DNA of 35,234 nt. It comes from Capnocytophaga canis (GTDB lineage Bacteria > Bacteroidota > Bacteroidia > Flavobacteriales > Flavobacteriaceae). The first letter of the stretch is position 1. Each line of letters opens with the position of its first letter. Where the stretch lies: the NCBI RefSeq assembly GCF_000827555.1, contig NZ_CDOI01000113.1, positions 1 to 35,234 on the forward strand, written 5' to 3'. A program made the position numbers and the translations under genes. Below are positions 1 through 35,234 of this stretch, one piece after another. The notes beneath the pieces were generated by a model. That model ran no database searches. It had not been told where the DNA came from and worked only from the letters and a program-made list of their open reading frames with translations.

Positions 1-518
1 CCGCTATCCGAAAAGCTGTCGAATTTGCTGAAGACGATCCTTTACAGGCTTGGAAAGACATTACTCCATACTCCCCTACTCCAAACGATTGTGTAATTGG
101 TATAGCTGCTTCTGGAAGTACTCCTTACGTGATTGGTGGCGTACGAGAAGCCCGTAAAAATGGATTGCTCACAGCTTGTATCATCAATAATCCAAACGCT
201 CCGCTTTCCAAAGAGGTCGATATTCCTATCGAAATAAATGTAGGTGCTGAATTTGTCACAGGAAGCACTCGAATGAAAAGTGGTACTTCTCAAAAGTTAG
301 TACTTAACATGATCTCAACCGCTCTTATGATTAAAATTGGTCGGGTGAAAGGTAATAAAATGGTCAATATGCAATTAAACAACCACAAATTAGTGGATAG
401 AGGTATCCGATTTGTTATGGATGAACTCCAAATAGATTACCCCATTGCTGAACAACTTTTAAAAGAAAATGGTTCAGTAAAAAAAGCAATAGACGCATAC
501 CGCAAACAACTATATTAA
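1..518 (+). CDS. murQ: N-acetylmuramic acid 6-phosphate etherase, C-terminal part (cut by window start)
   Basis: The reading frame is already open at base 3 and runs to a TAA at 516-518, so only about the last 171 residues are present. MurQ cleaves the lactyl ether of MurNAc-6-phosphate to give GlcNAc-6-phosphate and D-lactate in the cytoplasm, a step in peptidoglycan recycling or external MurNAc use. The SIS sugar-phosphate fold is recognisable from SGSTPYVIGGVREA and from the family hallmark GSTRMKSGTSQK, followed by a helical C-terminal tail typical of MurQ. Translation must not be started at the ATG at 129, because conserved MurQ sequence continues upstream of it. It converges on prmC with only 16 bp between the stops. 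The start and any upstream kinase or transporter lie outside the window. Confidence 0.95.
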   Translation, partial: AIRKAVEFAEDDPLQAWKDITPYSPTPNDCVIGIAASGSTPYVIGGVREARKNGLLTACIINNPNAPLSKEVDIPIEINVGAEFVTGSTRMKSGTSQKLVLNMISTALMIKIGRVKGNKMVNMQLNNHKLVDRGIRFVMDELQIDYPIAEQLLKENGSVKKAIDAYRKQLY

Positions 519-525
519 CTGTTAC

Positions 526-549
526 GAAAAAAAGCTATAACATAGCCTT
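526..549 (-). terminator. Intrinsic terminator overlapping the prmC stop
   Basis: Read on the minus strand, AAGGCTAT and ATAGCTTT form an 8-bp stem (one G-U pair) around a GTT loop, followed by a run of T. The stem includes the last codons and TAG of prmC. It probably ends the thiolase-to-prmC transcript just before murQ. Confidence 0.6.
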
Positions 550-1380
550 TATCATCCTTGGATTGCCATGCAAATCGTTACGCAATTGAACCTCGGAAAA
601 GCCTTTGGCATATAACATGTTAACAGTCTCAATTCCTAAATATTGATTAATTTCAAAAAAAAGTTTTCCCTTGGGGGCTAGTGATTTCTGAGCCAAATCA
701 GCTATTTTCTCGTAGAAGATAAGTGGATTTTCATCGCTTACAAACAAAGCCAAATCAGGTTCATAACCCAATACATTTTGCTTCATTTCTTGTTTTTCCA
801 AATTGCGAACATATGGGGGATTCGACACGATAATGTCGTATGTATGTAACAGGGTGTCTGTTTGTAAAATATCTTGATGTATAAAACGAACAGAAACTAC
901 ATTTTCTATTGCATTTTTTTGAGCTATACTAAGAGCCTTTTGTGAAATATCCAAGGCACTAATCTTTGAAGCAGGTCTTTCTTTAGCAATTGAAATAGAA
1001 ATACACCCACTGCCACACCCTATATCCAATATATTGTATTGTTGATTTTCAGAAGTTTCATCAAGAATCCAAGCTACCAACTCCTCGGTTTCCTGCCGTG
1101 GAATCAGTACATCTTCATTTACAAAGAAACGATTTCCAAAGAAGAAAGTTTCTCCAAAAATATATTGAATCGGTTTTTCAATGAAGAGTTCATCAATTGC
1201 GGTCAAAATACGCTGCTTTTCATCGACAGAAAGATCTTTATCGGGATACAGATGTACTTCAGTTCGAGAAGAATTCGTATAAAATTCTAACAAAAGAAAA
1301 TAGAGGGATTGTAGTTCCCTCGATTCGTATTTCTCATTTAATTTATAGACAAGATACTCTTTTAATTGTCTGAAATTCAT
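535..1380 (-). CDS. prmC: Peptide chain release factor N5-glutamine methyltransferase
   Basis: PrmC (HemK) methylates the glutamine of the GGQ motif in release factors 1 and 2 using S-adenosylmethionine, which makes peptide release efficient. The 281-residue protein has the usual length. It has the helical N-terminal release-factor binding domain (about 1-85, ending in the QYIFGE signature at 72-77). A Rossmann methyltransferase domain follows, with DIGCGSGC at 119-126 for SAM binding and the catalytic NPPY at 187-190 that holds the target glutamine amide. It is the last gene of a tight minus-strand cluster. Its ATG is only 4 bp after the stop of the GH73-LysM gene, so it is very likely co-transcribed with it. 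Confidence 0.95.
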   Translation of the reverse strand: MNFRQLKEYLVYKLNEKYESRELQSLYFLLLEFYTNSSRTEVHLYPDKDLSVDEKQRILTAIDELFIEKPIQYIFGETFFFGNRFFVNEDVLIPRQETEELVAWILDETSENQQYNILDIGCGSGCISISIAKERPASKISALDISQKALSIAQKNAIENVVSVRFIHQDILQTDTLLHTYDIIVSNPPYVRNLEKQEMKQNVLGYEPDLALFVSDENPLIFYEKIADLAQKSLAPKGKLFFEINQYLGIETVNMLYAKGFSEVQLRNDLHGNPRMIKAML

Positions 1381-1384
1381 GAAT

Positions 1385-2341
1385 TTAATTTAACCTCAAT
1401 TCCTGACCTACTTGTAAATTATTACTTGTAATGTCATTCAAATTATTAAGTTTCATAATCTGGTTAACAGGCACTTTTTGTTCTCTCGAAATTTTGTAAA
1501 GCGTATCCCCTGCTTGTACCACATAGTAAACTGGACTTCCTTCAGTTGATGGTTTTGCAAATGTCTCTACTGGCTCAACTACTGGCTCAACTGCCTTAAC
1601 GCTGTCTTTTTGAGTCTGTTGGGTACGCAAAGCGTCTGTAATAGCAATCCCTTGATTATCAGCCTTGATCACAAGATTGTCATACTCATAGAGTTTATAA
1701 CGCTTAATGATAGCAATCAACTTTTGAGCATATTGAGGATCGGTGGCATATCCTGCTTTTTTGAGTCCATGAGCCCATTTTTCATAATCGTTGATAGCTA
1801 AAGTGAACAACGAAGCATAGCGACTGCGATTTACCAGAAACTGTGAATGGTCTTCAAACGATTCAAAAGCATATTTATAACGGCGGAAACATTCTCCCTT
1901 TTCATCATCATCATGAGTAATCGTTTTACCTTTCCAAGCAGAATGACACTTGATTCCGAAATGATTATTGCCATACCGTGCTAAACGTCCTTGCCCTGAA
2001 GCACTTTCTAAGATTCCTTGAGCTAAAGTAATACTTGCTGGAATTCTATAACGTTGCATTTCTACCATTGAAATTTCTTTGTAATCCTCTATATATTTGA
2101 GTGTTACAGCAGTTGTCACAGGCATTGCTGGTGGAATTTCGTGATATATTTCCTCCGAACTTTCGTATTTCTTTAATTTCTCATTGACAAGTTCTCTAGT
2201 CTTCTTGTCAATATTTTTAGGCATAGGACGTTGTCCTCGATGAGTTACTTTTTTGGGATTTTTCGGATTTTTGTAATATCTTGAAGAACAAGACACTAAA
2301 ATCGACAAAAACGCCAACAAAAATAGTATTTTTTTAAACAT
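1385..2341 (-). CDS. Glucosaminidase (GH73) lipoprotein with C-terminal LysM
   Basis: This is a predicted cell-envelope peptidoglycan hydrolase that cuts beta-N-acetylglucosaminyl bonds. A lipoprotein signal is clear: KK, a hydrophobic stretch and the lipobox LVSC, with lipidated Cys18. A glucosaminidase domain spans roughly residues 85-215, with the likely catalytic Glu112 in the family-typical AQGILESASGQGRL, then GNNHFGIKC and later KKAGYATDPQYAQKL. One LysM domain (about 271-318, VVQAGDTLYKISREQ) binds peptidoglycan. The linker at about 240-270 is low-complexity with VEPVVEPVET. The first 8 bp overlap the end of the upstream PLP-enzyme gene and prmC follows after 4 bp, so translation is probably coupled. 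It resembles FlgJ/SagA-type hydrolases but has no flagellar context; a role in cell separation is inference. Confidence 0.92.
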   Translation of the reverse strand: MFKKILFLLAFLSILVSCSSRYYKNPKNPKKVTHRGQRPMPKNIDKKTRELVNEKLKKYESSEEIYHEIPPAMPVTTAVTLKYIEDYKEISMVEMQRYRIPASITLAQGILESASGQGRLARYGNNHFGIKCHSAWKGKTITHDDDEKGECFRRYKYAFESFEDHSQFLVNRSRYASLFTLAINDYEKWAHGLKKAGYATDPQYAQKLIAIIKRYKLYEYDNLVIKADNQGIAITDALRTQQTQKDSVKAVEPVVEPVETFAKPSTEGSPVYYVVQAGDTLYKISREQKVPVNQIMKLNNLNDITSNNLQVGQELRLN

Positions 2342-3260
2342 AATTCAAGATTTCTTTACTTTTCCTTAATCTCCTCTCATTAAATCCTGCAATTCCTTGC
2401 AAACCTCCTGTGTGAATCGCAAGTATTTTTGTATTCGGTTCAAAATACCCCCGGTTTGCGAGGGCAAAAATAGCAAAAATCATTTTACCCACATAAATTG
2501 GGTCTAAAGAAATATTCGTTTTTTCGTTAAAGTTATTCAAAAATCGTATTAAATCATCGTTAATCTTTGCATATCCGCCAAAATGGTAATCGTGTATGAG
2601 CTTCCAATTGTTTTTTGAAACATATTTTTTAATGACTTCTTCTAAAAATTTTCCTTTCAAAGCAGGAAACCCCAAAACCTTCTGATGTGGAAAACTGCTG
2701 TTTATCAATCCTGCCATAGTTCCTCCCGTACCAACGGCTGTGCAAATTACATCAAATGAAGCATCATCGGAAATCAAAATTTCTTGACAACCCTGTACAG
2801 CCAGAATGTTTGTCCCTCCCTCTGGTAACACATAAACATCTGTACCATAATTGTGTAACAAATTATTTAAAAACTCTAAGCTGTCTTTTAATCGATATTC
2901 AGTTCGGGTTACAAATCGAAATTCCATACCACAACGCTGTGCAAATCTTAGAGTTGGATTTTCATGAATTTTGTCGCACAACTCTTCCCCACGAATCACA
3001 CCGATGGTTTTCAATCCCATCAACTGTCCTGCAGCAGCAGTAGCGGCAATATGATTAGAATAAGCTCCTCCGAAAGTGAGTAATGTATTTTTTTGCTGTT
3101 TTTTAGCTTCTAAAATATTGTATTTCAACTTCCTAAGTTTATTCCCTGATACAAACGGATGATTTTTGTCTTCTCGTTTTAAATACAAAGAAATTCCATT
3201 GGGCAAATGTAAATTAACTTGCTGATTTTCAATAGTTATGTCAGAAAATATATCCATCAT
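2334..3260 (-). CDS. PLP-dependent D-cysteine desulfhydrase / ACC deaminase-like enzyme
   Basis: This is a fold-type II pyridoxal-phosphate enzyme of the 1-aminocyclopropane-1-carboxylate deaminase / D-cysteine desulfhydrase family (308 residues, slightly short for the family). The expected cofactor lysine is Lys41 in SGNKLRKL, followed by the substrate/PLP-contacting TFGGAYSNHIAATAAAG. The phosphate-binding glycine-rich turn is the later AVGTGGTMAGL. Members may act on D-cysteine, 2,3-diaminopropionate or ACC, and sequence alone does not decide which. I favour a desulfhydrase-like amino-acid role, because ACC is not an expected substrate in an animal-associated flavobacterium. The gene begins with two consecutive ATGs, so the start is uncertain by one codon. 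It sits 21 bp after the thiolase gene and overlaps the next gene by 8 bp. Confidence 0.85.
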   Translation of the reverse strand: MMDIFSDITIENQQVNLHLPNGISLYLKREDKNHPFVSGNKLRKLKYNILEAKKQQKNTLLTFGGAYSNHIAATAAAGQLMGLKTIGVIRGEELCDKIHENPTLRFAQRCGMEFRFVTRTEYRLKDSLEFLNNLLHNYGTDVYVLPEGGTNILAVQGCQEILISDDASFDVICTAVGTGGTMAGLINSSFPHQKVLGFPALKGKFLEEVIKKYVSKNNWKLIHDYHFGGYAKINDDLIRFLNNFNEKTNISLDPIYVGKMIFAIFALANRGYFEPNTKILAIHTGGLQGIAGFNERRLRKSKEILNYV

Positions 3261-3281
3261 ATTTCAGAAAATATTTAACTC

Positions 3282-4460
3282 CTAAAAAACCTCAAAAATT
3301 CCGGCTGCTCCCTGACCTGTACCGACACACATAGAAACCATTCCATACTTCTGGTTACGGCGTTTCATTTCATCAAATAGTTGCACTGAGAGTTTTGCTC
3401 CCGTACACCCTAACGGATGTCCTAAAGCTATCGCTCCCCCATTCACATTAATAATTTCAGGATTCAAATCCAATTCTCGAATTACTGCTAAGGTTTGTGC
3501 CGCAAAGGCCTCATTCAACTCAATCATTTGAATGTCACTGAGTTGTAACCCAGATTGTTTCAAAGCCTTAGGAATAGCTTTAACAGGCCCAATCCCCATA
3601 ATACTTGGTGGTACACCTGCAACGGCATATGTTATCAATCGAGCTATAGGATTAATATTCAGTTTTTTGACTAATTCCTCACTCATCAGCAACAAAAAAG
3701 CAGCTCCATCACTTGTTTGGGAAGAGTTTCCTGCCGTAACACTACCTCCTTTTGCAAAAACAGGTTTTAGTTTTGCTAATGCCTCTAATGAGGTATCACT
3801 ACGTGGCCCTTCATCAGTTTTAAAGGTGTATGTTCGTGCGGTACGAATCCCATTTCTAAGTAGCACTTCCTCTACTTGAATAGGTGCTATCTGACCCTCA
3901 AATCGTTTTTCGGTCAGAGCTTTGACTGCCTTTTGATGCGATTGAAACGCGAACATATCTTGATCTTCTCGCGAGATATTAAACTGACAAGCTACTTTTT
4001 CGGCGGTAAGTCCCATTCCCCAATAGAAATCTTCATTCCCTTGCATAACTGATTTATAATCAGGTGAAGGACGGTATCCTCCAAAAGGGATATAACTCAT
4101 ACTTTCCACGCCTCCCGCTATGATGCAGTCTGCCATACCAGACTGAATTTTTGCCATTGCAATAGCAACACTTTCTAGTCCCGATGCACAATATCGATTA
4201 ATGGTCATCCCAGGCACTTGGTCGGTCTGCAAACCCATTAAGGAAATAATCCTTCCCACATTTAGCCCTTGCTCTGCCTCGGGAACAGCACTCCCTACAA
4301 TGACATCATCAATCATAGTTTTATCAAAATCAGTCATTTGTGAAATCATATAGGCAATAGTTTCAGCCGCTAACTCGTCCGGACGCTTGAAACGAAGCAA
4401 TCCACGAGGAGCTTTTCCAACAGCCGTACGATAGGCTTTTACAATATAGGTTGCTTTCAT
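3282..4460 (-). CDS. fadA: Acetyl-CoA C-acyltransferase (thiolase)
   Basis: Thiolases cleave 3-ketoacyl-CoA with CoA (beta-oxidation) or condense two acetyl-CoA. The 392-residue length and all catalytic signatures are intact: nucleophile Cys91 in NRYCASGLE, His348 in [16 protein letters not shown], and the general acid/base Cys378 in [10 protein letters not shown]. The N-terminal [15 protein letters not shown] and the long loop sequence resemble FadA-type degradative thiolases more than short-chain acetoacetyl-CoA thiolases, but this is a judgement by eye. No FadB partner lies in the window; an acyl-CoA ligase is 1.2 kb away on the same strand. It appears to be the first gene of the thiolase/PLP enzyme/GH73/prmC cluster. 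I see no consensus TAnnTTTG in its upstream 168 bp. Confidence 0.92.
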
Positions 4461-4628
4461 AATGTTGCTTATTTAACCATAACATTCAACAACGAAGACA
4501 AATTCTTGTGCTAACTGACCTTATTTTTCAAAAGTTTATTTTAAAAAATAGAGATACAGAACTTCTAAAATTTGGATTCTTGAAGTATATAATATCAACA
4601 AAATCAAATTCTGCGAAAAAACGATTAT

Positions 4629-5567
4629 TTAGAAATCTTTTAAGGTGCTGATAAACTTCCTCGAAATAATTTCATCTTGTTGCAACTGAGCTTTTAATGC
4701 TTCTATTGAATCAAATTTTTGTTCAGTGCGATGGTATTGTAAAAAATAGATTTGTAGGGTTTCTCCGTATATATCCTTATCAAAATCAAAGAAAAACACT
4801 TCCATAGAAGGCTCTTTGCCTGGTATAGTTGGATTCTTTCCGATACTCATCATGCCATATATCTTTTTGCCACTGATGATGCTATAAACGATGTAAATAC
4901 CATCTTTGGGAATTAGCTTGTACGGAAAATCTACCTGAATATTAGCTGTGGGGAAACCTATTTCCCTACCAAGTTTCATGCCGTGAACAACTTGTCCGGT
5001 AATCAAAAAAGGGCTTCCAAGGTAGTCCCATGCTTTCTTCACATCGCCTTGAGCTAAGGCTTCGCGTATTTTGGTAGAACTAACCGATACTTCGTTTATT
5101 TCCTTTGCTGAAATTTCTTCTACTTCAAAGCCGTATTGTACTCCAAATTGACGCATATCATCAATATCAGCTGTTCGATTTCGCCCAAAGCGATGATCGT
5201 ACCCAATCACTACTTTTTTCATATTCAGAGTTTTAATTAAAAACTCCTCCACAAATTCCCGAGCCGACATTTGTGAAAATTTTTCATCAAACGGATGGGT
5301 TATCAATTGGTCTATACCTAACGTAGACAACTTCTGACTTTTCTCTTCCAAGGTATAGATCAATTTCAAATCATTACAGTGTTGTACTACCATTCTCGGA
5401 TGTGGAAAAAAAGTAAAAATGGTTGAGTACCAATCTCTTTGGTTAGCTTCTTCCACCAACTTTCGAATAATTTTTTGATGCCCCAAATGCACCCCATCAA
5501 ATGTTCCGATGGTAATAACACTTCCCTTGGAAGCTTTGAATTTGGAAATATCGGTTATCTCTTTCAC
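4629..5567 (-). CDS. ribF: Bifunctional riboflavin kinase / FAD synthetase
   Basis: RibF phosphorylates riboflavin to FMN and adenylylates FMN to FAD in the cytosol. At 312 residues it has the normal length. The N-terminal nucleotidyltransferase domain shows GTFDGVHLGH at 21-30 and VSSTKIREAL at 162-171. The C-terminal kinase domain begins near 185 and has the FMN/ATP-binding GREIGFPTANI at 200-210. Both activities look intact. It lies 119 bp downstream of the acyl-CoA ligase gene on the same strand and could be read from that promoter, because I see no good minus-strand TAnnTTTG in the gap. No riboswitch-like leader is visible. Confidence 0.95.
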   Translation of the reverse strand: MKEITDISKFKASKGSVITIGTFDGVHLGHQKIIRKLVEEANQRDWYSTIFTFFPHPRMVVQHCNDLKLIYTLEEKSQKLSTLGIDQLITHPFDEKFSQMSAREFVEEFLIKTLNMKKVVIGYDHRFGRNRTADIDDMRQFGVQYGFEVEEISAKEINEVSVSSTKIREALAQGDVKKAWDYLGSPFLITGQVVHGMKLGREIGFPTANIQVDFPYKLIPKDGIYIVYSIISGKKIYGMMSIGKNPTIPGKEPSMEVFFFDFDKDIYGETLQIYFLQYHRTEQKFDSIEALKAQLQQDEIISRKFISTLKDF

Positions 5568-5686
5568 GTACAGTTGTTATATTTTCTTGTAGTTGGCTTG
5601 AGATTGTATACTATCTTTGCATACAAAAATCTTTACCAGCTAGAAATTCAGGTAAAACTCTATTTGTTGGTCGTTAAACTTTTAAA
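5568..5686 (+). promoter_or_regulatory. Orphan plus-strand promoter-like site with a following hairpin
   Basis: TATCTTTG at 5612-5619 is a perfect TAnnTTTG element, with TTG 22 bp upstream at 5587-5589. It points right, although both flanking genes are on the minus strand. About 11 bases after the element, TTTACC and GGTAAA can pair (6 bp, 13-base loop). No credible ORF follows, so a transcript would be a small RNA or an antisense RNA to the 3' end of the acyl-CoA ligase gene. Confidence 0.3.
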
Positions 5687-7456
5687 CTAAGCGTAGAACG
5701 ATTTATAAAGTTCGGAATATTTTTCTTTAATAATACGACGTTTTAGTTTCAAAGTTGGGGTCAGATGCCCTGCGTCAATGCTCCACTCATCGGGTGTAAG
5801 TCCAAAAACTTTGATCTTCTCCCATTGTCCCAAGTACTCGTTAGCCCGCTCAACCTCTTTTCTAATTCGGTCAAATAATTTTTTGTTGGCTATTATTTTC
5901 TCATTGCTACTTTCAAGATTAATTCCACGGCGTTTTGCCCATTCTTTCACAAAAGGGAAATTCAATTGAATGATTGCCGCAGGCATCTTTTCTCCCTCAC
6001 CCACCACCATAGCTTGTTCAATGAATCTGGATTGTTTCAAAAGACTTTCAATGCGTTGTGGCGTAATGTACTTTCCTCCCGATGTTTTGAAAATTTCTTT
6101 CTTACGGTCGGTGATTTTTAAAAATCCTTCTTTGTCCAACTCCCCAATATCTCCTGTATGGAAATAACCATCAACAATAGCCTGTGCAGTCATTTGAGGA
6201 TCTTTAAAGTAACCTAACATCACGTTGTCTCCTTTACAAAGAATTTCGCCGTCTTCAGCAATTTTCACCTCAACATTGTTGATAGGTTTTCCTACAGTGC
6301 CTATTTTCAAATATTTACCTGATTTTCGATTCACAGAAATTACGGGAGATGTTTCTGTAAGTCCATATCCTTCAACGATATTCAATCCTGCAGCACAAAA
6401 TACTCGATTTAAACGATTTTGTAATGCGGCACTTCCCGATACAATCAATTGCAGTTCTCCCCCCAAGGCCTCCTGCCACTTTTTGAATATCAATTTACGA
6501 GCAATTCCCAATTTAAAACCATACCAAAAACCATTCGCTCCATAAGGTTTATATGCAAACCCCAAATCCAACGCCCAGAAAAATAATTTCTTTTTAATGC
6601 CAGAGAGTTCCGTACCTTTGGTATAAATCTTATCATATACCTTTTCAAGTAAACGCGGAACGACTGTCATCAAATGAGGTTTTACTTCCTTAATATTTTC
6701 TCCCATTTTTTCAATGGATTCAGCAAAATGAATTCGCATGAAATTATACTGATAGAAATATGTCAGCATACGTTCAAAAATATGGCATACAGGCAAAAAA
6801 CTCAAACAACGAGAACCTGCTTTTATGGGAAGCCTGTCTTCACAGTTTAACACATTGGAAATTATGTTTTTATGTGACAACATCACTCCTTTCGGACGAT
6901 CTGTTGTTCCTGAAGTGTATATGATGGTAGCTAAATCTGTTCCATGAATTTGTTTTTTATAATTTTCAACTTCGGGTTGGTTATTTTCATCAACACCCAA
7001 GTTTAAAATTTCTTTCCAACTGTGTGCATAAGGAACAGTGTCAAAGGTGTAAATCCCTTTCAAATGAGGTAATTTATCTTGAATTGAGGTAATTTTATCA
7101 AGCAATTGTTTATCAGAAACAAAGCAATATTTACATTCTGCGTGATTGAAGATATATTCGTAATCTTCCAATGAAATAGTTGGATAGACGGGTACGTTTT
7201 GAGCACCTATTTGCAAAATACCCATATCTAAAACGTGCCACTCAGTGCGATTATTGGATGAAATGACTGCTATTTTATCATCTTTTTCCACTCCTAAACG
7301 TAGCAAACCTCGACTAACTTGATTTATTTTTTGAATATAGGTTTCAGTGGACGTTTTTTCCCATTTTCCGTCGTATTTTGTTACGAAAGCATCTTCCAAA
7401 GGAAAGTTTTTTAGCTGATAATACGGAATATCAAACAAACGGGTAACTTCATTCAT
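5687..7456 (-). CDS. Long-chain fatty acid-CoA ligase (AMP-forming)
   Basis: The enzyme activates fatty acids with ATP and CoA at the inner membrane face. I start it at the ATG at 7456 (589 residues, beginning MNEVTRLFDIP). The frame stays open to a TTG at 7513, but that codon coincides with the promoter's -33 element and the -7 element lies at 7484-7491. The adenylate-forming motifs are present: ATIIYTSGTTDRPKG near residue 181, VEGYGLTETSP, YFHTGDIGELD, and ITDRKKEIFKTSGGKYI. It belongs to the FadD15/ACSL-like branch of long bacterial ligases. One oddity is that the usual glycine after TSGTT is Asp (GAT codon). The enzyme may still work, but this position is strongly conserved. Confidence 0.9.
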   Translation of the reverse strand: MNEVTRLFDIPYYQLKNFPLEDAFVTKYDGKWEKTSTETYIQKINQVSRGLLRLGVEKDDKIAVISSNNRTEWHVLDMGILQIGAQNVPVYPTISLEDYEYIFNHAECKYCFVSDKQLLDKITSIQDKLPHLKGIYTFDTVPYAHSWKEILNLGVDENNQPEVENYKKQIHGTDLATIIYTSGTTDRPKGVMLSHKNIISNVLNCEDRLPIKAGSRCLSFLPVCHIFERMLTYFYQYNFMRIHFAESIEKMGENIKEVKPHLMTVVPRLLEKVYDKIYTKGTELSGIKKKLFFWALDLGFAYKPYGANGFWYGFKLGIARKLIFKKWQEALGGELQLIVSGSAALQNRLNRVFCAAGLNIVEGYGLTETSPVISVNRKSGKYLKIGTVGKPINNVEVKIAEDGEILCKGDNVMLGYFKDPQMTAQAIVDGYFHTGDIGELDKEGFLKITDRKKEIFKTSGGKYITPQRIESLLKQSRFIEQAMVVGEGEKMPAAIIQLNFPFVKEWAKRRGINLESSNEKIIANKKLFDRIRKEVERANEYLGQWEKIKVFGLTPDEWSIDAGHLTPTLKLKRRIIKEKYSELYKSFYA

Positions 7457-7483
7457 TTTGCTCAAAATTTTAAAATCAACACG

Positions 7484-7513
7484 CAAAGTAACAATAAAAA
7501 GTGGTAAAAACAA
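7484..7513 (-). promoter_or_regulatory. Promoter of the acyl-CoA ligase gene
   Basis: On the minus strand TTG (7513-7511) is followed after 19 bp by TTACTTTG (7491-7484), one mismatch from TAnnTTTG. Transcription would begin near 7478, 22 bases before the ATG at 7456. This makes the upstream TTG start unlikely. Confidence 0.5.
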
Positions 7514-7989
7514 TTTTTTTTGACATTTTTTTGTCGATATTTGGATTTAACTTTTTTATTATTGATTGATTTACAGAACAATAAATCAGATGAAATATAA
7601 AAAAACAATACAATCATAACATTAGTATTTTAGCATTAGTAAAGTTTTGTAAAACGATTATTTAAATTTGATTTGTACATTAAAACAAACCAGAAACGAC
7701 AACACTTTTTGAAGATAATCTTCTTAATTTGAGCAATATAACGAAAAAATAAAATATTTCGGTAAATCATTAGTAGACTATCTTTACAAAACAAATTATG
7801 GTTACATATAAATTGTCAGTGAAATTCTTTACGAATACAATTCTGTTTTCTATAGGATTTGGCACCTTTTTTACTATATTTGTGCTTTAAGAATCTGTGG
7901 AGCGTGACTCTACCGTTATTTATATTTCACAAAATCACAACCTTATTATTTAATTATCAACGATTTATACAACAATACCTAAATATTTT
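7514..7989. other. AT-rich intergenic region between divergent genes
   Basis: No conserved gene is visible. A 30-codon open frame (7798-7890, +) encodes a short lysine-led hydrophobic peptide. A one-mismatch -7 element, TATCTTTA, lies 19 bp before its ATG at 7779-7786. Such a peptide can arise by chance in AT-rich DNA. A perfect TATATTTG sits at 7875-7882, before the 205-residue secreted-protein gene. A small hairpin (GTGGAG, CTCTAC) lies near 7898-7914 in what would be that gene's leader. Confidence 0.4.
7875..7882 (+). promoter_or_regulatory. -7 element before the 205-residue secreted protein gene
   Basis: TATATTTG fits TAnnTTTG. No TTG is at the ideal distance (the nearest leaves 13 bp), so support is partial. 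The leader would be about 100 bases. Confidence 0.35.
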
Positions 7990-8607
7990 ATGAAGAGATT
8001 TACATTTTTACTATGCATCGCCTTTTTAAGCATTACTTTCGGACAGGAAAAAATAAAAGTAACTTCCGTCTATGGCAGTGAAAACAAAGAGGTACAAGTT
8101 TTATTAGATTTTGAAAATATCTACATCCAAACCCTTACCTTTCACGGGGCTACTATCAAAGGCAAACATTATGAAGTTACAATTTCAGAGTATGAAAACG
8201 GAAACCTTGTAAGAACAGAAACACTATTTGATGGTTCGGAGTCTGATTATTTCAGAAATCAATCCAATACTTTGCCCCTTACATTCTTCTTTAAAATGGC
8301 AGACGGTAAATTTAAAGGATTTTTGCGAGGTGAACGCTTTGGTAGTAAAAAAGTATATTTTGATTTGAAAAGTGAATCGGATATGTACGTTTTAAAGGAT
8401 TTCTTTGGTTCATCAAATGAATGGTTTTTTACGTCTGACACCAATAAAGCTACTGCTATTTTTGCTATCATTACCCCGAAAATCAATCCTGATGGCTCTG
8501 GCTCATACTGTGAAGTTGCCCAGTCAGATATTGCTCCCGAACGTTTCGGTACGCACTTTCTCATTCCGCATTACTTTTTAGTGTCCATTCGATTTAAGGA
8601 AAAATAA
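7990..8607 (+). CDS. Secreted protein of unknown function
   Basis: I do not recognise a family. The 205-residue product starts with a clear Sec signal peptide (KR, hydrophobic core LLCIAFLSITFG, probable cleavage before QEK). The mature part is about 185 residues with alternating short hydrophobic and polar segments, which suggests a beta-rich fold. It has a single mature cysteine and no obvious repeats, metal ligands or transmembrane segments. The C-terminal third contains ATAIFAIITPKINPDGSGSY. A periplasmic or surface location is inferred from the signal peptide. The metallophosphatase gene 168 bp downstream has its own promoter, so the two need not be functionally linked. Codon use looks like its neighbours. 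Confidence 0.8.
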   Translation: MKRFTFLLCIAFLSITFGQEKIKVTSVYGSENKEVQVLLDFENIYIQTLTFHGATIKGKHYEVTISEYENGNLVRTETLFDGSESDYFRNQSNTLPLTFFFKMADGKFKGFLRGERFGSKKVYFDLKSESDMYVLKDFFGSSNEWFFTSDTNKATAIFAIITPKINPDGSGSYCEVAQSDIAPERFGTHFLIPHYFLVSIRFKEK

Positions 8608-8658
8608 CCCGTAAACGACGCTTTCAAAAAGAAAACATAAAAAAAACAAAAGTACTTA

Positions 8659-8689
8659 TTGAATTTTCTACAATAAATTCATACCTTTG
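8659..8689 (+). promoter_or_regulatory. Promoter of the metallophosphatase gene
   Basis: TTG at 8659-8661, 20 bp, then TACCTTTG at 8682-8689. This is a full match to the Bacteroidota housekeeping promoter. The predicted leader is about 80 bases. Confidence 0.65.
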
Positions 8690-8775
8690 CGGTAGATGAC
8701 TTTGGTCAGAACACAAAATTTTTCAACTACAAAATAAATTGTAAATAGCAGAATCGCAATCATAGAAAAGAAATT

Positions 8776-9687
8776 ATGAAGAGAAGAGTTTTTATACGCA
8801 ATGTGGGAGCTTCGTCCTTATTTGTGGGGTTGGGAGGTTTGTCGTTAGCAATGAAGCCTGATAATATAAAGAAAATCACTATTTTACATACAAACGATAC
8901 GCATAGCCATATCGACCCACAACCTGCCAATGCTCCTAAGAACCCAAATCGTGGAGGCGTAGCACGAAGGGCTTATTTAGTTGAACAAATTCGTCGTGAA
9001 AACCCAAACACATTACTGTTTGATGCTGGAGATATTTTTCAAGGAACTCCTTACTTCAATTTCTATGGAGGAGAACTCGAATTTAAGTTAATGTCCATGA
9101 TGGGATACAACGCCTCTACCATTGGGAACCATGATTTTGATAATGGAATTGATGGACTGTACGCTCAGTTGCCTCATGCTAAATTTGATTTCTTAATCTC
9201 AAACTACGATTTTTCAAATACTCTAATGGACGGACACACAAATCCTTACAAAGTGTATGTGGTTGATGGTGTTCGCATTGGAGTTTTCGGACTGGGGGTA
9301 AAATTAGAAAATTTGGTCAGCAAACAGAATTACAAAGAAACTGTTTATTTAGATCCTTTGGAAATCGCATTGGATATGGAGCGTAAACTCAAAGAAGAAG
9401 AAAAATGTGACTTAGTAATTTGTCTTTCCCATTTAGGATATGATTACGTAGATAGAAAAAATCAAATCTACGACCTTAAAATTGCAGAAGAAACGTCACA
9501 TATAGACCTCATCATAGGCGGACATACACATACGTTCTTAACTGAGCCTACTTTAGTAACAAACAAAAAGGGAAACACCACCTTAGTAAACCAAGTGGGT
9601 TGCTTTGGAATTCAGTTGGGGCGTATTGATTTTTACTTTGAAGAAGGTAAAAATACAGGTAATAAATCAGTTAGTATTGAAGTGTAG
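8776..9687 (+). CDS. Tat-exported metallophosphatase (5'-nucleotidase N-terminal domain type)
   Basis: The 303-residue protein is a calcineurin-like phosphoesterase of the UshA/5'-nucleotidase type, expected to hydrolyse nucleotides outside the cytoplasm. The N-terminus MKRRVFIRNVGASSLFVGLGG has a twin-arginine motif and hydrophobic stretch, suggesting Tat export with metals already loaded. The dinuclear metal ligands are all present: Asp41 and His43 (HTNDTHSH), Asp86 (AGDIFQG), Asn118/His119 (GNHDFDNG), His219 (LSHLGYD) and GGHTHT at 248-253. The C-terminal substrate-binding domain that completes UshA is absent. In many flavobacteria, as I recall, it is a separate neighbouring gene, but neither neighbour here looks like it. 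Exact substrate is therefore uncertain. Confidence 0.9.
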   Translation: MKRRVFIRNVGASSLFVGLGGLSLAMKPDNIKKITILHTNDTHSHIDPQPANAPKNPNRGGVARRAYLVEQIRRENPNTLLFDAGDIFQGTPYFNFYGGELEFKLMSMMGYNASTIGNHDFDNGIDGLYAQLPHAKFDFLISNYDFSNTLMDGHTNPYKVYVVDGVRIGVFGLGVKLENLVSKQNYKETVYLDPLEIALDMERKLKEEEKCDLVICLSHLGYDYVDRKNQIYDLKIAEETSHIDLIIGGHTHTFLTEPTLVTNKKGNTTLVNQVGCFGIQLGRIDFYFEEGKNTGNKSVSIEV

Positions 9688-9710
9688 ATATTAAAAAATG
9701 TCTACACTTC
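9679..9710. terminator. Inverted repeat spanning both convergent stop codons
   Basis: GAAGTGTAGA (9679-9688) and TCTACACTTC (9701-9710) form a perfect 10-bp stem around a 12-base AT-rich loop. The arms are the final codons of the metallophosphatase and YciO genes themselves. No long T-tract follows on either side, so its efficiency as a terminator is uncertain. Confidence 0.45.
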
Positions 9711-10311
9711 CCTTGCCCTCACGAACTACAACGGGTTCATCACCTGATAAATCTATAACGGTTGAAGCCACGTTATCACCGTATCCTCCGTCGATAACGG
9801 CATCGACCCTGTTTTGCCATTTTTCAAAAATAAGTTCAGGGTCGGTAGTATACTCAATCAAATCATCCTCATCATAGATAGAAGTGGACACAATCGGGTT
9901 TCCAAGCCTTTCAACGATGATACGGGCTATATTATTATCGGGAATACGGATTCCTACCGTCTTTTTCTTCTTAAAATCTTTCGGAAGATTATTACTACCG
10001 GGAAGAATAAATGTATAAGGCCCAGGCAAAGCTTTCTTTAATATTTTAAACGTAGAACTATCAATCTGCTTAACATAATCAGAAAGATTGCTTAAATCGG
10101 CACAAACAAATGAAAAATTTGCTTTCTCCAACTTTATTCCTTTGAAACGAGCTATTTTTTCCAAAGCCTTGGTGTTAGTAATGTCACATCCCAATCCATA
10201 GACCGTGTCTGTTGGATAAATAACTAATCCACCTTCGCGGAGAATCTCCACCACCTTAGCTATCTCTTTCTCATTCGGATTGTCATTATAAATACGTATA
10301 AACTCTGCCAT
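9691..10311 (-). CDS. YciO/YrdC-family protein (putative threonylcarbamoyl-AMP synthase)
   Basis: The 206-residue protein has the YrdC fold, which makes threonylcarbamoyl-AMP from threonine, bicarbonate and ATP for t6A37 in tRNA. The nucleotide-binding signature VIYPTDTVYGLGCDI is near residues 31-45, followed by a FVCADLSNLSDYV segment, GPYTFILPGS and VGIRIPDNNIA. In length, and in the ending GGYGDNVASTVIDLSGDEPVVVREGKG, it is closer to E. coli YciO than to TsaC/Sua5. Whether it supplies t6A or has the still unclear YciO role cannot be decided here. It converges on the metallophosphatase gene with 3 bp between the stops. A possible -7 element (TATTTTTG, minus strand, 10455-10448) lies about 135 bases upstream, without a well-placed TTG. 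Confidence 0.85.
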   Translation of the reverse strand: MAEFIRIYNDNPNEKEIAKVVEILREGGLVIYPTDTVYGLGCDITNTKALEKIARFKGIKLEKANFSFVCADLSNLSDYVKQIDSSTFKILKKALPGPYTFILPGSNNLPKDFKKKKTVGIRIPDNNIARIIVERLGNPIVSTSIYDEDDLIEYTTDPELIFEKWQNRVDAVIDGGYGDNVASTVIDLSGDEPVVVREGKGSVDIF

Positions 10312-10552
10312 ATTTTTAAGTTTTATGATTTATTGAATTACGGATTCAATGCTGCTTCAAGGCTTAAAATCCTTTTATTGCTTATTTACTGAATGTATCA
10401 ATATTGTAAAGTCACCCAACGAAAACACCCTTGTAGAAATCGCATATCAAAAATAGACCACAATCGAAATCAATAAATAGACACGCAATTCCTACAAAGA
10501 TGTTTTTATACAATCTTATAAAGTTTTGAATTATAACATTTTAAAATCACAC

Positions 10553-11941
10553 CTATTCGTTAGGTTTCGCAAAAAAATGGTAAAACCATGGTATAGTTTC
10601 AATTCCTTTTAAGAAGTTGAAAACTCCAAAATGTTCATTAGGCGAGTGAATCGCATCACTATCCAAACCAAACCCCATCAAAATAGATTTACTACCTAAT
10701 TCTTTTTCAAAAAGAGCTACAATCGGAATACTTCCTCCTGAACGCACAGGAATTGGGTCTTTACCAAAAGATTGCTTATAGGCCTTTGCTGCCGCCTGAT
10801 ACCCTACTGAATTTGTAGGCGTTACATATCCTTGTCCTCCATGATGTGGCTTTACAGTCACTTTGACTCCTGCAGGAGCAATACTCTCAAAATGCTCTTT
10901 GAACAGTTGTGTAATCTCTTCCCAATTTTGATTAGGTACTAATCGCATTGATATTTTAGCATATGCCTTACTCGGAATAACGGTCTTAGCTCCCTCACCA
11001 ATATATCCTCCCCAAATACCATTTACATCCAAAGTAGGACGAATGGAGTTGCGTTCGTTAGTTGAATAGCCTTCCTCTCCATAAACATCTTCAATGTCCA
11101 AGGCTTTTTTATAATTCTCCAATGAAAAAGGTGCTTTTGCCATTTCATTGCGTTCCTCTTGTGAGAGTTCTTCTACTTTATCATAGAATCCTGGTATGGT
11201 AACTCGCTTATTTTCATCATGTAAAGAAGCAATCATTTTTGTCAAAATATTTATCGGATTTGCTACAGCTCCGCCATAGAGCCCTGAATGCAAATCGCGA
11301 TTAGGTCCAGTAACTTCTACCTCAACATAGCTGATACCACGAAGCCCTGTCGTGATTGAAGGTGTATCATTAGCAATCATCCCTGTATCGGAAATCAAAA
11401 TAATGTCGTTTTTGAGTTTTTCGTGATTGCGTTTTACGAACCAACCCAAACTTTCAGAACCTACCTCTTCTTCTCCTTCAATCATAAATTTCACATTGCA
11501 AGGTAAATTACCCGTTTTCACCATATATTCCAAGGCTTTAACGTGCATATACATCTGCCCCTTGTCATCACAAGCTCCACGAGCAAAAATAGCCCCTTGT
11601 GGATGTTTTTCAGTGGTTTTAATCACTGGCTCAAAAGGATCAGAATGCCACAAATCAATAGGATCAGCAGGTTGTACGTCATAGTGACCATACACCAAAA
11701 CAGTAGGCAATGCAGGGTCTATGATTTTCTCACCATACACAATTGGATAACCTGGGGTGTCACATATCTCGACTGTATCACATCCTGCTTTTTCTAAAGC
11801 ATTTTTCACAGCTTCAGCTGTGTTTATTACATCTTGCGAATATGCTGAGTCGGCACTAATCGACGGAATTTTAAGAAGTTGAATCAGTTCATCAATAAAT
11901 CGTTCTTTGTTTTCTTCAATATAATTTTTTACAGTTTCCAT
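10553..11941 (-). CDS. M20 family metallodipeptidase
   Basis: This is a cytosolic zinc exopeptidase of the M20 dipeptidase group (carnosinase/CPG2 relatives), 462 residues from the ATG at 11941. The frame extends to a TTG at 11968, but that codon lies inside the TAnnTTTG promoter element, so METVKNYIEENK is the real start. The metal and catalytic motifs are intact: VYGHYDVQPADP (His near 86), ARGACDDKGQ, EGEEEVGSES with the base Glu pair, ISDTG, and AIHSPNEHFG near the end. An internal dimerisation domain spans roughly 200-360. It is monocistronic: YciO, on the same strand, starts 241 bp further on. The likely role is hydrolysis of dipeptides taken up as carbon and nitrogen source. Confidence 0.93.
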   Translation of the reverse strand: METVKNYIEENKERFIDELIQLLKIPSISADSAYSQDVINTAEAVKNALEKAGCDTVEICDTPGYPIVYGEKIIDPALPTVLVYGHYDVQPADPIDLWHSDPFEPVIKTTEKHPQGAIFARGACDDKGQMYMHVKALEYMVKTGNLPCNVKFMIEGEEEVGSESLGWFVKRNHEKLKNDIILISDTGMIANDTPSITTGLRGISYVEVEVTGPNRDLHSGLYGGAVANPINILTKMIASLHDENKRVTIPGFYDKVEELSQEERNEMAKAPFSLENYKKALDIEDVYGEEGYSTNERNSIRPTLDVNGIWGGYIGEGAKTVIPSKAYAKISMRLVPNQNWEEITQLFKEHFESIAPAGVKVTVKPHHGGQGYVTPTNSVGYQAAAKAYKQSFGKDPIPVRSGGSIPIVALFEKELGSKSILMGFGLDSDAIHSPNEHFGVFNFLKGIETIPWFYHFFAKPNE

Positions 11942-11965
11942 ATATTTTTTGATAAATAAATCGCT

Positions 11966-11996
11966 CAAAGGTAAGAAGAATATCTAAAAGTTACAA
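11966..11996 (-). promoter_or_regulatory. Promoter of the M20 dipeptidase gene (fixes its start)
   Basis: Minus strand: TTG (11996-11994), 20 bp, TACCTTTG (11973-11966), a full consensus match. Transcription would start near 11960, 19 bases before the ATG at 11941, excluding the TTG at 11968. Confidence 0.65.
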
Positions 11997-12242
11997 GTTA
12001 TTCATAAAAAAGATTGTCGTGCAGACTCAAACTCGAAGTGCAATTTTTTGTTCTCTGGCATACTACTGAATTGTCTTTTCACCCATTTGAGCAACGGCAA
12101 AGACTACGAAAATCATGGTAGTTAGTATTCTGTCAAAAGGAAATAACTTTCTTAATTATTGAGAAAAAAGAAACCAATTTCAGTATTTAACTACATATCT
12201 TTTTTATCTATTAGATTTTGATTTTCAATGTTTTTCGGTGAT

Positions 12243-12265
12243 TTCTATCGGCATTGGAGACAAAG
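12243..12265. repeat. Dispersed 23-bp repeat, copy 1
   Basis: This stretch matches 33594-33616 at 19 of 23 positions, and all four differences are transitions. The shared core is GGYATTRGAGACAAAG. Both copies lie in non-coding DNA. Confidence 0.55.
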
Positions 12266-12400
12266 TCCGCTCTGCGGAGTATATGAGAGTTAATTTTTAG
12301 TGAAGTATCCACAGCCTTGAAATGAAATTCGCCGACCTTGTGGAGGCAATTTTGGTTTCACATACTAAGCCTTCGCTTACTATGTTTCAACACAAAAGTA
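12260..12400 (-). ncRNA. Candidate structured RNA
   Basis: A minus-strand TACTTTTG (12400-12393, TAnnTTTG) would start a transcript near 12387. The first 30 bases fold into a hairpin: CATAGTAAGC, loop GAAG, GCTTAGTATG (10 bp, one mismatch; 12384-12361). Further on, TCCACA/TGTGGA (12344-12308) and TCCGC/GCGGA with a 3-base loop (12278-12266) can pair. The patch is GC-richer than its surroundings and has no open frame of note. There is no -33 TTG at the right distance and no clear terminator, so this is only a candidate. Confidence 0.25.
12361..12384. repeat. Hairpin, 10-bp stem with 4-base loop
   Basis: CATACTAAGC and GCTTACTATG pair with one mismatch across a CTTC loop. Confidence 0.7.
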
Positions 12401-12677
12401 CAAATATGAAAATAAATAATGAACTGAAAAAATAAATATGTATTTATTATTGAAATGGAGTCAATCCGAATTATTTAACGATGTTACTTACGGATTTAAG
12501 ATAAAAATAATTGTCTTTCAGAACAATGGAGGTCTCTTCAGCTCGAATTAAAATCCGAAAATGCTGTATTTTATAGGCGAAAGATGTTTTGCTTAACTGA
12601 ATTTATACATTGAAACAAGACTAAAAAGATTGATTCGAATTAAATCGGAAAAACATTTAAAATGAATTTACTATTCC

Positions 12678-12703
12678 TTAGAATCCCTGCTTTAAGATTC
12701 TAA
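12678..12703. repeat. Perfect 8-bp inverted repeat
   Basis: TTAGAATC (12678-12685) and GATTCTAA (12696-12703) flank a 10-base spacer. No T-tract follows, so it does not look like a terminator. Confidence 0.6.
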
Positions 12704-12799
12704 ATCACAACAACTCAAAATATTTCAAAAAAACACTATTTTGTTCGTACGGAAACAAAAGCTAACTTTTGAAGAGTACAGATTAGGAGCTGGGGACAT

Positions 12800-12864
12800 T
12801 CAGAAATTTCTGACTGCCGTATGAATCGGCTCGAAATTCTCTTACAGTTCTGTAGTTACTTTTG
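12800..12864 (+). promoter_or_regulatory. Two operator-like dyads before a -7 element
   Basis: A perfect 14-bp palindrome TCAGAAATTTCTGA is at 12800-12813 and TACAGTTCTGTA at 12843-12854. The second ends 2 bp before TACTTTTG (12857-12864). This resembles a regulated promoter reading right, but no TTG sits at the -33 position and no recognised gene follows until queA, which has its own promoter. Confidence 0.25.
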
Positions 12865-12953
12865 CATCCTACAAAGATCAAGGTGATACCTAATTGTAGA
12901 AATGGATAACAGTAATCATGATAGCTTCATTTGGAACACTCACATTGGTTTTT

Positions 12954-13001
12954 GTTCCTTTATCTGACGAAAACATTGGGATTATCAGGTCAGATAGGAA
13001 C
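12954..13001. repeat. Long imperfect inverted repeat (13 bp with a 2-base bulge)
   Basis: GTTCC-TT-TATCTGAC (12954-12968) pairs with GTCAGATA-GGAAC (12989-13001), leaving a 20-base loop. It could be a hairpin element or the remains of a small mobile element. Confidence 0.6.
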
Positions 13002-13128
13002 CTAAAACGTGCATTCCGCAAAAGTACGGGTTTGATATCAAGTTTTAAAGAATAGAGAGAAAATAATAAGATAAAATATTAAATTTCAATTGCTTAACAT
13101 TACACTTGAGAAATAATCTTATAATTAC

Positions 13129-13160
13129 TTGACAAAGCCTATTTTGAAAACGTATATTTG
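13129..13160 (+). promoter_or_regulatory. Promoter of queA (fixes its start)
   Basis: TTG at 13129-13131, 21 bp, TATATTTG at 13153-13160. The TTG codon at 13158 that opens the longest queA frame is inside the -7 element, so the ATG at 13203 is the start. The leader is about 37 bases. Confidence 0.65.
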
Positions 13161-13202
13161 CAGACTTTTTATGAAAAAATATACGGTTTTATACATCACA
13201 CA

Positions 13203-14252
13203 ATGAAATTATCAAATTTTAATTTTGAATTACCTAAAGAATTATTGGCTGAATATCCGAGTGAAAATCGCGATGAAGCACGTTTGATGGTTGTACATCG
13301 AAAAACAGGATTGATTGAGCATAAACTTTTTAAAGATGTCATCGATTATTTTGACGATGGTGACGTTTTTGTACTGAACAACACCAAAGTTTTTCCTGCT
13401 CGGCTCTATGGTAATAAAGAGAAAACAAAAGCAAAAATTGAAGTGTTTTTACTTCGTGAATTGAATGCAGACCAGCGTTTATGGGATGTGCTTGTAGATC
13501 CTGCTCGAAAAATACGTATTGGAAATAAATTATACTTCGGAAAAGACGACAGTTTGGTTGCTGAAGTAATTGATAACACTACTTCCCGAGGACGTACACT
13601 CCGCTTTTTATATGATGGTTCTTACGAAGAATTCAGAAATAAACTTACAGAATTAGGTCAAACACCACTTCCAAAATATATTTCAAGAGCCGTTGAACCT
13701 GAAGATGAAGAGCGCTACCAAACTATTTACGCGAAACACGAAGGAGCTGTTGCAGCTCCAACGGCCGGATTACACTTCTCCAAACATTTGATGAAACGAT
13801 TAGAAATCAAAGGAATAAATTTTGCAGAAGTAACTTTACATGTAGGTTTAGGCACTTTCAGTCCCGTAGAAGTTGAGGATTTGTCAAAACACAAAATGGA
13901 CAGCGAAGAGATGTTCATTTTAGAAGACCAGACTGAGATTATCAATAAAGCCAAACGAGGTAAAAATAAAGTTTGTGCGGTAGGAACAACGGTAATGAGA
14001 GCTTTAGAAAGTTCTGTTTCATCAGAAAATACAGTAAATCCTTATGTAGGATGGACAAATAAATTTATTTTTCCACCACACGACTTTAGTATTGCTGATG
14101 CCATGATAACAAACTTTCATACACCAAAATCAACCTTATTAATGATGATTTCAGCATTTGCAGGACACGATTTGATTATGAAAGCATACAAGGAAGCCGT
14201 ACAAGAAAAATATAAATTTTATTCCTACGGAGACGCTATGTTGATTTTGTAA
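13203..14252 (+). CDS. queA: S-adenosylmethionine:tRNA ribosyltransferase-isomerase
   Basis: QueA transfers and isomerises the ribosyl group of SAM onto 7-aminomethyl-7-deazaguanine at position 34 of tRNA, giving epoxyqueuosine. From the ATG at 13203 the product has 349 residues, the normal length, and begins [19 protein letters not shown], the expected N-terminus. Other family signatures are [32 protein letters not shown]-like ([13 protein letters not shown]), and the C-terminal [21 protein letters not shown] ending [11 protein letters not shown]. It is transcribed from its own promoter and followed by rpsA with a separate promoter. No other queuosine gene is in the window. Confidence 0.96.
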
Positions 14253-14328
14253 TAATACAAATAAAACTCAGAAAATGTGGTATTACACTGAATATCAAAA
14301 AAATATTTTACAAAAAACATACTATTTC

Positions 14329-14360
14329 TTTGGTTATTAGAAAAATAATATTTAATATTG
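14329..14360 (+). promoter_or_regulatory. Promoter of rpsA
   Basis: TTTG at 14329-14332, 20 bp, TAATATTG at 14353-14360 (one mismatch to TAnnTTTG). This gives a leader of about 110 bases, long enough for post-transcriptional control of S1. Confidence 0.5.
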
Positions 14361-14476
14361 CACGCTCTTAGATAGCATTTACAAGAGAATAAGAGAGAAA
14401 AATAATGTTTAATCATTCAAGTGAAAATTTGCTAATCTCTTGATTTTCATAAGAATACAAATTTAATTATCAGCAA

Positions 14477-16234
14477 ATGGCTGAACAACAACAAACAAAA
14501 GAGGAGTTTTTGCAAAACTTCGATTGGGCTAAATACCAAGAAGGTATTGATGGAGTTCAAGAAGACAAATTAAAAAATTTTGAAGATTTAGTGAAAAACA
14601 ACTTTGTTGACACTCAAGACAATGAAGTTGTTGAAGGAACAGTAGTTCGCATCACTGACAGAGAAGCAATCATCGACATCAATGCTAAATCAGAAGGGGT
14701 TATCTCTTTGAACGAATTTCGTTACAATCCTAACTTAAAAGTAGGAGATAAAGTTGAGGTTTTGATTGATATCCGTGAGGACAGAACAGGGCAATTAGTG
14801 CTTTCACATCGTAAAGCTCGTACTATAAAAGCATGGGATCGCGTAAACTTAGCTCACGAAAATGGCGAAATTGTAAATGGTTTTGTTAAGAGTAGAACAA
14901 AAGGTGGTATGATTGTAGATGTTTTCGGAATCGAAGCATTCTTACCAGGTTCTCAAATTGATGTTAAACCAATTCGTGATTATGAGCAATTTGTGAATAA
15001 AACTATGGAATTCAAGGTAGTAAAAGTAAATCATGAATTCAAAAACGTAGTTGTTTCTCACAAAGCTCTTATCGAAGCTGATATTGAAGAACAGAAAAAA
15101 GAAATCATCGGACAACTTGAAAAAGGTCAAGTTTTAGAAGGTGTTGTTAAAAATGTAACTTCTTACGGTGTGTTCGTTGACTTAGGTGGTGTTGATGGAT
15201 TGATTCACATTACTGATCTATCTTGGTCAAGAATAAACCACCCAAGTGAAGTAGTTGAATTAGACCAAAAATTGAACGTGGTTATCCTTGATTTTGATGA
15301 CAATAAATCACGTATCCAATTAGGTTTGAAACAATTAAGTAAACATCCTTGGGACGCATTGACCGATGACTTGAAAGTTGGTGATAAGGTGAAAGGTAAA
15401 GTAGTAGTAATTGCTGACTATGGTGCTTTCATTGAAGTTGCTGAAGGAGTTGAAGGTCTTATCCATGTTTCTGAAATGTCTTGGAGTACGCACCTCCGTT
15501 CAGCTCAAGACTTCGTTAATTTAGGTGATGAAGTTGAAGCTGTAGTTATCACATTGGACAAAGAAGAGCGTAAAATGTCATTAGGTATCAAACAGTTAAC
15601 ATCTGATCCTTGGACAAATATCGCTTCAAAATATCCTGTAGGTTCTAAACATGTTGGAACTGTACGTAACTTTACAAACTTCGGTGTGTTTGTTGAGTTA
15701 GAAGAAGGAATTGATGGATTGATTTATATTTCTGATCTATCTTGGACTAAGAAAATAAAACACCCTTCTGAGTTTGTAAACGTTGGAGATAAACTAGATG
15801 TTGTTGTTCTTGAATTAGACGTTGAAGGTCGTAAACTTTCATTAGGACACAAACAAACTACAGAAAATCCTTGGGATAAATATGAAGTAGAGTTCGCTGT
15901 TGGAACTGTCCATAATGGAACCGTTTCTAAAATAGTAGACAAAGGTGCTACTGTTGATTTTAACGAGGACATCGTAGCTTTCATTCCTACACGTCACTTA
16001 GAAAAAGAAGACGGCAAGAAATTAGGAAAAGGAGATGTTGCTGATTTCAAGATCATTGAATTTAACAAAGAATTCAAAAGAGTAGTTGCTTCACATACAG
16101 CAATTTTCAGAGAAGAAGAAGAGAAAATAGCTAAGGAAGCTGCTGTTAATACAACAACAAATGTTGAAAAATCAACTTTGGGTGACTTAGAGGCTCTTCA
16201 AGAGCTGAAAGACAAAATGGAAAAAGGAAAGTAA
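14477..16234 (+). CDS. rpsA: 30S ribosomal protein S1
   Basis: S1 binds mRNA on the 30S subunit and promotes initiation, which matters in flavobacteria where Shine-Dalgarno sequences are weak. The 585 residues contain six S1/OB repeats. Two N-terminal ribosome-binding types are near 55-115 (VVEGTVVRITDREAIIDI) and 135-195 (GFVKSRTKGGMIVDVFG). Four RNA-binding types follow, with the typical YGVFVDLGGVDGLIHITDLSW, repeated near 290, 375 and 460; the last one is more diverged (ATVDFNEDIVAFIPTRHL). The C-terminal tail is acidic and helical. Codon use is strongly biased, as expected for a highly expressed gene. A strong terminator follows 36 bp after the stop. Confidence 0.97.
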   Translation: MAEQQQTKEEFLQNFDWAKYQEGIDGVQEDKLKNFEDLVKNNFVDTQDNEVVEGTVVRITDREAIIDINAKSEGVISLNEFRYNPNLKVGDKVEVLIDIREDRTGQLVLSHRKARTIKAWDRVNLAHENGEIVNGFVKSRTKGGMIVDVFGIEAFLPGSQIDVKPIRDYEQFVNKTMEFKVVKVNHEFKNVVVSHKALIEADIEEQKKEIIGQLEKGQVLEGVVKNVTSYGVFVDLGGVDGLIHITDLSWSRINHPSEVVELDQKLNVVILDFDDNKSRIQLGLKQLSKHPWDALTDDLKVGDKVKGKVVVIADYGAFIEVAEGVEGLIHVSEMSWSTHLRSAQDFVNLGDEVEAVVITLDKEERKMSLGIKQLTSDPWTNIASKYPVGSKHVGTVRNFTNFGVFVELEEGIDGLIYISDLSWTKKIKHPSEFVNVGDKLDVVVLELDVEGRKLSLGHKQTTENPWDKYEVEFAVGTVHNGTVSKIVDKGATVDFNEDIVAFIPTRHLEKEDGKKLGKGDVADFKIIEFNKEFKRVVASHTAIFREEEEKIAKEAAVNTTTNVEKSTLGDLEALQELKDKMEKGK

Positions 16235-16269
16235 TTTAGTTTTTTTCATAATTTTTTGTTTTAATGAGG

Positions 16270-16302
16270 AAAAGTCGTCGCTGGGAAGTGGCGACTTTTT
16301 TG
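16270..16302 (+). terminator. Intrinsic terminator of rpsA
   Basis: AAAAGTCGTCGC pairs with GGTG-type complement GTGGCGACTTTT (12 bp, two G-U pairs) around TGGGAA, followed by more T. It is well formed. Confidence 0.85.
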
Positions 16303-16416
16303 TATATACGTATCCTTCAATAAATAGAACATTAATGATATAGATTTATACCATACATATCAAAGCAAAAATCAAATATTTTAATATATAAAAATGGATT
16401 ATTCTCATAAAAATAT

Positions 16417-16424
16417 TACCTTTG
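16417..16424 (+). promoter_or_regulatory. -7 element before the DUF1599 gene
   Basis: TACCTTTG is a perfect TAnnTTTG, about 18 bp before the ATG at 16442. There is no TTG at the -33 position, only ATGG. The leader would be very short. Confidence 0.45.
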
Positions 16425-16441
16425 TGAATTATTTATGAACG

Positions 16442-16987
16442 ATGAATAACACAATAGAACAATACAATCAGGTGATTTCAGAATGTAAGTCACTTTTTAT
16501 CAATAAAATGACTGACTACGGAAGTGCGTGGCGTATTCTGAGATTACCTTCACTTACTGACCAAATTTTTATTAAGGCTCAACGTATTCGGAGTTTACAG
16601 GAAAATTCGGTACGGAAAATTGATGAAGGGGAAATTTCGGAGTTTATTGGAATCATTAATTATTCCGTAATGGCACTTATTCAAATTGAAAAAGGGGTGG
16701 TACAACAACCTGATTTATCAACGCAGGAAGCTATACAGCTCTATGAGAACAAAGTAGAAGAAACTCGCTCGTTGATGGAGAAAAAAAACCATGACTATGG
16801 CGAAGCATGGCGTGATATGCGTGTTAGTTCGCTTACTGATTTGATTTTACAAAAACTTCTGCGTGTAAAACAAATTGAAAACAACCAAGGTAAAACCCTT
16901 GTCAGCGAAGGAATTGAAGCCAATTACCAAGATATGATAAACTATGCTGTGTTCGCCTTAATCCATCTCAAAGAATTAAAAAAATAA
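16442..16987 (+). CDS. DUF1599 (nucleotide modification associated domain 1) protein, tandem domains
   Basis: The 181-residue protein consists of two copies of the same domain, about 18-83 and 112-178. Each shows DYGxAWR, then SLTDxIxxKxxRxxxxE and a final YSVMALI/YAVFALI helix (KMTDYGSAWRILRLPSLTDQ versus KNHDYGEAWRDMRVSSLTDL). This matches the DUF1599 family, found mainly in Bacteroidota and in some phages, whose activity is not established to my knowledge. The name comes from genomic links to nucleotide-modifying genes. An ATG seven bases upstream is out of frame and stops after four codons, so the start at 16442 stands. The BT_3928-type gene follows after 8 bp, and then mnmD, suggesting one transcript. 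Confidence 0.88.
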   Translation: MNNTIEQYNQVISECKSLFINKMTDYGSAWRILRLPSLTDQIFIKAQRIRSLQENSVRKIDEGEISEFIGIINYSVMALIQIEKGVVQQPDLSTQEAIQLYENKVEETRSLMEKKNHDYGEAWRDMRVSSLTDLILQKLLRVKQIENNQGKTLVSEGIEANYQDMINYAVFALIHLKELKK

Positions 16988-16995
16988 TATTTGTA

Positions 16996-18084
16996 ATGAA
17001 ATTTATAATCCATATTTTACGACTTTTTTTAGGTATCACGTTTATTGTTAGCGGATTAATAAAACTTAATGATCCCATCGGATTTTCTTTTAAACTGGAA
17101 GAATATTTTAGTGAGTCAGTACTCAATTTACCTTTTTTTATGCCATTTGCTTTAGCGATTGCTATTTTTGTATGCATTGCTGAAGTACTTTTGGGGGTGA
17201 TGATTCTGATGGGATATTTAAAAAAATTGACTCTTTGGGCTACGCTATTGATGCTCATTTTCTTTGGTTTTTTAACTTTTTATTCAGCTTATTACGACAA
17301 AGTTACTGATTGTGGGTGCTTCGGTGATGCTATTAAATTTACTCCTTGGCAATCATTTGGGAAAGATATTCTATTGCTTGTCGTAACTTTAATCCTATTT
17401 TGGAAACAAAAAATGATTCAACCAATTGGTAGAAAACTGCCATTCGTGGTTACTTTTGTTTCGTTGATTGGTTGTATTGTATTTGTATATCAAGTTTATA
17501 ATCATTTACCAATAAAGGATTTTAGACCTTATAAAATTGGTGTGAACATTCCTGAGGCTATGAGGATTCCTGAAAATGCTCCAAAAGCGGTTTATGATTA
17601 TCTTTGGAAATTCAATGTGAATGGAGAAGAAAAAATAGTGACTACGCAAGGTAGTTATCCTACAGTAGATGGTGAATTTATATCCTTTGAAACTAAATTA
17701 GTTGATAAAGGATATGAACCTCCAATTCACGATTTTTATATAGAAAAAGAAGGGGAAAATTATCTTGATGAGATGATGAGCAAAGAAAAGTTGCTTTTGG
17801 TGATTTGTTATAAAATTGAAAAAACAGATAGAAATGCTTTTAAAAACATCAAAACTATCACTGACAAGGCTTTAAAATCGGGATATACTGTTATCGGTTT
17901 AGCATATGATTTGAACCAATCGGAGCAACTCATAAAGGAATATGAATTGAATTTTGAGTTCTACTACAACGATGAAACAACCTTAAAAACGATGATTCGT
18001 TCCAATCCTGGACTGATAACTATAAAAAAAGGAACAATTATCGATAAAAAGCATTATAACGATTGGGAAAAATTAGTGCTGTAA
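16996..18084 (+). CDS. BT_3928-family membrane protein (DoxX/MauE-like plus thioredoxin-like domain)
   Basis: The 362-residue protein has an N-terminal module of about four membrane helices (1-170), beginning RLFLGITFIVSGLIKLNDPIGFS and carrying the paired cysteines DCGCFGDAIKFTPWQSFGKD near residue 105, as in MauE/DoxX proteins. A soluble domain from about 230 to 362 looks thioredoxin-like (LLLVICYKIEKTD where the active site would be, and SNPGLITIKKGTI as the cis-Pro loop) but lacks a CxxC. It is recognisable as the BT_3928 family of Bacteroidota, of unknown function. A role in envelope thiol or quinone redox is inferred from the MauE-like cysteines. It is coupled to the DUF1599 gene (8-bp gap) and to mnmD (3-bp gap). 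Confidence 0.88.
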   Translation: MKFIIHILRLFLGITFIVSGLIKLNDPIGFSFKLEEYFSESVLNLPFFMPFALAIAIFVCIAEVLLGVMILMGYLKKLTLWATLLMLIFFGFLTFYSAYYDKVTDCGCFGDAIKFTPWQSFGKDILLLVVTLILFWKQKMIQPIGRKLPFVVTFVSLIGCIVFVYQVYNHLPIKDFRPYKIGVNIPEAMRIPENAPKAVYDYLWKFNVNGEEKIVTTQGSYPTVDGEFISFETKLVDKGYEPPIHDFYIEKEGENYLDEMMSKEKLLLVICYKIEKTDRNAFKNIKTITDKALKSGYTVIGLAYDLNQSEQLIKEYELNFEFYYNDETTLKTMIRSNPGLITIKKGTIIDKKHYNDWEKLVL

Positions 18085-18087
18085 CCG

Positions 18088-18753
18088 ATGAATCGACAAG
18101 TTATTACCACTTCAGATGGTTCCACAACCATACACATCCCTGAATGGAACGAAAATTTCCATTCTAAACACGGAGCTTTACAAGAAGCAATGCATGTTTT
18201 TATAAAAAATGGATTGCAATTATTTGAAAATAGACAAATTTCGATTCTTGAAATAGGATTTGGCACAGGATTGAATGCTTTGGTAACATACATAGAGCAT
18301 CAGAATCTGAGGTTGCAAGTACATTATGAAGGTATAGAAGCCTATCCGCTTTCGTGGGAAGAAGCACAACAAATGAACTATACTCAAATTATTGGAAATG
18401 AAAAACTGGATCCTATTTTTGAGCATATTCATCAATCGGATTGGGAAACAAATATTCCTATAACAGAGACTTTTACTCTTAAAAAACGCAGACAACGATT
18501 TGAGACAATTGATGATATAAATCGTTTTGATTTAATATATTTCGATGCTTTTGGAGCAAGAGTGCAACCTGAATTATGGGAAGAAATTATCTTTGAAAAA
18601 ATGCATAAGGCTTTGAAAAACAAAGGCGTTCTAGTAACTTACTCTGCTAAGGGAAGTGTTCAAAGAGCCATGAGGCAATGTGGTTTTCAGGTTGAAAAAT
18701 TGGCAGGTCCACCTGGAAAACGGGAAATGCTCAGAGCGAAAAAAATCGTGTAG
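18088..18753 (+). CDS. mnmD: tRNA (5-methylaminomethyl-2-thiouridine)(34) methyltransferase
   Basis: MnmD is the methyltransferase half of MnmC and completes mnm5s2U at the wobble base of some tRNAs. The 221-residue protein has HSKHGALQEAMHVFIKNGL (family-typical, residues about 25-45) and the SAM loop ILEIGFGTGLNALV near 52-65. The acidic FDLIYFDAFGARVQPELW near 145 and LVTYSAKGSVQRAMRQCGFQVEKL near the end match the DUF752 domain. The FAD-dependent oxidase half of E. coli MnmC is absent, as in many stand-alone MnmD bacteria. It starts 3 bp after the BT_3928-type gene; aroC begins 64 bp downstream. Confidence 0.92.
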   Translation: MNRQVITTSDGSTTIHIPEWNENFHSKHGALQEAMHVFIKNGLQLFENRQISILEIGFGTGLNALVTYIEHQNLRLQVHYEGIEAYPLSWEEAQQMNYTQIIGNEKLDPIFEHIHQSDWETNIPITETFTLKKRRQRFETIDDINRFDLIYFDAFGARVQPELWEEIIFEKMHKALKNKGVLVTYSAKGSVQRAMRQCGFQVEKLAGPPGKREMLRAKKIV

Positions 18754-18817
18754 ATAATCTACTAAGATTTTTACCGTATTAAAGAGATGATTGAATATTC
18801 TGTAAATTAAATAAAAA

Positions 18818-19885
18818 ATGGCCGCAAATACATTTGGAGAATTATTCCGACTGACTACTTTTGGAGAATCACATGGAACGGCATTAGGAGGTGTAATTGA
18901 TGGGTGTCCTGCAGGAATAACTATTGATTTTCAATTGATTCAACAAGAATTAGACCGACGAAAGCCAGGGCAATCTTCCATTGTTACTCAACGTAAAGAA
19001 CCTGATGAAGTGCGTTTTCTTTCAGGAATTTTTGAAGGAAAGACCACTGGAACTTCTATAGGCTTTATTATTGAGAATACGAATCAAAAATCGCAAGATT
19101 ACAACCATATTAAAGATATTTTCCGTCCGAGTCACGCTGATTATGTATACCAACAGAAGTATGGACATCGTGATTATCGAGGAGGTGGCCGAAGTTCTGC
19201 TCGTGAAACTGCCTGTCGTGTAGTGGCAGGAGCTATCGCTAAACAGGTACTTCATCAAATTCGTTTTACAGCTTTTGTTTCATCGGTAGGTGAATTAGCT
19301 TTGCAAACACCTTACACTAATTTGGACTTATCACTAACGGAAACCAATGCTGTTCGTTGTCCCGATCCAGAATTGGCTCAACAGATGGAAGATTACATCA
19401 AACAAATCCGTAAAGAAGGGGATACCGTTGGAGGAACGGTTATGTGCGTTATTCAAAATGTACCTATAGGACTTGGTGAGCCTGTGTTCGACCGATTGGA
19501 CGCACAATTAGCCAAGGCGATGCTTTCCATTAACGCGGTAAAAGGATTTGAATATGGAAGTGGTTTCGAGGGAACAAAATTACGTGGCAGTCAGCACAAT
19601 GATCTTTTCAATCCAGATGGAAGTACTCAAACCAATCGTTCAGGTGGCATTCAAGGAGGCATCAGCAATGGAATGGATATCTATTTTAAAGTTGCTTTCA
19701 AACCGGTTGCGACATTAATGCAAGAGCAAGAAGCTTTAGATATTCGTGGAAATTTGATTCCAGTACAGGGTAAAGGTAGGCATGATCCTTGTGTTGTACC
19801 TCGTGCCGTACCTATCGTAGAGGCTATGGCTGCAATGGTACTTTTGGATTTTTATCTTATCAACAGAGGGTTACAATTCAAATGA
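18818..19885 (+). CDS. aroC: Chorismate synthase
   Basis: AroC converts EPSP to chorismate with reduced FMN, the last common step to aromatic amino acids and folate. The 355 residues match the family length. The three signatures are present: [19 protein letters not shown] near the N-terminus, [17 protein letters not shown] near 125 (FMN/EPSP-binding arginines), and [23 protein letters not shown] near 275, followed by [20 protein letters not shown]. It is complete and starts with ATG at 18818. It may be read from the DUF1599/BT_3928/mnmD transcript because I see no consensus promoter in the 64-bp gap. Confidence 0.97.
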
Positions 19886-20005
19886 AGTCGAAAATATGGC
19901 AGCCCTACTCTGTGAATTTTCTTCTTAAAATAGGTAATTTAAAACATAAATCGCTTGAGAGCTAACTGTTTTCAGTGATATTGACACCCATAAAGAGATA
20001 TTGTC

Positions 20006-21934
20006 ATGAAAAACATCCGTTTAAGAGAATATAAAATCTTGTTTTATCGCCTTTTTTTGGTGTATTTATTTTATTTTATTGCTCGAGTGTGCTTTTATTT
20101 ATTCAATAAAGACCTCATTTCTGTTGATAATGTTTCAGAATTTTTTCGATTAGCATTCTATGGGCTACTATTCGATTCTGCTGCCATTATTTATATAAAC
20201 TTACTCTTTTTAGTATTGAGTTTGTTTCCTTTATGGGTCAATACTTCAAAAAAATATCAGAAAATTGTTTTTTGGGTCTATTTTTTGACAAATATCCCTC
20301 CTTTCTTATTAAATTTCATAGATATTGTATTTTTCGAATATAATCGCTCACGACTTACGCTCAGTGCATGGTCGTTGGCGGCTAGCGAAGATAATAAATG
20401 GTCTCTTCTGTTTGGATTCTTGGTAAGGCATTGGTCAGTTTTTGTTATTTTTTTAGTTTGCGTATTCACTTGGATATATCTTTACAAAAAAAATAAAATA
20501 AATCCTCAAACTTACTCAAACAAATGGAGCTATTTTATTGGTTCTACAGTTTTTATGTTTGCTATCACTCCCTTGTTTTTGTTAGGAATACGAGGGATGC
20601 CTTTCAAAAAAGGTACTATTCCGCTTACCATTACCGATGCTAATAAATTTGCCAACGACCTCTCACAAGTCAATCTGATTCTCAACACTCCTTTTGGTAT
20701 TATCCGAACCTTAGGAAAAAGTGATAGCTTTCGAACTTATAATTTTGCTACGGAGGATTATATTGCTAAAAATATTCGTCCTATAAAAAAATATAATCGA
20801 AAAGTAACTAAAAAGCCGAATATCGTCCTGTTCATTTTAGAAGGAATGGGAAATGAATATTTTGAAATATTCAATAAAGATAAAGCAATTCCTGAGTTTA
20901 AATCCTATACACCTTTCTTGGACTCGTTAGCTCAAAACGGACTTTATTTTACTAATGTATATGCAAACGCCAGTCGCTCTATGGAAGGAATTTCGGCAAT
21001 TACAGCAGGAATCCCAACATTTGAGACACCACTTGCGTATTCACCACATTCCCAACAAGAAATAGCCTCCATTGCAAATATCTACAGGGAAATGAGCTAT
21101 AAAACGGCTTTCTTTCACGGAGCTACCAACGGCTCTATGGGATTTAGCGGATTTACGAAACAAATAGGATTTGAGCATTATTTTGGAAAGACTGAATTTA
21201 ACGATGAAAGTCAGCACAATGGTAGTTGGGGGATACACGATGAGCCTTTTTTACAATATACTAAAAAAGAAATTGATAAAATGAAAACTCCTTTTTTGGC
21301 AACAGTATTTACGCTCTCATCACACGAACCTTATACAATTCCAGAAAAATACAAAGGTGTTTTCAACAAAGGAGATGTGCCGATGCAAAATGCAGTGGCT
21401 TATTCCGATTATTCCATACGGAAATTTTTCGAATCGGCACAAAAATCAGATTGGTTTGAAAATACAATATTTGTATTTGTTGCAGATCACCCTTCTACAG
21501 CTTATTATGATTATTACAAACAAAAAATTTCGTATTTCAATATACCAATAATTTTTTATAGTCCCAGTAAGGAATTAATACAAACGGGAACTTCGGACGA
21601 ATTAGCTCAGCAAATTGATATATTTCCTACCCTTGTAGATTTGGCCGGTTATCAAAAACCTTTCCGCTCTTGGGGTCGTAGTCTATTTGCTAAAGAAGAA
21701 CCTCACAGAGCCTATGTTACCAATCGAAATTTTTATCAACTAATACAAGGAGATTATATATATGTAGCTGATATAAAAGGTGAAATAGTAGGAATTTACG
21801 CAAAAAAAGACCAAAATTTAAAAGAAAATCTAAAAGAAATTCTTCCAGAGGAAACTACTCGCAAAGGTATTACCGATTTAAGAGCTTTTATGCAAGACTT
21901 TATGGATAGGATTTTGCATCAGAAATTGAAATAA
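20006..21934 (+). CDS. LtaS/alkaline-phosphatase-superfamily membrane protein
   Basis: The 642-residue protein has about five N-terminal transmembrane helices (roughly 10-205) and a large periplasmic alkaline-phosphatase-fold domain (about 270-570). That domain has ILFLEGMGNE-type metal-binding sequence (VLFILEGMGNEYFE), ANASRSMEGISAITAGIP with the probable nucleophile, FTLSSHEPYTIP and FVFVADHPSTAYYDYY. The family is annotated as LTA synthase. Gram-negative Bacteroidota make no lipoteichoic acid, so the likely role is transfer of a phospho-alcohol group to a lipid or surface glycan; the substrate is unknown. Gram-positive LtaS uses a threonine nucleophile, while here the matching position appears to be serine (SRSMEG), which I believe is common in Bacteroidota homologues. 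Neighbours give no further clue. Confidence 0.85.
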   Translation: MKNIRLREYKILFYRLFLVYLFYFIARVCFYLFNKDLISVDNVSEFFRLAFYGLLFDSAAIIYINLLFLVLSLFPLWVNTSKKYQKIVFWVYFLTNIPPFLLNFIDIVFFEYNRSRLTLSAWSLAASEDNKWSLLFGFLVRHWSVFVIFLVCVFTWIYLYKKNKINPQTYSNKWSYFIGSTVFMFAITPLFLLGIRGMPFKKGTIPLTITDANKFANDLSQVNLILNTPFGIIRTLGKSDSFRTYNFATEDYIAKNIRPIKKYNRKVTKKPNIVLFILEGMGNEYFEIFNKDKAIPEFKSYTPFLDSLAQNGLYFTNVYANASRSMEGISAITAGIPTFETPLAYSPHSQQEIASIANIYREMSYKTAFFHGATNGSMGFSGFTKQIGFEHYFGKTEFNDESQHNGSWGIHDEPFLQYTKKEIDKMKTPFLATVFTLSSHEPYTIPEKYKGVFNKGDVPMQNAVAYSDYSIRKFFESAQKSDWFENTIFVFVADHPSTAYYDYYKQKISYFNIPIIFYSPSKELIQTGTSDELAQQIDIFPTLVDLAGYQKPFRSWGRSLFAKEEPHRAYVTNRNFYQLIQGDYIYVADIKGEIVGIYAKKDQNLKENLKEILPEETTRKGITDLRAFMQDFMDRILHQKLK

Positions 21935-22010
21935 AAACATTAATTCATTATAAATCAATATATTTAAAATTGCTTTTTATTAGGAGTATATTTTTATCAA
22001 GAAATAAGTT

Positions 22011-22039
22011 TTTGGTTTGTAAGTTTTTTTGTAATTTAG
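22011..22039 (+). promoter_or_regulatory. Probable promoter of the sugar transporter gene
   Basis: TTTG at 22011-22014, 17 bp, TAATTTAG at 22032-22039 (one mismatch). The predicted leader is about 45 bases. Confidence 0.35.
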
Positions 22040-22088
22040 GCGTCTGAATTTATAAAATATCATTTAATATTAACCAATTTAAAATAGT

Positions 22089-23333
22089 ATGCAGACAAAC
22101 AGTTCTACAAAAAGTTTCTTAGTCCCGTTAGCGTTCATCGGGCTTATGTTTTTCTCCATTGGATTCGCTTTGGGGATTAATGGAATCCTAATTCCTGTTT
22201 TGAAAAAAATCACTCCTGAAGGACAGGGATACTTAATTGTTGCGGCTACCTTTATTCCGTTTTTGATTTTTGGGTATCCAGCTTCAATACTGATAAAAAA
22301 AATCGGTTATAAAAAAACGATGGCTTTTTCTTTCTTCCTTTTTGCTTTAGCTTTCGTACTTTTTATTCCATCGGCTAAAATTGAAAGTTTTATGCTCTTT
22401 TTAATAGCCTCTTTCGTAAGCGGTACAGCAAATGCCTTTTTACAAGCCTCTGTAAATCCATACACTACCATTTTAGGCCCTATTGAAAGTGCAGCAAAAC
22501 GTATCAGTATAATGGGGATTTGTAATAAATTAGCGTGGCCTATTCCTGCTTTATTCTTAGTTTGGATTATAGGAAAAGAAGTTGATAAAATAGCTATCGC
22601 AGACCTGAATACTCCTTTTTATATTTTGATAGCTGTATTTTTATTTTTAGGGATATTAAGTTTCTTTGCTCCTCTTCCTGAAGTAAAAGCACAAGGAGAA
22701 GAAGAAACCGTTGATACTACACAAATTCGCGATAACGGTAAAAATTCTGTCTTCGATTTTCCTTACCTATTATTGGGAGTTTTAGCCTTGTTTTTTTATG
22801 TAGGAGTTGAAACAGTAGCATTATCTTCCCTGATTGATTTCGCAAAATCATTAAGTATTGAAAATGCTGAGATATATGCATGGATTTCTCCTATAGGAAT
22901 GGTTATTGGGTACATTTCGGGAGTAATTTTAATTCCTAAATATATTTCACAATCTACGGCTTTAAAAATTTGTTCTTTAATAGCTATCATTGGTTCCATT
23001 TTAGTATGTATAACTCCAACTGATATTTTCTTTAGTTTTTTTGGATTACAACTGAACCTTACCGTTTCATTAATTATTTTAATAGCAATTGGATGCTCAC
23101 TTATGTGGCCTGCTATTTGGCCTTTGGCAATGGATGGATTAGGAAATTTTACCAAAACAGGAGCTTCTCTTTTAACTATGGCAATTGCAGGGGGAGCTGT
23201 AATTCCATACGTTTTCGGATGGTTAAAAGATAGCTACGGAATGCAAAATGCTTATTGGATTTGCTTACCTTGTTTCTTGTTCATATTGTATTACGGTATG
23301 GCGGGACATAAAATAGGAAAAAATAAATTATAA
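22089..23333 (+). CDS. FHS-family sugar:H+ symporter (MFS)
   Basis: The 414-residue polytopic protein (about 12 helices) belongs to the fucose-galactose-glucose:H+ symporter group of the major facilitator superfamily. Characteristic segments are FALGINGILIPVLKK in helix 1, GTANAFLQASVNPYTTILGP in helix 4-5 (the NPYxTxLGP signature shared with GluP/FucP/NagP), and PAIWPLAMDGLGNFTKTGASLLTMAIAGGAVIP in the C-terminal half. The central loop (about 200-220) is charged and contains EEETVDTT. Substrate cannot be read from the sequence; hexoses or N-acetylhexosamines are the usual ones. It has its own promoter-like sequence and a strong terminator, so it is probably monocistronic. Confidence 0.9.
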   Translation: MQTNSSTKSFLVPLAFIGLMFFSIGFALGINGILIPVLKKITPEGQGYLIVAATFIPFLIFGYPASILIKKIGYKKTMAFSFFLFALAFVLFIPSAKIESFMLFLIASFVSGTANAFLQASVNPYTTILGPIESAAKRISIMGICNKLAWPIPALFLVWIIGKEVDKIAIADLNTPFYILIAVFLFLGILSFFAPLPEVKAQGEEETVDTTQIRDNGKNSVFDFPYLLLGVLALFFYVGVETVALSSLIDFAKSLSIENAEIYAWISPIGMVIGYISGVILIPKYISQSTALKICSLIAIIGSILVCITPTDIFFSFFGLQLNLTVSLIILIAIGCSLMWPAIWPLAMDGLGNFTKTGASLLTMAIAGGAVIPYVFGWLKDSYGMQNAYWICLPCFLFILYYGMAGHKIGKNKL

Positions 23334-23354
23334 AAAATTCCATACCTTTTTGCT

Positions 23355-23387
23355 AAGAGGTTACCCCAAAAAGGGTACCTCTTTTTT
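23355..23387 (+). terminator. Intrinsic terminator of the sugar transporter gene
   Basis: AGAGGTTACCC and GGGTACCTCT form a 10-bp stem with one bulged T and an AAAAA-rich loop, followed by six T. It lies inside the longest open frame of the next gene, which is a further reason to place that gene's start downstream. Confidence 0.85.
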
Positions 23388-23436
23388 ATTTCTTAATTTC
23401 ACCAGACAATTAACTATTTTTTTAACATATAAAATC

Positions 23437-23444
23437 TATCTTTG
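23437..23444 (+). promoter_or_regulatory. -7 element of the Ca2+-ATPase gene (fixes its start)
   Basis: TATCTTTG is a perfect TAnnTTTG, 20 bp before the ATG at 23464. No TTG is at -33. The open frame upstream to 23350 is therefore untranslated. Confidence 0.5.
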
Positions 23445-23463
23445 CACTCAATTTAATACAGAA

Positions 23464-26184
23464 ATGACACAAAAAAATCACTATCAAGGGCTTTCCGATG
23501 CTCAGGTACTTGAGAGTCGTCAGAAATTTGGAAACAACACTCTCACATCAGTAGAAACAGAACCTTTATGGAAACAATTCTTAGAAAAGTTTTCCGACCC
23601 AATCATTATGATTTTATTAGTCGCTTTGGTGGCTTCTTTTGGGGTATCTTGTTATGAGTTTATAGCCCATGACAAAGGAGGACACGTTTTTTTAGAACCT
23701 ATTGGGATACTTTTTGCCGTATTCTTGGCTACAGGTGTAGCTTTCTATTTTGAGGTAAAGGCTAATAGACAATTTAAAATATTAAACCAAGTAAATGATG
23801 AGATTTTATACAAAGTTATTCGTAATGAAAAAGTTACGCAAGTGCTGAAGAATGACATCGTTGTTGGAGATATTATCATTTTAGAAACAGGTGAAGAGGT
23901 GCCTGCAGATGGCGAACTATTAGAAGCTATTTCATTACAAATCAATGAATCATCATTGACAGGAGAACCGATGGTTTATAAAACAACAAATCCTGAGGAA
24001 TTTGAGTCGGAGGCTACCTACCCATCTAACTACGTTTGCCGAGGTACATCGGTAGTTGACGGACATGGAATTTTTAAAGTTTCACAAGTAGGAGACCGCA
24101 CCGAATATGGAAAAGTATTTGAAGGTGTACAAATTGATAACTCAATAAAAACGCCTCTTAATGAACAGCTTAACAAATTAGCAGGGATTATTACTAAATT
24201 GAGTTATGGCATTGCTTTACTTGTGATTATTGGCAGATTTGTAGTATTTTTCTCGAATTCTGCTAATTCACAAATCGAATGGATCCATTTCTGGGGATAT
24301 GCTTTAAATACCCTAATGATTGCTATTACCATCATAGTGGTAGCCGTTCCCGAAGGGCTGCCTATGAGTGTTACCCTTAGTTTGGCATACAGTATGCGTA
24401 GTATGATGAAAACCAATAACTTGGTTAGAAAAATGCACGCTTGTGAAACAATGGGAGCAACCACTGTGATTTGTACCGACAAAACGGGAACGCTGACTCA
24501 AAATCAGATGAAAATTTACGATATTTTCTTTAATAAATTTTCATCTGAACTAGAAGGAAAGCAACTTATATCCGAGTCAATGGCGGTCAATTCCACAGCT
24601 TATTTAGACTTTTCAGACAAGGAAAAACCACAAGTGTTAGGAAATCCAACCGAAGGAGCTTTATTACTATGGTTGGATGGACAAGGTACAAACTACCTTC
24701 CCATTCGTGAGAATACTCCGATTGTCAATCAATTGACATTCTCTACGGAAAGGAAATATATGGCAACTTTGGTAAAATCACCAGTTCTAAATAAAATAAT
24801 TTTGTACGTCAAAGGAGCTCCTGAAATAGTAATGGATTTCTGTTATGACTCTAATAATGAATTCCTTTCAGAGATTCATCGTGCCGATTTTGAGAGCAAA
24901 TTAGAGCAGTATCAATCACAGGCAATGCGAACAATAGGTTTTGCCTATAAAGTAATTGACAACGAAAATTCAATCATTTCGGAAAACGGAAAATTAACAG
25001 TTAAGGGATTGAATTTCATTGGCATAACTGCTATTAGTGATCCTGTTCGTGAAGATGTTCCTGCTGCCATTGAAGAATGTATGGGAGCTGGAATTCAGGT
25101 GAAAATCGTTACAGGTGACACACCAGGAACTGCCAAGGAAATTGCTCGTCAAATAGGTTTATGGGACGAAACTTGCAATGAGCAAAACCATATTTCAGGA
25201 ACTGATTTTGCTACCCTTTCTGACGATGAATTAAGTAAAAAATTACCCCATATACGTGTGATTTCACGAGCCAGACCCCTTGATAAAGCTCGATTGGTAA
25301 ACCTATTACAACAAAGAAACGAAGTAGTTGCCGTTACTGGAGATGGTACAAACGATGCCCCTGCACTTAAGGCTGCTCAAGTAGGTCTTTCAATGGGTGA
25401 TGGAACTTCAGTTGCTAAGGAAGCCAGCGATATTACTATTCTAGACAACTCATTTACTAGTATTGGAAAAGCCGTTATGTGGGGACGTTCTCTCTATCTG
25501 AATATTCAACGATTTATTCTTTTCCAATTGACAATCAATGTAGTAGCTTGTTTAATTGTATTAATTGGAGCATTTTTAGGAACAGAATCTCCTTTGACAG
25601 TGACACAGATGCTTTGGGTTAATTTGATTATGGATACCTTTGCTGCCTTGGCTTTAGCATCTTTACCTCCAAGCAGTAGCGTCATGAAAGAAAAGCCGAG
25701 AGAGCGTAAATCAAACATAATCACTCCTGCGATGGCTAAAATCATATTCGGAGTGGGAATTCTGTTTGTTTTATTACTTTTTGGCTTTGTTCAATACTTT
25801 AAACATACTGATATTTACACTCTTACGGAATTTTCTGTAAAAGATTACTTTGTAAATTTCTTTAATTTTAACCAAGTGGAAAGTGGACTTTCAGCATATG
25901 AATTATCGTTGTTCTTTTCCATCTTTGTGATGTTGCAATTCTGGAACATGTTCAACGCCAAAGCACATCATACAGGTAAAAGCGCGTTTAATAACTTAGC
26001 TAATAATAAAGGTTTTTTATTTATTGCTGTAATCATCATTTTGGGACAAGTATTAATAACGACTTTTGGGGGTGTTATGTTTAACGTGACACCTTTAAAA
26101 TTAGTAGACTGGATAATAATCATACTATCAACAAGTTTGGTACTTTGGATTGGAGAAGTAGTACGATTGTTTTCTAAAAAATAA
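23464..26184 (+). CDS. Calcium-translocating P-type ATPase, PMCA type
   Basis: This inner-membrane pump exports Ca2+ at the cost of ATP. I place the start at ATG 23464 (906 residues, MTQKNHYQGLSDAQV), because the longer frame from 23350 crosses a terminator and the promoter. Domains run in the standard P2 order: N-terminal cation-ATPase domain, actuator with SSLTGEPM, M4 with PEGLPMSVTLSLAYS, phosphorylated Asp339 in CTDKTGTLTQNQ, nucleotide-binding domain with VKGAPE, hinge TGDGTNDAPALKAAQVG, and C-terminal helices including WVNLIMDTFAALALASLPP. The M4 and M6 residues (PEGLP, NxxxD) fit one Ca2+ site as in PMCA pumps. There is no calmodulin tail, as expected in bacteria. No regulator lies next to it. 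Confidence 0.93.
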   Translation: MTQKNHYQGLSDAQVLESRQKFGNNTLTSVETEPLWKQFLEKFSDPIIMILLVALVASFGVSCYEFIAHDKGGHVFLEPIGILFAVFLATGVAFYFEVKANRQFKILNQVNDEILYKVIRNEKVTQVLKNDIVVGDIIILETGEEVPADGELLEAISLQINESSLTGEPMVYKTTNPEEFESEATYPSNYVCRGTSVVDGHGIFKVSQVGDRTEYGKVFEGVQIDNSIKTPLNEQLNKLAGIITKLSYGIALLVIIGRFVVFFSNSANSQIEWIHFWGYALNTLMIAITIIVVAVPEGLPMSVTLSLAYSMRSMMKTNNLVRKMHACETMGATTVICTDKTGTLTQNQMKIYDIFFNKFSSELEGKQLISESMAVNSTAYLDFSDKEKPQVLGNPTEGALLLWLDGQGTNYLPIRENTPIVNQLTFSTERKYMATLVKSPVLNKIILYVKGAPEIVMDFCYDSNNEFLSEIHRADFESKLEQYQSQAMRTIGFAYKVIDNENSIISENGKLTVKGLNFIGITAISDPVREDVPAAIEECMGAGIQVKIVTGDTPGTAKEIARQIGLWDETCNEQNHISGTDFATLSDDELSKKLPHIRVISRARPLDKARLVNLLQQRNEVVAVTGDGTNDAPALKAAQVGLSMGDGTSVAKEASDITILDNSFTSIGKAVMWGRSLYLNIQRFILFQLTINVVACLIVLIGAFLGTESPLTVTQMLWVNLIMDTFAALALASLPPSSSVMKEKPRERKSNIITPAMAKIIFGVGILFVLLLFGFVQYFKHTDIYTLTEFSVKDYFVNFFNFNQVESGLSAYELSLFFSIFVMLQFWNMFNAKAHHTGKSAFNNLANNKGFLFIAVIIILGQVLITTFGGVMFNVTPLKLVDWIIIILSTSLVLWIGEVVRLFSKK

Positions 26185-26251
26185 ACAGATTACTACACTT
26201 CCAAAATAAGGTTAAAATATTTAAATTGTCAAGAAAAAAAATGATTTTCTG

Positions 26252-26282
26252 TTTTGTAATTCTAAAATTTAAAGTACATTAG
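26252..26282 (+). promoter_or_regulatory. Probable promoter of the small acidic protein gene
   Basis: TTTTG at 26252-26256, 18 bp, TACATTAG at 26275-26282 (one mismatch). The leader is about 20 bases. Confidence 0.4.
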
Positions 26283-26306
26283 CCCTCGGAAAAGAAAAAT
26301 ATCAAT

Positions 26307-26606
26307 ATGAAACGAGTAATAGTTGATTATAAGAAACTTACAAGTGAAATTCTATCAATGTTAGTAGAAAAATATCCTGACGGATATGGGGATGATGATG
26401 TGATTCGTTTTAAGAATGCAAAGAACGAAACTGTAGAAGCATTAGAAGTGCGTACTGAAGACACCATCTATTTGGTAAAAGTAAGCACACGTTTAGCTGA
26501 TTCAATGGAAAACTTTGATGAAGATGATGATTTTGATGCTTCAAGTGATGATGATTTGAACACTGACGGATTGGAAATCCCTGAAGATTCATTGGAAGAA
26601 GATTAA
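26307..26606 (+). CDS. Small acidic protein of unknown function, conserved in Bacteroidota
   Basis: The 99-residue protein has a compact N-terminal half (about 1-62: RVIVDYKKLTSEILSMLVEK, DDVIRFKNAKNE, VRTEDTIYLVKVS). An aspartate/glutamate-rich tail from 68 to the end gives a very low predicted pI. I recall close relatives across flavobacteria with no experimentally assigned role; some are mislabelled as DNA primase. No DNA-binding or catalytic motif is visible. It is a stand-alone gene between its own promoter and a strong bidirectional terminator. Its codon use matches the rest of the chromosome. An acidic tail on a small domain is compatible with a protein-interaction or nucleic-acid-mimic role, which is speculation. 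Confidence 0.85.
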   Translation: MKRVIVDYKKLTSEILSMLVEKYPDGYGDDDVIRFKNAKNETVEALEVRTEDTIYLVKVSTRLADSMENFDEDDDFDASSDDDLNTDGLEIPEDSLEED

Positions 26607-26659
26607 ATAAAGAACATTTGTAAAATCTTCATTTTTTCTAAAAATTAAATTAAGAACAA

Positions 26660-26700
26660 AAAAATCCAACAGTTTTATCCAAACTGTTGGATTTTTCTTT
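26660..26700. terminator. Strong bidirectional terminator
   Basis: AAAAATCCAACAGTTT and AAACTGTTGGATTTTT make a perfect 16-bp stem with a TATCC loop. T-rich sequence follows to the right and A-rich sequence precedes it. It ends the 99-residue protein gene and can stop leftward transcription from the GH92 gene. Confidence 0.9.
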
Positions 26701-26940
26701 TTTGGATATTTTAAGCAGAAAAAAGTAATTTTTGATACAGAGAAAGAAAAAAGATAACATATTCTCTCCTTATTTTTAGGATTTAATTGTGTTATATAAA
26801 AAGGATATATTCAAACTTCCTGATGCTGTAAAGTTTATTGCCTCCTTCTTCGTATAACCTAAACATTGTAGAGTATGGACCCAAACAAAATTTACAAAAT
26901 TTCGTTTTTCTTATCATACGTTTAGGTAACGTTTTGAAAA
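26701..26940. other. Non-coding spacer
   Basis: AT-rich sequence between the terminator and the GH92 stop. I see no ORF, repeat or promoter of note. Confidence 0.6.
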
Positions 26941-29190
26941 TTAATACACTTTATTAACCTCAGGCAATTCATAACTACCAAGTCCAACATCATTAGGTAT
27001 ATTACTCATGTCAAACATAAGTTCACCACCTGCCATAATATCTTTATGACTGATGTACAGTTTTTTATAAGGTTTTCCATTCAAATAAATGGCTTTGATA
27101 TATTTATTTTCTTCTGAAAAATTAGTTGCTTTTATCTCAAAATATTTATTTTCAGCTACTTGTATTTTTGATTCTTGAAAATAAGGGGTACCAAAAAGAT
27201 ATACTCCTTGAGCAGGATTCACGGGATAAAACCCTAAGGAACTGAATACAAACCAAGCAGACATCTGTCCACAATCTTCATTACCACAATGCCCCGCAGG
27301 TTCGTTTTTGTATTGTGTTTTGAGTATTTGACGGATAATTTCCTGTGTTTTGGATGGTTTTTTAACGTAATTATACAAATACCCTACATGGTGGCTCGGC
27401 TCGTTGCCGTGAGCGTATTGTCCTATCATTCCGGTACTAAAAATTGGTAATTTGTCCTCAGGGAGTGGGTAATACGAAAACATCGAATCTAACTTCTGTT
27501 CAAAACGCTCTTCGCTACCTACACTTTTGATTAGCTCCGGAATATTTTGAGGCACAAACCAGAAATAATGCCAAGCATTACTTTCACAAAAATATGGTGT
27601 GTATTCTTTGGGTATAAAATCGCTTACGAATTTTCCTTTTTGGTCTTTAGGTCGAAGAAAAGTTGATTTTGGATCGTAGTGATTTTTCCAACTTTTTGCT
27701 CTTTTAGCAAATAATTCATAATCTTTACCTAAATCTTTTGCCAACATAGCAATACACCAATCATCGTAAGCATACTCCACTGTTTTTGAAACTGACCAAT
27801 TTTCATGATGACCATCGATAGGAACGTAACCATATTTTTTGTATAAATCAATCTGACGCTCATCAACCATCGCACTTTCATAACAAGCTTTATAAAGCAA
27901 TTCTTTATCCATTGGAAATCCTTTGAAGTAAGCATCAACGAGCACTGGTACGGCGTGATATCCTATCATCATATTAGTTTCATTTCCTTGCATCGACCAT
28001 ACGGGTAGTCTACCTGTTTCCTGATAATGAGCCAGTAATGATTGTATGAAATCATTCATTCTTTCAGTATGAATCATTGTAAAGAGAGGATGTGTCGCAC
28101 GAAATGTATCCCAAAGTGAAAAAGTATCGTATCGTTTATAATTATTCGCTTTCTGTACATTACCATCTGCCCCTTTATAGTTTCCGTTGGGGTCACTAAT
28201 TAGCGTAGGAGCTAGCATGGATTGATACATCATCGTGTAAAAAATTGTTTTCTTATTAATATCATCAGTTTCTATTTGTATTTTTCTCAACTGTTTTTCC
28301 CACTTCTGTTGAGCTTCAGAACGGTATTGATCAAAATCGAAATGGAATGCCTCGGCATTCATCGAGGCATAGGCTCCTGTAATATCGGCTGTAGAAAGAG
28401 CTGTTTTAATCACAATTTGTTCATCTTTTTCAGTTGAATAATGCAACTCTATACGCGTATTTTTCCCTTTTGTTGGATTTTCAACCTCTTTTTCATCATT
28501 AAAAAGGATATACTTTGAAAAAGGCTTAGAAAACTGCATTACGAAATAAATACGTTGGTCTTTTGCCCAACCAGTAGATTTTCTATAACCCTCTATTATT
28601 GAATCATTTACTACATTAATATGTGTATCGGTAGGAGCATCCCAATTCATTGCAAAACCTAAATCTATGGTAATTTTAGTATTTTTATCTTTTGGAAAAG
28701 TATACCGGTGGATGCCTACTCTTTCTGTAGAAGTAAGTTCTGCTTTGATTCCAAAACTTTGTAAATCAACGGTATAATATCCTGCTGTGGCATATTCCTG
28801 TTGATGGCTAAATTTAGAAAAAGGTTTGTAGGAATTTTCAGCAATACGCTCGTCGAAGCGACTATTCGTAGGCATCACTAAGATATCATACAAGTCACCC
28901 GCTCCTGTTCCAGAAAGATGCGTATGAGAAAATCCTGTAATAATACTATCTTGATAGAAATACCCTGCAATTCTATCCCAACCTGGAATTCCTATATCGG
29001 GACTAAGTTGCACCATTCCAAAAGGTACAGTAGCCCCAGGATAAGTATTTCCTGGGCCATCTGTCCCAATGAATGGATTTACAAAATCAGTAAGATGTTG
29101 GTAATTAATATTTTGCTCTTGAGAAATAGGTTTGTTATCACACGAATAAAAGCACAGCAATACCAAAAACAATAAATAGCTATTTTTCAT
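26941..29190 (-). CDS. GH92 family alpha-mannosidase lipoprotein
   Basis: GH92 enzymes are Ca2+-dependent exo-alpha-mannosidases that trim host or fungal mannose glycans. The 749-residue product is a lipoprotein: SYLLFLVLLCFYSC, lipid on Cys17. It then has the N-terminal beta-sandwich (VNPFIGTDGPGNTYPGATVPFGMVQLSPD near 37-65, GFSHTHLSGTGAGDLYDILVMP near 85-110) and the catalytic (alpha/alpha)6 barrel. The acid Glu appears in SVSKTVEYAYDDWCIA and the base Asp in GHCGNEDCGQMSAWFVFSSLGFYPV. No SusC/SusD genes are adjacent, so it is not part of a visible polysaccharide-utilisation locus. Its promoter has a perfect TATCTTTG. Linkage specificity (1,2, 1,3 or 1,4) is not decided. Confidence 0.93.
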   Translation of the reverse strand: MKNSYLLFLVLLCFYSCDNKPISQEQNINYQHLTDFVNPFIGTDGPGNTYPGATVPFGMVQLSPDIGIPGWDRIAGYFYQDSIITGFSHTHLSGTGAGDLYDILVMPTNSRFDERIAENSYKPFSKFSHQQEYATAGYYTVDLQSFGIKAELTSTERVGIHRYTFPKDKNTKITIDLGFAMNWDAPTDTHINVVNDSIIEGYRKSTGWAKDQRIYFVMQFSKPFSKYILFNDEKEVENPTKGKNTRIELHYSTEKDEQIVIKTALSTADITGAYASMNAEAFHFDFDQYRSEAQQKWEKQLRKIQIETDDINKKTIFYTMMYQSMLAPTLISDPNGNYKGADGNVQKANNYKRYDTFSLWDTFRATHPLFTMIHTERMNDFIQSLLAHYQETGRLPVWSMQGNETNMMIGYHAVPVLVDAYFKGFPMDKELLYKACYESAMVDERQIDLYKKYGYVPIDGHHENWSVSKTVEYAYDDWCIAMLAKDLGKDYELFAKRAKSWKNHYDPKSTFLRPKDQKGKFVSDFIPKEYTPYFCESNAWHYFWFVPQNIPELIKSVGSEERFEQKLDSMFSYYPLPEDKLPIFSTGMIGQYAHGNEPSHHVGYLYNYVKKPSKTQEIIRQILKTQYKNEPAGHCGNEDCGQMSAWFVFSSLGFYPVNPAQGVYLFGTPYFQESKIQVAENKYFEIKATNFSEENKYIKAIYLNGKPYKKLYISHKDIMAGGELMFDMSNIPNDVGLGSYELPEVNKVY

Positions 29191-29213
29191 ATATTCAAAA
29201 TCTTGTTTACCGC

Positions 29214-29221
29214 CAAAGATA
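29214..29221 (-). promoter_or_regulatory. -7 element of the GH92 gene
   Basis: TATCTTTG on the minus strand, 23 bp before the ATG at 29190. There is no clear TTG at -33. Confidence 0.45.
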
Positions 29222-29328
29222 CAAAATTTATTGAATTTTTGAGTTTAAAAAGTTTAAAATTACCATAAATAGTTCAACAAAGTTGTTATACTTTTCACCC
29301 ATAAAGCTAAAATTTTCAATTAGTTCTG

Positions 29329-29336
29329 TATATTTG
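29329..29336 (+). promoter_or_regulatory. -7 element of the endonuclease III gene
   Basis: TATATTTG on the plus strand, 17 bp before the ATG at 29354. There is no clear TTG at -33. Confidence 0.45.
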
Positions 29337-29353
29337 CAAAAATAATATTCAAA

Positions 29354-29992
29354 ATGAAAAAAACTGAAAAAGTGGCTTTTGTTATCGACACATTGGAGGA
29401 AATATATCCGAAGGTTTCGATTCCTCTTGACCATAAAGATCCTTATACGCTACTAATTGCTGTGTTGCTTTCGGCTCAAAGCACAGATGCTCGTGTGAAT
29501 ACAATCACTCCCCTACTCTTCCAAAAAGCTGATAATCCGTATGATATGATAAAACTTTCGGTAGAAGAAATACGTGAAATTATCAAACCTGTGGGATTAT
29601 CTCCTGCAAAATCAAAAGGAATTTATGAACTTTCACATATTCTGATTGATAAACATAATGGTGAAGTCCCTCAGAATTTTGAAGATCTGGAAGCCTTACC
29701 CGCAGTGGGGCATAAAACCGCCAGTGTGGTCATGTCTCAAGCCTTCGGAGTCCCTGCATTCCCTGTGGATACACATATTCATAGACTTATGTATCGATGG
29801 GGACTTTCGAACGGAAAAAATGTCACACAGACGGAAAAAGATGCAAAACGCTTATTCCCTGAAGAAAAATGGAATAAATTGCATATACAAATCATTCTAT
29901 ACGGAAGAGAATATAGTCCTGCTCGAGGATGGAATATTGAAAAAGATATTATCACGAAAACTATTGGACGAAAAAGTTTGTTTCCAAAGTAA
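29354..29992 (+). CDS. nth: Endonuclease III (DNA glycosylase/AP lyase), without iron-sulfur cluster
   Basis: Nth removes oxidised pyrimidines and cuts at abasic sites. The 212-residue protein keeps the helix-hairpin-helix LEALPAVGHKTASVV with catalytic Lys121 and the catalytic Asp139 in FPVDTHIHR. The usual C-terminal CX6CX2CX5C cluster-binding loop is replaced by YGREYSPARGWNIEKDIITKTIGRK, and the whole protein contains no cysteine. It therefore cannot bind a [4Fe-4S] cluster through cysteines. I believe cluster-less Nth is seen in other flavobacteria, but cannot verify it. The M14 peptidase gene starts 12 bp after the stop and is probably co-transcribed. Confidence 0.93.
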   Translation: MKKTEKVAFVIDTLEEIYPKVSIPLDHKDPYTLLIAVLLSAQSTDARVNTITPLLFQKADNPYDMIKLSVEEIREIIKPVGLSPAKSKGIYELSHILIDKHNGEVPQNFEDLEALPAVGHKTASVVMSQAFGVPAFPVDTHIHRLMYRWGLSNGKNVTQTEKDAKRLFPEEKWNKLHIQIILYGREYSPARGWNIEKDIITKTIGRKSLFPK

Positions 29993-30004
29993 AAGATTAA
30001 ACTC

Positions 30005-31546
30005 ATGTCATTAAAACCCGCTACTAAATATATTTTCATAGCCATATTTCTGGAGTTTTATTTCGCTTTTTTGACCTTGTTTGCTTTTGGAATACGATCA
30101 TTAGACAATCAATTGATCCTTCCTATATTCATAGCGATTGTAACTACGTATTGGGTTGGATATCAATTAGGAGAAAAGTTTCCATGGGAGAGATACGATT
30201 CCATACGTATCCTTTTCGGAATCGTTTTTCAGTTTTTGCTATTGCTAACAATGCTACTTGCGGGGTGGTTATGCTTAGTAATAGTCTCAGTTTTCGATAG
30301 AACATTGGACACTAACGATGTATTAACTGCTATTTTACTCTTAATAATAGGAACATTCATTTTTGGAGGCATTCAGACATTTGTCATAGGGCTATGGCTT
30401 GGTTATAAATTAAATACAATCGAGAAAATAGGAGAATTAACTTTTGTAAACAATCTACAAATGGAATATACAAACTACAAAGAACCGAAACTTTTTGGAC
30501 GTTACATCACTTCATCAATGATTAAGCCTTTATTAGAAAAACATACCTTTGAAAACAAAATATTGTTAGGAAAATCAGTGCAAGGAAATTCTATTTCATT
30601 ATATCAAAAAGGAAACGGAAGAACGAAAATTTTGATATGGTCACAAATGCATGGCAATGAATCCACTACGACTAAGGCTTTGTTTGATGTGTTGAACTAT
30701 ATGACACAAAACCCTTCAGAATTGGAAAATATCAGCATGTTTTTTATCCCGATATTAAATCCCGATGGAGCTGAAGTTTACAATCGGATGAATGCCAATG
30801 AAATTGATTTGAATCGGGATGCTTACGATTTGTCTCAACCCGAAAGCCAGTGCCTTAGAAAAGCATATAAATTGGTACAGCCCGATTTTTGTTTCAATTT
30901 ACACGATCAACGTACTATTTTCAGTGCAGGGAAAACTCAAAATCCCGCAACGGTCTCATTCTTAGCACCTTCTTACAACGGAGCTCGTGAAATAAACCAT
31001 ACTCGCAAAAAAGCAATGGAGGTTATCGGAGTAATGAATGCTATGTTACAGACAAAAATTCCAAACCAAGTAGGACGCTTTGACGATAGCTTTAATCTCA
31101 ATTGCACAGGAGATATGTATACTTCCTTAGGAACCCCTACAATACTCTTTGAATCAGGACATTACCAAAATGATTATGCACGAGAACAAACTCGAAAATA
31201 CATCTCACTATCCATACTCGAAGCCTTGGCATATATCAACCAAAATGAAGTTACCGGAAAATATTATAAACCATATTTCACAATTCCTGAAAATGATAAA
31301 CTTTTCTTTGATATTTTAATACGTGATGATTTTTACGGAGATAATAACCATATTGGAATTTTATTTAAGGAAACTCTGAAAAACAACGAAATTCATTTCG
31401 AACCTTACATTGCTATGATTGAAGATTTATCAAATCATTACGGACATCAAGAACGAAAATTATCCGATTTCTTCACAAAACCCATTTCTAAAAAAGATAT
31501 AGAAAAAGAATTGAATTTACGTGATTTTGGTTTTAAAATTGCATAA
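30005..31546 (+). CDS. Membrane-anchored M14 family zinc carboxypeptidase
   Basis: The 513-residue protein joins two parts. Residues 1-140 form a membrane module of about four helices (FIAIFLEFYFAFLTLFAFGI, LILPIFIAIVTTYWVGYQLG, FGIVFQFLLLLTMLLAGWLC, LLLIIGTFIFGGIQTFVIGL). From about 155 it is an M14 carboxypeptidase: zinc ligands His216 and Glu219 (MHGNES) and His300 (FNLHDQ), NPDGAEVYNRMNANEIDLNRD, and the catalytic Glu383 in LFESGH. Stand-alone flavobacterial homologues, as I recall, start at the equivalent of MEYTNYKEPKLFGRYIT, which here is an internal Met153 at base 30461. It may be a gene fusion. A murein-peptide or general peptide substrate is possible. Confidence 0.85.
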   Translation: MSLKPATKYIFIAIFLEFYFAFLTLFAFGIRSLDNQLILPIFIAIVTTYWVGYQLGEKFPWERYDSIRILFGIVFQFLLLLTMLLAGWLCLVIVSVFDRTLDTNDVLTAILLLIIGTFIFGGIQTFVIGLWLGYKLNTIEKIGELTFVNNLQMEYTNYKEPKLFGRYITSSMIKPLLEKHTFENKILLGKSVQGNSISLYQKGNGRTKILIWSQMHGNESTTTKALFDVLNYMTQNPSELENISMFFIPILNPDGAEVYNRMNANEIDLNRDAYDLSQPESQCLRKAYKLVQPDFCFNLHDQRTIFSAGKTQNPATVSFLAPSYNGAREINHTRKKAMEVIGVMNAMLQTKIPNQVGRFDDSFNLNCTGDMYTSLGTPTILFESGHYQNDYAREQTRKYISLSILEALAYINQNEVTGKYYKPYFTIPENDKLFFDILIRDDFYGDNNHIGILFKETLKNNEIHFEPYIAMIEDLSNHYGHQERKLSDFFTKPISKKDIEKELNLRDFGFKIA

Positions 31547-31578
31547 ATAAATTTTATATGAAAAAAAATTGCTATATA

Positions 31579-31610
31579 TTTTGAGAATATGAAAAAAAAT
31601 ATTTATTTTG
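31579..31610 (+). promoter_or_regulatory. Promoter of the Lrp/AsnC regulator gene
   Basis: TTTTG at 31579-31583, 19 bp, TTATTTTG at 31603-31610 (one mismatch to TAnnTTTG). The leader is about 20 bases. Confidence 0.45.
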
Positions 31611-31635
31611 CGGGTGAAATTAATTTATAATACAA

Positions 31636-32115
31636 ATGGGCAGATTTAAGTTAGATGAAATAGACCACCAAATTTTAGATATGTTAATTGAAAATACGCG
31701 AACTCCTTTCACTGATATCGCTAAAAAGTTAGATATCTCCGCAGGAACAGTTCACGTACGTGTACGTAAAATGGAGGAAACAGGACTCATTAAAGGCTCT
31801 ACTTTAACTGTTGATTATGATAGACTTGGGTATACGTTTGTCTCCTACATCGGTATTTATCTGGAAAAAAATCATCAAACACAATTCGTCTTGGAACGAT
31901 TGGAAAAAATACCTTATGTAACCGTAGCTCACGTAACCACCGGAAAATACAACCTTTTTTGTAAGATTCGCACCAGAGATCCAAAACACACCAAAGAGGT
32001 TATCTATATGATTGATGAAATTGAAGGAGTAGCTCGTACTGAGAGCATGATTTCCTTGGAGGAAGTTATCAACGACAAGAGACGTTTAATGCATGCAGTA
32101 TTTAAAGAACTATAA
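31636..32115 (+). CDS. Lrp/AsnC family transcriptional regulator
   Basis: The 159-residue protein has an N-terminal winged helix-turn-helix (about 5-55: LDEIDHQILDMLIENTRTPFTDIAKKLDISAGTVHVRVRKMEETGLIKG). A C-terminal RAM/AsnC ligand-binding domain follows (about 68-150: FVSYIGIYLE, VTVAHVTTGKYNLFCKIRTRD, IEGVARTESMISLEEV). Such proteins form octamers and sense amino acids. It faces ilvA tail to tail across a strong bidirectional terminator, so regulation of the ilv genes is plausible but not shown; no operator is visible. It is probably monocistronic. Confidence 0.93.
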   Translation: MGRFKLDEIDHQILDMLIENTRTPFTDIAKKLDISAGTVHVRVRKMEETGLIKGSTLTVDYDRLGYTFVSYIGIYLEKNHQTQFVLERLEKIPYVTVAHVTTGKYNLFCKIRTRDPKHTKEVIYMIDEIEGVARTESMISLEEVINDKRRLMHAVFKEL

Positions 32116-32163
32116 AATTTGAAATCAAAAATCCTTTTGTTATTAACTTCAAAAGGTTATTTA

Positions 32164-32209
32164 TAAAATCCCCGAATTTTGCTTCAAAAATCAAAATTCG
32201 GGGATTTTA
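32164..32209. terminator. Bidirectional terminator between lrp-like gene and ilvA
   Basis: TAAAATCCCCGAATTTTG and CAAAATTCGGGGATTTTA form a perfect 18-bp stem around a 10-base loop. The symmetrical A/T arms can work in both directions. Confidence 0.9.
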
Positions 32210-32243
32210 AGTTTAACAACGCTAAATATACGTATTAACTATA

Positions 32244-33503
32244 TCACACTAAAAACTGAAATAAATCGGGTTTGTTGTTTAGGTAATCTCCATAGAAGTT
32301 GCGTTGTTTCATCCGGTCGATAAGTGGTTGAAGGTCAGCTTCATTTTTAAGTTCGATGCCTACTACGGCAGGTCCGTTTTCGCGATTGTGCTTTTTGGAG
32401 TATTCAAAATAGGTAATATCATCTGTTTTTCCGAGTATTTCAACCACAAATTCTTTCAATGCACCGGCACGTTGCGGAAATCGAACGATGAAATAATGCT
32501 TTAAATTGGCATAAAGCAAGGCACGTTCCTTAATTTCTGCCGTTCGGGTGATGTCATTATTGCTTCCGCTGATAACACAAACCACTTTTTTACCCTTAAT
32601 TTTTTCTTTATAGAAATCCAGAGCGGAAATTGATAACGCCCCTGCAGGTTCCACTACAATAGCATCGCGGTTGTACAGATCCAAGATGGTTTGACATACT
32701 TTTCCCTCGGGTACAAGCACAACATCATCTAAAAATCGGTTACAGATTTCAAAATTTAAACTGCCCACTTTCTTTACCGAAGCACCATCTACAAACTTGT
32801 CAATTTCAGTGAGTTCCACAGGTTTTCCTGCTTTCAACGCTTCTTTCATTGAGGGGGCACCTAAGGGTTCAACTCCAATGATTTTCGTTTGTGGAGAAAG
32901 CGTTTTAAATACGGAAGAAAGCCCTGCTGAAAGTCCGCCACCACCTATGGGAACAAACACATAATCAATCGGTTCGTTAGCTTGGTCGAGAATTTCTAGC
33001 CCAATAGTGGCTTGTCCTTCAATGACTTTTTCATCGTCAAAAGGAGGGACGAACGTTTTTGCGTTTTCTGTTGCAAATTTTATTGCGGCATTGTTGGAAT
33101 CATCAAAAGTATCGCCTTCCAAAACTATGGTAACGTTCTCTCCGCCAAACATTTGTACTTGTTCAATTTTTTGTTGTGGAGTAGTTACAGGCATATAAAT
33201 ATCACCTTTGATATTTAATATTTGGCAAGAAAGTGCCACACCTTGTGCGTGATTTCCGGCACTCGCACAGACGATTCCTTGTTGTTTGTCTTGCTCGGAA
33301 AGGGAGCTGATTTTGTTGTACGCTCCTCGTATTTTATAAGAACGTACTTGTTGTAAATCTTCTCTTTTAAAATAAATTTCAGCTCCGAATAAATTGCTTA
33401 ATCGCACACTTTTTGAAAGCGGTGTGGTATTTATCACAGATTTTATCCGTAGCATTGCTTTTTGTACTTCTTGAACTTGTGGTATGTATGTTGTTACTTC
33501 CAT
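32244..33503 (-). CDS. ilvA: Threonine dehydratase (threonine ammonia-lyase)
   Basis: IlvA deaminates threonine to 2-oxobutanoate, the first step of isoleucine synthesis. The 419-residue protein has PLP Lys57 in SYKIRGAYNK, the phosphate-binding GGGGLSAGLSSVFK, and SAGNHAQGVA contacting substrate. One ACT-like C-terminal domain (about 335-419, HYFIVRFPQRAGALKEFV) marks the shorter, single-ACT biosynthetic type. Feedback control by isoleucine is therefore expected, though with one rather than two effector domains. It is on the same strand as ilvC, which normally would directly precede it; here about 1.28 kb of foreign-looking DNA separates them. I see no TAnnTTTG within 100 bp upstream. Confidence 0.94.
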   Translation of the reverse strand: MEVTTYIPQVQEVQKAMLRIKSVINTTPLSKSVRLSNLFGAEIYFKREDLQQVRSYKIRGAYNKISSLSEQDKQQGIVCASAGNHAQGVALSCQILNIKGDIYMPVTTPQQKIEQVQMFGGENVTIVLEGDTFDDSNNAAIKFATENAKTFVPPFDDEKVIEGQATIGLEILDQANEPIDYVFVPIGGGGLSAGLSSVFKTLSPQTKIIGVEPLGAPSMKEALKAGKPVELTEIDKFVDGASVKKVGSLNFEICNRFLDDVVLVPEGKVCQTILDLYNRDAIVVEPAGALSISALDFYKEKIKGKKVVCVISGSNNDITRTAEIKERALLYANLKHYFIVRFPQRAGALKEFVVEILGKTDDITYFEYSKKHNRENGPAVVGIELKNEADLQPLIDRMKQRNFYGDYLNNKPDLFQFLV

Positions 33504-33593
33504 ATTTTTTTGATAAAATTGATTTTTTTTAATTTATTACTTAGATATATTGTATTTGCGTTAATATTCTGATTTATAGTTATTTTTATAAAG

Positions 33594-33616
33594 TTCCATT
33601 GGTATTAGAGACAAAG
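33594..33616. repeat. Dispersed 23-bp repeat, copy 2
   Basis: Matches 12243-12265 at 19 of 23 positions, all differences being transitions. It lies in the non-coding part of the ilvC-ilvA interval. Confidence 0.55.
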
Positions 33617-33704
33617 CGTAAAAAAGTCAGAATGGAGTGTAGAAAAAATCTATTGTTCGAAGCAACCTTAGGGAGCTAATTTGGAGATTTTTAAAGGAGA
33701 GGCT

Positions 33705-33770
33705 TTTTTATCAAGATTTTTTGGGTTTACTCCAAAAATTCTTGGCTTTGTTTGCCATCAATAGAGGTGG
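33705..33770. repeat. Direct repeat flanking the toxin-immunity module, copy A
   Basis: About 66 bp that aligns with 34669-34735 at roughly 87% identity with two 1-base indels. Read on the minus strand both copies encode IDGKQSQxFLE followed by a stop or a glutamine-threonine-stop. Confidence 0.75.
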
Positions 33771-33855
33771 CTACGTGAAATTCATTGGCTTGTATGTCGT
33801 TTATGCTTTTGTAAACCAGCTCAAAACCATATTTGTCGATAATGACAACTAAGTT
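33727..33855 (-). pseudogene. Fragment of an unrecognised coding sequence, lacking a start
   Basis: An open stretch of 42 codons between a TGA and the TAA at 33727-33729 reads NLVVIIDKYGFELVYKSIND, then IQANEFHVATSIDGKQSQEF and LE. It looks coding (mixed, non-low-complexity composition) but has no start codon and overlaps the end of the upstream small gene by 7 bp. Its last 11 residues recur in the copy at 34670-34735. I do not recognise the family. It is most simply the tail of a gene whose front has been replaced by the toxin-immunity insert. Confidence 0.55.
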
Positions 33856-34196
33856 TCAAATTGTTTATGTATATCTTCAATTATACTCCAATCGACATTT
33901 TCATATTGTTCTCCTTCTTCTATTAATTTAAATTGTCCCTGTTCAAAGTTTAAATCATCTTTTCCATATTTATTGATATAGTCGAATTTCATTTTTGAAT
34001 ACCAAAAATATTTATTGTAATAAATATTTAAAGTATTTATTTCGTTAAAAAGTTCACTATAATACTTTAACAGAATAAAATTATCTAATGACTTTTTAAT
34101 CAAATTATCTTTAATTAAATCTTTATTTATAGACCACCTGTCATAATCTATTAGACTATAATATTTTTCAAAAAGATTATCTTCTATTTTTTTCAT
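33849..34196 (-). CDS. Small acidic protein, probable immunity partner
   Basis: The 115-residue protein is not a family I recognise. It is rich in Tyr, Asn, Ile, Asp and Glu, has no signal peptide or membrane segment, and contains WSIIEDIHKQFET at its end. Three points suggest an immunity protein. Its ATG overlaps the TGA of the upstream toxin-like frame (ATGA at 34193-34196). Its size and acidity fit. Its codon use, with many AAT, ATA and TTA codons, is more AT-rich than the ilv genes on either side, which suggests transfer. Binding to the toxin-like domain is inference. The gene itself looks intact even though the toxin frame is broken. Confidence 0.6.
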   Translation of the reverse strand: MKKIEDNLFEKYYSLIDYDRWSINKDLIKDNLIKKSLDNFILLKYYSELFNEINTLNIYYNKYFWYSKMKFDYINKYGKDDLNFEQGQFKLIEEGEQYENVDWSIIEDIHKQFET

Positions 34197-34680
34197 TCTA
34201 CTAAATATTTTACTATTATATCTATTTTATTTTCATTAAAAAACCTTTGTAGATGTTCTTTTGCGATTTCATCTGAAACTAACCATTCGACTTTTAAACC
34301 ATTTTGCTGAGCTGTTGTTAATTGTGTCCTTGCTTCTTTTAAAATATTTTGTCTTAAAAACTCAGGTTTATCATAAATCCTATAAATAGAGTTTTTAGGC
34401 ACCAATACGCATTTACCATCTTGCAACATATTTTCTGATATATTTTCAAATTGGACAAAACGATTTTCAGTTGAATTCCATAAATAAAAGCTCTCATCAT
34501 TAGGGTTTATTTTTAATTCATATACCTCTACTCTTGGATTAGACTGCTTTATTCTTTTTCCAAAGTATCCTTTTTCAAAAGGATGAGTATCGATATCTAT
34601 AGCCTCACCTTATTTTTGTGGTATATTTTTTCGCCTTCACCAACTCGTCCACCTGCTTTTCAATGACATTTTTATCAAGA
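34193..34680 (-). pseudogene. Damaged polymorphic-toxin C-terminal domain
   Basis: On the minus strand an open frame of 138 codons runs from just after a TAA (34612-34610) to the TGA at 34193. It has no ATG until 34429, although clear coding sequence lies before it (GEAIDIDTHPFEKGYFGKRI, then QSNPRVEVYELKINPNDESF). Upstream, a second frame, one base off, reads KAGGRVGEGEKIYHKN and would join it if one base were restored near 34610. The end (NILKEARTQLTTAQQNGLKV, then EWLVSDEIAKEHLQRFFNEN) resembles, from memory, restriction-endonuclease-fold toxin domains (Tox-REase-5-like) at the tips of polymorphic toxins. Delivery domains are missing. The assignment is tentative; the frameshift is seen directly. 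Confidence 0.55.
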
Positions 34681-34740
34681 TATTTTTAGGTTTGCTCCAA
34701 AAACGCTTGACTTTGTTTGCCATCAATCAAAGTGGTATCT
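34605..34740 (-). pseudogene. Second fragment of the repeated coding tail
   Basis: Minus strand: TTLIDGKQSQAFLEQT, a TAA stop at 34688-34686, then in the same frame KYLDKNVIEKQVDELVKAKK and YTTKIR before a TGA. The first part matches the tail of the 33727-33855 fragment; the second part extends it further. It begins about 40 bases after the ilvC stop and shares its last part, in another frame, with the start of the toxin-like sequence. Both look like relics of one ancestral gene or pre-toxin region. Confidence 0.5.
34669..34735. repeat. Direct repeat flanking the toxin-immunity module, copy B
   Basis: Partner of 33705-33770, in the same orientation, 964 bp away start to start. Confidence 0.75.
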
Positions 34741-34782
34741 GAAGGAAAAAACAGAATACGAAAATTAAACAAATAACTCCAA

Positions 34783-35234
34783 CTATTTTATTCGCTTCAT
34801 ATCAGTCATATAACCCCTTAAATGTGCTCCAATTACTTCGATGGGGTGTGAGGCTATGGATTTGTTTACCTGAATTAAATCAATATTGTCGATTTGGTTT
34901 GAGACAGTGAAATGACGCCCGATTACATTGTTTTCTAATCCGTCGATATAGGTAGCAATGAGCGGTCGGCATTCGTGGTCAAACAGATAGCAGCCGTATT
35001 CGGCAGTGTCGGAAATGGTTTTATTCATTTCGTATAATTTTTTACGAGCTATAGTGTTGGCAATCAGAGGCAATTCGTGTAGTGATTCATAATATGCTGA
35101 TTCGGCTTTTATGCCTGATTCGGTCATTACTTCAAAAGCCAACTCCACCCCCGATTTTACCATCGCTACCAATAATGTTCCGTAGTCAAAATAGGTTTGC
35201 TCTTCAATAGCTTCGGTAGTGGTAGGGGGTTTCT
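34783..35234 (-). CDS. ilvC: Ketol-acid reductoisomerase, class II, C-terminal part (cut by window end)
   Basis: IlvC converts acetolactate or acetohydroxybutyrate to the dihydroxy acids of the valine/isoleucine pathway with NADPH and Mg2+. Only the last 150 residues or so are in the window; the frame is open to the window edge, so the ATG at 35172 is internal. The sequence follows the long (class II, E. coli-like) enzyme closely: [20 protein letters not shown] with metal-binding Glu, [40 protein letters not shown], and [20 protein letters not shown] ending TDMKRIK. The class I form lacks this second knotted domain. ilvA is downstream on the same strand. Confidence 0.95.

What the first reader, a model, noticed from the sequence alone, without database searches (positions are those of the whole stretch)
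33700..34782. Decayed toxin-immunity cassette between ilvC and ilvA
The sequence shows an open 138-codon toxin-like frame with no start, a one-base frame break just upstream, and a downstream 115-residue acidic protein whose ATG overlaps the toxin TGA by four bases. These sit between two genes of isoleucine/valine synthesis that I expect to be adjacent in flavobacteria. The small gene is AT-richer than its surroundings. Toxin tip plus coupled immunity gene is the standard layout of polymorphic toxin systems; the toxin's resemblance to Tox-REase-5-type domains is from memory. An intact immunity gene beside a broken toxin suggests an orphan cassette kept for protection or as recombination stock.
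Basis: partly seen in the sequence, partly recalled or inferred. Interest (0 to 1): 0.75.

Follow-up and report, generated by a model that had tools for sequence, protein, structure and literature searches.

The report
Stranded toxin-immunity cassette in ilv operon
A broken piece of a probable antibacterial toxin gene and its intact partner gene, probably for immunity, sit stranded between two amino-acid synthesis genes, with no delivery gene found in the genome, and both ends of the insert carry the linker that related bacteria place before their exchangeable toxin tips.

Summary
Between ilvC and ilvA, all on the minus strand, lie a start-less 138-codon open frame (34609-34196) and an intact 115-codon gene (34196-33849) whose ATG overlaps the TGA by four bases. 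The pair is flanked by two broken copies (34633-34735, 33702-33830) of a linker of about 57 codons that, in two relatives, joins a carrier of about 1,700 residues to exchangeable tips. The carriers weakly match TANFOR and sit beside a T9SS-sorted protein, as published for TANFOR polymorphic toxins (PMC7073777). In G007 a homologue of the small gene lies beside a decayed toxin tail of the same family. No carrier was found in the window's genome. The closest relative's ilvC-ilvA gap is 184 bp, against 1279 bp here. So this is an orphan toxin-immunity cassette outside its home locus, perhaps read from the ilv transcript. Protection by the immunity gene is plausible but untested. Tox-REase-5 assignment is unproven: no Pfam hit, a weak fold lead. 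New member of a known kind.

The parts
34783..35234 (-). 3' part of ilvC (ketol-acid reductoisomerase C-terminal domain), cut by the contig end
   Evidence: Pfam KARI_C 6.1e-17; the window is the whole contig C112
34633..34735 (-). linker copy 1: later part of the pre-toxin linker of carrier proteins, with one stop, out of frame with the toxin frame that follows
   Evidence: 86% over 95 bp to G002 and 88% over 101 bp to G019, 84% over 103 bp; protein-level hit with 1 stop; alignment
34193..34609 (-). toxin domain: 138-codon open frame without a start, plus TGA; holds an Asp-Gly-Lys at residues 64-66
   Evidence: C-terminal 55-56 residues 41-42% identical to a decayed tail in G007; no Pfam/NCBIfam hit, no meaningful PDB sequence hit
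33849..34196 (-). predicted immunity gene, 115 codons, intact, acidic; ATG overlaps the toxin TGA by 4 bases
   Evidence: homologues in G007 (31%, 3.1e-6) and G187 (34%, 5.7e-5)
33702..33830 (-). linker copy 2, 18 bp after the immunity stop, interrupted by stops; its end is missing
   Evidence: 92-93% over 127-130 bp to G002 linkers; 3 stops in the protein-level hit 33673-33828
33590..33693 (.). left part of a dispersed intergenic repeat, broken off next to linker copy 2
   Evidence: 5 matches in the own genome including itself; also in G005 and G019 loci
32244..33503 (-). ilvA (threonine dehydratase; name from sequence and recall), downstream neighbour
   Evidence: ORF; matches at 77-100% identity in 5 other genomes of the genus

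Best explanation
The interval holds one orphan toxin-immunity cassette of a TANFOR-like polymorphic toxin system. In relatives the unit is linker, toxin tip, small gene; in G002 it is repeated behind a large carrier, and the tips are exchanged right behind the linker. Here one such unit, with part of the next linker, lies in the ilvC-ilvA gap of a genome in which no carrier was found. The toxin part is dead: no start, its linker out of frame and interrupted by stops. The immunity gene is open, its ATG overlapping the toxin stop. Shown: the anatomy, the linker homology, the pairing of the two families in G007, the absence of the insert in the five relatives compared, no carrier detected in the assembly. 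Inferred: that the small gene is an immunity gene, that it is made from ilvC-ilvA read-through, and that it protects against neighbours delivering the matching toxin (about 0.4 for this last step; a plain decaying fossil is about as likely). The confidence below is for origin and anatomy, which the first two rivals share.
For: Linker copies on both sides at 84-93% nucleotide identity to carrier linkers. Carriers of G002 and G019 are 75-97% identical per 60-column block (first block 66%) up to residue about 1491, then 16-25% (last block 5 of 11 pairs), the break lying right behind the linker. The G019 tip is an AHH nuclease (5.4e-13). G002 repeats the linker before two orphan tips. Both carriers have an adjacent T9SS type A sorting protein (1.4e-14 and 1.4e-11) and a weak TANFOR match (1.1e-3 and 1.3e-3). 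G007: immunity homologue, then a decayed tail of the toxin family whose end overlaps a further start codon, then a remnant of a second immunity gene. G187: immunity homologue in a cluster without a toxin match. No carrier match in G000 and nothing of G002's 20-kb carrier locus except the two linkers. No intrinsic-terminator match at 33480-35000.
Against: TANFOR scores (18.6-18.9 bits) are far below the model's cut-off of 67. No intact toxin of this family was found: among the other 19 genus genomes only G007 matched below 1e-3, with a broken tail, and G014 gave two weak hits (0.0106, 0.085); 0 of 394 other genomes in a sample of the order matched at 1e-3; the G002 and G019 carrier loci gave no significant match. 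So the attacker it would protect against is unknown. Immunity homologues are only 28-34% identical. The gap in G016 is also long, with other ORFs, so an insert there need not mean much. The assembly has 214 contigs, so a carrier could be lost in gaps, and one search scored only 40 of 147 candidates. No expression data.
Confidence: 0.82

Rival explanations
1. Pure fossil: a fragment of a cassette array landed in a non-essential spacer and is decaying; the immunity frame is still open only because the event is recent.
For: Toxin and both linkers are already broken; no carrier match; the interval also takes unrelated inserts in G016 (2,135 bp, two other ORFs); linker copy 2 is still 93% identical to G002, so the arrival may be recent.
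Against: The immunity gene is the one part without a visible lesion, with an overlapping start as in intact pairs.
Confidence: 0.45
2. Silent reserve: the cassette is stock that can be recombined onto a carrier through the linker.
For: The linker is a shared homology tract repeated before each tip in G002; orphan modules are proposed as repositories in CDI/Rhs systems (PMC4927057, passages).
Against: No carrier match in the genome; both linker copies hold stops and the toxin frame is out of register; not next to a carrier.
Confidence: 0.08
3. A two-gene toxin-antitoxin (addiction) module with an internal start in the toxin frame.
For: Two overlapping small genes; an ATG at codon 61 would give a 78-residue protein.
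Against: The linker before the frame matches the polymorphic-toxin layout; no Pfam/NCBIfam hit; toxin precedes immunity as in polymorphic cassettes; homologues lie in a carrier locus.
Confidence: 0.03

Closest known systems
TANFOR-domain polymorphic toxins of Bacteroidetes (PMC7073777; abstract, sections 6 and 7 and passages read)
   Same: In relatives: large carrier with variable tip (AHH in G019), small gene downstream, and an adjacent T9SS type A sorting protein; that paper describes T9SS-secreted (SprB, CTD) neighbours.
   Different: The window has only a tip fragment and immunity gene, no carrier; the relatives' TANFOR score is below the curated cut-off. The words 'orphan', 'linker' and 'Capnocytophaga' occur 0 times in the held main text.
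Orphan toxin-immunity modules of CDI and Rhs loci (PMC4927057, passages read; PMC3482391, section 41 and passages read)
   Same: Displaced tip plus immunity gene that keep sequence homologous to the carrier and can form tandem arrays.
   Different: Those are described downstream of their carrier; this one lies in a housekeeping operon of a genome without a detected carrier.
Polyimmunity loci and rAID orphan immunity arrays (PMC3482391 passages; PMC12247911 abstract)
   Same: Immunity without the matching weapon; G187's cluster resembles this.
   Different: The window has one immunity gene, a toxin remnant beside it and no recombinase in the interval.
Tox-REase-5 / TseT-type PD-(D/E)xK nuclease toxins
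   Different: No Pfam hit at E<=10; eight other entries, none a nuclease toxin by title, rank above it.

Membership tests
TANFOR polymorphic toxin system | N-terminal TANFOR domain in the carrier | tested here: inconclusive
   G002 and G019 carriers match TIGR02542 near the N-terminus with 18.9 and 18.6 bits, cut-off 67; no carrier match in the window's genome
TANFOR polymorphic toxin system | Conserved body with exchangeable C-terminal toxin tip | tested here: met
   In G002 versus G019; AHH tip. For the relatives' carriers, not for the window
TANFOR polymorphic toxin system | T9SS-sorted (CTD) protein encoded next to the carrier | tested here: met
   Por_Secre_tail in both neighbours; relatives only
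TANFOR polymorphic toxin system | Sec signal and export | not tested
   No signal-peptide tool used
Orphan toxin-immunity module | Start-less tip followed by immunity gene, toxin first | tested here: met
Orphan toxin-immunity module | Retains sequence homologous to a carrier | tested here: met
   Two linker copies, 84-93%
Orphan toxin-immunity module | Lies downstream of its carrier locus | tested here: not met
   Lies between ilvC and ilvA; no carrier match
Tox-REase-5 | Matches the family profile | tested here: not met
   0 Pfam families at E<=10; 0 NCBIfam families at E<=1
Tox-REase-5 | PD-(D/E)xK fold and catalytic residues | tested here: inconclusive
Polyimmunity / rAID array | Tandem immunity genes, sometimes with a recombinase, not interrupted by toxin cassettes | tested here: not met
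   One immunity gene, toxin remnant present, no other ORF of 50 codons or more inside the interval
Polymorphic toxin-immunity pair | Toxin kills; immunity protein binds and neutralises it | not testable with these tools
   Needs the bench

The most novel reading that the evidence does not exclude
The linker is a mobile-cassette attachment sequence. Copy 1 covers about linker residues 22-56 and copy 2 about 2-44, which is the product expected if a circular 'full linker, toxin, immunity' unit entered a solo linker remnant by one crossover. Cassettes could thus scatter over the genome, without a recombinase, and leave weapon-free strains with immunity driven by a housekeeping operon.
Probability: 0.2. 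Interest if true: 0.6.

Novelty: new member of a known kind. Interest (0 to 1): 0.4.

Why it matters
It ties an unannotated small gene to a toxin family, shows that TANFOR-type tips in two genomes of this genus change right behind a linker of about 57 codons, and gives a case where immunity seems to have outlived the weapon and moved into a core operon. It offers two families (toxin tip and immunity) that had no Pfam or NCBIfam match here, and a sequence tag (the linker) for finding further stranded cassettes.

Tried and rejected
Family searches of toxin and immunity frames: nothing in NCBIfam (E<=1) or Pfam (E<=10). PDB sequences: one chance-level row for the toxin (0.56, phosphomannomutase), none for the immunity protein. 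Genome-contig scans with the toxin and with a carrier stretch, viral contigs with the toxin and plasmids with both: no relatives; near records may be left out there, and one search missed even the relatives that the genome search shows. G014 toxin hits: one (0.0106; 39% over 38 residues) lies in a 64-codon open frame near a contig end with no longer gene there and could be another small remnant, but is not significant; the other (0.085) lies in a 183-codon ORF among what look by eye like fatty-acid or polyketide synthesis genes, taken as chance. G354 immunity hit (2.4e-4) lies inside a 423-codon frame that looks like an integrase by eye; I set it aside as chance. VIA-align rows (50 shown): by title no PD-(D/E)xK toxin other than 7dym_A; with a model at pLDDT 49 this says nothing. 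tRNA and Rfam scans of the window: none. No structure of the immunity protein or of the pair was predicted. Papers not opened: those in the listings and 84 other than the four named in this report.

Full report
What is there. The window is the whole contig C112 of a draft genome, G000 (2.57 Mb, 214 contigs). Its right end stops inside ilvC. On the minus strand the order is ilvC (Pfam KARI_C), a start-less 138-codon open frame (34609-34196), a 115-codon gene (34196-33849) whose ATG overlaps the preceding TGA by four bases, then ilvA. The 115-residue protein has 22 acidic and 16 basic residues; its gene is 20.1% GC against 34.6% for the window. In 1,000 dinucleotide shuffles of the interval, an ATG frame this long arose in 4 and an open frame of at least 125 codons in 12.

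Is the gap unusual? I compared the close ilvA matches found in the genus (6 of 20 genomes, G000 included; 9 further genomes matched only at 37-41% identity and 5 had no match at 1e-50; these 14 were left out). Stop-to-start distances, by my reading of the start codons: window 1,279 bp; G002 184; G005 234; G019 1; G014 overlapping by 1; G016 2,135. G002's ilvA is 97% identical in DNA, so the insert is absent from the nearest relative. G016 is an exception to 'adjacent': its gap holds two other ORFs (188 and 237 codons), with no match to this cassette. The spot is therefore variable in the genus, and the toxin pair is seen only in G000 among the six.

The flanking repeats. A 53-base direct repeat (85%) surrounds the pair. 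A peptide from copy 2 hit a 1,682-codon frame in G019. The full linker, searched in 20 genus genomes, was found in 4 at E<=0.01: G000 (only the two window copies, holding 1 and 3 stops), G002 (three), G019 (one) and, weakly, G013 (34%, 1.4e-4). G019 and G002 encode carriers of 1,680 and 1,723 residues. In 60-column blocks these are 75-97% identical up to residue about 1491, apart from a first block at 66%, and drop to 16-25% right after the linker (the last short block, 5 of 11 pairs, is 45%). The G019 tip is an AHH nuclease. In G002 the linker comes again before two further tips, each followed by a small ORF, and one of these linkers stands without the rest of the carrier body. Window copy 1 (34633-34735) ends at the same linker/tip boundary; window copy 2 (33702-33830) begins 18 bases behind the immunity stop, at the same edge as that G002 orphan linker. 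This is the layout of a cassette array cut down to one unit.

Which system. The carriers weakly match the TANFOR model (1.1e-3 and 1.3e-3; bits far below the cut-off). The G002 and G007 carriers show an fn3 match, G002's below its cut-off. Next to the G002 and G019 carriers lie proteins with a T9SS type A sorting domain. Jana, Salomon and Bosis (PMC7073777; abstract, sections 6 and 7 and passages read) describe TANFOR proteins as polymorphic toxins with tips that include AHH, Tox-REase-5 and the PD-(D/E)xK DNase BaCT, downstream immunity genes, and T9SS-secreted neighbours. I file the relatives' carriers as TANFOR-like, not as proven members.

Toxin and immunity families. In G007, behind a 1,651-codon carrier-like gene and a tip-like frame overlapped by a small gene, lies an immunity homologue (31% over query residues 8-113, 3.1e-6), then a toxin tail broken across frames (41-42% over 55-56 residues, 4.1e-6), then the C-terminal remnant of another immunity copy. 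So the two families occur together in a second species, inside a carrier locus. Outside the family, in G187, an immunity homologue (34%, 5.7e-5) lies in a row of putative immunity genes without a toxin match. In 395 genomes sampled from the order (G000 included) the immunity query hit G000, G187 and G354 at 1e-3; I set the G354 hit aside as chance. The toxin query hit only G000 there. Nothing meaningful matched in Pfam, NCBIfam, PDB sequences or plasmids, nor, for the toxin, in viral contigs.

How it got there. No carrier was detected in G000 with a 533-residue probe (11 of 20 genus genomes had a match, several of them only over part of the probe; G000 was not among them). Of G002's 20-kb carrier locus only the two linker stretches matched G000 (40 of 147 candidates scored). 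Next to linker copy 2 lies the left part of a dispersed intergenic repeat (33590-33693; five matches in G000 counting itself), while G002's gap keeps what looks like the right end of such a repeat. The insertion may have used that repeat. The extents of the two linker copies (about residues 22-56 and 2-44) also fit a single crossover between a circular cassette and a linker remnant. A randomly cut array piece fits equally well.

What it does now. The toxin part cannot be made as a carrier fusion as it stands. The immunity gene is intact and co-oriented with ilvC and ilvA, with no intrinsic-terminator match in between (promoters of non-sigma-70 type are not covered by that scan), so read-through expression is possible but inferred. 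Orphan immunity is reported to protect gut bacteria (PMC12247911, abstract), and CDI authors propose that orphan modules are retained for immunity or as stock (PMC4927057, passages). Protection 0.4, fossil 0.45, stock 0.08.

Verdict.

Noticed in passing
window 33590-33693 and 12250-12420: Two stretches of a dispersed intergenic repeat, roughly 170-190 bp by eye, seen in several genomes of the genus; five matches to the first stretch in G000 including itself.
   Followed up: partly
L063 2879-5768 (G187): Row of immunity-like genes: two near-duplicate proteins of 313 and 320 residues (beta-propeller-like by eye), the immunity homologue and a 121-residue protein resembling by eye a small protein of G007 (L008 13766-14179); a polyimmunity-type cluster.
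   Followed up: partly
L039 6608-8742 (G016): The ilvC-ilvA gap of G016 holds two other ORFs (188 and 237 codons); the gap seems to accept different inserts in this genus.
   Followed up: no
L030 near 1400-1600 (G013): A distant linker-like frame (34%) follows a run of short GGAGATAGGG-type repeats; it may be another stranded cassette.
   Followed up: no
L005 1501-1626 (G014): A 64-codon open frame with a weak match to toxin residues 50-91 (0.0106), possibly another small remnant.
   Followed up: partly
L008 15087-15977 (G007): A transposase-like gene (by eye, IS1595 type, recalled) directly follows the decayed cassette remnants.
   Followed up: no
L035 3391-8214 (G002): Small proteins of the array (3391-4089, 4156-4830, 7540-8214) share a C-terminal half but differ in their N-termini, as if the putative immunity genes were mosaics too.
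   Followed up: no
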